NCBI RefSeq assembly: GCF_000425485.1
Contig: NZ_KE384383.1
Span: 124,117-188,116 of the forward strand
Length of the DNA: 64,000 nucleotides
Direction of reading: 5' to 3'
DNA from: Flavobacterium tegetincola DSM 22377
GTDB lineage: Bacteria; Bacteroidota; Bacteroidia; Flavobacteriales; Flavobacteriaceae
Part shown: positions 1 through 64,000 of the stretch, piece after piece
Numbering within the stretch: position 1 is the first letter of the stretch
How the letters are laid out: the number at the start of each line of letters is the position of its first letter
Program-made: the position numbers and the translations under genes
Notes under the pieces: generated by a model
The model's input: only the letters and a program-made list of their open reading frames with translations
The model's database searches: none
What the model was told of the DNA's origin: nothing

Positions 1-211
1 AAGATTGAAGTATCAAGTATTAAGACTAGAAGTATTAAGATTAAAGTATCAAGTATTAATATCTAAAGTATTCAGTTTTATAGTTTTCAGTGAATAGAAT
101 AGTATCAAAATATTTTTTTTAAACAACGACTTAAAAATCCCAAATTCTAACTTTCAAATCTCAACTTCTAACTTCCTACTCATACATCAAAAATCCTAAA
201 TCCTAAATCCA
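1..211. repeat. AT-rich spacer with short degenerate direct repeats
   Basis: Bases 1-78 are made of about five imperfect copies of AAGTATTAAGA or AAGTATCAAG, and bases 190-211 carry AAATCCT twice plus a partial copy directly in front of the ATG at 212. No gene and no clear TAnnTTTG promoter is seen. This is probably the spacer between dnaE2 and a gene outside the window. Confidence 0.5.
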
Positions 212-3200
212 ATGTATCTCAACTGTCATTCTTATCACTCTTTACGTTACGGCACCATTCCGTTAGAGACACTTGTTGCTCAAGCCGTGCATTATGGCGT
301 TACTGCTATGGCATTGACGGATATCAATACAGTTACCGGAATTTATGATTTTATCACGGCTTGCAAACACGTAAACATAAAACCATTAATTGGAATTGAA
401 TTTCGCTGTGGCACTGAATTTCGATATATTGGTTTGGCCAAAAATGCCAACGGCTTGGCAGAAATGAACCGGTTTTTGACAGATCATAATTTTAAAAATA
501 TTTCTTTGCCGTTACAAGCGCCCGATTTTGAAAATGTAACTGTTATTTATTCATTTATAAACCCTCCTTCAACATTAAAAGCACACGAATACTTGGGCGT
601 CAGACCCGAAGAAGTGCGAAAGTTATTCAGTTATACCGGAGATTTTTCGAAATTGGTCATTTGGCAACCCGTTACTTTTACGTCGAAAAAAGAATACCAA
701 CTCCATAAAATTTTGCGAGCCATAGATCAAAATAGTTTGCTCTCCAAATTGAGTCCTTCTGATGTTGCAACTCCATTTGAAGTCATGGTCAATCAAGAAC
801 GTTTATTAAAAGCTTTTGCCGATTATCCACAAATTAGTGCCAACACAAATCAACTCATTTCTGACTGTAATTTTGACTATGAATTTGGCAAACCCAGAAA
901 TAAAAAACATTACACAAATAATAGTGAAAGCGACATTGCATTACTCACCACATTGGCACAACAAGGTATGGATTGGCGGTATGGCAAAAATAATCAAGCG
1001 GCAAAAAACCGTGTGGCAAAAGAATTAAAAGTCATTCATGAACTTGAATTCAGCGGTTATTTTCTAATCACTTGGGATATCGTTCGGTACAGCAACAGTC
1101 GGGGTTTTTTGCACATTGGAAGAGGAAGTGGTGCCAACTCAATCATCGCCTATTGTTTAGGAATTACGGATATTTGTCCGATTGAATTGGACTTGTATTT
1201 TGAACGTTTTTTGAATGAAAATCGCAAGAGTCCACCTGATTTTGATATTGATTGGAGTTGGCAAGAACGCGATGTTATTTTAGAATATATTTTCAATCGG
1301 TATGGTAGAGAACATGTTGCTTTCTGCGGCACGAATGTCGAATTTAAATACCGTTCTATTTTTAGAGAAGTGGGAAAAGTTTTTGGTTTGCCTAAAGAAG
1401 AACTCGACCATCTTGCTAAAAATCCGATGAAACTCCACGAAACCAATAGCGTAGTTCGCGAAGTGCAAGAATACGGCATGTTATTGGAAAAATATCCCAA
1501 TCAAAGAAGTATGCATTCGTGTGGAATTCTGATTTCGGAAGAACCGATTACAAATTTCACGCCGCTAGAAATGCCGCCAAAAGGATTTCCGATTGTGCTT
1601 TTTGACATGCATGTAGCCGAAGCAATTGGTTTTGAAAAGTTTGATATTTTGAGTCAGCGTGGTATTGGAACTATTGATGATACGGTAAAATTGGTTGCTA
1701 AAAATCAGGGAATTCAAATAAACATCCGTGATACTTCCATTTCAAAGAACCAAGCAGATGCCAATGTGTTTTTGTCAAAGGGAAAAACAATTGGCTGTTT
1801 TTACATTGAAAGTCCTGCAATGCGTGGTTTGTTACGACGATTGAAATGTGATAATTATAAAACATTAGTCGCTGCTTCATCTATCATTCGGCCTGGTGTG
1901 GCCAAATCGGGGATGATGAAAGAGTATATTTTTCGGCACAACCATCCGGATAAATTTGAATATTTTCATCCCGTTTTTGAGGAACAATTGGGCGAAACCT
2001 ACGGTATTATGGTGTATCAAGAAGACGTCATTAAAATTGCTTTGCATTATGGAGGATTACCTGCCGCGGATGGCGATATTTTGCGAAGGGCCATGAGTGG
2101 AAAAGGACGTTCATTGAGTGCGTTGCAAAAAGTAAAAGAGCATTTCTTTGAAAGTTGTGCCAATAATGGACATCCTGAAGCATTGAGTCAGGAAATTTAT
2201 AGGCAAATTGAATCGTTTGCAGGCTACTCGTTTTGCAAAGCCCATTCGGCTTCGTATGCGGTAGAAAGTTACCAAAGTTTGTATTTAAAAGTGCATTTCC
2301 CAATTGAATTTATGGTCGCGGTTATCAATAATCAAGGTGGTTTTTACCGTATAGAAGTGTATGTCCATGAAGCAAGAATGGCGGGAGCTGCAATTCATAA
2401 TCCGTGTGTCAATAAAAGCGAATTTGCCGCTACATTATATGGAGCAGATGTGTATTTGGGATTCATGCATTTGCAAGGTTTGCCTGTAAAATTGGCGGAA
2501 GCCATCATAAAAGAACGTTCAATTAAAGGTGAATTTAGTTCATTAGAAGATTTCTGTACGCGTGTCATCATTGGTTTAGAAAGTTTGAAATTATTGATTT
2601 TTATTGGTGCTTTCAGAAGTTTGGGCAAGACCAAAAACCAGTTGTTGATTCTTGCCAGTATGCTTTTTCATGCTGTTGCCAAAACGGACCAAGTTCTTTT
2701 GCTGCAAGAAGCGGTAAAAGAATACCATTTGCCTCAATTGGAACGATCGCTTTTTGAAGATGCTTTTGATGAAATTGAATTGTTGGGATTTCCCACTTCA
2801 TTTACGCCTTTTGAATTGTTGCAGACTACTTTTCGGGGCGATGTGATGGCAAATAATTTGGCACAACACCATAAGGAACAAGTTCGGATGCTTGCTTATT
2901 TAATTTCCCGCAAACAAGTACCTACGGTTCGTGGGACGATGTATTTTGGGACTTGGATTGATGCAGAAGGCACTTATTTTGATACGGCACATTTTCCCGA
3001 TAATCTGCAACATTTTCCTTTTCAAGGCGGAGGTTGTTATTTGCTATCGGGTGTTGTGGAAGTCGATTATCATTTTCCAACAGTTACTATTGTGCAAATG
3101 TCTAAAATGCCTTTTGTTGCTGATCCAAGATATACTGATTCGAAAGAGCATCAATTCCGAACGCAAGAAAATTTAAAAGAGGATATCAGTGCCACACAAC

Positions 3201-3259
3201 GAGCGCCTTATCCGAGAGAACACGAAATTGGGTTGCCGCGGTTTAAGATGGTTTTGTAG
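212..3259 (+). CDS. dnaE2: DNA polymerase III alpha subunit, short second copy (DnaE2/ImuC type)
   Basis: C-family DNA polymerase of 1015 residues. The order is PHP domain (about 1-70), palm and fingers (about 260-620), helix-hairpin-helix region (about 740-830) and a C-terminal OB-like part. The catalytic aspartates are visible in PDFDID (D343, D345) and in the EKFDIL motif (D478). The length is that of the damage-inducible DnaE2 family, shorter than the roughly 1450-1500 residues usual for the replicative DnaE of Bacteroidota. The PHP metal ligands look degenerate: the usual TDH is TDI at 37-39, so this domain is probably not a nuclease. In relatives such genes follow a Y-family polymerase (imuB/dinB), which would lie to the left of the window. 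Role inferred: translesion synthesis. Confidence 0.85.
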   Translation: MYLNCHSYHSLRYGTIPLETLVAQAVHYGVTAMALTDINTVTGIYDFITACKHVNIKPLIGIEFRCGTEFRYIGLAKNANGLAEMNRFLTDHNFKNISLPLQAPDFENVTVIYSFINPPSTLKAHEYLGVRPEEVRKLFSYTGDFSKLVIWQPVTFTSKKEYQLHKILRAIDQNSLLSKLSPSDVATPFEVMVNQERLLKAFADYPQISANTNQLISDCNFDYEFGKPRNKKHYTNNSESDIALLTTLAQQGMDWRYGKNNQAAKNRVAKELKVIHELEFSGYFLITWDIVRYSNSRGFLHIGRGSGANSIIAYCLGITDICPIELDLYFERFLNENRKSPPDFDIDWSWQERDVILEYIFNRYGREHVAFCGTNVEFKYRSIFREVGKVFGLPKEELDHLAKNPMKLHETNSVVREVQEYGMLLEKYPNQRSMHSCGILISEEPITNFTPLEMPPKGFPIVLFDMHVAEAIGFEKFDILSQRGIGTIDDTVKLVAKNQGIQINIRDTSISKNQADANVFLSKGKTIGCFYIESPAMRGLLRRLKCDNYKTLVAASSIIRPGVAKSGMMKEYIFRHNHPDKFEYFHPVFEEQLGETYGIMVYQEDVIKIALHYGGLPAADGDILRRAMSGKGRSLSALQKVKEHFFESCANNGHPEALSQEIYRQIESFAGYSFCKAHSASYAVESYQSLYLKVHFPIEFMVAVINNQGGFYRIEVYVHEARMAGAAIHNPCVNKSEFAATLYGADVYLGFMHLQGLPVKLAEAIIKERSIKGEFSSLEDFCTRVIIGLESLKLLIFIGAFRSLGKTKNQLLILASMLFHAVAKTDQVLLLQEAVKEYHLPQLERSLFEDAFDEIELLGFPTSFTPFELLQTTFRGDVMANNLAQHHKEQVRMLAYLISRKQVPTVRGTMYFGTWIDAEGTYFDTAHFPDNLQHFPFQGGGCYLLSGVVEVDYHFPTVTIVQMSKMPFVADPRYTDSKEHQFRTQENLKEDISATQRAPYPREHEIGLPRFKMVL

Positions 3260-3297
3260 ATTGCTATTTGGGTAAGTAAAGGGTTCAATAAACTATT

Positions 3298-3954
3298 TTA
3301 TTTTAAATACTTTTTTTCAAATTGATCGGTTGTTATGTTCCGTAATACAGTTGCTTTACCGGCATGATAAATTTGATTGTCTTCGGTATCTTTTTCAATA
3401 TTGCATCCCATACCGATAATGTTATTCTTACCAATTTTAACATTTTGTTGGATAGCGGCATTCATTCCTATAAAGGAGAAATCGCCGATGTGAACATTGC
3501 CACCAAAGGTACAATTGCTCAACATACAGTGTGCTGAAATAGTCACATGATGGCCCATCGCTGTTCCAATTAAAAATGAGTTATCGCCAATAGATACGAA
3601 AGGACCGATTTGAGAACCAGCACTTACAAATGTGTTTTCACCATAAGTCAAATCTTTATACGTAATAGCTTTTTGCGAAATATGACTTACCATCTTATAT
3701 CCTTTGCCTTTTGCTAAATCAAAAATACGCTGTCTCTCTTTGTTTAATCCTAAAGCAATAAACAATTGGTACTCTTCTGGAGGATAACAGGACTCAATCA
3801 TTTCAAAATCGATTACGGGCAAATTGTTAATTTCTCTCTCAACAATGTATTTGCTTTCGATACAAAATCCGCAAACAGAAAATTGTGTTTCATTAGTAAA
3901 TTCAAAGTGCATTGCTTCTGCAAATTTTCCTACGCCGTAAATTATAATTTTCAT
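3298..3954 (-). CDS. Sugar O-/N-acyltransferase of the NeuD/PglD family
   Basis: 218 residues. The N-terminal third (MKIIIYGVGKFAEAM) is the nucleotide-sugar-binding Rossmann-like domain of PglD/NeuD enzymes. From about residue 95 the chain is a left-handed beta helix with hexapeptide repeats (VSIGDN, VHIGDF, VKIGKN). GHHVTI carries the histidine at the place of the catalytic base in PglD. The family transfers an acetyl or longer acyl group to the amino or hydroxyl group of a sugar. The gene ends 38 bp from the end of dnaE2 (convergent) and starts 269 bp from the acyl carrier protein gene (divergent). I infer that it uses acyl groups made by that operon, for example on a surface polysaccharide sugar. 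The substrate is unknown. Confidence 0.8.
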   Translation of the reverse strand: MKIIIYGVGKFAEAMHFEFTNETQFSVCGFCIESKYIVEREINNLPVIDFEMIESCYPPEEYQLFIALGLNKERQRIFDLAKGKGYKMVSHISQKAITYKDLTYGENTFVSAGSQIGPFVSIGDNSFLIGTAMGHHVTISAHCMLSNCTFGGNVHIGDFSFIGMNAAIQQNVKIGKNNIIGMGCNIEKDTEDNQIYHAGKATVLRNITTDQFEKKYLK

Positions 3955-4000
3955 TATTAAAATATTAGAGTTTTTTAGGTGGTAGCCATTTTAGCCATTT

Positions 4001-4028
4001 CAAAAGTAATAATTTTTAGACAACTACA
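4001..4028 (-). promoter_or_regulatory. Predicted Bacteroidota promoter of the NeuD-like gene
   Basis: On the minus strand the -7 element TACTTTTG (4001-4008) fits TAnnTTTG, and a TTG lies 17 bp upstream (4026-4028) as the -33 element. It lies about 46 bp from the start codon at 3954. Confidence 0.45.
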
Positions 4029-4168
4029 ATTTATAATTTATACATTTCACATATTTTTTTTTTAATCATAAAACTTAGTTTCATACCTAGTAAAGGTACG
4101 TTTCATAGTGAAATAACTAGTATTCAACATAAAACAGTTAATTTAACAGTATAAGATTTGCTAAAAAC

Positions 4169-4198
4169 TTTAACATAACGTTAATATGGTTACCTTTG
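4169..4198 (+). promoter_or_regulatory. Predicted Bacteroidota promoter of the acyl operon
   Basis: TACCTTTG at 4191-4198 is a perfect TAnnTTTG -7 element. TTTA at 4169-4172, 18 bp upstream, is a one-base variant of the TTTG -33 element. The ATG of the acyl carrier protein gene follows 25 bp later, so one promoter could serve the six genes 4224-8288. Confidence 0.55.
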
Positions 4199-4223
4199 TA
4201 CACTAATTCATATACACCTAATT

Positions 4224-4487
4224 ATGACAAAAGAAGCCATCCTTATGAAACTTAAAGAAGTTATAAAGCCTTATTCACAAAATCCAGAAGCGCTTGAAAA
4301 TATTTCAGCAACTACAGATTTCACTAATGATTTAAAGATCAATTCTGCAAATTTAGTGGATGTCTTTTTAGATGTAGAAGAAGCATTTGAGATTGAATTG
4401 GAAAATTCAAGTTTGGAAAAGATTGCAAATGTATACGATGCTATTGACGTTATAGAATTAAAATTGCAAGAAAAAAACCAAGCCTAA
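4224..4487 (+). CDS. Acyl carrier protein
   Basis: 87 residues, acidic, with the four-helix carrier-protein pattern. Ser41 in KINSANLVDV stands at the phosphopantetheine attachment site. The usual DSL motif is replaced by NSA, which marks it as a specialised carrier and not the housekeeping AcpP. It is the first gene of an apparent operon with reductase, dehydratase, ketosynthase and phosphopantetheinyl transferase genes. It would carry the growing acyl chain as a thioester and hand it to an acyltransferase. Confidence 0.85.
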   Translation: MTKEAILMKLKEVIKPYSQNPEALENISATTDFTNDLKINSANLVDVFLDVEEAFEIELENSSLEKIANVYDAIDVIELKLQEKNQA

Positions 4488-4561
4488 TATTTTTACGTAT
4501 ACTTAATTAATTTTTAATTGCATTTAGGGCTCTAATAAATCAGAAACGCAAAAATTTAATT

Positions 4562-5356
4562 ATGGAAAATCAATTTAGAGATAATAATTATTGGGCTCTT
4601 ATATTGGGAGGTAGCAGCGGTATTGGTTTAGCATCAGCTTTGAAGCTTTCCAAAGAAGGAATGAACATCATAGTAATTCATAGAAATTCTAGGTCTGAAA
4701 TGCAAGCTATAAACAATTCCTTTGCCGAAATTATCGATAACAAGGTACAGTTTATATCCTTTAACATTGATGCGGGCAATTCAGAAAAAAGAAAGCAAAC
4801 CATAGAAGAATTAAAATCTCAGTTCGGTGAAGGTAAATTAAAATGCATGATCCACAGCATTGCGAAAGGAAATCTAAAAGCTATGGTCGATGCCAATGGA
4901 CCAGAACTTCAGAAGGATGACTTTATGATTACCCTTGAAGCCATGGCCATAAGTTTATATGAATGGACAAAAGATTTATTCAAAGAAAATATGTTTACTA
5001 AGGATACGCGAATTTTATCTTTTACAAGTGAAGGAAATACAAAAGCATACAAAAATTATAGTGCAGTTTCTGTTGCTAAAGTTGCACTAGAAGCTATTTC
5101 TAGAAATATTGCATTAGAATTTGCGCCTTTTGGAATTCGATCCAATTGCATACAAGCAGGCGTGACCGACACCCGATCTCTAAGAATGATCCCAGGCAGT
5201 GAGAAAATGAAAGAAATAGCCATGCATAGAAATCCCTTTGGTAAAATAACTACGGCCGAAGATGTTGCAAATGTGGTTTACTTACTTTGCAAAGACGAAG
5301 CTACATGGATTAATGGTGCTATAATTCCTGTTGATGGCGGTGAATCAATAGTTTGA
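4562..5356 (+). CDS. SDR-family reductase, FabL-like enoyl-ACP reductase
   Basis: 264-residue short-chain dehydrogenase/reductase. The glycine-rich NAD(P)H motif GGSSGIG is at 16-22 and the C-terminal PVDGGESIV is typical of FabG/FabI/FabL proteins. The active-site pair is Tyr166 and Lys173 (YSAVSVAK). This is the Y-x6-K spacing of enoyl-ACP reductases such as FabI/FabL, not the Y-x3-K of ketoreductases. The best reading is reduction of the enoyl intermediate to a saturated acyl-ACP, although ketoreduction cannot be excluded from sequence alone. The gene starts 74 bp after the carrier protein gene and ends 13 bp before the dehydratase gene. Confidence 0.75.
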   Translation: MENQFRDNNYWALILGGSSGIGLASALKLSKEGMNIIVIHRNSRSEMQAINNSFAEIIDNKVQFISFNIDAGNSEKRKQTIEELKSQFGEGKLKCMIHSIAKGNLKAMVDANGPELQKDDFMITLEAMAISLYEWTKDLFKENMFTKDTRILSFTSEGNTKAYKNYSAVSVAKVALEAISRNIALEFAPFGIRSNCIQAGVTDTRSLRMIPGSEKMKEIAMHRNPFGKITTAEDVANVVYLLCKDEATWINGAIIPVDGGESIV

Positions 5357-5369
5357 TAATAGAAGATAG

Positions 5370-5819
5370 ATGACAACAACAGAAATATTTAAAAAATTAC
5401 CGTTTTCTGCACCGTATTTATTTGTAGATGAGTTACTTTACGTAAATGAAAAAGGAGCAAGCGGAACATACACTTTTAAGGCAGATTTAGACTTTTTTAA
5501 AGGACACTTTAAAGATTTACCTGTTGTTCCAGGTGCTATTTTAATTGAGACAATGGCACAAATTGGTGGTGCAAGCGTAAGTATTTACTTATCATCTTTG
5601 GATGAAAACAAAAATGAAAATCAAGTGAGTGTTGCTACCTCTTATAATGTAGAATTCTTTAAACCCGTTTATCCAAATGATAAAATTACGGTTGTTTCTG
5701 AAATTGTATATTTTAGATTTGGCAAACTCAAGACCAAAGTTGTAATGACTAATGAAAGAGATGAGAAAGTATGTGAGGGAGTCATTGCAGGAATCTTAGC
5801 AAAACAGAGCAATTTATGA
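5370..5819 (+). CDS. FabZ-like 3-hydroxyacyl-ACP dehydratase
   Basis: 149-residue single hotdog domain. His46 in FKGHFKDLPVVPG and Glu60 in ILIETMAQIGG are the catalytic pair of FabA/FabZ dehydratases. It should remove water from 3-hydroxyacyl-ACP. The stop overlaps the ketosynthase start (ATGA at 5816-5819), so the two are translationally coupled. Confidence 0.85.
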   Translation: MTTTEIFKKLPFSAPYLFVDELLYVNEKGASGTYTFKADLDFFKGHFKDLPVVPGAILIETMAQIGGASVSIYLSSLDENKNENQVSVATSYNVEFFKPVYPNDKITVVSEIVYFRFGKLKTKVVMTNERDEKVCEGVIAGILAKQSNL

Positions 5820-7093
5820 AAAATAGAGTTGTAATAACAGGACTTGGTGTAGTATCGCCAAATGGTGTGGGACTTCCTGCATTTAAAGATGCCATTAAAA
5901 ATGGGGTTTCGGGAATCAGATTAATTGATCGTTTGGTTGAATTAAAATTTGAAGCTCAAATTGGAGGTATACCGGAAATTACGGAAGAACTGAAAGCGCA
6001 GTATTTTACGCCCTTAGAATTAATGAAATTTAATGCTAGTGGAATATTGTATGGATTGATTGCAGGAGTTGATGCATGGAATGACGCTGGCTTAAAATTA
6101 GGAAATATAGATGAGGAGCCGGATTGGGACAGCGGAATGATTTTTGGAATTGGTTCTATTGCAGCAGATAAACTACGAGATGGTATCGTATTAATTGATA
6201 AACTGCAAGTAAAACGGTTAGGAAGTAATTTTGTAATTCAAACTATGCCAAGCGGTATAACTGCTTATCTTGCAGGTAAGCTTGGTGTAGGTAATCAAGC
6301 AACTACCAATTCATCCGCTTGCGCAACTGGAACAGAAAGTATTCTAATGGCATACGAACGAATTAAATCGGGAAAAGCAAAACGCATGCTAGCAGGAGGT
6401 TGCAATGATAGTAGTCCCTATACCTGGGCAGGATTTGACGCCTTGAGAGTTGCCACTTATAAACACAACCATGAACCCGAAAAAGCTTCGCAACCAATGG
6501 GGAGAGATGCTTCGGGGTTTGTAGCAGGAAGCGGTGCAGGAGCACTAGTTTTAGAAACATTGGAAAGTGCATTGGAGAGAGGAGCACATATTTACGCTGA
6601 AATTTTAGGGGGAGACATGAATACGGGCGGTCAAAAAGGAGATGGAAGTATGACTTTGCCTAATAGTGTTGGTGTGCAGCGATGCATCAAGGAAGCTATC
6701 AAAGACGCGGGTATTCATGCAGATGATATTGACGTCATCAACGGCCATTTAACTTCTACTGGTAAGTGTAATTTGGAAATTAAGAACTGGTCGGAAGCTT
6801 TAAACAGAAAAGGTAAAGATTTCCCTTACATCACGGCTCTCAAATCAATGATTGGTCATACGCTCGGAGCTGCCGGTGCAATTGAAAGTATTGCGGCAAT
6901 TTTACAATTAGAAGAAGGCTTTTTAGTTCCAAATTTAAATTGTAAAAATATTGATCCAGTAATCTTGGATCTGGTTGACGAAGAAAAAATAACAAAGGAA
7001 TATATAAAGAAAGATTTGAATATTATTGCAAAATCAAGTTTTGGATTTGGTGATGTAAACGCTTGTGTGATCTATAAAAAGTATACAGGATGA
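5816..7093 (+). CDS. Beta-ketoacyl-ACP synthase, KAS II (FabF) type
   Basis: 425-residue thiolase-fold condensing enzyme. The Cys-His-His triad is visible as Cys169 (SSACATG), His311 (GHLTST) and His348 (MIGHTLGAAGA). The first histidine motif is normally AHGTST; here it reads GHLTST, an unusual form suggesting a specialised enzyme. It would condense acyl and malonyl units on the carrier protein. The locus has no malonyltransferase and no obvious Y-x3-K ketoreductase, so these steps are presumably borrowed from primary fatty acid synthesis. Confidence 0.85.
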   Translation: MKNRVVITGLGVVSPNGVGLPAFKDAIKNGVSGIRLIDRLVELKFEAQIGGIPEITEELKAQYFTPLELMKFNASGILYGLIAGVDAWNDAGLKLGNIDEEPDWDSGMIFGIGSIAADKLRDGIVLIDKLQVKRLGSNFVIQTMPSGITAYLAGKLGVGNQATTNSSACATGTESILMAYERIKSGKAKRMLAGGCNDSSPYTWAGFDALRVATYKHNHEPEKASQPMGRDASGFVAGSGAGALVLETLESALERGAHIYAEILGGDMNTGGQKGDGSMTLPNSVGVQRCIKEAIKDAGIHADDIDVINGHLTSTGKCNLEIKNWSEALNRKGKDFPYITALKSMIGHTLGAAGAIESIAAILQLEEGFLVPNLNCKNIDPVILDLVDEEKITKEYIKKDLNIIAKSSFGFGDVNACVIYKKYTG

Positions 7094-7118
7094 TAAAAGC
7101 AATTTTATTAATTATTTT

Positions 7119-7682
7119 ATGATTGGAAATGATATAGTAGATCTTCTTTGTGCTAGAAAAGAAAGTAATTGGAAACGTAAGGGTTATCTAAATAAGATTT
7201 ATTCATCTTCTGAACAAAGACTAATTCATTCCACACCCAATGCGGAAATAATGGTTTGGATTTTATGGGTCATGAAAGAAGCTTCCTATAAAGCTAACCA
7301 TAGAATTACCGGGTTGAGAGAATATGCTCCAATAAATATTAAATGCAGCATTAAATATGTGGAACACAACGTATACTTTGGAACCGCAGTCTACAATGGT
7401 TTGGAATACAATACAAAAACAATTGTATATCCGGATTATATTCACAGCATTGCATTGCACAACTCATCTGGTTTTTCTAAAGTCACAGAAATTTTGATTC
7501 CAAATTTCCCATCAAATTACCAAGAACTTTTAAAAATAAAAAAGTACTTATTGCCATCGGAATGTATAATCAAAGACGATCTAGGTATTCCCAACATATT
7601 TAATAATCTTACTAAAGAAATTATGCCTATTTCCATTAGTCATCATGGAAATTTCTTAATTTTGATCCACATAAAAGAGTAA
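7119..7682 (+). CDS. 4'-phosphopantetheinyl transferase
   Basis: 187 residues, Sfp/AcpS superfamily. IGNDIVDL at 2-9 holds the first magnesium ligands and W50..KEASYK (Lys53, Glu54, Lys58) is the second signature. The family moves phosphopantetheine from CoA to the serine of a carrier protein, here very probably Ser41 of the carrier encoded at the head of the operon. A dedicated activating enzyme inside the locus implies that the carrier is poorly served by the housekeeping AcpS. It lies 25 bp after the ketosynthase gene and 6 bp before the acyltransferase gene. Confidence 0.85.
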   Translation: MIGNDIVDLLCARKESNWKRKGYLNKIYSSSEQRLIHSTPNAEIMVWILWVMKEASYKANHRITGLREYAPINIKCSIKYVEHNVYFGTAVYNGLEYNTKTIVYPDYIHSIALHNSSGFSKVTEILIPNFPSNYQELLKIKKYLLPSECIIKDDLGIPNIFNNLTKEIMPISISHHGNFLILIHIKE

Positions 7683-7688
7683 AAAAAC

Positions 7689-8288
7689 ATGGCTTACCTT
7701 TCACAAGAAGAATTATCAAAAATTGGTTTTGCGTCATTTGGACAAGAAGTCTATATCTCAGATAAAGTATCGATTTATAATCCATCAAAAATTTCTCTGG
7801 GATCTTTTGTTCGCATAGACGACTTTTGTCTACTCTCTGCTGGAGAGAAAGGAATAGAAATTGGAGATTACGTGCATATATCTTGTTACGCATGTTTAAT
7901 CGGAAATGAGAAAATTACCGTTAGTAATTTCGTGGCCATCAGTATAAAAGCAACAATCTTATCAAGCACGAGTGACTATTCTGGTGACACGCTACCCTCA
8001 CTAAAAAAATTTGATACCGATAGTGATGTAAGAGAGGGATTAACTTCGGTAATAAGTAAACCAGTAATTCTCGAAACACATACGGGTATCGGGGCTAATA
8101 CTGTAGTTATGCCTGGAGTAACAGTGGGGAAAGGTTCAGCAATTGGTGCACAATCTGTAGTATATGAAGATGTAAATGAATGGGGTATATACGTCGGAAA
8201 CCCAGTTCGGTTCGTGAAAAAAAGAAGCCAAGCAGCTTATAATGAAGCTGAAGAGATTCTGCGTAAAAGAAGAGAGAATAATAAGTAA
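7689..8288 (+). CDS. Hexapeptide-repeat acyltransferase (LbH)
   Basis: 199-residue left-handed beta-helix acyltransferase of the maltose/galactoside acetyltransferase and WbbJ-like group. Hexapeptide rungs run from about 20 to 165 (VSIYNP, ISLGSF, IEIGDY, TGIGAN, VTVGKG). The proline-containing VYVGNPVRFV-like tail (here IYVGNPVRFV) is the usual cap, followed by a charged C-terminal helix. As last gene of the acyl operon it probably moves the finished acyl chain from the carrier protein to a sugar or other small acceptor; the acceptor is not known. The end of the operon is marked by a 224 bp non-coding stretch. Confidence 0.8.
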   Translation: MAYLSQEELSKIGFASFGQEVYISDKVSIYNPSKISLGSFVRIDDFCLLSAGEKGIEIGDYVHISCYACLIGNEKITVSNFVAISIKATILSSTSDYSGDTLPSLKKFDTDSDVREGLTSVISKPVILETHTGIGANTVVMPGVTVGKGSAIGAQSVVYEDVNEWGIYVGNPVRFVKKRSQAAYNEAEEILRKRRENNK

Positions 8289-8517
8289 TTGGATTTTAAG
8301 TTCAACATTTTCTAAGGCATATATTTTATGCATTATGTATAGTCAGATTTCTTTGTAAAAGAATTCGCTAATTTTTCAGCAAACAGAAGTTACTTTCTTG
8401 CTATTTAATGGAAGTGAAATTTTAAAATTAATCAGTACTTTATTCTATTGGTCAGAATTCTTTTTTAAAACAAGGTAATTTAATCAAGAGATCCATCCAT
8501 TCTCAACTTTCTGTGGT

Positions 8518-8525
8518 TATCTTTG
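8518..8525 (+). promoter_or_regulatory. Predicted -7 promoter element of the helicase gene
   Basis: TATCTTTG fits TAnnTTTG. It lies 14 bp before the ATG at 8540 and overlaps the alternative in-frame GTG at 8513, so transcription would start after that GTG. This supports the ATG at 8540 as the true start and predicts a very short 5' leader. No good -33 element is visible. Confidence 0.5.
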
Positions 8526-8539
8526 TGAAAAAAATTAGT

Positions 8540-9835
8540 ATGTCTAAGCTTTTATATGATTTAGGAATCAATGCACCACTTCAAAAAACTCTAAATGATT
8601 TAGAAATAACTTTTGCTACAGATATTCAGCAGCAAGTAATTCCAATAATTTTACATCAGAAAGAAGATATCGTGGCTCTTGCCAAAACAGGAACTGGGAA
8701 AACAGCAGCTTTTGGTTTGCCATTACTGCAATTGGTGGATACTAAAAAAGATTTTTTACAAACGTTAATTTTGGCGCCAACAAGAGAGTTGGCACAACAA
8801 ATTTATGCCAATTTAGTTGATTTTGCAAAACAGCTACCTGAAGTTTCAATCGTTTTAATTTCCGGTGGAGCACCAATAAAAACGCAGGTTGAAGCTTTAA
8901 TAAGTACTACTCACGTCATTGTGGCAACACCGGGCCGATTTTTAGATTTACTTGAAAAAAATGCACTTGACGTAAAATCTTTAGAAAATTTAGTTTTAGA
9001 TGAAGCGGATGAGATGTTTCAAGCTTTGAAAGAGGACTTGATGCCTATTTTAAAAGCTTTGCCTAAAGAGCGTCGGTCACTATTATTTAGCGCCACCATG
9101 CCAGGCGAATTAAAGGAAATCGTTCATAATTACATGTCCAAAAATGTAATTTCTATTCATTCAGATACCGCAATTGTTGGAAATACAACAATTGATCATC
9201 AATATATGGTGGTAGAACCGATAGAAAAATTAGATGTGCTTTTGCATTTTCTGAATTCGCAAGAAGGAGGAAGAGGAATCATTTTTTGCAAAACAAAAGC
9301 AGCTGTAAATAAATTGGCAAAAAATCTTGCGATGCGAAAAATTTCGTCAGGTGCCTTGCACGGTAGTTTAAGCCAAGGTATCCGCGATCGAATTATGGAG
9401 CAATTTCGAAATGGATTTATTGATATTCTTGTAGCTACGGATTTAGTAGCTAGAGGAATTGACGTAAAAGAATTGGCTTATGTGGTCAATTATCATTTGC
9501 CAGATACACATGAGGCTTATGTTCACCGAAGTGGTAGAACGGGAAGAGCTGGAGCAAAGGGACTTTCGATGACGATTATTCAGCAAGAGGAAGAAGCAGA
9601 AATAGCCGATTTTGAAAAAGCACTTGGCATACAATTTAAAACAGTATCTAAAGCAAATGCTGCCGATTTAGAATGGAACAATACGCTGGTCTGGGCAAAG
9701 AAGGTTTTCAAAACAAAACCCAATCGCGAAGTTCCGGAGGATGTTAAGCATCAAATAAAAACTATTTTTCACCACTTGACCAAAGAAGAATTAGTAGATA
9801 AAGTGTTGGCTAATTATTTGGCTGAAAATAAATAG
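8540..9835 (+). CDS. DEAD-box ATP-dependent RNA helicase
   Basis: 431 residues from the ATG at 8540. The motifs are in order: AKTGTGKT (motif I), PTRELA (Ia), TPGR (Ib), DEAD within LVLDEADEMF (II), SAT (III), and HRSGRTGRAG (VI). After the two RecA-like domains there is a short tail of about 70 residues without an RGG box. Such proteins unwind RNA duplexes in ribosome assembly or at low temperature. The gene stands alone with its own predicted promoter and converges on the esterase gene at a bidirectional terminator. Confidence 0.92.
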   Translation: MSKLLYDLGINAPLQKTLNDLEITFATDIQQQVIPIILHQKEDIVALAKTGTGKTAAFGLPLLQLVDTKKDFLQTLILAPTRELAQQIYANLVDFAKQLPEVSIVLISGGAPIKTQVEALISTTHVIVATPGRFLDLLEKNALDVKSLENLVLDEADEMFQALKEDLMPILKALPKERRSLLFSATMPGELKEIVHNYMSKNVISIHSDTAIVGNTTIDHQYMVVEPIEKLDVLLHFLNSQEGGRGIIFCKTKAAVNKLAKNLAMRKISSGALHGSLSQGIRDRIMEQFRNGFIDILVATDLVARGIDVKELAYVVNYHLPDTHEAYVHRSGRTGRAGAKGLSMTIIQQEEEAEIADFEKALGIQFKTVSKANAADLEWNNTLVWAKKVFKTKPNREVPEDVKHQIKTIFHHLTKEELVDKVLANYLAENK

Positions 9836-9866
9836 CAGCCAAAAGATTCTTCAAAAAATATTCTAG

Positions 9867-10019
9867 TTAACTGTAAAATTCTGCAACGTACTTTTTTGAA
9901 CGTAAAAAAGTATTTGCTAGAAACGACACGCTGTCGTAGAGTTGTGTCAAAGAATAAATAGTATTTAGATTGGGATGCTGATCAATTAAAAAAAGTACTA
10001 CTAATTCTCCGTTCAACAT
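9867..10019 (-). CDS. Possible small protein or gene remnant (50 aa)
   Basis: An open frame on the minus strand encodes 50 residues from an ATG at 10019 (MLNGELVVLFLIDQHPNL...). The frame stays open about eight codons further upstream to a TGA. The composition looks protein-like, with few rare residues and a hydrophobic core, but no family is recognised and no promoter or ribosome binding site decides the matter. It may equally be the end of a decayed gene. Confidence 0.25.
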   Translation of the reverse strand: MLNGELVVLFLIDQHPNLNTIYSLTQLYDSVSFLANTFLRSKKYVAEFYS

Positions 10020-10146
10020 TTGGTAAAATTCTTCGTAATTTCAATTCGTTTAAAGCACTTTGTTAGTTTCGAAAGAAAATAAATTATTAGTAAAGATAAT
10101 TAATTTTAATAACCAAATTGTTTACTTCTATATAATAGGGTACAAA

Positions 10147-10175
10147 AATAAAGAGGACTATTTGTCCTCTTTATT
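10147..10175. terminator. Bidirectional rho-independent terminator
   Basis: A perfect 12-bp stem (AATAAAGAGGAC / GTCCTCTTTATT) with a 5-base loop lies between the convergent helicase and esterase genes, with A/T runs on both sides. Confidence 0.8.
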
Positions 10176-10311
10176 ATTCTGATACAACTTTTATCCGGTC
10201 CAATATCAAGATGATTTTTCGAAAAAAACTATCAAAGTATACCGTTATGAATTCAATTCTTATTTTGTAAAAACATAACATTCTTATACACGTTATATGC
10301 TATTTGCATTA

Positions 10312-12624
10312 TTAGTTACTTTTTGAAGGTCCGAAAAGGGTAATGTGTAAATCCGAAGACATCTTTAAAATGGCCTGATTCTGAACTGTAATTGTACACG
10401 CTTCAAATTCTTCAGTGGTGGTGTAATCTGCTGTAAATATAGCTGAATTACTCTTTTTAGGAAGTGAATTACTCCACGTTGTGCCGTTCCAAGTGGTAAT
10501 TGCACAAATAGGACTACGCTTAGTAAGCGGATCAGCATCAAGTACTTTATTGGTTAAAATAGCATGGCCTGAGTCGTTTAAATGTACGCCATCGCCTGAG
10601 TTCAGATTACTTAGTATTTTTCCATCTGCTGCTGCAATTTCTGTCCAGAAATTAATTGAGCGTTCTGGATAAGCTGTCAAAATTGCATCTCGCACTTCAA
10701 TTTGACGTTGAATTAAAGTTGTATTGCTAAAATTCCTTGGTTGTGTAGTGGCTACCCAAAGTGGTACATTATTGATAAAAGCTTCATGATGTAGTACATT
10801 ATAATTGGCAATTTGGTCTGCAACACTGTATCCGTTATTGGTATCGTTAGAAGGCATGTTGACAATTATAGCTATAGGATTGTAGCTCAACGCTTTTGTT
10901 ATATTCTTGGTAGCATCGATAGTTACTGATACTCCTGATGGTATCGCAGTTCCAGTTGGTAGCACGTGATAGGTAGTGTATCCTCCTCTTCCAAGGTTCA
11001 CCACATTTAATCGGGTATCCTTGTTATATAGAGATTTTGCGTACAAGCTTACCCAGGACTTAGCCAATTCGGATGCTCCAATACCTTCGGCAGTCGAGGA
11101 ACCAATTACTACAATTGTGTTCACTGAAGAATCATTTGATATCTCAAAAACACCATCGCTTGAATCTTGAACCGAAGTTGAGGTGGCACGAACCAAACAG
11201 TTTGTAGAAATTGTATTGGGAATGATCCAATCGTATGTAGTGTTCGTACTAGGGACTGAATTACTAATTAGGTTCCAACTCTGTCCATTGTTTATTGAAT
11301 ATTCAAGTGTTATTGGATTGGCAAGGCTTGAAGCAGTCCAATTAATTGTAGTGGTTTTACCAACTTGCCAAAATTCATTACCATTTGGATTATTTATGGC
11401 AATTGATGGAGTTGCAGCATAATCAATAAGCATGGCGCCTAAGTAGAAAAACCCATTAACATTTGTATTGTTTGGTCCTTTACTCACCGTTATGGTTAAG
11501 GTTCCGTCCGCTTTGGGTTTAATTGATTTTGAAACGCTATTGTTAATGTTATTTGCTATATTTAAATATACAGTTTCCGTTGTCAAACCTTCAATTGTAT
11601 ATTTGGTCTGTCTGTTATCAATGTTTACATAATCCATTCTTGATGCATAAAAGGTCAAACTTAAATCAACATTTGGATTAAAATTGCTGTATTTTATAGC
11701 ACCCGACGGTTCTACTTTACCTTCAAATTCAACAGTATTCCCAAAAAAGCTGTCGGAGGTTGCGGTAGTTGGCAATCCCAAACTTTGACCTGCAGCGGTA
11801 GTACCATTATCATTATAGAAATTGAAACTATCAGTAACGGCTAGGTTAATATTGGTTACTGTACCGCCTTTGCTAACCAAATTATTTAAGAAACCCGCTG
11901 TTGAGGAAACGGTTAAGTTGTTCCAATTGCCAGCGGTCTGACTTGTATTCGCTCCGAAGTCGATTTGAAGTGCGTTATTGGTATAGGTAGGCGTTGCAGT
12001 ATCGTATTGTAATTTTATTAACCCAATATAGAAATATCTTGGACTATTATTATTATTATTATTATTTGCAGGACCCTTATCTACTTTTAGCTCTGCTGTA
12101 CCGTCTGATTTTGGTTGAAACACAATGGTGACAGTTGTACTTGTATTGCCTGTGGGATTCAAATTGACCGTTTGGCTAGAAGCTCCAATGACTGTGTAGG
12201 AAGCTTCACGATTATCAATTACACCCATTTTTGAAGCAAAAAAGGTTATGGTGTAGGTTTTTCCTACCACTAAATTGGTAAACAAGAAGGCGCCTCCATC
12301 TGTTCCAGAGCCGTAAAAACTATCTCGAGTAGCCGAAGATGGGAAATTTAAACCTGCATCAGGCGCGGTTGTACCATCTGCATTACTTCCTGGAAACGCA
12401 TCGGTGATCCTCATTCCTATTCCTGTGCTAATGCTGTTGCTATTGGTCAGATTTATAGTTGTGGTTAGATCCGAGTTGCTTAAGGTGCTGTTCCAAGGAG
12501 CCGGTGTGAGGCTATTCCCAAAATCAATGTACACGGTTTCGGTTTGTGCAGTAACGATTGTCGAGAAAAGACCTAACAAGAAAATAAGAACTAAATTCAA
12601 TTTTGAAAGTAAGTTTGAAATCAT
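10312..12624 (-). CDS. Secreted multidomain SGNH/GDSL esterase, C-terminus apparently cut short
   Basis: 770 residues with a signal peptide (cleavage after VTAQ, about residue 27). Two related beta-sandwich domains that look carbohydrate-binding (about 28-205 and 212-400) are followed by an Ig-like domain (about 402-495) and an SGNH hydrolase domain (about 500-705). The hydrolase blocks are seen as VIGSSTAEG (serine), NLGRGGY, MPSNDTN and DGVHLNDSGH (catalytic Asp and His). The last 65 residues start a beta-rich module that in many Bacteroidota proteins precedes a T9SS sorting domain, but here the chain stops inside it. Seven asparagines in a row near residue 190 come from an ATT microsatellite. 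Likely role: extracellular deacylation of polysaccharide. Confidence 0.75.
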   Translation of the reverse strand: MISNLLSKLNLVLIFLLGLFSTIVTAQTETVYIDFGNSLTPAPWNSTLSNSDLTTTINLTNSNSISTGIGMRITDAFPGSNADGTTAPDAGLNFPSSATRDSFYGSGTDGGAFLFTNLVVGKTYTITFFASKMGVIDNREASYTVIGASSQTVNLNPTGNTSTTVTIVFQPKSDGTAELKVDKGPANNNNNNNSPRYFYIGLIKLQYDTATPTYTNNALQIDFGANTSQTAGNWNNLTVSSTAGFLNNLVSKGGTVTNINLAVTDSFNFYNDNGTTAAGQSLGLPTTATSDSFFGNTVEFEGKVEPSGAIKYSNFNPNVDLSLTFYASRMDYVNIDNRQTKYTIEGLTTETVYLNIANNINNSVSKSIKPKADGTLTITVSKGPNNTNVNGFFYLGAMLIDYAATPSIAINNPNGNEFWQVGKTTTINWTASSLANPITLEYSINNGQSWNLISNSVPSTNTTYDWIIPNTISTNCLVRATSTSVQDSSDGVFEISNDSSVNTIVVIGSSTAEGIGASELAKSWVSLYAKSLYNKDTRLNVVNLGRGGYTTYHVLPTGTAIPSGVSVTIDATKNITKALSYNPIAIIVNMPSNDTNNGYSVADQIANYNVLHHEAFINNVPLWVATTQPRNFSNTTLIQRQIEVRDAILTAYPERSINFWTEIAAADGKILSNLNSGDGVHLNDSGHAILTNKVLDADPLTKRSPICAITTWNGTTWSNSLPKKSNSAIFTADYTTTEEFEACTITVQNQAILKMSSDLHITLFGPSKSN
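12045..12066. repeat. ATT trinucleotide microsatellite inside the esterase gene
   Basis: About seven ATT units encode a run of seven asparagines in the first beta-sandwich domain. Gain or loss of units would keep the frame. Confidence 0.8.
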
Positions 12625-13214
12625 AGGTTACGATTTTATAAAATAGTATCTGGGGAATTATTGCAAAAATACTAAATTATGTTCAAACATAAAAAGTTGA
12701 TATTTAAAAGTATAGTTTGGATTTAATTACAAGTTTTTATTTGCAGGTATTATTTGTAAAGTAATTTTCAGAATCAATAGGTTTTAATACAAGAAATAAA
12801 AAGTTCACCAAGCATGTTAATTCATTAAAAACAGATATTTAGAATCAGTTTGACAGTTAAATTCAGAAAAAAAATTCTTTTGAAAGAATAACTTCAGCAG
12901 TATTTGTTTGTGGAAAACGGATGATAAATAAATGCTTTAACACAAATTGATTTAATCAAAAATGCCAGTTGCTATTTTCATTGTGAAATGAAACCATAGA
13001 TTTTGAACTTTATTAACCCGTAAAAACTGCGATAATAAATCGCTAAGAATATAAAACTATATTTGAAAGACTCATTCTTAAATTTCTTAGACATTATTAT
13101 AATCGATCGCTTTAGAATAGCATTCTCTTTGATTTTAAATCCTTTATAATTTATCTCGAGCTTATAGCTTTAATTACATCTCCTTTATTACTTCTTTCGG
13201 AGGTATTTTAAACT
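12625..13214. other. 590-bp non-coding stretch
   Basis: AT-rich, with stops in all frames. A TATTTTTG -7 element for the esterase gene may lie at 12664-12671 on the minus strand, but no matching -33 element is found. Nothing else is recognised. Confidence 0.4.
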
Positions 13215-14213
13215 TTAAAAATCCATCTTAATTATTGTTCGTCCTTTTAATTTGCCATTGAGCATTAGCTCCATTTTTTCGCTTAGTTCGTCCAAATGTA
13301 TTTCTGTAGCGGCATTCGTCAGTTGGTCGGTTTTCCATTCGTTTGCAAGTTTCTCCCATGCTTTTTCTCTGTAGATCATCGGGTAGTTTTGCGAATCAAT
13401 ACCAATGAGGCTAACTCCTCTTAATATAAACGGAAACACGGTCAAATCTAGTTTAGGCGACGAAACATTACCGCAGGAAGTAATCACACCCATAGGCAGT
13501 GTTGATTTTATAATATTTTCAAGAATCACACCACCCACGGTGTCTATACCTCCCGCATAAAGTGGTTTTAACAAGGGTTTGTGCACGATATTTTCAAACT
13601 CGTCTCTTAATATAACTTCATCTGCACCTAAATTTTTCAAGAAGGTTACTTCGGTTTCTTTACCGGTAATGGCTGTTATTTTATAGCCCAGCTTGCGCAA
13701 AATCCCGATAGTTAATGAACCAACACCTCCCGTAGCACCTGAAACCACAATGGAACCGTCTTCTGGCTTTACAGTTTCAGTCAATCGCAAGACAGACATT
13801 CCAGCGGTTAATCCTGCTGTTCCAATAGTCATCGCTTCTCTCATCGAAAGATTTTTAGGTAATGCAACAGCCCAGTCTGCAGGAACTTTAACGAATGCTG
13901 CAAAACCACCGTCAGTATTCATTCCTAAATCATAGCTGGTAACGATCACTTCATCGGATACTTTGAATTTAGAGGATTTAGAAGTAACAACAGTTCCCAC
14001 AGCATCAATACCAGGCGTATGCGGATAATTTCTGGTAACCCCTTTATTTCCCGAAGCAGACAAAGCATCCTTATAATTCAGGGAACTGTAAGCTACTTTA
14101 ATTAATAATTCCCCTTCGGATACTTCAGAAAAAGGCATGTCTTGGATGGAAGAAGTATAATTGTCGTCGTGCTCTTCTACTCGAAAAGCTTTGAAGGTTG
14201 ATGCTGTATTCAT
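13215..14213 (-). CDS. yhdH: NADPH:quinone / acryloyl-CoA-type oxidoreductase, YhdH/YhfP family
   Basis: 332-residue medium-chain dehydrogenase/reductase without the structural zinc cysteines. Features are the GroES-like N-terminal half (SSLNYKDALSASG, PHTPGIDAVGTV) and the Rossmann motif VSGATGGVGSLTIGIL near 155. The pattern matches the YhdH/YhfP subfamily, whose members reduce quinones or acryloyl-CoA with NADPH. It is transcribed away from an HxlR-type regulator 142 bp upstream, the usual arrangement for a redox- or electrophile-responsive pair. The physiological substrate is not deducible. Confidence 0.88.
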   Translation of the reverse strand: MNTASTFKAFRVEEHDDNYTSSIQDMPFSEVSEGELLIKVAYSSLNYKDALSASGNKGVTRNYPHTPGIDAVGTVVTSKSSKFKVSDEVIVTSYDLGMNTDGGFAAFVKVPADWAVALPKNLSMREAMTIGTAGLTAGMSVLRLTETVKPEDGSIVVSGATGGVGSLTIGILRKLGYKITAITGKETEVTFLKNLGADEVILRDEFENIVHKPLLKPLYAGGIDTVGGVILENIIKSTLPMGVITSCGNVSSPKLDLTVFPFILRGVSLIGIDSQNYPMIYREKAWEKLANEWKTDQLTNAATEIHLDELSEKMELMLNGKLKGRTIIKMDF

Positions 14214-14312
14214 AGTGGATGTTTTAATAGTTTTACTTAATTTTACATCAAATTTCGGTAAAAATTTGCTGATTTACAAGGGCTTACTATTTGTGCTTCT
14301 ACGAACATTTAG

Positions 14313-14344
14313 TACCGCTTTGAATGTTTATACCGCTTTAAAGC
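14313..14344 (+). promoter_or_regulatory. Candidate HxlR operator (direct repeat)
   Basis: TACCGCTTT occurs at 14313-14321 and again at 14331-14339, an 18-bp phase of about two helix turns. The second copy runs into the palindrome GCTTTAAAGC. The pair lies directly before the regulator ATG at 14356 and about 100 bp from the divergent yhdH start. Inferred to be the binding site of the regulator. Confidence 0.4.
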
Positions 14345-14355
14345 AGAAAAGAAAT

Positions 14356-14673
14356 ATGAAAAAAAGTTATTGTCCAATAGATACCTTCATCAATACCATT
14401 AAAGGAAAAAGAAAAGGAACCATTATACTGCATCTGTTTCAAGGAGATAAAAGATACAGCGAATTGGTAAAACTGATGCCAGACATCAGCGAACGGATGA
14501 TGACCAAGCAACTCAAAGAACTGGAAACGGACGGGCTCATTACTAGAACAGTGTTTCCCGAAGTTCCGCCACGAGTAGAGTACAGCTTGACAAAACTAGG
14601 TCATCAAATTCATCCCGTTTTGAAAGGAATGTATAAAGGAGGATTACTATTTGAAGAAAGTATTGCGGTATAA
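14356..14673 (+). CDS. HxlR-family winged-helix transcriptional regulator
   Basis: 105 residues from the ATG at 14356; the frame is open further upstream but the family starts here (MKKSYCPIDTFINTIKGKRKG). The winged helix shows KRYSELVKLMPDISERMMTKQLKELETDGLI, read as helix-turn-helix plus wing. The single cysteine at position 6 is where many HxlR regulators sense thiol-reactive compounds. It is divergent from yhdH, which it probably controls. Confidence 0.88.
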   Translation: MKKSYCPIDTFINTIKGKRKGTIILHLFQGDKRYSELVKLMPDISERMMTKQLKELETDGLITRTVFPEVPPRVEYSLTKLGHQIHPVLKGMYKGGLLFEESIAV

Positions 14674-14727
14674 GTAGATTGCACTGCCTTTTTTAGATAA
14701 AAACGCAGTACAAATTACTGCTTTCAA

Positions 14728-15513
14728 TTATGTGGTAAGTGCTGCCTTTTTCACTTGAATCAAGTCAGTGATGGCGTTCCATAAATCAATTCTTTTTTCC
14801 AAGGATTGCTTGGCAACGTTAAGTGTTTCGTTCCATTTTAGCTCGTTGTCTTTACACAATTCTGCAATCATCTTGAGCGAAAGAGGACCGTGCTCGTCTC
14901 CGTCCAAATCAATATGACGCTGCAGATAATAATTGAGCTTGTTGTACAATTTATTATCGGCATCCGACTTGTTCAGAATTTGAATAAACATGTCAGGAAT
15001 GACATCCTCTCGACCAAAGGTAAATGCAGAAGCTACAAGGTGGGGTTTATTGGTTTCAATTATTGAAAACGAAAACTGTACAAATGCAGTAACTCGTGGG
15101 TCAATATTTATTTGGCTTAACGAGAAATCAACACTCTTGCCGGCTTCAATACCATTGACAAATTTAGTTATTTCAGCAGTACTTGCATCCAGTTGGTGCA
15201 TGGCATCCAGGTACATTTCAAAATGACTCTTAGGTTCGCCTAACTCGTTGATGTCGCTTTCCTCTCCATGAACAATTTCATTGATAAACCGTGCTAACGT
15301 AGCATTTTTAGGAGGTGTCCAAGGTGTTTGAACCGTTGTAAGACTAATTTGCAAACTCTTAAGAAGCGACATGAAATCCCACACGGCAAATACGTGATTT
15401 TCCATGAAAATCTTTATGTCCTCAATATTCTTGAGGGAGTTGTATAACTCATGGTTTTTCAATTGATTTCGTAAGTCAGAAATCTCGTGTTCAATGTATG
15501 CAATTGTATTCAT
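14728..15513 (-). CDS. DUF3050 family protein
   Basis: 261 residues from the ATG at 15513, which has a purine-rich AAAAAGGAA just upstream; an in-frame start 27 codons earlier is unlikely. The sequence fits DUF3050: all alpha-helical, with [16 protein letters not shown], then TPWTPP, and late [13 protein letters not shown]. These resemble heme-oxygenase-like or iron-binding helical folds, and several His/Asp/Glu positions could bind metal. No biochemical role is established that I know of. Confidence 0.75.
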
Positions 15514-15761
15514 TTCCTTTTTTTTTGCAAATAACGGAATTTCTGCTAAGATGTATTTAGAACATTTGCTAAAATTAAAATTAAAGTAACTCAAATTATT
15601 CTAGAAGACTACTTTCATCTGTACTGTAATTGGTCCTATTAATATGCAATTCAAAAGGCTTATTCAATCCGGTTGATCCGTTTTTAAATATTAAATGTCA
15701 CTCAATAATAATGCTTGATATTTGGTGTGTTTCGTTCAGCATTAGCTGTTGTGACTGTTCT

Positions 15762-15953
15762 TTATTTACTGTGAAATTCTAAAAGCAATCGGTATTTGTT
15801 AAAACTTAAAGTTACTTTATGAGCTTCATGTTTACGTTCAAAATACTTTGCTAACCCTGTATTTTTAGAATCATTTAATGATATTCTGTCTATTAATTTT
15901 AGAGCATCGTTGAGATTGTATTGAGCTTTGTTTTAGTATCAAATAAAGAATCT
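15762..15953 (-). pseudogene. Remnant of a decayed gene
   Basis: On the minus strand about 55 codons without a start read as a credible protein end (…NDALKLIDRISLNDSK…, then KYFERKHEAHKVTLSF…, ending at a TAA at 15762). The upstream part (DSLFDTKTK) is in another frame, as after a one-base change. The family is not recognised. The rest of 15514-16032 shows nothing. Confidence 0.4.
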
Positions 15954-16032
15954 AAATTGTTAATTAAATTATAAATAGGGCATTTACTTATTTTAAGCGT
16001 TATAAATTGTGGAAAATAAAAAATGTATTATT

Positions 16033-16839
16033 ATGAAAAAAATTACTTTACTACTCAGTCTTTTTACATGTGCAGTTAATGCGCAAACTTTTCCCGCACC
16101 CTATTGCGATATTACAGATCCAATGGTGACAGTGGAGGAGATCACAACGGTTAATTTTAATAATGTAACCATTACCAATACCAATTTCTCTGATAATCTT
16201 GTGGATTATACTGCAAATCAAATACCTGTAGCTCCAGGACAGAGCTACACACTTGAGGTTTTTGGAAACACATACGGCAATTTTGATACCGAGATAGTTG
16301 CCTTTATTGACTGGAATAATAACGGTGTCTTGGATGATGCTGGAGAGGTTTATGAGCTGGGAAAACTTACTAATGCAACTGGTTCGAATGGTGTTTCAGT
16401 AACTATGTCTGTTCAAGTTCCCGCTACAGCCGCTGCTGGAATGACTCGCGTTAGAATTACAAAAGTATTTACAGATATTGGATCAGAAGCAATAGTTGAT
16501 CCTTGTGCTATTTCTTTTGACATAGCAGGATTTGGAACATTCGCAAGCTATGGCCAAGCATTAGATTTCAATTTAAATGTTAGTACTTTAAGTAGCGCTA
16601 CATTTGACAGCGAAGCATTATCTATTTATCCTGTTCCTGCAAAAAACAAGGTAACAATCGCCTACAAGTCAGCGATTGGTAACATGCAAGTGTATAACCA
16701 ATTGGGACAAGAAGTGTACAGTAGCCGAAACTTAGGTTCTCAGGCAAGCTTGGACGTATCTGGTTTTGCAAATGGTGTTTATTTTATAAAACTTTATAAC
16801 GAGAAAGAAGCACAAACTTTTAGGATAGTGAAGAATTAA
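16033..16839 (+). CDS. Secreted GEVED-domain protein with T9SS sorting domain
   Basis: 268 residues from the ATG at 16033 (MKKITLLLSLF…VNAQ signal peptide). The middle part (VAPGQSYTLEVFGNT … FIDWNNNGVLDDAGEVYELG) is the GEVED beta-sandwich, named for a motif visible here as DAGEVYE. The last 75 residues are a type A sorting domain (YPVPAKNKVTI … GVYFIKLYNEKEAQTFRIVKN). The protein should be exported by Sec, moved by the T9SS and anchored on or released from the surface. No enzyme domain is present. It has its own strong terminator. Confidence 0.85.
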   Translation: MKKITLLLSLFTCAVNAQTFPAPYCDITDPMVTVEEITTVNFNNVTITNTNFSDNLVDYTANQIPVAPGQSYTLEVFGNTYGNFDTEIVAFIDWNNNGVLDDAGEVYELGKLTNATGSNGVSVTMSVQVPATAAAGMTRVRITKVFTDIGSEAIVDPCAISFDIAGFGTFASYGQALDFNLNVSTLSSATFDSEALSIYPVPAKNKVTIAYKSAIGNMQVYNQLGQEVYSSRNLGSQASLDVSGFANGVYFIKLYNEKEAQTFRIVKN

Positions 16840-16860
16840 ATACAACTTCTAAATTATAAG

Positions 16861-16900
16861 AAAACCTCCATAAAAGTGAATTACTTTTTTGGAGGTTTTT
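16861..16900 (+). terminator. Rho-independent terminator
   Basis: AAAACCTCC (16861-16869) pairs with GGAGGTTTT, followed by a T run, 22 bp after the GEVED gene. An inner AAAGT/ACTTT pair extends the stem. Confidence 0.8.
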
Positions 16901-17038
16901 TGTTATACGCTGGTTTGTCAATCTGTTGGGAAAGTCTTCTAACTTAATAGACTAGTTTTATTATTGGTGAATAATAGCATCTCTTTATAAGTAATGTACA
17001 ACAGTGATTAGGTACTCTTTTGATTTTATAATCGTGTT

Positions 17039-18361
17039 TTATTTTACGGGTGTAATAAGGTACAATTGTGTAGCATTGGTAGTAAAAAGTTTAAAATTAA
17101 ATTTCTCACTAGTATAATAAAAGTAAGGGTAATAGTCTTGTTCCAGTTCGAATTTTAATTTCGCAATTTCGGTACCATTGGCATTATAATATTTGGAAGA
17201 GGACCCATTTTTTCCAAACCAAAAGGATTTTTTAAATTTAAGCGTATCTGAATCAACAGCGAGCTGACACAGTAAGTCTCCCTGCCAAGAAGGTTCCTCG
17301 CTACTTGGTGAATTTCCACCAATACTGTGCGTTATGTTATCTAATTTTATTCTGTGGAAATAGATTGGAGTAAAAGAACCCCAATCCGGTACATCGCCAT
17401 AATTTTCTGGAGCATATTTACCAAATACATTCGCCAAGTAGGTTGTTTCGCCTAAGTCATCATTTCTTTCATTCCGATTTGGCAAATACGTATCAATAAA
17501 TAATTTATACCATTTTCCTTTGGTAAAGTAAATGATTTCTTGTGAGGATTTCATCCCTTGTGATGCATAATTGTGACCTTCTATTTTATAATAGTCTGCA
17601 GTATTGTAAGCATCGCCAAAAGCTGCAATTTGTTGCTCTTTGGTCCATTTATAGTCTTTATTGAGAAGTATAATTGGCTTCTTAAGGGTGTCGCCGTCGG
17701 TTACCCAAGTTCTAAAATACTCCTTATCAGTATTTACAATGTAGTCATCAAAGAGAATCTCAGTAAAGTTCTCACGTGTTCTTTTAAAGGTATATTGGTC
17801 TATAATTGCTCCATCTTTGTTTAATTTGTAGGTTGTAAAGTCCTGATACATTTGAGTTCCTCCGCCGTATCGGTCTTCTTCCACCTCTTTAAAATCTCTG
17901 TCTTTGGGAATTATACTTGTAATAACAATCAAATTACCTTGAGAGGAAACAAAATGTTTTATGGGTTCATAACTGCTGAACGACAATTGCATTTTATGTT
18001 TGCCAAAGTAAATCGGTTCATCGGTATTTACAGAGACATAGTTTTCATATTCTTTGGGTAATTGGGTACTGTTAAAAGTATTTGCAACATACAAATCCAA
18101 GTCACTATTGACAATAATTGTAAAGGTGATGAACAATGCAATTCCGCCGAAAAGCCAACGTAATTTCTGAATTGATTTAAAGAAGATGAACACGAAATAA
18201 AAGATAAAACTCCCAATGAATACACCAATGCCGCCAATCAAAATAGCTATTTCGGCATACAATCCGGTAATTATTATAGGTGCAACTATTCCGTAAATAA
18301 CGGTTAGTACAACTGAAAGCAGTAAACCGTTGAGCCAATTTTTGGATTTTTTCTCGCTCAT
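17039..18361 (-). CDS. Conserved membrane protein of unknown function
   Basis: 440 residues. Three hydrophobic helices lie near the N-terminus (about 10-30, 36-62, 68-88). The rest, about 350 residues rich in Tyr, Asp and Lys, has no recognised family and should be outside the cytoplasmic membrane. Repeated short strands (YFGKHKMQLSFSSYEP, YQDFTTYKLNKDGAI) suggest a beta-propeller or beta-sandwich ectodomain. The start overlaps the stop of a truncated upstream frame (ATGA), a trace of an older operon. Confidence 0.6.
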   Translation of the reverse strand: MSEKKSKNWLNGLLLSVVLTVIYGIVAPIIITGLYAEIAILIGGIGVFIGSFIFYFVFIFFKSIQKLRWLFGGIALFITFTIIVNSDLDLYVANTFNSTQLPKEYENYVSVNTDEPIYFGKHKMQLSFSSYEPIKHFVSSQGNLIVITSIIPKDRDFKEVEEDRYGGGTQMYQDFTTYKLNKDGAIIDQYTFKRTRENFTEILFDDYIVNTDKEYFRTWVTDGDTLKKPIILLNKDYKWTKEQQIAAFGDAYNTADYYKIEGHNYASQGMKSSQEIIYFTKGKWYKLFIDTYLPNRNERNDDLGETTYLANVFGKYAPENYGDVPDWGSFTPIYFHRIKLDNITHSIGGNSPSSEEPSWQGDLLCQLAVDSDTLKFKKSFWFGKNGSSSKYYNANGTEIAKLKFELEQDYYPYFYYTSEKFNFKLFTTNATQLYLITPVK

Positions 18362-18567
18362 TTTAAAATGGTTTTAAAGTGTTCATTTGTAAGGATGTTA
18401 TCGTTGTTCTTCATAATGTTTAAGCGAGTAGCAGACTGCAAAGGCAATTCAATCGTTTTAGCTGCTGCGTATAATTCGTCTAGAAAACCTTTCAAGTTAC
18501 GAATCAAATTTGGAAGTAAATATAATCCTATTCTTAAACAATAAATGCTGCTTTTAAAAAATGTCTT
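18358..18567 (-). pseudogene. Truncated upstream gene fragment
   Basis: About 65 codons without a good start read as a protein end (…LDELYAAAKTIELPLQSATR…, then …TNEHFKTILK) and stop at a TGA that overlaps the ATG of the 440-residue gene by the usual ATGA coupling. A TGA cuts the frame upstream. It is best explained as the 3' end of a gene lost by deletion, though a short TTG-started protein is possible. Confidence 0.4.
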
Positions 18568-18584
18568 TCATTTTATATCAAGAA

Positions 18585-18607
18585 AAAGAGGACTACTAAT
18601 CCTCTTT
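18585..18607 (-). terminator. Probable terminator after the DUF6624-like gene
   Basis: AAAGAGGA / TCCTCTTT, 8-bp stem with 7-base loop, flanked by A/T runs. It is nearly the same sequence as the terminator at 10147-10175. Confidence 0.55.
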
Positions 18608-18772
18608 CTGTCTTCTATAAAAACCTTACGGGAACTTTAAACTTGTGGATGGCATGTGATTTATTTTCCAAAAAGAATCAGGGCTTAATTGGTGATTTAT
18701 AACTCGGTTATTTAGGATAAAGACTCGCATCCTGTTGGCCAAATGCAACGAAGATTTGCCCGTTGTTGCATG

Positions 18773-19759
18773 TTATTTCTTCATCCTGGAAATGCTATTT
18801 ATCGTTCTTTCTTTGTGCTTATCAAGATTCCACACTATACCAAAACGCTTCAAATATGTTTCTAATGGATCCAGTCCTATTCTGAGTCTTCTTCTATTTA
18901 CATCTTCTGGATTTTTAATAGGCCAGACATATAGAATTCTATTTTCATCACTCTTTATTTGAGTGCCGTATGTTTGCATTTCATTACTGTACATAGCAAT
19001 TCGGTCTTCTAAAAGAGCCAAATCAGTAGGGTATTCTTTACCATCGTCAACCGCCTTTTTTATTAAGGGCAAATATTTTTTCTGAATATCAACGTTATTA
19101 TTATGCTGCACTAACATAAATAGCGTATTCACACCCTCTTCGCCAATTACTTCGGGTCCTGGCCAGCCATGCTTCTCGATAATTACTTCAAATTCAATAA
19201 AATTTAAGGAGTCCACCTCATTCACTTTTATTCCATACTTTTTAAATTCGTCTGATTGGTCTCCATATTTTTGAAGTGTTTCTGTAAATTCCTCGCGAAC
19301 TTTTTGGTCCTTAATGAGAAGTTCTTTGAGAGATTCAATTAATTGCGCATTGATTTTACTTTTTGCTATGCCTTCCTTAATTTTGATTTTCTGAACAAGT
19401 CTTTTCCATTTTTTTTCACTGCGTAAACTTTCAAAGCCTTCCTCATTAACTATATTGTCGTAATTTGTATAAGCATCAAATAGACCTTTGTTAGAAATTT
19501 TTGATAATTGTTTGTAAGCGGATTTCTTATCATTCGAAAGTGAGAACGCAAGTGCAGCATCAAATCGTACATCGGAAGTTACCACATTTTCGTATACTAT
19601 TTTAAATGCCTTTTTATAACTCTCACTTGCTTTAGCATACTCTTCTGATTCAAAATATTCTTCAGCTTTTTCAATAGTAGCATCGTAAGAAATTAATTCT
19701 TGTGCAACAATGGAATTAAAACTCAAAAATAATAGTGCGATAAATTTTATACTTTTCAT
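18773..19759 (-). CDS. Exported DUF6624-like protein with TPR-like N-terminus
   Basis: 328 residues with a signal peptide (MKSIKFIALLFLSFNSIVAQ). Residues 25-110 resemble tetratricopeptide helices (AEEYFESEEYAKASESYKKAF). Residues 165-310 carry the pattern of DUF6624: HGWPGPEVIGEEG, LVQHNNN, LALLEDRIAMY, YGTQI and RRLRIGLDPLETYLKRFG. The function of the family is unknown; it is frequent in Bacteroidota and usually periplasmic or lipid-anchored. Confidence 0.65.
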   Translation of the reverse strand: MKSIKFIALLFLSFNSIVAQELISYDATIEKAEEYFESEEYAKASESYKKAFKIVYENVVTSDVRFDAALAFSLSNDKKSAYKQLSKISNKGLFDAYTNYDNIVNEEGFESLRSEKKWKRLVQKIKIKEGIAKSKINAQLIESLKELLIKDQKVREEFTETLQKYGDQSDEFKKYGIKVNEVDSLNFIEFEVIIEKHGWPGPEVIGEEGVNTLFMLVQHNNNVDIQKKYLPLIKKAVDDGKEYPTDLALLEDRIAMYSNEMQTYGTQIKSDENRILYVWPIKNPEDVNRRRLRIGLDPLETYLKRFGIVWNLDKHKERTINSISRMKK

Positions 19760-19986
19760 TGATTGAGTGTCTATATTTACAGAGACGTAATTTTGAACAA
19801 TAAGGTTGCTTGGTCCTTCTTGTTTTTTTTGAAGCAGTCAAGGAAGGTAGATAAGTATTAAGTCGCTTTTGCAAAAGTTGAAAGGCTTTAGTATTATTCT
19901 AAATTAAATCCTGATGCTAACTTTAATCGCATCGACGGCTTAAAATTCATGTTGAACTAAAATAGTCGGAGTTTTTGAAGTAATTA

Positions 19987-21390
19987 TTATAATGATTTAT
20001 AAAATGCATTTTCTTTAAATTGTTCTGCATACGATTTTACAAGAGTTTGTAACATTGGAATAAAAAAAGCATCATTCCCTCTAAATGTAAAGGTGTAACT
20101 GTAATTTTTGCCTTCTTTAATTGTCTTTAATGCTTTGTCTAAATCTTTCTTAAACTGTTTTTTATCTTCATTTTGTTCTTTAAAATAAGCAGTAATTTCT
20201 TTTTGGGGATTTATGTTGCTTTCAAACATCAATGCAATCATGAAGGCATAAGCTTCATCTTTCTTCTTGGCTTTATAGGCATTTTTTGCAAGGTCGAAAA
20301 TAGTTCTGTCCACATCTTTTATAAAAGTGGTTCCACTTGAAACGATTAATGGGTTGGTAAAAATTGCTCTGGTGTAAAATGTTTTTGCAAGCGCATAATT
20401 CCCTTTTGAAAAATAAATATCACCCAAGCCATGAGCGGCTAAATGCGTTATGTTTTCTACTTCATAATCGCCAATTGGATGGTCAGCAAAATGCTCTTTT
20501 AAAAACGCTTCAGGGATGGGCAGATCCACCAAATAATTAAGTTCTTTCTCATAATTTCGAATACTGAAGCGGTCCAATTTTTCATTAAACTTTTTAGCGT
20601 GACTCATTAGCTCTTTGTTTGATTTATAAGGCTCGTATTTTAATAGTTGTTGCAGACCTACTCTCAAATCATCAATTCTATAATCGTGGTAAAGTGGATA
20701 ATCCTCTTTGTTTTTCTCGTTAGCAGTCTGTTTGATGTCTCTTCTAGTTTCGGCATCTTGCAGCGAATTGTTCAAGTCAAAAATATCATCTCCTGAAATA
20801 GATTTTTTAAAGCAGTACACAATAATCCTTGGATTGGATAAACTTTTATATTCATTATCAATACTTATAATATACATCCAATCGTCGTTTCCTCGTATAA
20901 AAGAAAGTGTATTCGGTTCGTTTACAACAGTCTCTGTTTTATTTTCTGTAATTACTCCTTCGGTGGTAATGTTCTTGGAAAGAAGTTTTTGAAATAATGT
21001 AGTGCTACCCACGCCTTCAAATTCAGTAAGATATTTATCTACATACTCGGTCATGTAATCCGGTAATTCGCTTGGATTTTGAGGACCAATTCCCGAAATA
21101 TTTACTTTATCGTCCTCAAAAGTATACTTTGCTGGAGAAATTATTAGATCAGGATTATCTTCCGAAAGCACAATGCAAATGCCCACATTGGTTTTCTGTA
21201 ACTCCTTTAATGCTATCTTTTCAGATGTATTGAAGTTTGAAATAATAGTATTTAATTGGGTATTTGTTTTTCCGTACTTTGAATAGTCTTTAACAGATGC
21301 TTCAACGTATTCTTTGATATTTTGATAGCGCTCTTGAGCGGTTAAATTCAAGGATAAAAACAGTAAGAGCAATAGGTGTTTTAGACGCAT
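19987..21390 (-). CDS. Exported protein of unknown function with TPR-like part
   Basis: 467 residues from the ATG at 21390, where a signal peptide starts (MRLKHLLLLLFLSLNLTAQ); an in-frame codon 20 residues earlier would bury it. Residues about 330-410 look like tetratricopeptide repeats (LGDIYFSKGNYALAKTFYTRAIFTN). The first half has no recognised family. Same strand and style as the neighbouring 328-residue protein, 227 bp away, so the two may act together, but this is only context. Confidence 0.6.
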   Translation of the reverse strand: MRLKHLLLLLFLSLNLTAQERYQNIKEYVEASVKDYSKYGKTNTQLNTIISNFNTSEKIALKELQKTNVGICIVLSEDNPDLIISPAKYTFEDDKVNISGIGPQNPSELPDYMTEYVDKYLTEFEGVGSTTLFQKLLSKNITTEGVITENKTETVVNEPNTLSFIRGNDDWMYIISIDNEYKSLSNPRIIVYCFKKSISGDDIFDLNNSLQDAETRRDIKQTANEKNKEDYPLYHDYRIDDLRVGLQQLLKYEPYKSNKELMSHAKKFNEKLDRFSIRNYEKELNYLVDLPIPEAFLKEHFADHPIGDYEVENITHLAAHGLGDIYFSKGNYALAKTFYTRAIFTNPLIVSSGTTFIKDVDRTIFDLAKNAYKAKKKDEAYAFMIALMFESNINPQKEITAYFKEQNEDKKQFKKDLDKALKTIKEGKNYSYTFTFRGNDAFFIPMLQTLVKSYAEQFKENAFYKSL

Positions 21391-21780
21391 TTGAATAGTA
21401 TTATGAGGATGTAATCCTAGTAGAATTAGATTTTTTGCTAGCTCTTGCAAAGTAGCTTTTCTAACTTTTTTATAACGTAAATGTAAACCAATTTTTTAAA
21501 AATAAGGGCTGTGTTTAAGAAATCACTAACATTTAATAATGGAAAATAGGAGAGTGCTGAAATTCCTTTTTACAGTTCACTGTATCGGAATTAGTATAAT
21601 TATATCAGAAGAAATACTTTTTATATTTTGGAAAAATGGGTGTTCTAGCTCATGCATTTACTTCTGTAATCTTCCAAACTTATAATTTCCAAATGGATTT
21701 TTAAAAGTAATCTATTCTGGAAGTATCATCTTTCTGCTTGCAAATTCAACGAAGCTTTTGGAGTTTGCTAGCATTTCTGT
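21391..21780. other. 390-bp non-coding stretch
   Basis: AT-rich spacer between two minus-strand genes. No gene, promoter or clear palindrome is recognised. Confidence 0.4.
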
Positions 21781-22335
21781 TTAGATTTTTGGCTTCCAAC
21801 TACTATCAAATTTTTTAGCTTCGGGGCCAAATTTCCCTACGTCAAAATTTAGAGCATTCCCATTATTGGTTCCTGGACTGTTATCATTAATTAAGCAAAA
21901 AGAAATGACAAGTTCATAGTCACAATCATTATCGGCAATTATTTTGAAGTTACCGGCGTTAAACCATGTTGCATAACTTTTGTCCCAATAGGCAATTTGC
22001 AAATTATTTTTAAAGATGGAGTATTTCCTTCCTTTGTGCCCGTAAATTTCATAAAAATCATTTCCAACTTGACATTTATTGTGATTTTTTATCAAGTTGA
22101 CGGTTCTATATTCAAATGGCTTACTTCCATTTCGGTAGATATCATATTTTGTTTTGAACCAACCAAACCGCTTTTTTAGTGTAAGCTTTGATTTTTTAGC
22201 ATTGTCTTCAAATAAATTTACTTCTGAAAGAAAAGGGAATGATTGTGTGGAAGCCGAGTGCGTTTGTTTTTCGTTAGTGAAAATTATGTAATTATCACCA
22301 TTTGAAATTTTATTTTGGTTAATATCAATGATCAT
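21781..22335 (-). CDS. Protein of unknown function, possibly tubby/LURP-like beta barrel
   Basis: 184 residues, no signal peptide or membrane helix. The run of short strands (KSKLTLKKRFGWFKTKYDIY … FYEIYGHKGRKYSIFKNNLQ … NFKIIADNDCDYELVISFCLI) recalls the LURP-one/tubby C-terminal fold, in which lipid-binding barrels alternate strand and charged turn. This is only a fold impression; no motif proves it. The gene stands alone with spacers of over 200 bp on both sides. Confidence 0.5.
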   Translation of the reverse strand: MIIDINQNKISNGDNYIIFTNEKQTHSASTQSFPFLSEVNLFEDNAKKSKLTLKKRFGWFKTKYDIYRNGSKPFEYRTVNLIKNHNKCQVGNDFYEIYGHKGRKYSIFKNNLQIAYWDKSYATWFNAGNFKIIADNDCDYELVISFCLINDNSPGTNNGNALNFDVGKFGPEAKKFDSSWKPKI

Positions 22336-22568
22336 AAACTTTGTATTTTACTGCTATTTTCCACATGGCTATCGTCAACAAGCTTAAATAAAGATAGTTG
22401 GGTATAGTGCACAATGATTTACACACTATAAACCGATCAGAAAATAGCGTGCGAATTTCTTTTAAAAAAGGTAGCACAAATAATAATTATATGTTTTTTA
22501 GCTTTGAACACTTTTAGGATTATAGTCAAATTTTTATCTCCAACTTCTGCGATCTAATTTTATTTATT

Positions 22569-23258
22569 TTAAGAGATGAACTGCATCTTTTCTAATTTTC
22601 CTTGTTCTATCTCTCCTTCATTATTGGCTTTCAAAAACGCGCCCGTTTCAACATTTAAACACGTCAACCACATTCCTCCGTGTGCGAAAGTATCAATACA
22701 AATGGTGTGACCAAAATCGGCAATTTGTCCATTTACTCGAGCAGTATGACCGCAAATTACTGTTTTTTCTGCATCATAGATCTGGGCTTCTTCAAATTTC
22801 TTGAAAAATAAATGATGCTCATCTTGTTCCTCTAACCTCTTGTTTTCTTCAAGTCCTGCATGAACGAATATATTGGCTCCAATTTCTAAATAAGGCAAGC
22901 ACGAATCAATAAAATCCCAATGTTCTTGCTCTATTTGATTCATCCAATTTTCGTTATACTCAATTCCATAGGACTTTAAGGTAAGTGAACCTCCATAAGC
23001 TCCAAGCCAATAATCAATTATTTCAGGAGAAGTTTTGGCTCGTGTCATCATGATTTCATGATTCCCACGAATAAATTCGAAGTCAAATGTTTTACTTTTT
23101 TCTAGTAACCAATCAATAACGCCTTTACTATCAGGTCCTTTATCAACGTAATCTCCAAGAAAAACTACTTTGTCGTCTTCCTTTATTAAGTCTTGCTGAA
23201 AAATAGTTTCCAATGCGTTTAAACTGCCATGAATATCTCCAATTGCATAAATTGCCAT
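22569..23258 (-). CDS. Metallophosphatase, PrpA/ApaH-like serine/threonine protein phosphatase
   Basis: 229 residues of the calcineurin-like phosphoesterase fold. All metal motifs are present: GDIHGS (7-12), GDYVDKGPDS, RGNHE, FVHAGL and CGHT. It matches bacterial phosphatases of the PrpA/PrpB and symmetric diadenosine-tetraphosphatase group; a substrate (phosphoprotein or nucleotide) cannot be chosen from sequence. It follows the duplicated-domain gene by 75 bp. Confidence 0.85.
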   Translation of the reverse strand: MAIYAIGDIHGSLNALETIFQQDLIKEDDKVVFLGDYVDKGPDSKGVIDWLLEKSKTFDFEFIRGNHEIMMTRAKTSPEIIDYWLGAYGGSLTLKSYGIEYNENWMNQIEQEHWDFIDSCLPYLEIGANIFVHAGLEENKRLEEQDEHHLFFKKFEEAQIYDAEKTVICGHTARVNGQIADFGHTICIDTFAHGGMWLTCLNVETGAFLKANNEGEIEQGKLEKMQFIS

Positions 23259-23333
23259 AATTATTTTTATTTTGATACCGTGTAACTAAAGTCGTAAAGT
23301 GAGTGTGTTATACTGTGGATAAGCAATGAAATG

Positions 23334-24077
23334 CTAGTAATTTACTTTCGACTTATTTTTAAATTTACTTTCTATGAAAGGGTATAAATTGTAAGTGGGA
23401 TAAATATCTGTTGAAAAAGCCTTCCAAGCCGTTCTTTCAATAGCCAAATTTACCGCAGCTAATTTAGAAGCAGGAAGTTCCAAAACAACCATCTGACCCA
23501 GTCCCATAACCACAAACCAATTTACCACAGAAACACCTTCTGGAGGGAGACTTTCGTAAAATCCTTGATTGGTTCTTATCGTTTCAATCTCACTCAAAAC
23601 TCTACTTTGATCATGCTTAAGAAAGACAGTGACTAGCAACTTGTCATTCGATTTTTCAGCATTAGTTTTGGAATTAAGATCTACTTTTGATTTATTTTTT
23701 AACTTATTTTCTATGATAGGATAAAGATTGTAAGTAGTATAAAATTCTGTAGTAAAAGCTTTCCAAGCTGTTTTTTCAAGTGCCACATTCACCGTTCTTA
23801 ATTTGGAAGCGGGAAGTTCTAATACCACCATTTGACCAATTCCCATTACCACATACCAATCCACAACGGAAACGTCTTCTGGTGGAAAATTTTCATAAAA
23901 GCCCTGATCCGTTTTTATTTTTTCAATCTCATCGATGTTTTTACTTTGATCGTGTTTCAAAAAAATCGTCAAAAGCAACTTATCCTCTTTGTTTTCAGGT
24001 ACTGATTTTCCCACAGTCGTTTGCGAATAAGTGAAACTACTAATTAAGAATAAAGCGAGTAGAAGTATATTTTTCAT
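23334..24077 (-). CDS. Exported protein with two tandem copies of a roughly 95-residue domain
   Basis: 247 residues: a signal peptide (MKNILLLALFLISSFTYSQ), then two domains that are close copies of each other (about 33-125 and 147-240). Both contain LKHDQS, QGFYE, PPE.VSVV.W.VVMG.GQMVVLELPASKL and TAWKAF. Strand-helix order suggests a ferredoxin-like alpha-beta barrel half, of the type that works as a dimer in YciI or muconolactone-isomerase relatives, so the tandem would be a built-in dimer (inference). It starts 21 bp after the Crp-type regulator gene, in the same operon. Confidence 0.65.
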   Translation of the reverse strand: MKNILLLALFLISSFTYSQTTVGKSVPENKEDKLLLTIFLKHDQSKNIDEIEKIKTDQGFYENFPPEDVSVVDWYVVMGIGQMVVLELPASKLRTVNVALEKTAWKAFTTEFYTTYNLYPIIENKLKNKSKVDLNSKTNAEKSNDKLLVTVFLKHDQSRVLSEIETIRTNQGFYESLPPEGVSVVNWFVVMGLGQMVVLELPASKLAAVNLAIERTAWKAFSTDIYPTYNLYPFIESKFKNKSKVNY

Positions 24078-24098
24078 AGTTTAGGCTTATTTGGATTA

Positions 24099-24674
24099 TT
24101 AAATTTTAGACTTTAATCTACTCAAAGTTTCTTGTGATATATTTATGTAAGAAGCTACTATTTTATTGGGCAACCGCTTCACAATATCAGGGTTTATTTG
24201 AAACAACTGATTGTATCGTTCTGAAGCATTTAAGGTGGTAAACGACATAAGTCTCTTTGCATTATTCACATAAGCTTTCTCTAAATAGGTACTATAAAAA
24301 TCCTTCCATACCGGAATAATTGTCATAAGATGCCTAAAATCTTCGTGTGTAATGTACAAAAGTTCACTATCCTCCACAACTTGGATGGTTTCTGTAGCAG
24401 GTTCATTGGTTATAAAACTAACAAGTGCTGTAGCAAATTGATTTTCAAATGCAATATAACGCGTAACGTCTTTCAAGTTATCATCAATAAAAAATAACCG
24501 TAAGCAACCTTTATTTACAAAATAACTACCCTCACTCACTTTTCCGTGCGGAAGCAAAATTTCATGCTTCTTTTTCTTTATAATTTGAAAGTAGGACAGG
24601 ATAGTTGTTAAGTCTTCCTCTTCAATATTGATATTCTTTTTGATAAAACAAGTAAGTGCAGCGTAGTTTGTCAT
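24099..24674 (-). CDS. Crp/Fnr-family transcriptional regulator
   Basis: 191 residues. The N-terminal cyclic-nucleotide-binding fold (KKKKHEILLPHGKVSEGSYFVNKGCLRLF) is followed by a dimer helix and a C-terminal helix-turn-helix (KIVASYINISQETLSRLKSKI). The cAMP-contacting arginine and iron-sulfur cysteines are not evident, as in many Bacteroidota members that sense an unknown ligand. The ATG abuts the ribB stop (TAAATG), so the two genes are coupled. Confidence 0.85.
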   Translation of the reverse strand: MTNYAALTCFIKKNINIEEEDLTTILSYFQIIKKKKHEILLPHGKVSEGSYFVNKGCLRLFFIDDNLKDVTRYIAFENQFATALVSFITNEPATETIQVVEDSELLYITHEDFRHLMTIIPVWKDFYSTYLEKAYVNNAKRLMSFTTLNASERYNQLFQINPDIVKRLPNKIVASYINISQETLSRLKSKI

Positions 24675-25337
24675 TTATATATAGTCTCTCACAAATTTAC
24701 GGTAATCCATAATATCCTGTATAGAAAGAACCAGCAAATTATGCTCTTTTCCAAATGCTGCAATGGTGTCCGAATTCGCCATTGTTCCGTCATCATTCAT
24801 TAATTCGCAAAGAACAGCTTCCGGTTCTAAACCTGCTAGTTTCATTAAATCAATACTTCCTTCAGTATGTCCTTTTCTTCCTAAGACGCCATTGTCATTA
24901 CCTCTCAACGGAAATATATGACCTGGTTTTGCCAAATCAGTACTTTTAGCATTTGCATTACAAGCCGCTTTAATAGTAGTCAATCTATCTTTGGCAGAAA
25001 CTCCCGTAGTCACCCCTTTTTTTGCTTCTATAGTAATTGTAAAAGGAGTTTGAAAACTACTCGTGTTTTCCTTTACCATATAAGGCAATTCCAATGCATC
25101 GGCTTTTTCATTAGTCAAACAAAGGCACACAATACCGCTGCATTTTCTAATCATAAGTGCCATGTGTTCATTGGTCATGTTATGAGCCGAGAAAATTAAA
25201 TCGCCTTCATTTTCTCTGTTTTTGTCGTCCGTCAAGATAACGCCATTTCCGTTTCGAAGATGAATTAATGCTTGCTCTAATCGTTCTTGACTTTCGGTAG
25301 TAGTCATTTGTATCGTATCTAATTCTGCTAGTTCCAT
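24675..25337 (-). CDS. ribB: 3,4-dihydroxy-2-butanone-4-phosphate synthase, stand-alone
   Basis: 220 residues, the length of single-domain RibB. Signature stretches [15 protein letters not shown] (catalytic acid loop), [21 protein letters not shown] and [14 protein letters not shown] are all present. The enzyme turns ribulose-5-phosphate into the four-carbon precursor of riboflavin. Many Bacteroidota carry a fused ribBA instead, so this may be an extra, regulated copy. Pairing with a Crp-type regulator supports that. No FMN riboswitch was recognised upstream. Confidence 0.9.
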
Positions 25338-25467
25338 TTTAAATAAATTTTAGAAACGCAAAACTAGCATTGTTTCAAGCAAAATTATTTGATGTAAGTC
25401 AATAAATGAAGCTGTTTTCAAAAAATGCAAGTTGATTTTTATAGTAATTGGGAGTCAATTATAATGC

Positions 25468-25546
25468 AACTCCAGTAGAATAGAGTAGGAGTTCCGAATA
25501 GCAAAAGCTTCATTGTTAGTTTTAGAAACGCAACGAAGCTTTAACT
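25468..25546. repeat. Dispersed palindromic repeat, copy 1
   Basis: Two nested hairpins: AACTCC / GGAGTT (25468-25493) and AAAGCTTC / GAAGCTTT (25504-25542). The core AACGCAACGAAG is shared with copies near 26128-26213, 26311-26346 and 28431-28465. Apart from this, the 443-bp gap 25338-25780 shows nothing. Confidence 0.5.
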
Positions 25547-25780
25547 GTCAATTATATTTTAAATTTTCAATGCTACTTAAATTATAAACATTAGTAACGT
25601 TAGGGTATACAATGTAAAGTAGTTCCCCCATTTCACTTTTGGAAGATTTTGAATACCTTAAAAATCGAGCGGTACATTCTATATTATTTCCGTCAACACA
25701 TTTATAATCAATAAAAGTATTTTGCTAACTGCCACTATATCATCACAGACAAATTGCCGTTGAACTCCAAAATGATAGAA

Positions 25781-26002
25781 CTAATTGGCTTTCTTTTTGA
25801 AATTACCAATTTTAAAAAACATATTCAATAGTCCCAGTAGCAACCCAGTGATAATTGCCGTCACGAAAGATTTAAATAACAAATTGATCAATGCTTGATG
25901 ATCCGAAAAATCAACATCAAACAATCCGTAAAGGAAGATACCTACAAATAGCCCTGCAGTAAGTGATAAAAACGTCACTTTAAAATAAGAAAATCTGTTC
26001 AT
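25781..26002 (-). CDS. Small two-helix membrane protein
   Basis: 73 residues with two hydrophobic helices (about 9-27 and 43-62) and a basic tail GNFKKKAN. Family and function are not recognised. It lies between two copies of the dispersed palindromic repeat. Confidence 0.5.
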   Translation of the reverse strand: MNRFSYFKVTFLSLTAGLFVGIFLYGLFDVDFSDHQALINLLFKSFVTAIITGLLLGLLNMFFKIGNFKKKAN

Positions 26003-26127
26003 TATATTTTGGTTTTAGATACCAATTTACTTGTTTTCTCTTCTGGTAAAAACGGACCGTTAGCAATTACTTGTTTATGACAAATACCTTCTTTCCTCTT
26101 AAACTCACTCCAAGTACTTGTTACTTG

Positions 26128-26213
26128 ACTTCAATAGAATAGGGAAGGAGTTCTGCTCAATTAAGACTTCACAATTTGTACTTCAAACGCAACGTAATCT
26201 TGGCTGTTGTTTG
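26128..26213. repeat. Dispersed palindromic repeat, copy 2
   Basis: Shares TAGAATAGGGAAGGAGTTC-like and AAACGCAACG-like stretches with the copy at 25468-25546, about 60-70 per cent alike by eye. Confidence 0.4.
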
Positions 26214-26278
26214 CTTTAATAAGACCAAGACGTGTTGATCATATTTTCAATATAATTTCGTAATTTTTAATGATTTTA

Positions 26279-26346
26279 GGATTGGGCACGGATTGCAAAT
26301 CCGCGCTATCGGGTTTCATTGTTCGTTCTCCGAACGCAATGAAACC
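26279..26346 (+). repeat. REP sequence (copy A) fused to a hairpin module
   Basis: Bases 26284-26313 are the REP unit, with the small palindrome CGGATTGCAAATCCG followed by CGCTATCGGG. Directly after it, GTTTCATT (26313-26320) pairs with AATGAAAC around a TTCG..CGAA inner stem. It is the same REP as at 28238-28267 and, inverted, at 27533-27561. Confidence 0.8.
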
Positions 26347-26493
26347 TTAGCTTGTAGGCAGTTATTACTAATAATTCATGTCAATTTCTTCAAAATCTTT
26401 AATTTAAAATAATTTTAGCTATTTGCTTGCTTACTTAATTGCAAAAGATGAATTCCTACTCATTTCGTACTTTAAGCGTTTTGGTAGATGCCA

Positions 26494-27129
26494 TTATCGC
26501 ATTTTTATTGTGATAGAATCATAGCTATCATATTTTGTACCAATTAACCCATAAACAGTTTCACCTTTCAATATAATTTTATTTTGAATATCGAATTGCC
26601 TTAATTCATTTTTGAAATTTTTATTAGCAGAATTTGCCACTATAATATTTCCACCAGCTAATCCTGGACCAACAATCAAACCAATTGGAAAGGAGTTTCC
26701 TGGTTTAGATTCCGTATAACCATTATTAGTTGTAGTATTCGTTCCAGAAAATATTTGAACAGGGGATAATAATAAATACCATAAATAAGATGTCGGACTT
26801 TGTTTAACTGTTTTAAACAGCTTTTCAGTTTCAATCAAAATCACTTCATTTCCGTTTTCATACACAAGTTTAAAATCGCGTCCTAGTAAAATATCTCTAT
26901 CCGTTTTATTTGTAATTTTAACTGCTACAAGTTTGATATTATTTTTAGTTTCTTTCTTTTTATATTTTTTATCCAACAAATCATATTTGTATTCCAATAA
27001 AATATTTTTTTCAATATTTCTTGATGCGTAATTTATTGTATCAGGATTTATTTTTTTGTAACCCGAAGCACAGCTATTTAAAAGTGCTGTTAAAACTAAA
27101 AGTGAGCTAATTGTAATAATTCTAGTCAT
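26494..27129 (-). CDS. Lipoprotein of unknown function
   Basis: 211 residues with a lipobox (LTALLNSCAS, Cys20), so probably anchored in the inner or outer membrane facing the periplasm. The central part (VKITNKTDRDILLGRDFKLVYENGNEV) looks like an immunoglobulin-type strand bundle. A hydrophobic Gly-rich stretch at about 140-165 may touch the membrane. No family is recognised. It lies in the repeat-rich region, in the same orientation as the next accessory genes. Confidence 0.6.
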   Translation of the reverse strand: MTRIITISSLLVLTALLNSCASGYKKINPDTINYASRNIEKNILLEYKYDLLDKKYKKKETKNNIKLVAVKITNKTDRDILLGRDFKLVYENGNEVILIETEKLFKTVKQSPTSYLWYLLLSPVQIFSGTNTTTNNGYTESKPGNSFPIGLIVGPGLAGGNIIVANSANKNFKNELRQFDIQNKIILKGETVYGLIGTKYDSYDSITIKMR

Positions 27130-27179
27130 ATTTTATTAATAAAGTTTATCTTATTTATAGGTTTTTTTATGGTTTCTGG

Positions 27180-27264
27180 CAACGTGTTTGTACAGAATTA
27201 GTGCCGTGTTTAAAATGCAAATATAGTAAGCAGCCGATTATAAGCAATTACATACACACGTTAT
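27180..27264. repeat. Imperfect palindromic element upstream of the lipoprotein
   Basis: AACGTGTTTGTA (27181-27192) is nearly the inverse of TACATACACACGTTA (27249-27263). The ends resemble those of the element at 28989-29134. A promoter for the lipoprotein lies inside. Confidence 0.4.
27218..27247 (-). promoter_or_regulatory. Predicted promoter of the lipoprotein gene
   Basis: Minus strand: -7 TATATTTG (27218-27225), 19-bp spacer, TTG at 27245-27247. It lies about 90 bp upstream of the ATG at 27129. Confidence 0.45.
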
Positions 27265-27361
27265 TTTACATTGTGCTTTTCAATTTTTACCAAATTACAA
27301 TAGCACTATATACGCAATCTTTGTAATCATAAAAATATTTTATTTTTTGATATTCAAAAGT

Positions 27362-27484
27362 TTAAATATTGAATTCCCATATTGCTGGATTTTTAGCCCA
27401 AGGGTCAATTAAAACTGCAGCAATTTTAAGGTTTTTTTGTTTGATAGAATGAATCCCTTTCAAATCATTGTTGTCAATTTTCTA
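27362..27484 (-). pseudogene. 3' remnant of a decayed gene
   Basis: About 40 codons read as a protein end (…NNDLKGIHSIKQKNLKIA…, then …VLIDPWAKNPAIWEFNI and TAA at 27362). A TAG cuts the frame upstream and the preceding codons continue in another frame. The family is not recognised. The remaining gap from 27130 holds the palindromic element above. Confidence 0.4.
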
Positions 27485-27532
27485 TCTATACTTGTTTTGA
27501 AGTAAATATAACCCAGTTCCCGAACAATAATA

Positions 27533-27561
27533 CCGCTAGCGCGGATTTGCAATCCGTGCCC
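27533..27561 (-). repeat. REP sequence (copy C, inverted)
   Basis: Read on the minus strand it matches copies A and B over about 25 bases (GGGCACGGATTGCAAATCCG, then CGCTA), after which it has GCGG in place of TCGGG. Confidence 0.85.
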
Positions 27562-27567
27562 ACAACG

Positions 27568-28122
27568 TTAAAACAAATCTAATAAAATCACCTCAATTTC
27601 ATGTTCCAAACCCGCATAATTTCGAGCAGAACTAAAGTAGTAATCTTCAGGTAACGATACACATTTATCCTTCACAGGGTTGTCATGAATGTAGGATACC
27701 TTTTGTTTTATAAATGAATTACTATAAATATGTTCGGCATGATAACCATCTTGCCACACCTTATAATGTTGGTCTCTTTTTAAATGTTCACACGATTTTC
27801 TAAAATACGCTAGCATCCATTCTCTTCTACTTTCGGGCTCTTCAATAATAGTGTTTATAATCTTTTTTGAAGTAAACTTTTTAAAATCCCTAATAACATC
27901 AGACAGTATAAAACTATTAGTGGCTTTGCACAGCAAGTGAATATGACTACTCATTATCACATAAGCATAAATTTCTAAACCTTTATTTTCCTGACAATAA
28001 CGCAAAGCATTAGTTATAATATATTTCTGATTGAGCCTTGTAAAAACGTCTATCCAACCCACTGTGGTTATTGTAATAAAATAGGCTTCTTCTGTTGTAG
28101 TAGCTTTATATTTTGTTGACAT
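27568..28122 (-). CDS. REP-associated tyrosine transposase (RAYT, Y1/IS200-like)
   Basis: 184 residues of the Y1 transposase fold. The HUH metal motif is His60-Ile-His62 in MSSHIHLLCKA. The C-terminal YIHDNPVKDKCV carries the candidate nucleophile Tyr144 and is the usual signature of this group, followed by PEDYYFSSARNYAG. These enzymes nick single-stranded REP hairpins and spread them. The length is full and no stop or frameshift is seen, so the gene may be active. Inverted REP copies on both sides support the assignment. Confidence 0.88.
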   Translation of the reverse strand: MSTKYKATTTEEAYFITITTVGWIDVFTRLNQKYIITNALRYCQENKGLEIYAYVIMSSHIHLLCKATNSFILSDVIRDFKKFTSKKIINTIIEEPESRREWMLAYFRKSCEHLKRDQHYKVWQDGYHAEHIYSNSFIKQKVSYIHDNPVKDKCVSLPEDYYFSSARNYAGLEHEIEVILLDLF

Positions 28123-28237
28123 ATTGCAGAAATTTATTATACTTATGTAAGTGTTTGGTGCTACTTCCTTTAATTATATCACACCGAATTAATTAAAAGC
28201 TAAAAATAATTACTTAATTATTAATGACTGTTGGATT

Positions 28238-28267
28238 GGGCACGGATTGCAAATCCGCGCTATCGGG
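28238..28267 (+). repeat. REP sequence (copy B)
   Basis: Identical to copy A over the 30-base unit, also sharing GGATT just before it. Here the hairpin module that directly follows REP in copy A is found 163 bp further on. Confidence 0.85.
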
Positions 28268-28430
28268 TACAATAATTCCATCCTTAAAAAAATCACTCAC
28301 ATTGTACTGGACAAAAAAAGAGGATAATCTAATCCTCTCGATATTCTTAAAAACGCTTTACGATAACTCCATATATGTTGATGTCATGTTATCGGTTCTC
28401 CAGAAAAAACGGGACAGGTTGTTCAACATA

Positions 28431-28465
28431 GGTTTCACTGTTCGTTCTCCGAACGCAACGAAAAC
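28431..28465 (+). repeat. Hairpin module partner of REP copy B
   Basis: Same sequence as 26311-26346 with few changes (GTTTCACTGTTCG … CGAACGCAACGAAAAC). The 163 bp between it and REP copy B include a GAGGAT/ATCCTC hairpin at 28320-28337 and no gene. Confidence 0.6.
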
Positions 28466-28486
28466 TTAACTGTTGTGCATCGTTTT

Positions 28487-28966
28487 TTAATTTTCCCAAA
28501 CAGAATAATCGATAACCTTCCATTTTCCGTTTTCATTTAATAGCTTTCCATTACAACCTGCACCTTCTATTTTATAATGAAGCTCAAATTCATTTGTGTC
28601 TTTTGCAATTACTATCTTGTCAAATACTACATAGTCTTTAATTCCTTCTTTTTCTAATTCTGACATTGATAGTATTCTAACTTTTTGTCCGAACTTATTT
28701 AGATTTAAATTTTTCTCAATCAGTTCTGATTCCAACACTTTTACTGGTAATCTTTCTTTTACCTCTGGATGAAAAATCCATTGAAGTTTGGGAAGGTCAA
28801 GTATTTTTTGAACAATTAATTCGGTTTGATTGGATTCCGATTTTATTAATTCCGATTGAGTGGTTGAGGTTTCAGAGTAAAGTTGGTTTTCTGCGATGCT
28901 TTTCGGTGTATTCTTGCAGGAAATAAACACCAAAAACATTAATAAAATTGCGACTATTTTTTTCAT
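28487..28966 (-). CDS. Small lipoprotein of unknown function
   Basis: 159 residues with a lipobox (FLVFISCKN, Cys17). The mature part has a Ser/Thr/Gln-rich linker, then a compact domain (EFELHYKIEGAGCNGKLLNENGKWKVIDYSVWEN) like other small periplasmic beta proteins. No family is recognised. The gene is bounded by perfect 9-bp inverted repeats, GTTGTGCAT at 28472-28480 and ATGCACAAC at 28989-28997, as if it were a mobile cassette. Confidence 0.6.
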   Translation of the reverse strand: MKKIVAILLMFLVFISCKNTPKSIAENQLYSETSTTQSELIKSESNQTELIVQKILDLPKLQWIFHPEVKERLPVKVLESELIEKNLNLNKFGQKVRILSMSELEKEGIKDYVVFDKIVIAKDTNEFELHYKIEGAGCNGKLLNENGKWKVIDYSVWEN

Positions 28967-28988
28967 TTCGTGAGTTTTTTCTCAAATT

Positions 28989-29134
28989 ATGCACAACGTT
29001 CGTGTTTGTGTATGGTTAGTTGCGTGGTATAAGCGTTAAAGTTAGCAAATAAAAACCGAATAGAAAATCCGCGAGGATTTTCGTAAGTAGTCTTTAACCA
29101 AGTAATTAACTATACACGGTGTTACCCAACGTTT
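28989..29134. repeat. Palindromic element between two accessory genes (attC-like)
   Basis: GTGTATGGTTA (29008-29018 region) and TTAACTATACAC (29107-29117 region) are inverted partners, and a perfect GAAAATCC-GCGA-GGATTTTC hairpin lies in the middle (29063-29082). Both ends have CAACGTT. The left end mirrors the far side of the 28487-28966 gene, the right end mirrors the far side of the 29122-29703 gene. Confidence 0.5.
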
Positions 29135-29703
29135 TTTATTCCACGTTTTTCTAATTCCGCTTCTAATTCAATTCGTTTTTTCTTATAACTCCTACGAGCT
29201 TTATTATACTGAACATTTTTCTCGTCTTCAATTAATTCTGCAATCAAATGTTCAATTTCGTTATCTTTTAATTCGTTTGGTTCTTTGAAATATAATTCTT
29301 GTCCAAATTCAGTCGGTTTGAGTGATTTATTTTCAAGTTCATTTATTCTTTCAATTGGCTTTTCAGTTTCCACTTCTGTCAATTCGTAATCGGTTTTTAG
29401 TAATTCCGATTTGCCAACTATTTGCAAATACTCACTTAAAATCCGTTTTTCTACAAATATTTTTCCTCCGCCAAATTTGTGTCGGTCAGACATATCTTTT
29501 TTAACTCCCGAAATCCAATATTCATCTCCAGTTTCCAAGTCAAAATAATTTCCGCTAATTCCAGTTCCATCGAGACTTTTAAATGCTTTTCCGTCAAAGT
29601 AAATTGTTTTTCCGCTTTTTGAGAAGGAAACAAGTCCAATCCAAGCTGGACCATTTCCAGAAAATCCGCTTTTAAGTTCTAAATATTTAATTTCAGTTCG
29701 CAT
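29122..29703 (-). CDS. Conserved hypothetical cytoplasmic protein
   Basis: 193 residues. The first 95 form a conserved small domain (GPAWIGLVSFSKSGKTIYFDGKAFKSL … GEYWISGVKK-like, here GDEYWISGVKKDMSDRHKFGGG), seen in other flavobacterial hypothetical proteins. The remainder is a charged, coiled-coil-like helix rich in Glu and Lys. No function is known to me. Its ends coincide with perfect 10-bp inverted repeats (GTTACCCAAC at 29121-29130, including the stop codon, and GTTGGGTAAC at 29716-29725). Confidence 0.6.
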   Translation of the reverse strand: MRTEIKYLELKSGFSGNGPAWIGLVSFSKSGKTIYFDGKAFKSLDGTGISGNYFDLETGDEYWISGVKKDMSDRHKFGGGKIFVEKRILSEYLQIVGKSELLKTDYELTEVETEKPIERINELENKSLKPTEFGQELYFKEPNELKDNEIEHLIAELIEDEKNVQYNKARRSYKKKRIELEAELEKRGIKNVG

Positions 29704-30029
29704 TTTTTTTCAAATGTTGGGTAACTACTAAATATTCTAAAGTCTCTACAACTTATTATATCAATCCCAAATATATACAAATTTCCTCCACAAAAAACAA
29801 TTCCCTCTCAAATACAAATCCAGTCCATCAACTCGCCATCATCTTCCTCGGAACACACACTTTAAAAATTTATCACTGGGAAACCTAAAAAAAACACAAA
29901 AGCAAAGAACAAATTAATAAAACAGAAGAATAGTACAGACATTTATCTGTTTTATTTTACCTCGAAGCTTTTGGTACTTTATTGGTTTTTAGGTTGGGAA
30001 ATTTCGAAGTACAGGGCAGGCCTTCAATT

Positions 30030-30111
30030 CGACCTGACGAAACTTTTGCTTCGTCCTGACCAGTTCAAAAGTTCGTCAGGACGAATCGGAAACTTGGTCA
30101 GGACGAACTGG
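30030..30111. repeat. Cluster of short inverted repeats with a GTCAGGACGAA core
   Basis: The core appears inverted at 30050-30062 (TTCGTCCTGACCA), direct at 30071-30085 (GTTCGTCAGGACGAA) and direct at 30095-30107 (TGGTCAGGACGAA), with a weaker copy at 30029-30041. The first and third form a perfect 13-bp stem around the second. Confidence 0.7.
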
Positions 30112-30270
30112 GATGATTAAAAACATGCTTTTAAATCATTGACTTATAGCGCATTGATTTTTTGCTAAATTCATCAGAAAGTCCTTTTTAGGTGTAAAAC
30201 TTTTCTTTCATATTTTCACCAAAAGGGACAAAGGCGTCTATTTTTTGGCGTAAGTACACACTTTGATTTT

Positions 30271-30384
30271 ATGAAAAAAAAAGTGCTTATTTTTTACGGC
30301 AAAAGCGCACGGGAAAGAGGCTCGCGTTATTTCAAAATACACACTAAAAAAGGTGTATGGTCTATAAATGAAGTTGAAATCTGA
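30271..30384 (+). CDS. Possible very small protein (37 aa)
   Basis: ATG followed by three lysine codons, then VLIFYGKSARERGSRYF and KIHTKKGVWSINEVEI up to a TGA at 30382. Basic and soluble. No homologue is recalled, and there is no clear promoter, so it may be chance. Confidence 0.25.
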   Translation: MKKKVLIFYGKSARERGSRYFKIHTKKGVWSINEVEI

Positions 30385-30566
30385 TGGCAGTTGTAGTAAA
30401 AAAAGGTCCGGATGTGCTGTCGTGCTTTTGGCAGTAGTGTAAAAGTTTTAAGTTGAAAAATGCCAGGACACCGGCTGCTGTAATTCTTGTGAAATGAAAA
30501 ATGTACATTTTGTTTGTACCCGCACTTTACAACTCATATTCCTTGGAGCAGTTGCGTTGGACTTCT

Positions 30567-31070
30567 TTACTCATACGTAATGGACTGAACCGTGAAGACT
30601 CTGCTTCTTGATGCTAATTTTAATACGGCTTCGTCGCCCACTTTTTTGTGAAGAAGCAATTGCGCTATCGGTGAGATGAACGAAATTTTAAGCTGCTTTA
30701 TGTTGGCTTCATCAACGCCTACAATCTGATAGTGCTGGGGCTGGGTTTGATCATTAACGGCTACCGTAACTGTTGCTCCAAAACGAACTTCATCTTTGGG
30801 CTGTTTGGTCAAGTCTACCACTTTTGCGGAAGCAATACGAGCGTTAAGCAAATCCAATTTGGCATGCAAAAAATTAATAGCAATGCGTCGCTCATTTTCA
30901 TTGATTGCGATAATGTGTTCCAACTGATGAAGCATCGCGGCTCTTTCTGTTAAAAGAGCATCTAGTCCATCTGGAGTAACGTAATTGACCACATTTGCAG
31001 GTAAATCTGCTCGTGGGGTTACCATTGGAATTTCTTCTTGGTCATTTTCTTTTACAAATCCTCTGCTCAT
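30567..31070 (-). CDS. GreA/GreB-family transcription elongation factor homologue
   Basis: 167 residues. It opens with MSRGFVKENDQEE, as in a known Bacteroidota branch of the family. The long middle part (about 50-85) is the antiparallel coiled coil that enters the polymerase secondary channel. The C-terminal half (FGATVTVAVN … YQIVGVDEAN … SPIAQLLLHKKVGDEAVLK) is the FKBP-like globular domain. The acidic tip residues needed for transcript cleavage are not clear (the tip reads INENERRIA), so it may be a regulator that binds RNA polymerase and not a true cleavage factor. Confidence 0.82.
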   Translation of the reverse strand: MSRGFVKENDQEEIPMVTPRADLPANVVNYVTPDGLDALLTERAAMLHQLEHIIAINENERRIAINFLHAKLDLLNARIASAKVVDLTKQPKDEVRFGATVTVAVNDQTQPQHYQIVGVDEANIKQLKISFISPIAQLLLHKKVGDEAVLKLASRSRVFTVQSITYE

Positions 31071-31250
31071 AAGGTGCTTTTTTTAGCAATTCAACGCTGT
31101 GAATTTTGGTTTCCAACATTAAAGTTATTTATTTTAAACGACTTAATAGAATTTGAAATGCTAATTAAAGTTAAAATCAGAAAATTGTAAACAAAATAGT
31201 AAGGTGTATTTAAACTGAATTCTGTTATATGGAAAGATGTATAACTAAAA

Positions 31251-31276
31251 AAGGCTGCTCCAATTGGAGCAGCCTT
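31251..31276 (-). terminator. Rho-independent terminator of the giant T9SS gene
   Basis: Perfect 11-bp stem AAGGCTGCTCC / GGAGCAGCCTT with loop AATT. On the minus strand it is followed by six T, 22 bp after the stop codon at 31299. Confidence 0.9.
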
Positions 31277-31298
31277 AATTTTAAATGAAGCGTGATGT

Positions 31299-34200
31299 TT
31301 ATTCTTTAATCACTTTCATTGTTTGTACTTTATCACCGCTAGTTACTTTTAATAAGTAAGTTCCCGCTGACAAGTTAGACATGTCTACTTTTCCTTCAGT
31401 AGCATTAATGCTTCTTGAGAATAAGTGTTGTCCTAATAAATTAAATACAGCAACATCACTAATGTTTTCGTTGTAACGAATTGTTAATGTGTTTTTTACT
31501 GGATTTGGATAAGCTGTAAACGCATTTCCATCAAACGTAGCATTAGAAAGGGCTACATCAATCAAGATGTCGTCTACCAATAGTCCCAATTCATTTTGAG
31601 TTGAGTACGCTTGGAATCCAAAAATATAGGTCCCAGAAACCGTTGGCGTGAACGAAACCAGATTAGTTTGTGGTACTCCACCTGATACAGATGGATGGTC
31701 TGCTAATACTGTAGTCATCGCTGTACTGATAGCTTCAGTTCCGTAAGCTACTTTTAAACTTTCAACGTAAGTTGATGAGTCATTTCCGTATTTATACGAA
31801 ATAGTGTACGCTGTACCAGCAACTAAATTAACACTGTTGGTATAAAACCATGTGTTCGCTGCGTTAGAGAAGTCGTAGCTGTATTTCAATACTTTTCCAG
31901 TAAAGCCATTGGCTGATGAAGTAGCAGTTATCCAGTCATTTCCTGTCCCTACGTTTTCATTAGAAGTACATAATGGAAGGTTTGGAACTGATACAGCTTC
32001 AAAGTCAATGAGGTATGGTAATGTAGTAGTAGCACACAATGTGGTGAATGTAGCAGCTGTAGACCAACCACTAAAATCAGTAGTACTACAACGCGTTCTT
32101 ACATAAAATTTATAAATGGAAGAACTAGTTAAACCCGTTGCATTAAAAGTAGTAACTCCAGCAGCTACTGTTCCAGTAGGTGTAGTGGTTGCTATAGGTT
32201 GAGTTCCGTCAGTTGAATAGAAATAATCGTATCCTTCAGACGCTGTAGTTGAAGCAGCACTCCAACTTAAATTAGCACTGTCAACCGTTACAGATGTAGG
32301 GTCTACGCTAACTCCAACAGGTGCAATACAAGTAGGTATAGCCGTTACGTTAATAGTGAATTCTAAGGTTACCCCATAAGAACCGCTGTAACATGGATCA
32401 GCAGGTACTTGAACAATATCTGTTGAAACGATTCTCATTCTGTGTAGTCCCAAAGGAGCATCTGCAGGCAATAAGAAACTAGCATCTTGAACAAATGGAT
32501 TCGTGTTAAGTGATTCGCCAGAAAACAATAGTTCATTTGCCTCAAAAGTAAGGTTGTCATTTAAGTCAATCCAAACATTTGTTCCGTAAGTAAATCCAGT
32601 AGCTAAAGTTACTTTCACAGTGTTAGTAATTCCTTGAGAGAAATCAACAGGAGTAGCTGTATGGTCAAAGTAAGTTACATCTCCAGTTGGGAAATTTTGA
32701 TTTGCCAATTGAACATTAGTAATTCCTGAACCATCATTACTTGTAGGTGCTGAAGTACAAAAGCAACCGTCCGGTGCAGTTACAAAAGTTTGCTCTGTAC
32801 AACCTGCTGCAGGACCTGCACTGTTGTAAGGAACTATTGAGTAAAAATATGTGGTGTTTACTGCTCCAATAAAGTTGTAACTCGTAACAAGTCCTAAGTC
32901 TTGATTATTAGCTACATCTGTACCTCCAGCTGTAGTTCCTACGTTTAAGTAGTAACCATCTGTTTCAGTAGTGGAATTCCATGAAATTGCTGTTGCAAAA
33001 TTACCACAAGTTGCGTTTGGTGTAGCTACAATATTTGTAGTACATACCGGTACAACAGAAGGTTTCATTTCCCAAATTACATCATCAATATAAACTGTTA
33101 GAGATGAACTAGCAGTAGGAAGGGCTCTTATTACTAATTTTGTTATTCCAGCAGGAATAGCATCACTTTCAACGGTGAATATTTGTGCAGTAGACGCGGA
33201 TGTTCCTGGTAAATTTAATGTTTGTATTGTCACAAAACTAGTTACTTCAGCACTGTTTGTAAAGTAACCTACATCAATACTTTTACCTGTAGCTGAAGCA
33301 TACGCTGTAAGTTTTAAGCGGTGCGTATCTGCTTGCAAGTTAGAAACAGCAGGCAAAATTGCATAGGATTCAGAAGGTGTAAAAGTGGAAGCAAACATAT
33401 ACAGCCTGTTTGGTGCTGAACCTGGAGTTGCTCCTCCCGTAGTTACATAAGTAGATCCATTACCTGCTTTAGACCAGCAAGTTGGCATAGGACTACTAAA
33501 ACCAGTAACACTTGAGTCAAAGTTTTGTGAAAATTCAGTTACTGACTCGCAAGCAGTAGTAAACTTAGCTGCAGTAGAAAATGCACCTAAATCAGTACCA
33601 CATGCAGATCGTACCCAAACCTTATAGGTGGTAGCTGGTAATAAACCTGTAATAGTAGCTTGCGCAAGGTCTGCTACATCAGTGATAGGTGTTAAGGTAT
33701 TTGGATCAGTTTCTGTTTCCAAACCGTAAACATATTGCCAAGCAGTTTCAGAACCTCCTGGAGTCCAAGAGATCGCAGCTGTAGTACTTGTAGTATTTCC
33801 AACAGTCACAACATTTACATCTGGACATAATGGAATTGGTTGCCAAGATACATCATCAATGTATAAAGTAGTTGAAGCAGGCAATCCAGTATTTTTAAAT
33901 GCGAAAGTAGTAACGCCACTTGGAATAGAAGTAGGAGTATACGTATAGACTGCAGCAGTTGCAGCAGTGGTAGGAACAATGTTAATTGTTTGTAACGCTA
34001 CATAAGAATTTAAATCATTAGCGTCATTATAGTAGCCAATTTCAACTGTTTTATCCGTAGTACTTGCATACGCTCTAAATTTCAAGCGGTGTGTTCCATC
34101 AGCAAGATTGGAAACGCCTGGCATAATAGCTATAGCAGTAGAAGGAACGGTAGCTGTACCACTTGCAAACATATACAATCTGTTTGGAGGCGTTCCTGGA

Positions 34201-36650
34201 GTAGCTCCACCTGAAGTGATGTAAGTTGATCCATTTCCAGCACGTACCCAGCAATCTGGTAATGGGTTAGAAGAACCTGTTGCAGTATAACTGTCAAAGT
34301 CTTCAGAAAATGCCGTAACGGTAGCACATAATGTAGTAAACGTAATTGGGTCAGAGTAAAAACCTAAAGAACCAGTACCACAGTTGGAACGGATCCAAAT
34401 TTTGTATGATGTATTAGGTGTTAAGTCCGTTAAAGTGATGTAAGGATTATTAGTAACGTCTACAGCAACTAAAGTAGTTGGATCTGTAACTGTACTTGGT
34501 CCGTATACATATTTCCATGCTGTTTCAGAACCACCTGGAAACCAAGTAATGTCTGCTGTGTCAGCACCTAAATTAGCGATTTCAATCTCAGAAACATCTG
34601 GACAAGAAGGGATTGGTTCCCATACTACGTCATCGATATAGATTGTAGTTGTACCTGTAAAAGCATTTCCGTTTACTCTAAAAGCAAGAGATTCTACACC
34701 ATCATTCACAAATTGAGGCTCGTAAGTAAATGCTGTAGCACTTGAATTTGCTGTTGAAGGCATTTCAAATGCTTCCAAAACAATAAAGTTAGTTGCGTCT
34801 TCTGCATCAAAATAACCAATTTCTAATGATTTATCTGCAGCTGTAGCAAACGCTTTAAATGTCAAACGGTGTGTTTCATCTTGTAAATTAGAAACAGGAG
34901 GCAAAACTGCTATTCCGTTTGTTGCACCAGTAGCACTTGCACTTAAATACAATCTGTTTGGAGCAGTAAGTGGCGTTGTACTACCTGAAGTAATATAGCT
35001 TGATCCAGTATTTCCAAAACGTGTCCAACAGTCCGGTAAAGGATTAGCAGATCCCGTTGAAGTATACGAGTCAAAATTTTCAATAAATGCTGTCACAGGT
35101 GCACAAGACGTTTTAAACGTGTGTGGGTTTTGTGGAAAGTTGCCTAAAGCACCAGCACCACAATCAGAACGAATCCAAACTTTATAAGTTGAATTAGATT
35201 GTAATCCTGTTAAAAAAGCTTGTGGATTATTTGAAACGGATACTGGCGTTAGCGTAGTTGGATCTGTAACTGTGCTCAATGCATATACATATTCCCAAGC
35301 TGTTTCTGAAGCACCTGGTTCCCAGTTGATGGTAGCAGAGTTGCTGTTAAACGTTTGTGTTTGAACGGTTACTATATCCGCACAAGCAGGTAATTGTTCC
35401 CATGCAACATCGTCAATGTAAACGGTTGTTGAACCAGTAGGAGCATTATTTCTAAAGGCCAATTTATTTACGCCTGCAGGAACAGAAGTTGGTGCAACAC
35501 TAAATTCTTGTGTAGTACTTTGAACAGAACCTGGTAACGTAATTACTTGTACAGTTACGAAAGTACTTAAGTCAGCAATATCTGTAAAGTATCCTATTTC
35601 CATTGTTTTACCTGTTGTAGAACAATACGCTTTAAATTTCAAACGGTGTGATTCTGCTTGTAAATTAGATAGTGTAGGTGTAATTGCGAAACCTTGCGTA
35701 GGTGTAGTTGCAGTTCCATTAGAAGACATATACAAACGGTTTGCTGGAGAATTTGGCGCTACACTACCAGAAGTGATATATACGCTTGCATTTCCTGCAC
35801 GTTCCCAACAGTTGGGCATTGGATTTGTAGATCCTGTTACAGAAGTATCAAAATTTTCGAAAAATTCCGTGTTCGGTCCGCAAGTAGTAAAGCTGTATTC
35901 TGTACAGTTTGTTGCGTCTCCGTTCGTGTTTGTTCCTACAATTCTAACGTAATACGTTGTAGCAGGAAGTAATGCACCTGCATTATATGTAAGTACATTT
36001 CCAACATTAACTGCGTTCAAGATGTCTGTTCCGCCTGCAGTAGTTCCCATTGAGACTTTGTAAGAAGAAGGAGCTCCTGTTGCCGCAGACCAAGTAAGCG
36101 TTCCGTTTAAGGGAGCCATCATAGTTCCATTAGTTGGTGATGTTAAAGCAGCATCACAATTTGGTGGACTTGTAATTGGAGTGGCTGTAAAACTTACAAC
36201 ATCAAAATCCAAATTGTCTGGTGTTCCCCATTGTCCTGTTGCAATGTAAACAGTAGTTCCAGCAGCTACTATAGCGCTTACTGTTTTAGTGGTGTTGCCT
36301 CCTGTAGTTCCTTGAGCACTTAATTCTCCAGAGAAGGTTGTTCCCGTACAAGTGGAAAAAATACCGATTCCGTTCCAAGAACTTCTTGAAAAGGTGGTCA
36401 TAGATATTGATTCATCTACGGTTCCAGCTGTATATTGAAACATGTAAACGTCATCATCCCAATACGAAGCAGTAATCGATGTGCCTGTGGGGTTTTCATT
36501 CCAGTCTTGGATGCCTCCGTTTCCAGGGGTAGTAATGCCATTCTGGGTGAACCCATTTGTAAGCACTACCGCTGAACCGCAACCAAATTGAGCGTAACTA
36601 CCAACTGTAAAGAGAGTTAGCAATATACCCAGTAAAGTAAATTTTTTCAT
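31299..36650 (-). CDS. Giant secreted repeat protein with T9SS sorting domain
   Basis: 1783 residues from the ATG at 36650 (MKKFTLLGILLTLFTVGSYAQ signal peptide; an in-frame codon 16 residues upstream is unlikely). Order: N-terminal domain, FN3-like domain, then four copies of a unit of about 258 residues. Each unit pairs an anchor-J/MAM-like sandwich (F.ENFDS … P.CW…RLYM … HRLKFKAY … YIDDV.W) with an FN3 domain (SETAW.YVYG … YK.WIRS.CG). Then come a GEVED domain (VWIDLNDNLTFEANELLF), another FN3 and anchor-J pair, and a type A sorting domain (YPNPVKNTLTI … GTYLLKVTSGDKVQTMKVIKE). No catalytic site is evident. Probable surface adhesin or matrix protein. Confidence 0.85.
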   Translation of the reverse strand: MKKFTLLGILLTLFTVGSYAQFGCGSAVVLTNGFTQNGITTPGNGGIQDWNENPTGTSITASYWDDDVYMFQYTAGTVDESISMTTFSRSSWNGIGIFSTCTGTTFSGELSAQGTTGGNTTKTVSAIVAAGTTVYIATGQWGTPDNLDFDVVSFTATPITSPPNCDAALTSPTNGTMMAPLNGTLTWSAATGAPSSYKVSMGTTAGGTDILNAVNVGNVLTYNAGALLPATTYYVRIVGTNTNGDATNCTEYSFTTCGPNTEFFENFDTSVTGSTNPMPNCWERAGNASVYITSGSVAPNSPANRLYMSSNGTATTPTQGFAITPTLSNLQAESHRLKFKAYCSTTGKTMEIGYFTDIADLSTFVTVQVITLPGSVQSTTQEFSVAPTSVPAGVNKLAFRNNAPTGSTTVYIDDVAWEQLPACADIVTVQTQTFNSNSATINWEPGASETAWEYVYALSTVTDPTTLTPVSVSNNPQAFLTGLQSNSTYKVWIRSDCGAGALGNFPQNPHTFKTSCAPVTAFIENFDSYTSTGSANPLPDCWTRFGNTGSSYITSGSTTPLTAPNRLYLSASATGATNGIAVLPPVSNLQDETHRLTFKAFATAADKSLEIGYFDAEDATNFIVLEAFEMPSTANSSATAFTYEPQFVNDGVESLAFRVNGNAFTGTTTIYIDDVVWEPIPSCPDVSEIEIANLGADTADITWFPGGSETAWKYVYGPSTVTDPTTLVAVDVTNNPYITLTDLTPNTSYKIWIRSNCGTGSLGFYSDPITFTTLCATVTAFSEDFDSYTATGSSNPLPDCWVRAGNGSTYITSGGATPGTPPNRLYMFASGTATVPSTAIAIMPGVSNLADGTHRLKFRAYASTTDKTVEIGYYNDANDLNSYVALQTINIVPTTAATAAVYTYTPTSIPSGVTTFAFKNTGLPASTTLYIDDVSWQPIPLCPDVNVVTVGNTTSTTAAISWTPGGSETAWQYVYGLETETDPNTLTPITDVADLAQATITGLLPATTYKVWVRSACGTDLGAFSTAAKFTTACESVTEFSQNFDSSVTGFSSPMPTCWSKAGNGSTYVTTGGATPGSAPNRLYMFASTFTPSESYAILPAVSNLQADTHRLKLTAYASATGKSIDVGYFTNSAEVTSFVTIQTLNLPGTSASTAQIFTVESDAIPAGITKLVIRALPTASSSLTVYIDDVIWEMKPSVVPVCTTNIVATPNATCGNFATAISWNSTTETDGYYLNVGTTAGGTDVANNQDLGLVTSYNFIGAVNTTYFYSIVPYNSAGPAAGCTEQTFVTAPDGCFCTSAPTSNDGSGITNVQLANQNFPTGDVTYFDHTATPVDFSQGITNTVKVTLATGFTYGTNVWIDLNDNLTFEANELLFSGESLNTNPFVQDASFLLPADAPLGLHRMRIVSTDIVQVPADPCYSGSYGVTLEFTINVTAIPTCIAPVGVSVDPTSVTVDSANLSWSAASTTASEGYDYFYSTDGTQPIATTTPTGTVAAGVTTFNATGLTSSSIYKFYVRTRCSTTDFSGWSTAATFTTLCATTTLPYLIDFEAVSVPNLPLCTSNENVGTGNDWITATSSANGFTGKVLKYSYDFSNAANTWFYTNSVNLVAGTAYTISYKYGNDSSTYVESLKVAYGTEAISTAMTTVLADHPSVSGGVPQTNLVSFTPTVSGTYIFGFQAYSTQNELGLLVDDILIDVALSNATFDGNAFTAYPNPVKNTLTIRYNENISDVAVFNLLGQHLFSRSINATEGKVDMSNLSAGTYLLKVTSGDKVQTMKVIKE
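33068..35882 (-). repeat. Four tandem gene-internal repeats of about 775 bp
   Basis: The FENFD motif of each unit recurs at residues 279, 539, 797 and 1056 counted from the longer frame start at 36698, a spacing of 258-260 residues. Units differ in many positions, so they are old or under diversification. Confidence 0.85.
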
Positions 36651-37023
36651 GGTAAAGTTTTTAATTAATAATAGTGCAAAATAGTTAAAACTATTCATTA
36701 ATCAATGGATAATCAAGTATTTAACAAATTAGGGCTGTTTAGTTATGTAGTATTTTTTTATTAAATCGGCAAATAATTTTATAATAAACAGTTATGATTA
36801 ATTGTTTTTTATTTAAAAAATATAATAATAGATATTTTATTCTGAACTATACTCATCCACTTCTCAATTGTGTAAAACGGGAAGCAATTTAATGAAGTTG
36901 TGTAATAATTATACACAAAAAAAAGGTTCGTTTTTGCAAATCGTTGAACAGTAGCAGTTTAAATTTATGGTACAACGCTTGCTTCTCTGTAAAAAACAAT
37001 ACGCAACATTAAATAGAAAAGTT

Positions 37024-38481
37024 ATGAAAACAGCCATCCTATCTTCACCACCTGCATTTCAGGTTGGTTCTAAAGAAAAAGTAACTCCATTACAAAATAA
37101 AACAGCACAAGTAAAAGCAACAGCGGCTTTAAATACCGAAGTGATTGACTCAACCGAATCAGGTAGAAACCGCTTGATCATATTAGGAACGTTGCTGTTA
37201 CTTTTTGGTGGTGCCGCATTGGTTTATTATTTACAAGCCGATTTTCAGGCCTTTAATTCCGAAAGAATCAATTCGCCTATTGGACTTGCTTTCTTAATTG
37301 CAACCGTAGCGCTGCTTTTATTTAAAATCAGCTTCTTTGCCTATAACGTGTATTTGTACTTTAAATACAAGCCTATCAAGTCGGTTACAGATGAGGAATT
37401 GCCTACATGTACTGTAATTGTTCCGGCCTATAATGAAGGTAAGTTAGTGTGGGACACTTTACGCAGTATAGCCGCCAGTGATTTCCCAAAACATAAATTG
37501 CAAATATTGGCCATAGACGACGGTAGTAAAGATGATACATGGTACTGGATGACAAAAGCCAAACAAGAATTGGGCGATCGATTGTTTATCTACCAACAAC
37601 CACAGAATAAAGGTAAAAGACACGCACTATACCGTGGATTTAATTTAGGAACAGGTGAAATCTTTGTAACTATTGACAGCGACTCCATTATTAAAGGCGA
37701 TACGTTGAGAAATTTAGTGAGTCCTTTTATTCGTGATGAAAATTGCGGTGCGGTAGCCGGAAACGTGCGAGTGCTGAATCATAAGAAAGGTATTTTGCCT
37801 AAAATGCTTAATGTGAGCTTTGTAATGAGCTTCGAATTTGTACGTTCAGTTGAAAGTGCGCTTGGATCTGTATTGTGTACACCAGGTGCTTTGGCAGCCT
37901 ACAAAAGTGATGCGGTATTTGAATGTCTACCCGAATGGATTGATCAAAAGTTTATGGGTAAAGCGTCTGACATTGGCGAAGACCGTGCGATGACCAATAT
38001 GATTTTAAGACAAGGAAAGAAAGTGCTTTTTCAACGCAATGCCATTGTATTGACAGACGTGCCTGAACAATATAAAGGATTGTACAAAATGTTCATCCGA
38101 TGGGGCAGAAGTAACGTACGTGAAAACTTAGTGATGGCCAAGTATGTATTTACTGATTTTAGAAAAGAATCTAAGTTTGGTGCACGACTATTGTTCATCA
38201 ATCAGTTTTTGACCATCGTGATGACGTACCCATTTCTACTGTTCATGTTATTTTTAATTGCAATGCACCCTATCTTGTTTTTCAGTTCTACGTTATTGGG
38301 GATCTTAATTGTGTCAAGTTTTCCAGTTCTGTTTTATGCTAAAAAGTACAGTATTTCAGAATCGTTGTGGGCATATTCATACAGCTTGCTTTACACCTTC
38401 GGATTGTTCTGGATTGCACCTTACGCCATTGCTACAGCAGGGAAAAGTGGCTGGTTGACCAGAGAGTTGGTTCCAAAATAA
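37024..38481 (+). CDS. Membrane glycosyltransferase family 2, hyaluronan synthase/NodC-like
   Basis: 485 residues from the ATG at 37024; an upstream ATG at 36967 is possible. Two membrane helices (about 50-70 and 85-108), then the GT-A domain with TVIVPAYNEGK, AIDDGSKDDTW, the DxD motif in TIDSDSI, GEDRAMT and the RWGRSN motif that replaces QxxRW in hyaluronan/chitin synthases. Three or four helices follow at the C-terminus. Such enzymes polymerise and extrude a beta-linked amino-sugar polymer; product inferred, not proven. It stands alone between divergent and convergent genes and ends in a strong terminator. Confidence 0.85.
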   Translation: MKTAILSSPPAFQVGSKEKVTPLQNKTAQVKATAALNTEVIDSTESGRNRLIILGTLLLLFGGAALVYYLQADFQAFNSERINSPIGLAFLIATVALLLFKISFFAYNVYLYFKYKPIKSVTDEELPTCTVIVPAYNEGKLVWDTLRSIAASDFPKHKLQILAIDDGSKDDTWYWMTKAKQELGDRLFIYQQPQNKGKRHALYRGFNLGTGEIFVTIDSDSIIKGDTLRNLVSPFIRDENCGAVAGNVRVLNHKKGILPKMLNVSFVMSFEFVRSVESALGSVLCTPGALAAYKSDAVFECLPEWIDQKFMGKASDIGEDRAMTNMILRQGKKVLFQRNAIVLTDVPEQYKGLYKMFIRWGRSNVRENLVMAKYVFTDFRKESKFGARLLFINQFLTIVMTYPFLLFMLFLIAMHPILFFSSTLLGILIVSSFPVLFYAKKYSISESLWAYSYSLLYTFGLFWIAPYAIATAGKSGWLTRELVPK

Positions 38482-38505
38482 AACAAACACTCCTATATAT
38501 ATAAT

Positions 38506-38535
38506 GCAAGAGCGACTTTTTAAAGTCGCTCTTGC
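38506..38535. terminator. Bidirectional rho-independent terminator
   Basis: Perfect 14-bp stem GCAAGAGCGACTTT / AAAGTCGCTCTTGC with a two-base centre, between the convergent GT2 and DUF6642-like genes. Confidence 0.9.
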
Positions 38536-38547
38536 TATTTTTATACG

Positions 38548-39105
38548 TTAATAATACATCCTAAAATCAAGCGCCTTGCAGGCAATATAGTTTTTTTGAT
38601 GCAATTGCTCTACGACTTCTACTAAATCATGTTCTTCTTGGCATAAACCGAAAAACAGTTGGTCCAGAGGCAAACTATTTACCGAAACTGAATCCAAGCC
38701 ATAGCCTGAAATAGCTCGTGCTCCAGAAACATCTAAGAAATACTGGGCTTCGTCTTGTGCTAAATCCAGTGGCTTGGTATTGGCGAAATGAATGATTTTC
38801 CCTTTCATTTTTCCTTCAAACAATTCCGCTACTTCTTGCAATGAATAATAGTAGTCATTGAGCTGAATGGTATTTTCAGCACCTTCCATTACGAGGTAGA
38901 TGATCTCATATTCCTTAAAATGCTTGTCGTCATAAACCAACGCGCCAAGACGTTCTTCCAGTTCTTCAATGCTGTCGCAATAATTGTAAATGCTTTCAAT
39001 TCCTTGCAAAGCCAATTCTTCAAGGCCTGCAATAACGGGTGTATGTTCAGGTAATTCAGAATCAGAAATGGCTTCAAGGCAAAAGATGAATTTTTCAGTA
39101 CCCAT
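38548..39105 (-). CDS. DUF6642-like protein, possibly an inactive caspase/CHAT-like fold
   Basis: 185 residues from the ATG at 39105. The pattern FIFCLEAI … SIEELEERL … EYEIIYLVMEGAENTI … YYYSLQEVAELFEGKMKGKIIHFANTKPL recalls DUF6642. It also follows the order of caspase-like CHAT domains, where a strand ends in HG and a later strand ends in a catalytic Cys. Here the expected histidine is Glu (MEG) and no Cys follows IIHFAN, so it would be inactive. This is a reading by eye. It is divergent from the DUF885 lipoprotein gene, 92 bp apart. Confidence 0.55.
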   Translation of the reverse strand: MGTEKFIFCLEAISDSELPEHTPVIAGLEELALQGIESIYNYCDSIEELEERLGALVYDDKHFKEYEIIYLVMEGAENTIQLNDYYYSLQEVAELFEGKMKGKIIHFANTKPLDLAQDEAQYFLDVSGARAISGYGLDSVSVNSLPLDQLFFGLCQEEHDLVEVVEQLHQKNYIACKALDFRMYY

Positions 39106-39197
39106 AGGTGTCAAATAATTTTCCAGTTGGAGTTTTCAAAAATAATTATTTCAGCACCACTTTCACTACCTTTAACGTTCAATTAAAAGTTAAAATA

Positions 39198-40934
39198 ATG
39201 AAAAAAACAGTTCTCACACTTTCGCTGGCTTTCCTACTTTTTGCTTGCAATAAGAAAGAGTCAGTTGCTACTTCAACTGATTTGAATGCGAAATTTGATC
39301 AATACAAATCGCATTTCGTAGACGAGTTATGGAAAATCAGTCCCGAATGGGCCTCGAGTCAAGGATTTCATAACTACGACAGCATCTTGCTGCTTCCCGA
39401 TGCAACGAATGAAAAAATGCAACTTCAGTTTGCGCAAAGCCATTTGGATTCATTAAAAAGTTATCCGCTAAATCAACTTTCTGATAATAATAAGACGGAT
39501 GTTCAAATGATGGAGAATCTAATGAACAGCTTCGTGTTTTCAATCAATGAGCTCAAATCAGGAACGTGGAATCCTTCGCAATACAATGTATGTGGTTCCT
39601 TTGCCGAAATCCTGAACGGGAATTATGGCACCGTAGATAGCAGATTGCGTGACTTTGATTTAAAAATGAACAACGTTCCAGCGTATTATCAAGCTGCTGC
39701 AAAGAACTTGAAAAATCCTACAGTAGAACATACGCAATTGGCTATTGCTCAAAACCTGGGCGGACTTTCTGTATTCAAAGATGATTTAAAAGCGGCTTTA
39801 GCCAAAAGCAGTTGGTCCGACGAGCAGAAAAATAATACGTTAGCAAAAGCAGCGATGGCAATCAAAGCAATTGAAAACTACGCCGATTTTCTAAAGAAGA
39901 TGGACAATCCTGAGCCACGTTCCTTTCGATTGGGAAAAGAGTTGTATGCCAAGAAATTTGAATTAGACATTCAATCGGGTTTCTCAGCAGAGGAAATTTA
40001 CCAAAAAGCATTGAGCGAAAAGCAACTTCTCCATGGAAAAATGTTTACCCTTGCTGATAAATTGTGGGAAAAATATTTGCCAAAAGCGCAAAAACCAACT
40101 GATAAATTGGATTTAATTCGTCAGGTAATTGACAAAATTTCTTTGCAACATACCACTCCAGAAAAGTTTCAATCGGAAATTGAAAAACAAATTCCTGAAT
40201 TAGTAGCTTACGTAAAAGAGAAAGATTTGCTTTATATTGATCCGTCAAAACCATTAGTAGTACGGAAAGAACCGGATTATATGGCTGGAGTTGCGGGAGC
40301 TTCTATTTCGGCACCTGGACCGTATGACAAAAATGCGAATACCTATTATAATGTAGGAAGTATGTCCGGTTGGTCCAAAGAAGATTCCGAAAGTTATTTG
40401 CGGGAATACAACGATTATATTTTGCAAATCTTAAACATTCACGAAGCCATTCCTGGACATTATACCCAATTGGTTTATGCCAATCAATCGCCAAGCATTA
40501 TCAAATCGATTTTAGGAAATGGAGCAATGATTGAAGGTTGGGCCGTGTATACCGAACGAATGATGCTGGAAAGCGGGTATAAAAATTCGGACGAAATGTG
40601 GTTGATGTATTATAAATGGAATTTAAGAACCGTATGCAACACGATTTTGGACAACAGTGTGCAAACTAGAAACATGACCAAGGAGCAAGCGTTAAGCTTA
40701 TTGACCAAGGAAGCGTTTCAGCAAAATGCCGAAGCAGAAGGGAAGTGGAAGCGAGCAACTTTGTCTCAAGTACAGCTGTGTTCCTACTTTACGGGCTATA
40801 CTGAAATCTATGCGTTTAGAGAGGAATTGAAAAAGAAAGAGGGAGACCAATTCAACTTGAAAAAGTTTCACGAGAAGTTTTTAAGTTATGGAAGTGCTCC
40901 TGTTAAGAACATTAGAGCATTGATGTTGAAATAA
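39198..40934 (+). CDS. DUF885-family lipoprotein, predicted metallopeptidase-like
   Basis: 578 residues from the ATG at 39198. The lipobox is LAFLLFACNKK (Cys16). The HEAIPGH sequence near residue 420, with a downstream acidic EGWAVYTERMM, is the zinc-binding signature of the DUF885 family, whose fold resembles carboxypeptidase Taq-type (HExxH) enzymes. It likely hydrolyses peptides in the periplasm; the substrate is unknown. Single gene with its own strong terminator. Confidence 0.88.
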   Translation: MKKTVLTLSLAFLLFACNKKESVATSTDLNAKFDQYKSHFVDELWKISPEWASSQGFHNYDSILLLPDATNEKMQLQFAQSHLDSLKSYPLNQLSDNNKTDVQMMENLMNSFVFSINELKSGTWNPSQYNVCGSFAEILNGNYGTVDSRLRDFDLKMNNVPAYYQAAAKNLKNPTVEHTQLAIAQNLGGLSVFKDDLKAALAKSSWSDEQKNNTLAKAAMAIKAIENYADFLKKMDNPEPRSFRLGKELYAKKFELDIQSGFSAEEIYQKALSEKQLLHGKMFTLADKLWEKYLPKAQKPTDKLDLIRQVIDKISLQHTTPEKFQSEIEKQIPELVAYVKEKDLLYIDPSKPLVVRKEPDYMAGVAGASISAPGPYDKNANTYYNVGSMSGWSKEDSESYLREYNDYILQILNIHEAIPGHYTQLVYANQSPSIIKSILGNGAMIEGWAVYTERMMLESGYKNSDEMWLMYYKWNLRTVCNTILDNSVQTRNMTKEQALSLLTKEAFQQNAEAEGKWKRATLSQVQLCSYFTGYTEIYAFREELKKKEGDQFNLKKFHEKFLSYGSAPVKNIRALMLK

Positions 40935-40951
40935 GAATACCATTTAAACTA

Positions 40952-40988
40952 AAAACACCTCTAAAATAATCTATTTTAGAGGTGTTTT
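40952..40988 (+). terminator. Rho-independent terminator of the DUF885 gene
   Basis: Perfect 17-bp stem (AAAACACCTCTAAAATA at 40952-40968) closed by a three-base loop, with the T run following. Confidence 0.9.
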
Positions 40989-41004
40989 TTATTTCATTTC
41001 GTTT

Positions 41005-41121
41005 TTATAAATACCCTAGCAAGTAGAATATAATTATAAATACTACAACAGTTCCCAAGCAGCCGCCGCCTAATTTTTTAGCGCCCCAGCCAGCAATTAA
41101 TGTTTTGAATAGTCCGTTCAT
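41005..41121 (-). CDS. Very small Gly-rich single-helix membrane protein (38 aa)
   Basis: Start ATG at 41121, stop at 41005. Sequence runs MNGLFKTLIAGWGAKKLGGG, then CLGTVV and a hydrophobic helix ending LLGYL. The G-WGAKKLGGGC motif is one I recall from other flavobacterial small proteins, and the codon use is normal for the genome. Probably a membrane-inserted microprotein; function unknown. It lies 31 bp downstream of another very small gene in the same orientation. Confidence 0.6.
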   Translation of the reverse strand: MNGLFKTLIAGWGAKKLGGGCLGTVVVFIIIFYLLGYL

Positions 41122-41152
41122 GATGATTTATTTTTAGAGGTTATGGTACGTA

Positions 41153-41326
41153 TTAGTCTTCGTTTAATAAAGCATAATACATTTCATTCGGATCGTAATC
41201 AAAGTCAAAATCCATAAGTTCTTCATCCACAATTTCAGATGCGTCCGAGTCGTTTATTGAAATAATATTGATCAAATGCGTATCAAAACTTTCAAATTTT
41301 TCTAGTTTAGTAAGTTCGTATTTCAT
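41153..41326 (-). CDS. Small acidic protein (57 aa)
   Basis: Taken from the ATG at 41326 (MKYELTKLEKFESFDTHLIN); an in-frame codon 11 residues earlier is less likely. The C-terminal half is strongly acidic (DSDASEIVDEELMDFDFDYD). No family is recognised. It is followed by the 38-residue membrane protein, perhaps as a pair. Confidence 0.5.
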   Translation of the reverse strand: MKYELTKLEKFESFDTHLINIISINDSDASEIVDEELMDFDFDYDPNEMYYALLNED

Positions 41327-41433
41327 GATATAGCTTTTTTTGTTTGATACAAATTTCACTTAATCACAACGAATTTTGATTACAGCATTTACTTCTTATG
41401 TTTCAGAATTTCAATTTAGACCAAAAAAGCAAT

Positions 41434-42291
41434 TTATCGGGCATTGTTGAACGTGTCTCCTTGCTTAATATCACCCGTTTTATATCCTTTCATAAACCAG
41501 TACTTCCGTTGTTCAGAACTCCCGTGAGTAAAAGAATCAGGAATTACTTCGCCTTGAACACGCTTTTGAATGGCATCATCTCCCACGGCATTTGCGGCAC
41601 TCAATGCTTCATCAATATCACCTTCTTCTAAAAATTGATTCATCTCCTGATTATAGTGTGTCCAAACTCCTGCATAGAAATCCGCTTGTAACTCTAAGGC
41701 AACCGAAAGTTTGTTGGCTTCTTTCTGGCTCATGCCTTCCTGCATTTGACGTACTTTTGCCGAAGTACCTAAAAGCGTTTGCACATGGTGGCCTACTTCA
41801 TGAGCCAATACATACGGAATGGAAAAATCACCTTCTTTTGCACCGAATTTAGATTCAAGTTCATCAAAGAATTTTAAATCCATGTACACCTTTTGATCCG
41901 CTGGACAATAAAATGGTCCAGAAGCAGAGCTTGCTGCACCACATGCCGTTTGAACACGATCGCTGAATAGTACCATTCCCGCATTTTCGTAAGTCATTCC
42001 ATTTTCTTGAAATATTTTTGCCCAGACATCTTCTGTGTCTTTAAGAAGTACATTCATCATTTTACCTTGCAGTTGTTCTTCGGGCGTTAAATCGCGTTGC
42101 GTGGTTTGCTCGGTCCCATTATTCATTTGTTCTAGAACGGGTGTTAAATTTTGCAAATCGGCTCCGCCAAACATATTAATAAGCAGAATAATTACACCAA
42201 TAATTCCACCACCAGCTACAACTTTTCCTGAAGAGCCCATTCCGCGACGGTCTTCCACATTGCCGCTTTCTTTTCTACCTTGCCATTTCAT
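41434..42291 (-). CDS. ypfJ: Neutral zinc metallopeptidase, YpfJ family
   Basis: 285 residues. One membrane helix near the N-terminus (GGGIIGVIILLINMFGG) places the rest in the periplasm. The zinc motif is HEVGHHVQ at about 165-172 (HExxH), and the family hallmarks GAASSASGPFYCPADQKVYMD and ELQADFYAGVW, with the third acidic ligand, are present. Peptidase activity follows from the family; the substrate is unknown. Confidence 0.92.
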   Translation of the reverse strand: MKWQGRKESGNVEDRRGMGSSGKVVAGGGIIGVIILLINMFGGADLQNLTPVLEQMNNGTEQTTQRDLTPEEQLQGKMMNVLLKDTEDVWAKIFQENGMTYENAGMVLFSDRVQTACGAASSASGPFYCPADQKVYMDLKFFDELESKFGAKEGDFSIPYVLAHEVGHHVQTLLGTSAKVRQMQEGMSQKEANKLSVALELQADFYAGVWTHYNQEMNQFLEEGDIDEALSAANAVGDDAIQKRVQGEVIPDSFTHGSSEQRKYWFMKGYKTGDIKQGDTFNNAR

Positions 42292-42381
42292 GTTTTATTT
42301 TTTTAGATTTGCTTTTTAGTATATGGTATTTTAAATCAATGCTCTTGAATTAGTTTCAGGTCGTTAAGAAATGAGCAATTA

Positions 42382-45366
42382 TCAATTGGATTCCACTTGA
42401 TACCATTTCAAAATAACTTCTTTGATAGTTTCTTTTACAATCGGTTTGGAAACAAAATCATTCATTCCAGAAGCCAGGCACATTTCACGTTCTTCCTTTA
42501 AAGTTCCCGCAGTCAATGCTATGATGGGTACGGAAGAATTGGGATCTAAAACCCTGATGCGTTCCGTAGCTTCCAAGCCGTTTAGTAAAGGCATTTGTAC
42601 GTCCATTAAAATTAAATCGGGCGCTGCACTCACAAACTTTTGAATGGCTTCTTCTCCATTCATACTTTCGATCAATTCAGCCTTAGGAAATATTCCTTTT
42701 AATATGGTTTTGATTAACAACATGTTAATGGCATTGTCTTCTGCTATGAGGATTTTCATATCGAGTTGTGTGGTATTTATAGTACTGTGATTTGTAGGAG
42801 TTTTTAAAATGGTTATTTCAGAATCGCTACTATGTTTTAAAACAACATCAAAATAGAAAACGCTTCCCTCCATGGGAACACTTTTTACCTTTAGTTTGCT
42901 GTCCATTAACTTTAGTAGCTGATTGGTAATGGTTAAACCCAATCCTGTTCCGCCGTATTTCCTCGTGGTAGAATTGTCTTCTTGCGAGAAAGGTTGAAAA
43001 ATTTTCTTCTGATTTTCAATTCCAATACCAATTCCGGTGTCGGCTACGGAAATGCGAATTTTGTGAGAATTAAAGCCAACGGGTTTTTTGTATTTCAACG
43101 TTATTTTGACCTGGCCTTCTACAGTAAATTTAATGGCATTGCTAACCAAATTTAGAAAAATTTGTTTCAAGCGGATCGAATCCAGTATTAGGGTTTTGGG
43201 TATTTCAGGATCGACAACGACTTTAAGTTGTAATTTTTTCTGTTCCAAATCAAACCGAATGACCTGACGAATGGATTCTAATAAATTCTGAACACCAGTG
43301 GGTTGCAAATCCAGTTCCAGTTTTCCGGCTTCAATTTTGCTAAAATCTAAAATATCGTTTATAATTCCCAGAAGCGTGGTTGCCGAATGATTAACAGTGG
43401 TCATGAATCGTTCTTGCTCTGTATTGAGCTCGGTTTTCATCAGTAAATCGGTAAAACCAATGATGCCGTTTAAAGGCGTTTTAATCTCATGACTCATGTT
43501 TGCCAGAAATTCGGATTTTGCCTTGTTGGCCGATTCGGCTAATTCCTTTTCAATAATTGCAGATTCAGTACTTTTTCGCTTGGTTATGTCAATAAAAATT
43601 CCTTCAATGTAGGCTACTTTTTGATCTTCCTTGATAATATCAGCAAATTCTTCGACCCATTTCACCTCATTTTCTTTGGTGCGGATGCGGTACGTCAAGC
43701 GAATTTTTTCACCATCGACTACATTTTTTGCTGCTTTTAAGAGCACATCAACTTTGTCTTCTTCATGAATCAAATCAGAAAAGTTAATCCGACCTTCAAT
43801 AAAATCGCTTTTATCGTAACCGGTAAGAATTTTAATTTGATCGTTGAGGTATATTTTTGTCCAATGTGCGTCAAATCTAGAAAGATAAACCGTTCCGGGT
43901 ATGTTATTGGCCAACAGTCGGAAACGCTCTTCGCTTTCATTTTTGAGACGTTCATTGGTACTGATTTGCAAAACAGACGAAATATTATTTGCCATAAGCT
44001 GAAAAATATTTATTTCATCTGCTGTCCACACGCGTTCTTCGGTGCACGAATCAAGGCCGATAAATCCTGAGAATTGGTTGTCTAAATAGAGGGGGAATAG
44101 CAATATGGATTTAATTTCATTCGCAATTAGCAATTTTTTTATGAGGCTGTTCTCTAAAGTTGATGTAATTGCTATAAAAGGTTTTTTCTGAAGAGCGGCA
44201 GTAGTGACTTCTTTAAAATCAATATGAGTGAATGTCCGTAAAGGCGTTATTTGAAGTTGCAAGTTTTCCTTTGCCCACTTATACTTTTGGCTGATGAGAT
44301 GGGTCTGTAAATTATTTTCATAATAATACATGTGGTCTACATTGGTAACTGCACCTATGGCATTAAAAGTTTCAGAAAACATTTCAAACGGACTTTTGGA
44401 TTGTAAAAAAAGTTCGGTGCATTTAGAGACAACTGCCCAAATTTGACTGTTGTATTTTAAATTTCGTTCCGTTTCAAGTCTGAGGCGTAGCTCTAAACTT
44501 AATGAAATGACATTGGTAATTGTACGGATAAAATTGGTGTCTTCTGAATCCCAAACTCTCTCTTTTTCTCTGTTGAGGAAACATAATACGCCAATGATTT
44601 TACCATAATGCAAGACACTTATATTTAGCATTGAATTGTACTGAGGACCCAATTCTTCATGACAATTAAAGAGCGGTGACGGATTTGATTTTAAATCGTC
44701 AACAATTATGATTTTTTGTTGCTGTAGTAGCGCTAGACTTCTATTGTCATTTCCCTCCTGGTTGACTACCGTGGAAAACTCAGCATTACTAATTAAGTCG
44801 TAGCTTACTTTTGTGCTTTGCTGGTCACTCTCACAATTCCAAAAAGTTATAAAGTCGGTTTTGGTAGCTTTAGCTGTACTTTTTAAAATTTGAGACAATA
44901 CGGCGTCAAAAGTAGTGTAGTCTGAAAAATTTACGGCAGAAAGTTGATTTATCGTTTTATTGTAGGTTTCAATTTTTTCTAATTGGACCTTTTCTTTTGC
45001 TTCTAAGTTTTTAAGAGAAGTAATGTCGCGAAGAATGCCAAAGTAACCCAAGACAGTACCGTGTTGATCCTTATTCACGATTACCTTTTGTGATCCCCAA
45101 ATGGAACTGCCGTCTTTCTTTAGTACTGGAAACTCAATGGTTGGAAAGTCACGGTCAAGTTCTATTACATTTTGATAAAAGTCCTTCAGCTGTTCTCTAA
45201 AGTCATCCCGTACATAATTAAGGAATGGACTTCCTAAAACTTCTGATTCGGTGTAGCCCAAATACTGCAAGGTAAAATCATTAATGAATACAAAATTACC
45301 TTTGGCATCTGTTTCAAAAATAACATCTTCTGCATTTTGAATTAATTTTTTAAATTTATTTCCCAC
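42382..45366 (-). CDS. Cytoplasmic hybrid sensor histidine kinase (PAS-GAF-GAF-PAS-HisKA-HATPase-REC)
   Basis: 994 residues, no membrane helix. PAS (about 5-120), two GAF domains (about 150-300 and 315-470), PAS with PAC (about 485-605), HisKA with His in [16 protein letters not shown], HATPase ([23 protein letters not shown]) and a C-terminal receiver with phospho-Asp in [13 protein letters not shown]. The frame starts at a GTG; an ATG 46 bp upstream with a good purine stretch is out of frame across a run of seven A (45367-45373). No partner response regulator gene is adjacent, so the output is unknown. Confidence 0.9.
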
Positions 45367-45514
45367 TTTTTTTGAGTTGAATAGTGAATTTGAATCCTAC
45401 TTTTTTACGCATTTCCCTTTTAGTAAAACAATTAAGGTAAACTTGCTATTCGTACTTTTTCTATACCGTTGGTCCGATTAACTAATGTACAAAAATATAT
45501 TAGTAAAATTAAGA

Positions 45515-45549
45515 AGGTCTTAATAAAATTATCAATTTTATTAAGACCT
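45515..45549 (-). terminator. Rho-independent terminator
   Basis: Perfect 16-bp stem AGGTCTTAATAAAATT / AATTTTATTAAGACCT with a 3-base loop, 26 bp after the stop of the 272-residue membrane protein. Confidence 0.75.
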
Positions 45550-45574
45550 AAATTATGTTAGCTACTATAATTTA

Positions 45575-46393
45575 TTAATAAAAATCTTTTCCTATTTCTT
45601 CTAATTCGTTATTTTCGTCAATTGGTAGTGCAGCTTTATAGGTAATGTATTGCAAGGAATATAATGCTGGAAGCGTAAACAAGATTCCAATACAGATTGC
45701 AAATAAACCCAGCATGATAAAAAAGCCACAAACAATAAGTAATAAGAAAATGGTCCAGAAATTCTTACTTACCAAAGTAATACTTCCTTTAATGGCATCC
45801 ATAGCGCTTAAGTTTCCAAAGATGATTAAAGGAATTATTAAAAACGTAAAAATTTGCGCAAGCAAAGAGATTATTCCACTTAAAATTACTGCAATATTGA
45901 TGAGAATAGAGTCAGGATTATGGACATTTAAAACTTGAAATAGTGTACTCAGTCCTGATCCTAGCAAAGTTACGATTGCTGCTGCTAAAAATAGTTCTTT
46001 AAAATGAACGGATTTATAGTGCATGAAAGCGGTTCCAAAATCAAAATCTTTTTTTACCGAAGCATTGTGAGCCATCTGAACAAATCCTGCAGCAATTGGA
46101 GCAAATAATCCTGCAGCCACAATTGAAGAAACCAAGTTTATAGCAAAACCAGTACCTGATAGCATTCCTTGACTGTACTCTGTAAAAGTTTGAGTTGCAG
46201 TGGCAATACCAAATATAATAGTAGCAAGTCCTCCTAGAATAACCACAGCTGCAATAACCACTAATAAAGTAACTGCACCACCTAGAAGTGCAATTTTTTG
46301 ATAATTTGCAAATGTAGCATTGATGGTTTCTCCCAAATCCAGTTTGTATCCATTTCGCTTAATGTCGGATATACGTTGTAAAGTTGACTTCAT
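45575..46393 (-). CDS. Integral membrane protein of unknown function
   Basis: 272 residues with about six hydrophobic helices, in a pattern of paired long helices (LLVVIAAVVILGGLATIIFGIA, IFLLLIVCGFFIMLGLFAICIG) around loops FGTAFMHYKS and SAMDAIKGSITLVSKNFW. The latter repeats a motif common in DUF975/YciC-like glycerophosphoryl-diester-phosphodiesterase membrane domains. Similar flavobacterial proteins are sometimes called beta-carotene monooxygenase, for which nothing here gives support. Confidence 0.65.
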   Translation of the reverse strand: MKSTLQRISDIKRNGYKLDLGETINATFANYQKIALLGGAVTLLVVIAAVVILGGLATIIFGIATATQTFTEYSQGMLSGTGFAINLVSSIVAAGLFAPIAAGFVQMAHNASVKKDFDFGTAFMHYKSVHFKELFLAAAIVTLLGSGLSTLFQVLNVHNPDSILINIAVILSGIISLLAQIFTFLIIPLIIFGNLSAMDAIKGSITLVSKNFWTIFLLLIVCGFFIMLGLFAICIGILFTLPALYSLQYITYKAALPIDENNELEEIGKDFY

Positions 46394-46461
46394 AATTGAT
46401 GTTAATGGTTTTAATATTAGTGTGCGTTTACAGGCTTTTGTTACAAATCAATGTATGAATA

Positions 46462-47790
46462 TTAAAGCCATTTTAATAATTTTTTAAGTCGTTTCAATTT
46501 GTTTCCATAAGGTGCGTATCGAAAAGATGGGTCAAGCCAATTTTTCCGTTTTACAACTGCTTTTTGATGTGAAAAGGTAAGGAAACTTCTTTTTCCGCGG
46601 TACGCACCCATTCCTGAATTGCCAACACCTCCAAAAGGAAGTCGGTGATTTCCAAAATGGATAATGGTATCATTGATGCAGCCGCCTCCGTAAGGAAACT
46701 CTTGTATGCATCGCTCGCTAAAATCGGTGTTTTCTGTAAATACGTAAAGTGAAAGTGGTTTTGGTAAAGGCTTGATGATCTTCTTTAAGTCATCAAAATC
46801 ATCATAAGATAAAATAGGTAGAATGGGTCCAAAGATTTCCTCTTTCATCAACTCGCTTTCTAAAGAAGGCTGATCCACAAGCGTTGGTGAAAGATAGCAA
46901 TCAGCTTCGTTTTGATCGCCTCCATGAATTACGTTTTGATTTTGCAAAAGTTCGGTAAGTCGCAACCAATTTTTCTTATTGACAATTCGACAGTAGTCCG
47001 CAGAATTTAGTGGGTTTTCTGTGTACGCTTTTTCGATTTCTAACTGAAGGTGCTTTATAAATTCTGCCTTTACATTTGATTTTACCAAAATAAAATCAGG
47101 TGCAATGCACGTTTGTCCTGCATTGATGAACTTTCCCCAAACAATTCGTCTTGCTTTTAATTCAATGGATCCTGTGTCATCTACAATGCATGGATTTTTA
47201 CCTCCTAATTCAAGTGTAACAGGTGTTAAATTTTTGGCAGCAGCTTCATACACTTTTTGACCTACGCCTACACTTCCAGTAAAGAAAATATAGTCCCATT
47301 TTTTGGCCAGCAAACTTTTGGCCATTTCAGCATCTCCCAGTACAGCTACTACTTCTTGGACATCAAAAGTCTCTCTAATGATTTTGGAAAGTAGGGCAGA
47401 GGTGTTTGGAGTGAGTTCGGAGGGTTTTAGAGTAACTTGATTTCCCGCTGCAAAAGCCGCAATTACCGGTGATAATGCAAGTTGGAACGGATAATTCCAT
47501 GGTGAAATAATGAGGACTTTGCCGTAGGGCTCATTGTAAATGTAATCGCTTGACGGAAAGCTTAACAAAGAAGGTAGAACCCATTTTGGTTTTGCCCAAC
47601 TGTTCATGTTTTTCATCGCGTACTTTATATCATCTTTTACAATATTTATTTCTGTGATGTAGGCTTCAAAAGCTGATTTTTTAAAATCTTTGTATAAAGC
47701 TTCTGTGATTTCAGACTCGTAAAAGTTGATTTGATTGAGTAATTTGGCAAGCTTTTTTTTTCTATTATCCATCAAATTTGCGTAATCCAT
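46462..47790 (-). CDS. Aldehyde dehydrogenase, class 3 type
   Basis: 442 residues. Catalytic Cys is in FINAGQTCIAPD, the general base Glu in LELGGKNPCIV, and the cofactor motif is FTGSVGVGQKVYEAAAK. The short length and the C-terminal hydrophobic/basic tail (RKNWLDPSFRYAPYGNKLKRLKKLLKWL) fit class 3 (ALDH3) enzymes, which oxidise medium and long-chain aldehydes with NAD(P). The amphipathic tail may bind the membrane. Located 68 bp upstream of the membrane protein gene, possibly co-transcribed. Confidence 0.9.
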   Translation of the reverse strand: MDYANLMDNRKKKLAKLLNQINFYESEITEALYKDFKKSAFEAYITEINIVKDDIKYAMKNMNSWAKPKWVLPSLLSFPSSDYIYNEPYGKVLIISPWNYPFQLALSPVIAAFAAGNQVTLKPSELTPNTSALLSKIIRETFDVQEVVAVLGDAEMAKSLLAKKWDYIFFTGSVGVGQKVYEAAAKNLTPVTLELGGKNPCIVDDTGSIELKARRIVWGKFINAGQTCIAPDFILVKSNVKAEFIKHLQLEIEKAYTENPLNSADYCRIVNKKNWLRLTELLQNQNVIHGGDQNEADCYLSPTLVDQPSLESELMKEEIFGPILPILSYDDFDDLKKIIKPLPKPLSLYVFTENTDFSERCIQEFPYGGGCINDTIIHFGNHRLPFGGVGNSGMGAYRGKRSFLTFSHQKAVVKRKNWLDPSFRYAPYGNKLKRLKKLLKWL

Positions 47791-47847
47791 CGGAGTTCAA
47801 TTTACAGTTGTAACGCAATTTAAATTTAAATAATGGATTGGGCAATT

Positions 47848-49191
47848 TTAATTTTGTTTGAATCCAAAACGGAAACCAAAATACAAATCAGCTTGTTTAC
47901 TATCACTCGTTAAAGCACTCAAAACGGCATTAGACCCAATAAAAAATCCACCAACTCTAAAACCCAGTCCAATTGTTCCACCTGAAATTTCACTATTTCC
48001 AATTGGTATAAATGTCTCAAATGCACCAAAAGTGACACGAGGTGTTATGGTAAACATGTTTTGAGATGTAAGTTGAGCATCTTCTCTTTGGTCGCCTATT
48101 TTTTGCTGAACAAAACCTGTAATTGAAAGTCGTTTTACAATGCTGTAATCGGCATAAAAATTTAAGACTGTTGGTAATTTAACTTTAAATTCATCAGTAG
48201 AATTGGACATGGTAAAGAAGCCAGTATTGTCTAAAACGGCTTCAATGTCTTCCAATCCATCTACGTCATCAAACACATCTAAAGCGAGACTTTGACCTTG
48301 AGGAATAGTCAGGGTATAATTTTCTGATACGTTATCGTCCCCTGAAAATGTCATCGAACCCATATTTCGCAAGGAAGCTCCTACTTTTAGTTTATACGAT
48401 TTATCTTCGTTCAACAACTGATAGTCGACGCCAAAATCGGTGGCAAAACCGTTAAGTCCTCCAAAAACGGATTTCATGTAATCGTCCGTTTCGCTAAAGC
48501 TATTTGCAAAATTTCCAGAATAGGCTAAGTTTAAAGATGTGTTTGTCTCGGTTAAGCTTAGTCCGTTTATGGGATCATTAACTAGTTTTCCTGTAAAATT
48601 ATTGAGTCCAATATTGGCATAAGAGCCAGGGAACAAAAGCTTTACGGTTACACCAGCATTCAGTTGGTGCTTCTCAGTTTGGTACAGATTTCGGGCTACA
48701 GAAATACCTATTTCTCCGTAAGTTGTTGCATTCACGCGCTGATTTTCGGTATTATCAATATTTATAATTTCGGAATCTAATTGATCGTTAGTTAAGGCAT
48801 TTCCCAAACCAGAATCCAGGTCAATGATACTTGCTTTTACAAAAGCCTTTGTGGCTATACCAAATCCCCACTTTTTATAACGCATACCAAAAGAGGGAAA
48901 GTGAACAGCAGTGCTAATATCAAAATTTACATTTCCTTTTCCATCAAATAGTAGACGTTCCAGATCATCACCTTTTGTCAAATCATTAAAACCAACCTTA
49001 TCATTGGCAACGTTTACACTGATTGAAAAAAGTTCTACTTCGTATTTAGTGGATAAATTGGCGAATTCAGAAGGATTGATTCCTCCATTAAGAATTCCTA
49101 CACGTTTGGAGGTGGTAATTCCAGAAAAATGTTCTTGCGAATAGGCGTTTAAAGTCAATAGCGCGAACGCCATGAAAGTTATTTTTCTCAT
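47848..49191 (-). CDS. Outer-membrane beta-barrel protein, DUF5723-like
   Basis: 447 residues with a signal peptide (MRKITFMAFALLTLNAYSQ). The alternating-residue strands, NPSEFA near the N-terminus and the final aromatic strand (ADLYFGFRFGFKQN) are those of an outer-membrane barrel of the PorV/FadL-like superfamily, closest by eye to DUF5723. Role unknown; relatives serve in lipid uptake or as T9SS accessory proteins. Confidence 0.7.
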   Translation of the reverse strand: MRKITFMAFALLTLNAYSQEHFSGITTSKRVGILNGGINPSEFANLSTKYEVELFSISVNVANDKVGFNDLTKGDDLERLLFDGKGNVNFDISTAVHFPSFGMRYKKWGFGIATKAFVKASIIDLDSGLGNALTNDQLDSEIINIDNTENQRVNATTYGEIGISVARNLYQTEKHQLNAGVTVKLLFPGSYANIGLNNFTGKLVNDPINGLSLTETNTSLNLAYSGNFANSFSETDDYMKSVFGGLNGFATDFGVDYQLLNEDKSYKLKVGASLRNMGSMTFSGDDNVSENYTLTIPQGQSLALDVFDDVDGLEDIEAVLDNTGFFTMSNSTDEFKVKLPTVLNFYADYSIVKRLSITGFVQQKIGDQREDAQLTSQNMFTITPRVTFGAFETFIPIGNSEISGGTIGLGFRVGGFFIGSNAVLSALTSDSKQADLYFGFRFGFKQN

Positions 49192-49276
49192 AATGAAACA
49201 TTTAGATTCTAAAGGTAAGAAAAAAAACGCACGTATCTTAAAATTAACATATTATACCTTAAATATGTTGATTATG

Positions 49277-49972
49277 TTACAATTTTATGTTATTCCAAGT
49301 TGATTCAGATGGTAAAGGCGCGACTATTGAAATTGCATCTTTTGAAACGGGATGTATGAAGGCTAGTTTTCTGGCATGTAAATGAATGCCTCCATCGGGA
49401 TTACTTCTGTTAAAACCATATTTTAGATCGCCTTTTATTGGACAGCCAATGGCAGCCAATTGTGCACGAATCTGATGGTGTCTTCCCGTGTGCAAATTTA
49501 TTTCTAAAACCGTATAGTTGGTCAGCTGATAAATTACTTTATAATCCAACTTGGCGTGTTTACTCTCAGGAACTTCCTTAGAGTGGGCTTTTGAAGTATT
49601 ATTTTTAGAATTTCGCTTGAGGAAATGTTCCAAAATGGCTTCTTTTTCTGGAGGAGCATTTTTTACAATTGCCCAATACGTTTTCTGCGTGTCTCTGTTT
49701 TTAAACATTTCGTTTAAACGTGTCAATGCTTTTGAAGTTTTGGCAAAGACTACAATTCCAGTTGTAGGTCGGTCCAATCGATGCACAACACCTAAATAGA
49801 CTTCTCCCGGTTTATTATATTTTACTTTAATGTATTCTTTAACCACATCACTCAGAGGTTGATCTCCAGTTTTATCGCCTTGCACAATATCGCCTACGCG
49901 TTTATTAACTACAATGATGTGATTGTCTTCGTGTAAAACTTGTAAGTTATTTTTGTCAGAAAGTATTTTCAT
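49277..49972 (-). CDS. RluA-family pseudouridine synthase
   Basis: 231 residues from the ATG at 49972. Catalytic Asp lies in VVHRLDRPTTGIVVFAKT and the second family motif is INLHTGRHHQIRAQLAAIGCPIKGDLKYG. There is no S4 domain in front, as in the smaller RluA/RluC/TruC-like forms. It isomerises a uridine in rRNA or tRNA. It follows panB by 30 bp in the same direction, so the two are probably one operon. Confidence 0.92.
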   Translation of the reverse strand: MKILSDKNNLQVLHEDNHIIVVNKRVGDIVQGDKTGDQPLSDVVKEYIKVKYNKPGEVYLGVVHRLDRPTTGIVVFAKTSKALTRLNEMFKNRDTQKTYWAIVKNAPPEKEAILEHFLKRNSKNNTSKAHSKEVPESKHAKLDYKVIYQLTNYTVLEINLHTGRHHQIRAQLAAIGCPIKGDLKYGFNRSNPDGGIHLHARKLAFIHPVSKDAISIVAPLPSESTWNNIKL

Positions 49973-50002
49973 ATTCGCCCGAATGAGTGGCAATAAATTA
50001 AA

Positions 50003-50821
50003 TTAATATTGCTCCTTTTCGTTTGGGAAATCGCTTGATTTTACATCCGTCACATAATTTCCAATTGCAGTAGTCATCTGATCGTATAAATCTAAATAAC
50101 GTCTTAAAAATCGTGGATTGAATTCGTTATTCATTCCTAACATATCGTGGATTACTAAAACTTGACCGTCAACGCCGCCACCAGCACCAATTCCGATTAC
50201 TGGAATAGAAATGCTTTGCGCCACTTTTGTAGCTAAATGAGCAGGAATTTTTTCTAATACTAGTGAAAAACAGCCAATACGTTCCAGCATTTTAGCATCT
50301 TCAATTAATTTTTCAGCTTCTTCGTCTTCTTTCGCTCGAACGGTGTACGTTCCAAATTTATAAATGGATTGTGGTGTCAAACCAAGGTGTCCCATAACAG
50401 GAATTCCAGCGTTTAATATCTTTTTAATCGAATCTTTAATTTCACTTCCACCTTCCATTTTTACAGCGTGCCCGCCACTTTCCTTCATAATTCGGATGGA
50501 AGAACGCAATGCTTCTTTAGGGTCAGACTGATAGCTACCAAAAGGTAAATCTACAACAACCAAAGCGCGAGAAGTTCCCCGAACGACACTAGAAGCATGA
50601 TAAATCATTTGATCCAAAGTGATGGGTAACGTTGTTTCATGTCCTGCCATAACATTAGAAGCCGAATCGCCTACCAAAATGACATCTACTCCAGCCGAAT
50701 CTACAATATTTGCCATCGTAAAATCGTACGCAGTTAACATTGAAATTTTTTCTCCATTCGCCTTCATTTCAATCAATGACTTGGTCGTAATTCTCTTGTA
50801 ATCTTTTTTGGCTACTGACAT
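50003..50821 (-). CDS. panB: 3-methyl-2-oxobutanoate hydroxymethyltransferase
   Basis: 272 residues with the conserved PanB series: [52 protein letters not shown] (active-site Glu), GHLGLTPQS and [21 protein letters not shown]. It makes ketopantoate for pantothenate and CoA. Full length, no anomaly. Confidence 0.97.
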
Positions 50822-50997
50822 AATTATAATTTAAGACCGTAAAAATACTAAATTACTTTTTGGATACGGCGTTTAATTGAAAGAATGAATTTTATGTTGA
50901 TTTGGACCTTCATTCTATTTATTATGTTTTAAACCATTTGATAAAAAATCAAATCTTTTAAAGTGTACTAAAAAAGCTAAAAGCAACTTGTTAAATT

Positions 50998-51279
50998 ATG
51001 AAAATAGATTTATTTAGAATGTCTTTTTTGTTAAGTACAGTCGTTGGAATTGCTGGAGCACTATTAAAAATTACGCATTTAATGCATGCAGGAATTTTCT
51101 TTATAGTGTCGCTTTTACTAACTTAACTTTATGTTTTTGTAGGAATAATTGAAGTTCATCAGTCTGCTATAAGCTTTACAAGCAAGTTTTTCTGGTCTTT
51201 GGCATTTATATTTTTCAGCTTCTTTACAGCCATGTTTTGGTTGATGAACGGTAGAAATGGACGACCGATTACGATTTAA
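50998..51279 (+). pseudogene. GldL-like small membrane protein interrupted by an in-frame stop
   Basis: One uninterrupted frame of 94 codons runs from the ATG at 50998 to a TAA at 51277, with a single TAA at 51124-51126. The first part (LSTVVGIAGALLKITHLMHA …) and the second (LYVFVGIIEVHQSAISF … FFSFFTAMFWLMNGRNGR) together give the four-helix pattern of small flavobacterial membrane proteins that resemble the N-terminus of GldL. Both halves keep good coding character, so the stop looks recent or is read through. The 42-residue upstream product could still be made. Confidence 0.7.
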
Positions 51280-51280
51280 A

Positions 51281-51321
51281 TATAAAAGTCTCCTAAAAAT
51301 AAATTTCAGGAGACTTTTATA
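51281..51321. terminator. Bidirectional terminator
   Basis: 14-bp stem TATAAAAGTCTCCT / AGGAGACTTTTATA with a 13-base loop, between the interrupted gene and the convergent sdaA. Confidence 0.8.
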
Positions 51322-51343
51322 AATTTTTGTAGTGAAAGTTAGA

Positions 51344-52768
51344 TTAACAATCTGCCATATTAACACTCACGGCCAAACCTCCTTCAGAAGTTTCTTTGTA
51401 CTTGGTATTCATGTCCTTAGCAGTAGCCCACATGGTTGCAATTACTTTGTCTAACGGCACTTTTGCATTTTTGGCATCGGTTGATAAAGCAAGTTCTGCG
51501 GCATTAATTGCTTTGATCGCTCCCATAGTATTTCGTTCAATGCATGGAATTTGGACCAAACCGCCAATTGGATCACACGTCAGTCCTAAGTGATGTTCCA
51601 TGGCTATTTCGGCAGCCATAAGTACTTGATCTGGCGTTCCACCCATTAATTCACACAGTGCAGCTGCAGCCATTGCGGAAGAGACACCAATTTCGGCTTG
51701 ACAGCCACCCATTGCTGCAGAAATAGTAGCTCCTTGTTTGAACAAACTGCCAATTTCTCCGGCAACCAATAAAAATTGCTTGATCTCTTTTTCGCCAGCA
51801 TCATGGTTTTCAATGGTTAAATAATACATTAGAACCGATGGAATTACTCCAGCGCTTCCATTGGTTGGCGCTGTAACCACACGGCCTAAAGCTGCATTTA
51901 CTTCATTTACCGAAAGGGCAAAACAACTTACCCATTGCAAAATTTGACGAAATTTAACGGTAGTATTTCTAATAGACTCCAACCATTCTTGAGGATTGCT
52001 ATAATTGGCAAGACCAATTAAATTTTGATGCATATCAAAAGCACGACGGCGGACATTTAAGCCTCCCGGTAAAATACCTTCCGAGTGACAACCAATGTAC
52101 ATGCATTCTAGCATGGTATGCCAAACGCGCATCAATTCAGAATTGATTTTTTCTTCCGTACGCATTGACTTTTCGTTCTCGTAGACAATTTCAGAAATGT
52201 GCTTTTTTTCATCTGTAGCGTACGCCAATAATTGAACGGCATTGTCAATCATAAAAGGAAAAGCACATTTAAACTCCATTTTCTTCTTCGCAGCGGTTCG
52301 TTCTTCTTTTACCACAAAGCCACCACCAATGGAGTAGAAGGTGGACTTGTATTCTTGAGTATCTGTGTAAGCCGTAAAACTGAATCCGTTGGAATGAAAG
52401 GGCAAAAACTCTTTGTTAAATACAATATCCGTTTTAGGATTGAAGGAAATCAGGTGCTTTTCGCCCAAATTTAATTGATTCGTTTTTTGGATCTTTTGTA
52501 TAATGGAATCGATGTTCTCAATAGGAATGTATTCAGGATCTTGACCGCTTAAACCCAGCATAACTGCCAAATCAGACGCGTGACCGATTCCTGTTAACGA
52601 TAATGAGCCGTACAAGTCTACCACTACACGAGTGGTTTTTTTGAGCAATGTCTTTTCTTCAAGTTCTGCTAAAAAACGTTCAGCACCACGCCAAGGTCCA
52701 AGCGTATGAGAACTTGATGGGCCTACGCCAATTTTTAGCATGTCGAAAACAGAAATACACTCTTCCAT
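51344..52768 (-). CDS. sdaA: L-serine ammonia-lyase (L-serine dehydratase), single-chain iron-sulfur type
   Basis: 474 residues. It opens with [25 protein letters not shown] (the beta domain signature SSSHT) and ends with the alpha domain ([69 protein letters not shown]). The cysteines in GGCQAE, LTCDP and the last residue Cys are in place to hold the 4Fe-4S cluster, including the C-terminal tail cysteine. It turns serine into pyruvate and ammonia. It has a well-formed promoter of its own. Confidence 0.95.
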
Positions 52769-52786
52769 AATTATTTATTTTGTAGG

Positions 52787-52817
52787 CAAATATATAGGTA
52801 TAAGTAGGGATATCAAA
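52787..52817 (-). promoter_or_regulatory. Predicted promoter of sdaA
   Basis: Minus strand: -33 TTTG (52814-52817), 19-bp spacer, -7 TATATTTG (52787-52794), full match to the Bacteroidota consensus, 18 bp upstream of the ATG. Confidence 0.65.
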
Positions 52818-52886
52818 ATATTTAATTTTGTGTCATGTAATCAGAGAGCGTTCGTGTATTTTCTTTAGGGTGTAAAAAAAGGATTG

Positions 52887-52915
52887 TTTGTAGTTTTTAA
52901 GTACATTTACTTTTA
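52887..52915 (+). promoter_or_regulatory. Predicted promoter of the 192-residue membrane protein gene
   Basis: TTTG (52887-52890), 17-bp spacer, TACTTTTA (52908-52915), one base off TAnnTTTG. ATG at 52962. Confidence 0.5.
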
Positions 52916-52961
52916 GAAGAACTACAAATTTTAATTAATCTTCACAATTGAAAATAAATAA

Positions 52962-53540
52962 ATGAGGTTAGCTAAAAGTGGAATTATTGAAATTGTTTTA
53001 GCAGTAGTAATCATTGCTGTTTCGTTCAGTGATGCTTCGTCAGTTCTTCCTTACTATGCATTTTTTTTGCCATTACTTTGGATCTTCTTCATGTTATTTG
53101 ACATTAATAAAGCAAGAAAAAATTTGAGAAATAAACCTGAAAACGAAATTAGAATAAGTAGTACTAATGATAGTTATTTTAATATCTTACCTTTTATTTT
53201 AGGTCCGATACTTTGTGGAGTGTCACTTTTACTATATTTTATAGCTAGTATGAAAAATCCATTAGCGCTTGTATATTCCATTTTGGGTGTAGTGCTTTTT
53301 ATTCAAGGTTTACAAATAATTCCAACAGTAGTTCTCAGCGTTAAAGAGGGTGTTTTGGACTATCAACAGGGTAAAATTCGGAAAAGTATCCTAATCCATG
53401 ATTTAAATTCCTATTTAGTAACAGCAGACAAGATAAGGCTCAACAATCACGAGGTTGAGGTCACGGTTTTTCAACATTTAAAACTTACCAGCGCGGAAAT
53501 TAAATTGACAAATGAATTTTTAGAAAAGTACATCAAATGA
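52962..53540 (+). CDS. Small membrane protein of unknown function
   Basis: 192 residues. Four hydrophobic helices in two pairs (about 7-47 and 70-125), then a soluble part of about 65 residues (EGVLDYQQGKIRKSILIHDLNSYLVTADKIRLNNHEVEV) like a PH-type or bPH2 domain. No catalytic motif. Single gene between divergent sdaA and a convergent peptidase. Confidence 0.6.
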   Translation: MRLAKSGIIEIVLAVVIIAVSFSDASSVLPYYAFFLPLLWIFFMLFDINKARKNLRNKPENEIRISSTNDSYFNILPFILGPILCGVSLLLYFIASMKNPLALVYSILGVVLFIQGLQIIPTVVLSVKEGVLDYQQGKIRKSILIHDLNSYLVTADKIRLNNHEVEVTVFQHLKLTSAEIKLTNEFLEKYIK

Positions 53541-53668
53541 GTTGATATTTTAAATTATTCTGCAAAGAAGAACAATTGTCAATTTGATGTAAAGGGCCCA
53601 TAATTTTATTGAAAGCCAATTCTTAAAATTTGTTCGACAGCATTAATGTAAAGAATGACACAATTAAA

Positions 53669-53697
53669 AAGGGTACAGCTTTAAAAACTGTACCCTT
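53669..53697. terminator. Bidirectional terminator
   Basis: 10-bp stem AAGGGTACAG / CTGTACCCTT, loop of nine, just after the M42 peptidase stop on the minus strand. Confidence 0.75.
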
Positions 53698-53703
53698 ATA
53701 ATT

Positions 53704-54792
53704 TTATTTGAAGTAAGAAAAACTATCCTCGTTTTTCATGTCTAATAAAGTGTGATAAATCAACTGAATCACATTTTCCACATCTTCTCTATGCACCATT
53801 TCCACAGTTGTATGCATATAGCGTAAAGGAAGTGAAATTAACGCCGAAGCCACACCACCATTACTATAAGCAAAAGCATCTGTGTCTGTCCCCGTTACTC
53901 TTGAGGAAGCATTGCGTTGAAAAGGAATCTTATTCTTTTCTGCGGTGTCAATAATCAATTCCCTTAATTTATTTTGCACCGCTGGAGCATACGTAATTAC
54001 TGGACCAGCTCCAATTTTAGTTTCGCCTTGGGTTTTCTTATCGATCATTGGCGTTGTAGTATCGTGGCAAACATCAGTTACAATGGCAACATTAGGTTTG
54101 ATGGTTTGCGTAATCATTTCGGCACCACGAAGACCCACTTCTTCCTGAACAGAATTGGTAATGTAAAGTCCGAATGGTAAAGTTTGTTTGTTTTCGTGCA
54201 ATAATCGGGCAACTTCTGCAATCATAAAACCACCCATACGGTTGTCAATAGCACGACACACAAATTTATTTTCGTTTAAAATCATGAATTCATCCGGGTA
54301 CGTAATGACACAACCCACGTGAACGCCTGCTGCTAAAACTTGCTCTTTGTTTTCACAACCGATGTCAATGAATATGTTATCTAGTTTAGCACTTTCTTCT
54401 TTTTCTCCTTTACGGGTATGAATTGCTGGCCAACCAAACACACCTTTTACAATTCCTTTCTTAGTATGAATATTCACGCGTTTTGAAGGTGCAATCTGAT
54501 GATCGGAACCTCCATTTCGGATCACGTAAATCAATCCGTCTTCGGTAATGTAGTTTACATACCAAGAAATTTCGTCTGCATGTCCTTCAATAACCACTTT
54601 GTAAGGAGCGTCAGGATTAATAACTCCCACAGCCGTTCCGTATGTATCTGTAATAAAAGTATCCACGTAAGGACGTAAATAATCCATCCAAATTTTTTGT
54701 CCTTCTGCCTCAAATCCAGTTGGAGAAGCATTGTTTAAATAGTTCTCTAAAAATGAAAGTGAACTGTCTTTCAATATTGATTTTGTACTCAT
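53704..54792 (-). CDS. M42-family metallopeptidase (aminopeptidase)
   Basis: 362 residues. Two-metal site residues are visible: EGHADE, AIDNRMGG (bridging Asp), NSVQEEVGLRGAE (catalytic and metal Glu pair), TDVCHDTTTP and MHTTVEMVHREDV (last His). The fold and order match M42 glutamyl/leucyl aminopeptidases, which form tetrahedral 12-mers that trim peptides in the cytoplasm. Full length. It is divergent from the DUF4294 gene, whose promoter lies in the 90 bp between. Confidence 0.93.
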   Translation of the reverse strand: MSTKSILKDSSLSFLENYLNNASPTGFEAEGQKIWMDYLRPYVDTFITDTYGTAVGVINPDAPYKVVIEGHADEISWYVNYITEDGLIYVIRNGGSDHQIAPSKRVNIHTKKGIVKGVFGWPAIHTRKGEKEESAKLDNIFIDIGCENKEQVLAAGVHVGCVITYPDEFMILNENKFVCRAIDNRMGGFMIAEVARLLHENKQTLPFGLYITNSVQEEVGLRGAEMITQTIKPNVAIVTDVCHDTTTPMIDKKTQGETKIGAGPVITYAPAVQNKLRELIIDTAEKNKIPFQRNASSRVTGTDTDAFAYSNGGVASALISLPLRYMHTTVEMVHREDVENVIQLIYHTLLDMKNEDSFSYFK

Positions 54793-54818
54793 AATTAAAA
54801 TTTTTGCTAAAGTATAAA

Positions 54819-54847
54819 TTTGGCATTACAGTTGTATGGTACTTTTG
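54819..54847 (+). promoter_or_regulatory. Predicted promoter of the DUF4294 gene
   Basis: TTTG (54819-54822), 17-bp spacer, TACTTTTG (54840-54847): full consensus. The ATG at 54882 follows 34 bp later. This rules out the upstream in-frame ATG at 54804, which lies before the promoter. Confidence 0.65.
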
Positions 54848-54881
54848 CATAAATTTGGCTCAAACTAAAACGGAAATCAGC

Positions 54882-55574
54882 ATGTTAAGAAAGTATGTAC
54901 TTTTTATCGGAATCCTTCTTGCGACTTTTACTTCAAAAGCGCAAGTAATTGATCATCGCGACGATTACCTTAAAGAAAAGGATACAGTTTTAGGTGTTGC
55001 CATTGAATTGGAAGAAGTAATTATTGACAAAAATCAAATTAAGATCAGCGAGGATGCTCGAAAAAGATTTTTGATTTTACAAAGAAGGGTTTATAAGGTT
55101 TATCCTTTTGCCAAAACCGCTTCAGAACGTTTAGTTCTATTAAACAAGGGAATGGAAGGTTTAAAAACCAATCGAGAGAAGAAAAAGTACTTTAAAATTA
55201 CCGAAGATTATTTGACCAACGAGTTTGAATCGCAACTTAAAAAGCTATCGCGCAAAGACGGACAGATTTTAGTAAAATTAATTCACCGTCAAACAGGAAC
55301 TACCACTTTTACTTTAATAAAAACATTGAAATCAGGCTGGAAAGCATTCTGGTCCAATTCTACTGCTCGTGTTTTTGACATCAACTTAAAAACAGAATAT
55401 GATCCGATGACAGTTTATGAAGATTATCTAATTGAAACTATCATTGATAGGGCTTTTAAAAGTCGAAGACTTGTTCCACAAGCTGCTGCAAAACCTATCG
55501 ACGTGGAGGAAATGTCTGACTTGTGGATTGAAAAAATCATGAAACAAAAAAAGAAAGTCTTAGAAGATAAGTAA
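54882..55574 (+). CDS. Exported DUF4294 protein
   Basis: 230 residues from the ATG at 54882, giving a signal peptide (MLRKYVLFIGILLATFTSKAQ). The family pattern is clear: RFLILQRRVYKVYPFAKTASERLVLLNKGMEGLK, YLTNEFESQLKKLSRKDGQILVKLIHRQTGTTTFTLIKTLKSGWKAFWSNSTARVFD, in overlapping stretches. DUF4294 is nearly confined to Bacteroidota and is probably periplasmic; function unknown. Confidence 0.85.
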   Translation: MLRKYVLFIGILLATFTSKAQVIDHRDDYLKEKDTVLGVAIELEEVIIDKNQIKISEDARKRFLILQRRVYKVYPFAKTASERLVLLNKGMEGLKTNREKKKYFKITEDYLTNEFESQLKKLSRKDGQILVKLIHRQTGTTTFTLIKTLKSGWKAFWSNSTARVFDINLKTEYDPMTVYEDYLIETIIDRAFKSRRLVPQAAAKPIDVEEMSDLWIEKIMKQKKKVLEDK

Positions 55575-55607
55575 TCGTAATCAAATTGGTGATCAGAAGA
55601 TTATGAG

Positions 55608-56651
55608 CTAGTTTGTAATTGCTGGAAAGTATTTTTTTCGCAGCCAAAAAGAGACTTTTACTAAAAATATCAAAGCAGGAACTTCTACTAAGGGGCCAAT
55701 TACACCTACAAATGCTTGTCCTGAATTTAAACCAAATACGGCAATAGCAACGGCAATTGCTAACTCAAAGTTGTTTCCCGCTGCCGTAAATGCTACTGAA
55801 GCTGTTTTATCGTAAGGGCTTCCTGCCGCTTTGGTCATGAAAAATCCGATGAGAAACATCACTATAAAGTAAATCAGCAGTGGAATTGCAATTAATAAAA
55901 CATCCATTGGAATGGCTACAATTAAGGCTCCTTTAAGCGAAAACATAACCACAATTGTAAATAAAAGTGCAATTAAAGTCAGAGGCGAAATCATTGGAAT
56001 GAACTTCGTATTGTACCAATCTAAACCTTTTTGCTGCACTAAAATCCAGCGACTTGCGATTCCCATTACAAACGGAATTCCCAAATATATAGCAACACTT
56101 TCCGCAATAGTTTGAATAGAAATGGATACAAGTGCTCCTTCAAATCCAAAATAGGGAGGAAGGACAGTGATGAAAAGCCACGCGTAAAAACTGTAGGCAA
56201 AAACTTGAAAAACACTATTTAAAGCAACTAATCCCGCTCCATATTCACTACTTCCTTCGGCTAATTCATTCCAAACCAAAACCATCGCAATGCATCGCGC
56301 CAATCCAATTAGGATCAATCCAACCATATATTCAGGGTAATCTCTCAAAAAGGTCAGTGCCAGAACAAACATCAAAACAGGACCAATAATCCAATTTAAA
56401 ACCAATGAAATTGAAAGTATTTTGGTGTTTTTAAAAACGCTGGGAAGTAAACTGTAATTTACTTTTGCTAATGGTGGGTACATCATTAAAATCAGTCCGA
56501 TTGCAATGGGAATGTTGGTTGTTCCGCTGCTGAAGCGCTCTATAAAATCAGGCGTATTTGGAAAAAAATATCCAATGCTGACGCCTATCGCCATGGCTGC
56601 AAAAATCCATAAAGTCAGGTTTTTATCTAGAAAACTTAGTTGCTTTGTCAT
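55608..56651 (-). CDS. arsB: Arsenite efflux transporter, Acr3 family
   Basis: 347 residues with about ten membrane helices. Family marks are [18 protein letters not shown] (the conserved Cys of Acr3 in helix 4), FVMGIASRW and [19 protein letters not shown] in helix 9. It pumps arsenite (and antimonite in some forms) out of the cell. Its start overlaps the end of the arsenate reductase gene by 29 bp, so the two are translated together. Confidence 0.93.
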
Positions 56652-57282
56652 GTCTAATCGTTGTAATTTGAGAAAAAACGTATTTCATTTCGGTTGCTAT
56701 TAGCAAACTTGATTCTTGGTATTTTGCCGATTGAAGAGGTGTGTCGTCAAATGCTTTTGGATCATCATAAGTAATAGGAATTCGAGCGGAAGCGCCACTA
56801 ATAAAGGGACAACCGCCATCTGCTTGTGAACATGTCATGATTGCAGCAAATTCTGATTTTGGATTAAAAGTGGCATCAAGTTTCTTAGAAAATCCAATAA
56901 TTGGTTTGGCATTGTTTGCAAATTTTATACTGTAAATTGGATTTTCAGTATTGGCAATTGCAGAGATTTCAAAACCGCTATTTCTTAAAGTTTCAATTAT
57001 GAGTGGAAATACAGCCGTGGATTCGGTACCTCCAGAGTAAGCGTCGATATTTTTTATTTTAAAATAAAAAGCCATCGTTTGAGCCCAAACCTGAGTAAGG
57101 TGACTTCTACGGGAATTATGAGTGCAAATAAAATGCAGTCTATTGTCTTGATTAGTATTTACATTTTGCTGAATGAAAGCAATTAAAGGGGCAAGTAATT
57201 TTCTGCGTTCGATGGAAACTGTTTTAACATCAATTGATTCGATGTAATTTTCCAATTTGGAATTTAAAGTAGATAGTGCCAT
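56623..57282 (-). CDS. arsC: Arsenate reductase, low-molecular-weight phosphatase (ArsC/Wzb) type
   Basis: 219 residues. The phosphatase loop is Cys53 to Arg59 (CTHNSRRS), and [12 protein letters not shown] supplies the resolving cysteines of the thioredoxin-coupled family. It has about 45 extra residues in front and is longer than the 130-140 residues of classical ArsC, as usual in flavobacteria. It reduces arsenate to arsenite for export by the overlapping Acr3 pump. No arsR lies next to it. Confidence 0.88.
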
Positions 57283-57295
57283 ATGTTGTATTTGT

Positions 57296-57307
57296 ATATT
57301 GCAATAT
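57296..57307. promoter_or_regulatory. Candidate operator of the arsenic operon
   Basis: Perfect 12-bp palindrome ATATTGCAATAT, 13 bp upstream of the arsC ATG, within a longer imperfect dyad. Inferred to bind an ArsR-type repressor encoded elsewhere. Confidence 0.4.
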
Positions 57308-57371
57308 TACGATAAACTTTTTAAACACAAAGATCTTCTAATATGAAGTTTGTGTTAATTTGCTGAAAGTC

Positions 57372-58208
57372 TTATTTTACGGTATTCTTCCTTATCATAC
57401 TTTTCCCTGTAAACTTTTTCAATTGAATGGTTGGTTCGCCAAACAATTCAATTTCGGAATTGGCAAAAGCATTAATTACGCAATTGGTTTCTACAAATAG
57501 ACTGGTTTCGCTATAACCTTCAGCAAGAATCTCTGCGTTTTTGGTGGTAAGTTTTTTTCCAATTAATCTGGCGTTGTTATCCATGCGTAATTTCAAATCA
57601 ATCACGTCTCCTTCTAAAGTGGTTTTGCTTTTCTGGTATTGATCTAATTTTAATTCCGTCGTTGCAACTAACGCTTTTAAAGTTGCGTTTTTTGTCAAAA
57701 TAAAGTGTATTTTCTCCGTTTTAGAATTCAATTCTACTTCGGCATCATCATTCATCTCAATTGAAGCAGTTTTGGATTTTAAATTCAGATATAATTTCGC
57801 CTTTTTATTAATTACAAAATTCACGTCTTCCAGAACCATTTCGTCCAAGACCATTAGTTTAGCTTCGTCTGTGGCTTCGATTTTTTTCAGCGCTTCTGTG
57901 TAATAAATTTTCACTTCAAATTTTTTGAAACTTTTTAATCTATTGTTCATCGAAATGGTCAAGCGTCCTGAATTGTTGGCCACTTTTAAAGCTTCGTGTA
58001 AATTGTCGTCTGCTTCTAATTCAATTCCGGTACTGTCCGCTTTAATTAAGGAAACGGTAATGCCGTCCTGAACTAGCAATGAAGAAAAAACTGCAGTTAC
58101 TTGTTCTTCGGTGGTAACTACCTTAGAACCTTTTAATTTTTCTGATTTTTGTGCAAATGATAATGAACTGATACATAGGAACACAAGTAGCGTAATAGTC
58201 TGCTTCAT
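57372..58208 (-). CDS. Exported GIN-domain (DUF2807) protein
   Basis: 278 residues with a signal peptide (MKQTITLLVFLCISSLSFAQ). The body is a right-handed or beta-roll-like series of strands (VVTTEEQVTAVFSSLLVQDGITVSLIKAD … LEADDNLHEALKV) typical of DUF2807. It is less repetitive than the two GIN lipoproteins upstream and is not a lipoprotein. Last gene of the PspC-PadR operon region; role unknown, probably linked to the cell envelope. Confidence 0.75.
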   Translation of the reverse strand: MKQTITLLVFLCISSLSFAQKSEKLKGSKVVTTEEQVTAVFSSLLVQDGITVSLIKADSTGIELEADDNLHEALKVANNSGRLTISMNNRLKSFKKFEVKIYYTEALKKIEATDEAKLMVLDEMVLEDVNFVINKKAKLYLNLKSKTASIEMNDDAEVELNSKTEKIHFILTKNATLKALVATTELKLDQYQKSKTTLEGDVIDLKLRMDNNARLIGKKLTTKNAEILAEGYSETSLFVETNCVINAFANSEIELFGEPTIQLKKFTGKSMIRKNTVK

Positions 58209-58271
58209 ATTAAAGGGATGTTTATTACAAATATAAAAAAAAATAACGCCTTTTACAGCGCTATTAGTACT

Positions 58272-58922
58272 TTAATCTCTTTTGACGCTTCCGCCCGAAT
58301 TTTCTTGTTTGTCAATGCTTTTAGGAACATTTGTATATTTAATGGTGGCTCCGCTTGTTGCTTTTGCTTTAAGATGTTGTACTGGATGAATTGTTGTGGA
58401 ACTTCCAGAAGTTGCCTGAGCATCTACTACTTCGACGATTAAATTTCGCGCGTCAATAGTGCTTCCACTTGTGGCTGAAGTCACTGCTTTATTCGCTGTA
58501 CCTGAAACGTGTAAGTCGCTTCCGCTAGTGGATTCCATTCTTACTGTATTCGCATCGACGGAAATTTTAATTGTACTTCCACTCGTAGAACTTAAAGTTA
58601 ACAATTCGGACTTGAAGGTATTTGCACTTTTAATTGTAGCGCCACTTGTGGACTTCAAACTGCTAATCAACGGTAAACTAACCCTAACTTCCGGATTTTT
58701 TGAAGTACGAAATGCACTTGACCGAGTAACCACTAAAACGCCATTTTGTAATTTTGTAGCAATTAAGGATTGGATGTTTTCGTCTGTCTTTACTTCAATT
58801 GAATGGTTTTCACTTTGTGAAACAACTAAATCAATACCAGAACTCACTTCAATATTTTCAAATGTTCCTTCAACGGTTCGAGTTTGTGTAGACACAATTC
58901 CATTGCCTTGTACGCTTTCCAT
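58272..58922 (-). CDS. GIN-domain (DUF2807) protein, frameshifted from its signal peptide
   Basis: 216 residues if read from the ATG at 58922. The repeated STSGSTIK / TSGSDLHV strands form the GIN fold, about half identical by eye to the GIN lipoprotein encoded just upstream (59100-59837); both end in SGGSV. From this ATG the protein has no export signal. The codons just upstream stay open and encode a lipoprotein signal whose ATG at 59038 is one base out of frame (see next entry). Confidence 0.75.
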   Translation of the reverse strand: MESVQGNGIVSTQTRTVEGTFENIEVSSGIDLVVSQSENHSIEVKTDENIQSLIATKLQNGVLVVTRSSAFRTSKNPEVRVSLPLISSLKSTSGATIKSANTFKSELLTLSSTSGSTIKISVDANTVRMESTSGSDLHVSGTANKAVTSATSGSTIDARNLIVEVVDAQATSGSSTTIHPVQHLKAKATSGATIKYTNVPKSIDKQENSGGSVKRD

Positions 58923-59038
58923 ATTATTTCCGTCACTACCTGGAAGACCGTCGACCCCTTTAGTAACATAGCAAGAAGTAGCAGAAAATAGCGCAATGGC
59001 AAAGACAAATAATAGAACTAATCGACTTATTTTTTCAT
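58923..59038 (-). other. Lipoprotein signal peptide separated by a one-base frameshift in an A run
   Basis: On the minus strand ATG (59036-59038) is followed by six A (59030-59035) and then TAA. With seven A the frame would read MKKISRLVLL…FSATSC (a perfect lipobox) and run on into the GIN protein of 58272-58922. Six A instead ends translation after three codons. Confidence 0.75.
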
Positions 59039-59099
59039 TTTAAATTGTATTTCAGACAAATATAAAAAAAATAGCTCCTTTTACAGAGCTATTAAATTA

Positions 59100-59837
59100 T
59101 TATTCTGGGCCAACGCTTCCGCCAGAACTTTCTTCTTTTTCAATCCTTTTTGGAACATTGGTGTACGTTATATCACCACCGCTTGACGCTTTTCCTTTTA
59201 AAAGTAAAATAGGATAAACAGTTGTTGAACTTCCTGACGATACCTGTGCATACACTTCATTGGCCATTAAATTTTCTGCATCAATAGCACTTCCGCTGGA
59301 TGAACTGGTTTCTGCTTTCAATGCTTTTCCCTGCACTTTCATTTCGCTACCACTAGACGATTCCATGCTGATGTAATCGGCTTCCACTTCAATGTTTACT
59401 TCACTTCCGCTTGACGAATCAACACTAAGGGAAGTCGATTTTAATACAGTACCGCTCGATAATGTGGAACCACTTGTAGATTTCAATCCGCTTATAATTG
59501 GTAAACTAACGCGTATCAAAGGAGTGCTTTTTGTGTCAAATTGTCCGTTGGAACGGATAATTAAAACACCATTTATTACTTCTGTTGTAATTAAAGATTG
59601 AATGTTTTCGTCAATTTTTACGGTAACTGATGTGGTTTCTTTTTGCTCTACAATTACTTCAAGACCTGTGTTTACTTCTATCTTTTCGAATTTTTCTGTG
59701 ATTACACGATTTTGAGTGATCACGTTTCCATTTCCATCTTCTCCACTAAAATCAACGGAATAATTGCATGAGGTAAGCGATAGCACAAAGAGAAAAGCGA
59801 TTACTGTTTTTCCCAAAAATATATTTTTGATTTTCAT
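59100..59837 (-). CDS. GIN-domain (DUF2807) lipoprotein
   Basis: 245 residues. Lipobox FVLSLTSCNYS (Cys24). The body has the full set of GIN strands (FEKIEVNTGLEVIVEQ, STSGSTLSSG, SSSGSEVNIEVEADYISMESSSGSEMKV, SSGSSTTVYPI) in a serine/glycine-rich ladder. It is a tandem paralogue of 58272-58922. It starts 2 bp after the PspC gene and so belongs to that operon. Probably on the periplasmic or outer face of the envelope; function unknown. Confidence 0.85.
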   Translation of the reverse strand: MKIKNIFLGKTVIAFLFVLSLTSCNYSVDFSGEDGNGNVITQNRVITEKFEKIEVNTGLEVIVEQKETTSVTVKIDENIQSLITTEVINGVLIIRSNGQFDTKSTPLIRVSLPIISGLKSTSGSTLSSGTVLKSTSLSVDSSSGSEVNIEVEADYISMESSSGSEMKVQGKALKAETSSSSGSAIDAENLMANEVYAQVSSGSSTTVYPILLLKGKASSGGDITYTNVPKRIEKEESSGGSVGPE

Positions 59838-59839
59838 AA

Positions 59840-61573
59840 TTAATTGGTTTTGATGATTATTCCGTTTCCGTCAATTTTTAATTCGGTTGTTTTAGAATTT
59901 ACTTTTTCACTAGTGATGATTTCTTTTCCGTTCACTTTCAAAATAACTTCCCTAATGGTATCCGAGGTTGTCTCGTTATCGTTGTTCAAATCTCCAAATT
60001 CACTTCCAGAAATTGTACAATTCAAACAATTTACTTGCGAATTTCCAACTTGGTACACATAATCAGTGGAGTTGGTACGCAAATTAAAGAAATCTTCATC
60101 CGAATCATTATATTCTTCTACAGAACGATCTACTTTAAACAACGCGCCTTCCGGCAAATATAAAATAAGTTGCACTTCTTGATCTCTAAATTTATGTTGA
60201 AAAGCACTCACGAAATAGTTGTCTAGAATCAACTGGTTGTTTTCAAATTTGAAACCGTATTCAATTTTTTCTGATTTTGATTTTGCAACTCCCAAATCAC
60301 GTCCTTTTGCTTTTTTCTCGACTTGCAAATACGGTTGTGCTTCATCTGTTTTTACAATTACCAATTCCACATTATTAGAGTACAATACGCGTTGGTCTGC
60401 TGCATTTTGAACCACTCTGAAATCGGTTTGGTCGTCTACGGTATTGGCATAAAAATCATTGTGGACGAATTTAATTTGTAACGTGTCTTTTGGATTCATT
60501 GTCAATACTTTCTTACTGACTACGCGACCTTGCGTAGAATATTCCATCATTTGATTGACACCAATAGAGATCAACAATCCGATAGAAATGAGCCATAAAG
60601 CAAATAACGTATAATTGACCACATTTCCCAAAGATTTCATATTGGTAATCAATAATTTAAAACCTAAAATCATCAAGTAGAAAAAAGGTATTCCTACGGC
60701 AAAAAAGATAAGTAATCCAAAAGTCCAAACCGGGAAGTCCGAAAAATTACCGGCTTGAATGAAGTCGCTCCATGGAAATTCAACAAAAGCAGAAGTTCCT
60801 AAAGTAAAGATTCCAATAAGCAACATAACTAAAATGGGCAATGCCGAAAGTATGAGGATAACACCAAGAATTTTTGCAAAAACATTAAAGATACTCATGA
60901 ACACTTTTCCAGCATTGGAAGCAATTCTATCGGCACCCGTTTTTACTTGATTTCCCATTTCATCGTAGTTTACGTTTCTGATTTTCTCCGAAACATTGTC
61001 AAACTCTTCTCTGACTTTTTTTTCGATATTGGAAATGTTAACAGGTTCGCCTGTCATTTCTAGTTTCTCAGAAGTTGTAACTGCTTCTGGCATCACAATC
61101 CATAAAATAATGTAAGCCAATAATCCAGTACCGTAGAAGAAAAAGAGTACCAAGAACAAAATACGAATCCACACTTTATCAATGCCAAAATAATGACCCA
61201 AACCTGCTAAAACACCGCCAATCATTCCGCCGTCTTTATCGCGGTATAATTTTTTAACCGCTCTGTTTTGGTAAGTGTAATTTGCTTTTGGTTCTTCAGC
61301 ATCATCGTTATCAATGCGGTAATCCTCTGGTTGACCCATAACGGCAATTACTTCGTCCAACTCTCTCAAACTAATCACTTGCTTTCCGTTTGAATGCTTT
61401 TCAGCAAATAATTCGGCAATCCGCATTTCAATATCTTTGATAATTTCGTCCTGACCGTTTGAATTGGTCAATGAGCGTTTTATAGCTTCAAAGTAGCGCG
61501 ACAATTTTTGGTATGCATCTTCGTCAATGTAGAAGAACATTCCGCCTAAATTTATATTTACAGTTTTGTTCAT
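59840..61573 (-). CDS. PspC-domain membrane protein
   Basis: 577 residues. An N-terminal helical region (about 1-85, MNKTVNINLGGMFFYIDEDAYQKLSRYFEAIK and the following MRIAELFAEKH) precedes the PspC domain (KLYRDKDGGMIGGVLAGLGHYFGIDKVWIRILFLVLFF, given here in overlapping parts). Four more helices follow (about 225-355), then a periplasmic beta part related to GIN domains. PspC proteins sense or buffer envelope stress. The gene is 6 bp from the PadR gene in front. Confidence 0.88.
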   Translation of the reverse strand: MNKTVNINLGGMFFYIDEDAYQKLSRYFEAIKRSLTNSNGQDEIIKDIEMRIAELFAEKHSNGKQVISLRELDEVIAVMGQPEDYRIDNDDAEEPKANYTYQNRAVKKLYRDKDGGMIGGVLAGLGHYFGIDKVWIRILFLVLFFFYGTGLLAYIILWIVMPEAVTTSEKLEMTGEPVNISNIEKKVREEFDNVSEKIRNVNYDEMGNQVKTGADRIASNAGKVFMSIFNVFAKILGVILILSALPILVMLLIGIFTLGTSAFVEFPWSDFIQAGNFSDFPVWTFGLLIFFAVGIPFFYLMILGFKLLITNMKSLGNVVNYTLFALWLISIGLLISIGVNQMMEYSTQGRVVSKKVLTMNPKDTLQIKFVHNDFYANTVDDQTDFRVVQNAADQRVLYSNNVELVIVKTDEAQPYLQVEKKAKGRDLGVAKSKSEKIEYGFKFENNQLILDNYFVSAFQHKFRDQEVQLILYLPEGALFKVDRSVEEYNDSDEDFFNLRTNSTDYVYQVGNSQVNCLNCTISGSEFGDLNNDNETTSDTIREVILKVNGKEIITSEKVNSKTTELKIDGNGIIIKTN

Positions 61574-61579
61574 GACTTA

Positions 61580-61909
61580 TTATTTTTGAGTTGTGATTAT
61601 GGTTACAGCATCTGAAAGTTCCGTCCAAGTGCCATTTAATTCGGTTAAAAAAGTGTGTCCTATTTCAGTCAATCCGTAGTATTTTCTAGGAGGTCCAGAA
61701 GTAGATTCTTCCCAACGGTAGTTGAGCAATCCGTCGTTTTTAAGTCGTGTAAGTAAAGGATAAATGGTTCCTTCCACAACTAGCAATTTGGCGTTTTTAA
61801 GTGTTTCTAATATTTCAGAAGTATAGGCATCTTTCTCTTTTAAAACCGATAAGATGCAAAACTCCAAAACACCTTTCCGCATTTGGGCTTTTGTGTTTTC
61901 TATATTCAT
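61580..61909 (-). CDS. PadR-family transcriptional regulator
   Basis: 109 residues: winged helix (KGVLEFCILSVLKEKDAYTSEILETLKN … TIYPLLTRLKNDGLL … GPPRKYYGLTEIG) with the C-terminal dimer helix. It matches the short PadR form that in Bacteroidota precedes PspC/GIN genes and probably represses this operon. Confidence 0.92.
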   Translation of the reverse strand: MNIENTKAQMRKGVLEFCILSVLKEKDAYTSEILETLKNAKLLVVEGTIYPLLTRLKNDGLLNYRWEESTSGPPRKYYGLTEIGHTFLTELNGTWTELSDAVTIITTQK

Positions 61910-61921
61910 GATTGTCTTTTG

Positions 61922-62131
61922 TTAAATCGTTGCTCTTTCATTTTCAATTTTCATTTTGGCGTCCTTTTGAAACAAATAGGTATTTTGTTTACTATGGAAA
62001 TTAGTGGTATTAGCTTCCCATTTGGCTTCTAAACAGACTTTTGATTTTGGATAAACTGTCTGGCGTACTTGTGCTGTCGTTGCAAAAATTCCTGTGATGA
62101 GTAGGGTTGCTGTGATGATTACTTGTAACAT
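61922..62131 (-). CDS. Small exported protein
   Basis: 69 residues with a signal peptide (MLQVIITATLLITGIFATTAQ) and a mature part of about 48 residues without a recognised family. It lies 12 bp before the PadR gene and 55 bp after the DUF4870 gene. One cysteine; function unknown. Confidence 0.5.
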   Translation of the reverse strand: MLQVIITATLLITGIFATTAQVRQTVYPKSKVCLEAKWEANTTNFHSKQNTYLFQKDAKMKIENERATI

Positions 62132-62186
62132 AATTGTTCGGATTTTGATTGATGATTGTTATTGTTAAGCGTGATGCACTCTAATT

Positions 62187-62639
62187 TTATTTCAAAAATT
62201 TAATGGTAAATGGATATTTGAAATGTACTCCTTGTGAAGCTTTTACGGCTCCGTAAATAGTTAAAAAGAATTCCGCTGTTTTTAAAACAATAGCGATAAG
62301 AATTGCAATTCCTGCAAATATTATTGCTCCTGAAAATTCTGCAAAATTGAGGCTTTCCATGAATACAGCCGAATTGTGGTTTCCATGAAAACCCACGGCA
62401 CTAAATACGGTAAAGAGTAAAATAGGAATGGCAATCAGTGCTAACACGATGGTGTAAATAAATAAACTGATCTGAAAGTTGATAACTTCCTTTCCTTGTT
62501 CATCTACAAATTCCGATTTGTCTTTCGAAGTTGCCCAAATCACAATTGGAAAGATGAAGTTTCCAAAAGGAATGCAATACTGAAATAAACTGCTTAAATG
62601 TATTGCGGCTGCAGTGTTGGTGTGTGTAATTTTTTCCAT
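62187..62639 (-). CDS. DUF4870 membrane protein
   Basis: 150 residues, three hydrophobic helices. The family motif FIFPIVIWATSKDKSEFVDEQGKEVINFQISLFIY is present, in part: DEQGKEVINFQIS. Role unknown; it is a frequent companion of PspC/PadR genes. First gene of the operon 57372-62639. Confidence 0.85.
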   Translation of the reverse strand: MEKITHTNTAAAIHLSSLFQYCIPFGNFIFPIVIWATSKDKSEFVDEQGKEVINFQISLFIYTIVLALIAIPILLFTVFSAVGFHGNHNSAVFMESLNFAEFSGAIIFAGIAILIAIVLKTAEFFLTIYGAVKASQGVHFKYPFTIKFLK

Positions 62640-62667
62640 AATAAAAAGTATATAGTATTTTCTTATG

Positions 62668-62675
62668 CAAATATA
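62668..62675 (-). promoter_or_regulatory. Possible -7 element of the PspC-PadR operon
   Basis: Minus strand TATATTTG fits TAnnTTTG, 28 bp before the ATG of the DUF4870 gene. No clear -33 element at the right distance. Confidence 0.4.
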
Positions 62676-62774
62676 TGGTCAAAAGACAGTATCTTGTTTC
62701 GCATAGTACTGAATGTTAACAAAAAATTAACATTGTGTAATTTGATAAGAATAGTCTATTTTTACAAAAAATCA

Positions 62775-63236
62775 ATGAAAATGGGACTTACTGCTACAAA
62801 ACTGAATCGTTTTCTGTTCTTCAAACTTCCCTCTGCATTTATCTGTGGAGTTCGTGTAAAAGAAATTACTACTGAACGTTGTAAGGCTACGGTCAAGCAC
62901 CGCTGGATCAACCAAAATCCATTCAATTCTATGTATTTTGCCGTCCAAGCGATGGCTGCTGAATTGACCACTGGTGTCCTGGTAATGAATGAAATACAAC
63001 AAAGTGGAAAGAACGTTTCCATGCTTGTTGCTAATAATAAGAGTAGTTTTTCTAAAAAAGCTACAGGAACTATAACTTTCATTTGTGAAGACGCAAATCT
63101 TGTAAGAGAAGGTATGAAAAAGGCATTGGAAACAGGCGATGGACAAACTTTCTGGCTAAAATCAATTGGGTACAATCAAGAAAATATTCAGGTTTCAGAG
63201 ATGCATTTTGAGTGGACTGTGAAAGTGAAAAAGTAA
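62775..63236 (+). CDS. DUF4442 hotdog-fold protein
   Basis: 153 residues from the ATG at 62775 (MKMGLTATKLNRFLFFKLPSA). WINQNPFNSMYFAVQAMAAELTTGVLVM is the hotdog helix with the family's NPFxSMYFA. DUF4442 is related to thioesterases, but the usual catalytic Asp/Glu is not obvious. Substrate unknown. It is divergent from the DUF4870 operon. Confidence 0.85.
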   Translation: MKMGLTATKLNRFLFFKLPSAFICGVRVKEITTERCKATVKHRWINQNPFNSMYFAVQAMAAELTTGVLVMNEIQQSGKNVSMLVANNKSSFSKKATGTITFICEDANLVREGMKKALETGDGQTFWLKSIGYNQENIQVSEMHFEWTVKVKK

Positions 63237-63292
63237 CATTATACGACCGTTAAACATTGTACAATTAACTTTCGTATTTGAGAGATTGATTG

Positions 63293-63300
63293 TAGTTTTG
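63293..63300 (+). promoter_or_regulatory. Predicted -7 element of the TIGR01777-family gene
   Basis: TAGTTTTG fits TAnnTTTG, 19 bp before the ATG at 63320; the -33 element is weak (TTCG at 63271-63274). Confidence 0.4.
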
Positions 63301-63319
63301 AAAGAAACAGCAAAAAGGA

Positions 63320-64000
63320 ATGAAAATTTTAATAACAGGTGCAACAGGTTTAATAGGTACTGAACTGGTAGCTCTTTTACTACAAAATGGAGTTACCGTG
63401 CATTACTTAACGACTTCCAAAAAAAAGATTGAGAGTAAACCCAATTATCATGGATTTTATTGGAACCCCAATCAAGGCATTATTGATGAAAATGCATTGA
63501 TGGGTGTGGACTCAATTATTCATTTGGCTGGAGCTACCATTTCTAAAAGATGGACTCCAAAATACAAACAAGAAATTATTGAGAGTCGAATTTTGTCTTC
63601 AAATGTTTTGTATAAAGCTTTAAAAGAACACCCACATTCGGTAAAACAGCTTATTTCTGCTTCCGCTATTGGTATTTATCCAGACAGTTTGACAAAAATT
63701 TATACGGAAGAAAATAATGAAGTTGACGAAAGTTTTCTCGGAAAAGTAGTGATGAAATGGGAAGAGTCGGTTAATAAATTTAAATCGCTAAACATAAAAG
63801 TGGCCAAAATCCGCACTGGTTTGGTGTTAACCAATAATGGAGGTGCTTTGCCAGAAATGGAAAAACCGATAAAGATGGGAATTGGCTCTCCGTTTGGATC
63901 GGGAAAGCAAATCCAATCATGGATCCACATTCATGATTTAGTAGAACTGTATTTGTTTGCCGTAGAGCACGAGTTAGAAGGTGCTTACAATGCAGTAGCA
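63320..64000 (+). CDS. TIGR01777/YfcH-family NAD-dependent epimerase-like protein (partial, runs off the window)
   Basis: 227 codons up to the window edge, no stop. The cofactor motif ITGATGLIGTELV is at 5-17, then IIHLAGATISKRWTPKYKQEIIESRI and SASAIGIYPDS, which mark the TIGR01777 branch of the SDR superfamily (about 300 residues when whole). These proteins bind a nucleotide cofactor; in plants a homologue acts in chloroplast division, in bacteria the role is unknown. Confidence 0.88.
   Translation, partial: MKILITGATGLIGTELVALLLQNGVTVHYLTTSKKKIESKPNYHGFYWNPNQGIIDENALMGVDSIIHLAGATISKRWTPKYKQEIIESRILSSNVLYKALKEHPHSVKQLISASAIGIYPDSLTKIYTEENNEVDESFLGKVVMKWEESVNKFKSLNIKVAKIRTGLVLTNNGGALPEMEKPIKMGIGSPFGSGKQIQSWIHIHDLVELYLFAVEHELEGAYNAVA

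Follow-up and report, generated by a model that had tools for sequence, protein, structure and literature searches.

The window analysed here is a stretch of 64,000 nucleotides from the genome of Flavobacterium tegetincola DSM 22377. An earlier note had placed seven genes of acyl-chain and acyltransferase families at positions 3298-8288, and all seven were found in the ORF list as intact frames whose Pfam families match those named. The genes and one upstream element are listed below.

3298..3954, minus strand: NeuD/PglD-like sugar acyltransferase, a divergent neighbour (PF00132, PF17836; best NCBIfam match NeuD).
4191..4198, plus strand: TAccTTTG upstream of the cassette, a match to the Bacteroidota -7 element.
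4224..4487, plus strand: dedicated ACP, NSA motif with Ser41 (PF00550, 19.8 bits, just below the 20.8 cut-off).
4562..5356, plus strand: SDR of the FabL-like enoyl-ACP reductase type, Y166-x6-K173 (PF13561; best NCBIfam match FabL; best solved match 3oic).
5370..5819, plus strand: FabZ-like 3-hydroxyacyl-ACP dehydratase (DH), His46 and Glu60 (PF07977; best NCBIfam match FabZ).
5816..7093, plus strand: FabF-type ketosynthase (KAS), C169-H311-H348 and K343, GHLTST (PF00109/PF02801; best NCBIfam match FabF).
7119..7682, plus strand: 4'-phosphopantetheinyl transferase (PPTase) (PF01648, 36 bits against a cut-off of 25).
7689..8288, plus strand: hexapeptide left-handed beta-helix acyltransferase, proposed amino-sugar N-acyltransferase (PF00132; closest to 3vbi-3vbp).

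The best NCBIfam matches (FabL, FabZ, FabF and NeuD) all fell below their own curated cut-offs. The solved chain 3oic, best match of the SDR (E 1.8e-27), is named enoyl-ACP reductase. For the PPTase, there was no NCBIfam match, and a comparison with solved structures gave nothing useful. The six plus-strand genes (the cassette, 4224-8288) run in the order ACP, SDR of the enoyl-reductase type, FabZ-like DH, KAS, PPTase and hexapeptide acyltransferase, with no ketoreductase. Because the gaps between them are only 74, 13, -4, 25 and 6 bp, they look like one transcription unit. No TTTG partner was found 17-24 bases before the TAccTTTG element.

Catalytic residues, whose roles are well established in these families, were complete in all five acyl proteins. 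Counting all aligned rows, the window sequence included, we found Ser41 of the ACP in 53/53, Tyr166 and Lys173 of the SDR in 29/29, His46 and Glu60 of the DH in 56/56, Cys169, His311, Lys343 and His348 of the KAS in 61/61, and Asp5, Glu54 and Lys58 of the PPTase in 45/45. The NSA and GHLTST motifs had been regarded as odd. Asn40 and Ser41 are present in 53 of the 53 ACP rows and Ala42 in 52, and G310-H-L-T313 in all 61 KAS rows; these motifs characterise the family as a whole and do not point to degeneration. The carrier is also not the housekeeping ACP of the genome, the case that had been named as speaking against a side pathway: a much stronger ACP match lies at G000:C9:104982, beside a FabF-like KAS (C9:103536), and on account of this pair a role of the cassette in primary fatty acid synthesis was rejected.

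One genome from another family, G750, carries all six cassette genes in identical order within an exopolysaccharide locus. Glycosyltransferase, EpsG and CapA genes flank the G750 cassette on one side and Wza, Wzc and ABC-export genes on the other (the ABC genes and several glycosyltransferases were identified by eye), and a DesI-type aminotransferase and NeuD lie approximately 10 kb upstream. The window KAS is 71% identical to its G750 counterpart and the hexapeptide enzyme 62-63%. Window and G750 form one clade in the KAS tree (support 100/100) as well as in a joint tree of SDR, DH, ACP and PPTase (100/99). The proposal that the genes form a joint acyl pathway with a sugar acyltransferase as its last step thus gained support, from the shared gene order, from the likeness to 3vbi-3vbp and from the aminotransferase, RmlA and RmlB genes of the own genome (see below). 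The NeuD-like gene had been counted as part of the same unit and drops out of it, since it is not adjacent to the cassette in G750 and is only 28% identical to the NeuD there.

Conserved co-occurrence in relatives, which the earlier note had proposed to look for, was not observed. The hexapeptide gene occurred in 1/100, 1/395 and 2/197 genomes of the three sets searched (one of the last two without the acyl module), and the only complete cassettes found were those of the window and G750. In a search for insertion-site synteny, 7 of 10 genomes had a DEAD-helicase match, the nearest of which (82%, G059) has other neighbors; no empty site was seen among them. This rarity, and the lack of linked polysaccharide genes in the own genome, would fit a non-functional relic or a chance gathering of unrelated genes. 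We regard that explanation as very improbable, given the identical order in another family, the complete catalytic residues and the intact frames.

The cassette and the polysaccharide locus of the own genome are not linked. Counterparts of the polymerase, flippase, glycosyltransferase and DesI-type aminotransferase genes of the G750 locus are present on another contig (C2), where reciprocal best hits included CapA (66%), TupA (65%), Wzx (62%), the aminotransferase (50%) and EpsG (45%). RmlA and RmlB of this C2 locus scored above cut-off; the aminotransferase had DesI as best match, but below the equivalog cut-off. EpsG was detected in 4/395 genomes, both cassette bearers among them. The chance of another genome sharing EpsG is 3/394 (approximately 0.008). 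This figure serves as a base rate and cannot count as a test, since EpsG was picked as a marker once the two genomes were known to share it.

The closest solved chains to the hexapeptide enzyme are 3vbi-3vbp, which match it over nearly its full length (single sequence, E 3.5e-38, residues 3-192; profile, E 3.2e-46, residues 3-193). We take these chains to be AntD, the anthrose N-acyltransferase. AntD uses a CoA donor (3-hydroxy-3-methylbutyryl-CoA) and is not known to use an ACP or to have a dedicated ACP module. In Kluyvera cryocrescens, the only organism returned by a scan of named relatives with two narrow peptide patterns, and in G656, the gene immediately preceding a relative of the hexapeptide gene encodes a DesI/VioA-like aminotransferase; in the stretches read, neither has an acyl module beside the transferase. 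In one viral contig, another relative follows a short frame that is DegT-like. Among 19 more distant viral relatives, 15 had no DesI/VioA-like aminotransferase in the stretch and none had one directly adjacent. Judged from gene content and similarity, sugar acylation by the cassette is supported because of the G750 exopolysaccharide context, the counterparts of that locus in the own genome and the likeness to 3vbi-3vbp, and the most likely acceptor would be dTDP-4-amino-4,6-dideoxyglucose.

A different acceptor appears unlikely. The enzyme might O-acylate the polysaccharide, as the deposition of 3vbi-3vbp as galactoside O-acetyltransferase could suggest, or it might modify a bacillosamine-type sugar, for which the own C2 locus holds a LegC/PglE-like (LegC-family-like) aminotransferase together with NeuD and sugar-transferase genes. 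Flavobacterium psychrophilum is predicted, in the part of PMC6519341 available to us, to acylate Qui2NAc4N via a dedicated ACP. However, the Kluyvera and G656 relatives stand behind aminotransferases of the DesI/VioA type, not the LegC type, and none of the genes in the 80-kb stretch read from G750 received the LegC-like label (further DegT-family genes are present outside it in that genome). Speaking against N-acylation by the cassette, a NeuD-type acyltransferase follows the aminotransferase in the own genome, G750, G029 and G316, and its activity might suffice to N-acylate the amino group proposed as target of the hexapeptide enzyme; in G029 and G316, the locus is present without the hexapeptide enzyme.

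The earlier note did not mention that the five acyl genes correspond to an acyl module found in type III PKS clusters, and that one such cluster also exists, unlinked, in the own genome. The window SDR, DH, KAS, ACP and PPTase are homologous to this module and share common descent with it. In 101 of 106 other loci, KAS homologues lie beside a DpgA-like type III PKS, and the module is linked there to an FAD oxidoreductase, a methyltransferase and the PKS (46 loci, from the two groups read last and including six short loci, are in the locus table and not in the trees). These 101 PKS loci contained KAS in 101, DH in 100, ACP in 99, PPTase in 74 and SDR in 46 cases. Because its acyl genes belong to a module with this association, the cassette looks borrowed from a natural-product pathway. 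Its neighbors are loci of family f7 in the KAS tree and, in the four-gene tree, loci from genus g1 and from family f5, so that the two conflict as to the donor lineage. The koreenceine pathway (PMC6498172) was considered as a match and is a different pathway, as far as the portion of that paper available to us describes it.

The own PKS locus (contig C3) contains the FAD oxidoreductase, methyltransferase, PKS, KAS and ACP; within this locus, DH, SDR and PPTase are absent, and it is the only one of the 101 without DH. The cassette might therefore be the displaced acyl module of this cluster, acting in trans to provide the DpgA-like PKS with its acyl starter, with the hexapeptide enzyme as a tailoring enzyme or chance neighbor; the window does carry a DH and a PPTase of the right type. 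We consider this improbable. The C3 locus still has a KAS and an ACP of its own, the window KAS is only 57% identical to the C3 KAS as against 71% to that of G750, where a comparable type III PKS was sought and not found (best 28% identity, E 2e-13), and the hexapeptide gene occurs in none of the 101 PKS loci, yet in both cassettes. No type III PKS gene lies beside the window cassette or that of G750, the own PKS being on C3. An origin as a duplicate of the C3 module was rejected, since in the KAS tree the partner of the C3 KAS is G059 (100/100) and that of the window KAS is G750 (100/100). Because the C3 locus alone among the 101 lacks DH, it is conceivable, although doubtful, that the imported module serves both pathways, supplying the acyl group of a polysaccharide amino sugar and also, in trans, the DH and carrier activation lost by the resident cluster.

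Our preferred reading, with a probability of about 0.64, is that the six genes are a mobile acyl-donor cassette for surface polysaccharide, acting jointly through an acyl-ACP to N-acylate viosamine. The dedicated ACP would be armed by the PPTase, and the chain elongated on it by the FabF-type KAS with malonyl units drawn from primary metabolism. A borrowed ketoreductase, followed by the FabZ-like DH and the FabL-like enoyl reductase, would yield an acyl-ACP with a saturated chain of short or medium length, and the hexapeptide enzyme would pass this chain on to dTDP-4-amino-4,6-dideoxyglucose (viosamine) at its 4-amino group. The donor sugar would come from RmlA, RmlB and the DesI-type aminotransferase of the C2 locus, whose Wzx/EpsG/Wzc/Wza-type genes would then polymerise and export the product. 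The acyl genes themselves would go back to those that form the acyl module in the flavobacterial type III PKS cluster.

Among the closest known parallels is the viosamine island of Pseudomonas syringae and the glycosylation island of P. aeruginosa PAK. According to the gene descriptions in the available part of PMC3927599, on which the comparison rests, it comprises vioA, vioB, vioS, vioR and acp; the aminotransferase VioA makes the sugar and the product is N-(3-hydroxy-1-oxobutyl)-viosamine. Both systems have a dedicated ACP, a ketosynthase and a reductase feeding a sugar acyltransferase, and the cassette, like the island, holds the ACP and the sugar acyltransferase within one unit. The island has a KAS III (vioS) and a 3-ketoacyl reductase (vioR), whereas the cassette has a FabF-type KAS and a FabL-like SDR, adds a dehydratase, its own PPTase and a 3vbi-like acyltransferase, and is unlinked to the sugar genes. 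By analogy, the cassette appears to work like the viosamine island, and we do not file it as a member. The wfpC-wfpG genes of F. psychrophilum, proposed for a 3,5-dihydroxyhexanoyl group, also combine an O-polysaccharide-specific ACP, two ketosynthases and a 3-ketoacyl reductase with a sugar N-acyltransferase (a PglD homologue), as judged from the gene descriptions in the part of PMC6519341 available to us; unlike the own cassette, they lie within the O-polysaccharide cluster. AntD, closest in the acyltransferase itself, differs in its CoA donor, and the type III PKS acyl modules differ in lacking the hexapeptide enzyme.

No description of the product of the flavobacterial type III PKS acyl modules was found in the literature searched, which was available in part; purified cassette proteins would be a handle on the chain that these modules make. 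It seems that a type II acyl module, complete in itself, has left natural-product synthesis and now takes part in decorating surface glycans, and the cassette predicts an N-acyl amino sugar in the polysaccharides of two Flavobacteriales. If both pathways were served, acquisition of a glycan cassette would have rewired a natural-product pathway, and if the DH were shared, this would cleanly illustrate how resident genes become dispensable once a module is imported.

Seven genes of the window were characterized, of which the six on the + strand form a closely spaced cassette:

3298-3954, opposite strand to the six: NeuD/PglD-like gene
4224 to 8288, + strand: ACP, SDR, FabZ-like dehydratase (DH), KAS, PPTase and hexapeptide enzyme, in this order

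All seven frames were present as the earlier note had described them, and their family assignments were confirmed. Catalytic residue sets of five proteins are complete: with the window counted, Ser41 of the ACP is identical in 53/53 aligned rows, Tyr166-x6-Lys173 of the SDR in 29/29, His46/Glu60 of the DH in 56/56, Cys169/His311/Lys343/His348 of the KAS in 61/61 and Asp5/Glu54/Lys58 of the PPTase in 45/45. The solved chain nearest to the SDR, 3oic, was deposited as enoyl-ACP reductase, and the top NCBIfam match was FabL. The ACP motif NSA and the KAS motif GHLTST, previously thought unusual, proved common to the whole family (N and S in 53/53 aligned rows and A in 52/53; G-H-L-T in 61/61). Malonyltransferase and ketoreductase had been considered missing, and indeed neither is encoded in the cassette. 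A DNA polymerase III alpha of short length (1015 aa) with a PHP domain occupies 212-3259, immediately before the NeuD-like gene, and an IS200/Y1-type transposase-like protein (PF01797) is found at 27568-28122.

The earlier note had also asked whether the carrier might be the only ACP of the genome, and thus the housekeeping one. This was ruled out by a far stronger ACP match at C9:104982 of the same genome (55 bits vs 19.6 for the window ACP), which adjoins a FabF-like KAS at C9:103536. The window KAS has a single close paralogue in this genome (C3:72657, 57% identity).

Close KAS homologs (E up to 1e-60) were detected in 28/99 other genomes, all of the same genus (28/60 genus members). With the own genome counted, the SDR query matched 12/398 genomes of the genus and the KAS query 72/395 genomes of the order. 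Surroundings of every match from these KAS and SDR searches yielded 106 loci besides the window, including the own C3 locus; six were viewed only 1.5 kb either side and a few others end at contig edges. A type III PKS was present within 8 kb of the KAS in 101/106 loci, and the window genes are therefore members of a module usually linked to type III PKS. Of these 101 PKS loci, 100 contained DH, 99 ACP, 74 PPTase and 46 SDR, and none had the hexapeptide enzyme. The PKSs contain chalcone-synthase domains, with DpgA as top NCBIfam match, under cut-off, and are preceded by a methyltransferase and an FAD oxidoreductase. Type III PKSs represent 10.74% of gene clusters in Flavobacteriaceae and Weeksellaceae (PMC10734526), and the literature search, in which sources were covered in part, found no description of the product of a type III PKS cluster with this module. 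In three genomes the KAS match contained one in-frame TAA (L097 in G316, L107 in G690 and G704:C2:638253-639509), possibly reflecting decay of the PKS module. KAS loci without PKS were the following:

L111: cassette of genome G750
L215 (genome G729), 5715-7704: isolated DH-KAS-ACP trio of the same family; the 13 kb covered contain no PKS, no PPTase and no hexapeptide enzyme
L118 and L218: contigs of only 5.5 and 3.4 kb
L109: 4.3 kb stretch

G750 belongs to another family of the same order, and its cassette has the gene order of the window, with identities of 54% (ACP), 61% (SDR), 61% (DH), 71% (KAS), 42% (PPTase) and 63% (hexapeptide enzyme); the window SDR is at least as close to several PKS-linked SDRs (up to 65% identity). 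The best type III PKS match in G750 had just 28% identity (E 2e-13). Window and G750 were joined with support 100/100 in the KAS tree (62 rows), 100/99 in the SDR+DH+ACP+PPTase tree (26 rows), and 97 (DH) and 82 (SDR) in quick single-gene trees. In both careful trees this pair nests amid type III PKS modules, but its neighbouring lineages differ between the two; neither tree has an inferred root, and the outgroup branch of the KAS tree is very long. The simplest reading would therefore be that the acyl genes of the cassette descended from a PKS module.

Among the genomes seen with a PKS locus, only the own genome also carries the cassette. Its PKS locus (L033:7657-12172, on C3) contains PKS followed by KAS and ACP, and is the sole one of the 101 that lacks DH. 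SDR and PPTase are also absent from the locus, where only 33 bp separate ACP from the next gene; the lack of PPTase says little, since PPTase is absent from 27/101 PKS loci. Arrival of the cassette may have made the resident DH of this locus dispensable, but the absence of DH would fit decay of the PKS pathway equally well, and a further DH may lie elsewhere in the genome.

The hexapeptide enzyme was nearest to 3vbi-3vbp (E 3.5e-38 with the single sequence, 3.2e-46 with the profile), which we take to be AntD, N-acylating dTDP-4-amino-4,6-dideoxyglucose; its depositors named the molecule galactoside O-acetyltransferase. Two relatives outside the cassette (38% each), in Kluyvera cryocrescens and G656, immediately follow a DesI/VioA-like aminotransferase. 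In overlapping samples, the enzyme was found in 1/100 relatives (limit 1e-40) and 1/395 genomes of the phylum (limit 1e-38), the own genome in both cases, and in 2/197 genomes of G750's family (limit 1e-35), one being G656, where no acyl module accompanies the enzyme in the stretch covered. On a contig catalogued as viral (L132:5368-8133, IMGVR_UViG_3300016472_000673), a short DegT-like frame, a hexapeptide enzyme (46%), SDR and KAS III follow one another, a gene set resembling the viosamine island. Among 19 other, more distant viral relatives (<=36%), a match to the aminotransferase was present in the surrounding sequence of 4, no closer than 1.1 kb, and absent from that of the other 15.

The G750 cassette is preceded by glycosyltransferases, TupA-like ATP-grasp, CapA-like (PGA_cap), EpsG and flippase genes, with a DesI-type aminotransferase and NeuD ~10 kb upstream, and followed by Wza/Wzc-like and ABC-export genes (ABC genes and some glycosyltransferases were assigned by eye). 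In the own genome, the top DesI-type aminotransferase match (C2:281976) lies inside a polysaccharide locus. This locus encodes RmlA and RmlB, both over cut-off, as well as Wzx, EpsG, CapA, TupA, Wzc and Wza; it also contains another aminotransferase, which is LegC-like, together with NeuD and a sugar transferase. Reciprocal best hits relate this locus to that of G750: CapA 66%, TupA 65%, Wzx 62%, glycosyltransferase 55%, aminotransferase 50% and EpsG 45%, and additionally two sugar-nucleotide enzymes at 70%. The EpsG polymerase occurred in 4/395 genomes (own, G750, G029 and G316), two of which, own and G750, have the cassette; G029 and G316 contain a locus of the same kind, with aminotransferase and NeuD, and neither cassette nor hexapeptide match. 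Sharing by 3/394 other genomes (~0.008) gives a base rate but carries no weight as a test, because the polymerase was picked after its sharing by own genome and G750 was known. In all four loci the aminotransferase is followed by a NeuD-type enzyme, which could acylate the same amino group and counts against a link between cassette and sugar; the cassette would therefore provide an alternative or additional acylation. We infer that the cassette is linked in trans to the polysaccharide locus.

The data show which genes the cassette contains, their order and active sites, its genomic context and its kinship; the chain, the acceptor and the link in trans are predictions. Ketoreductase and malonyltransferase would be supplied by primary metabolism, and a saturated chain would be expected because both DH and enoyl reductase are present. 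Such a product would differ from 3-hydroxybutyryl, reported for the Pseudomonas viosamine island (PMC3927599), and from dihydroxyhexanoyl, proposed for F. psychrophilum (PMC6519341). The cassette would make an acyl group whose probable acceptor is an amino sugar of a surface polysaccharide.
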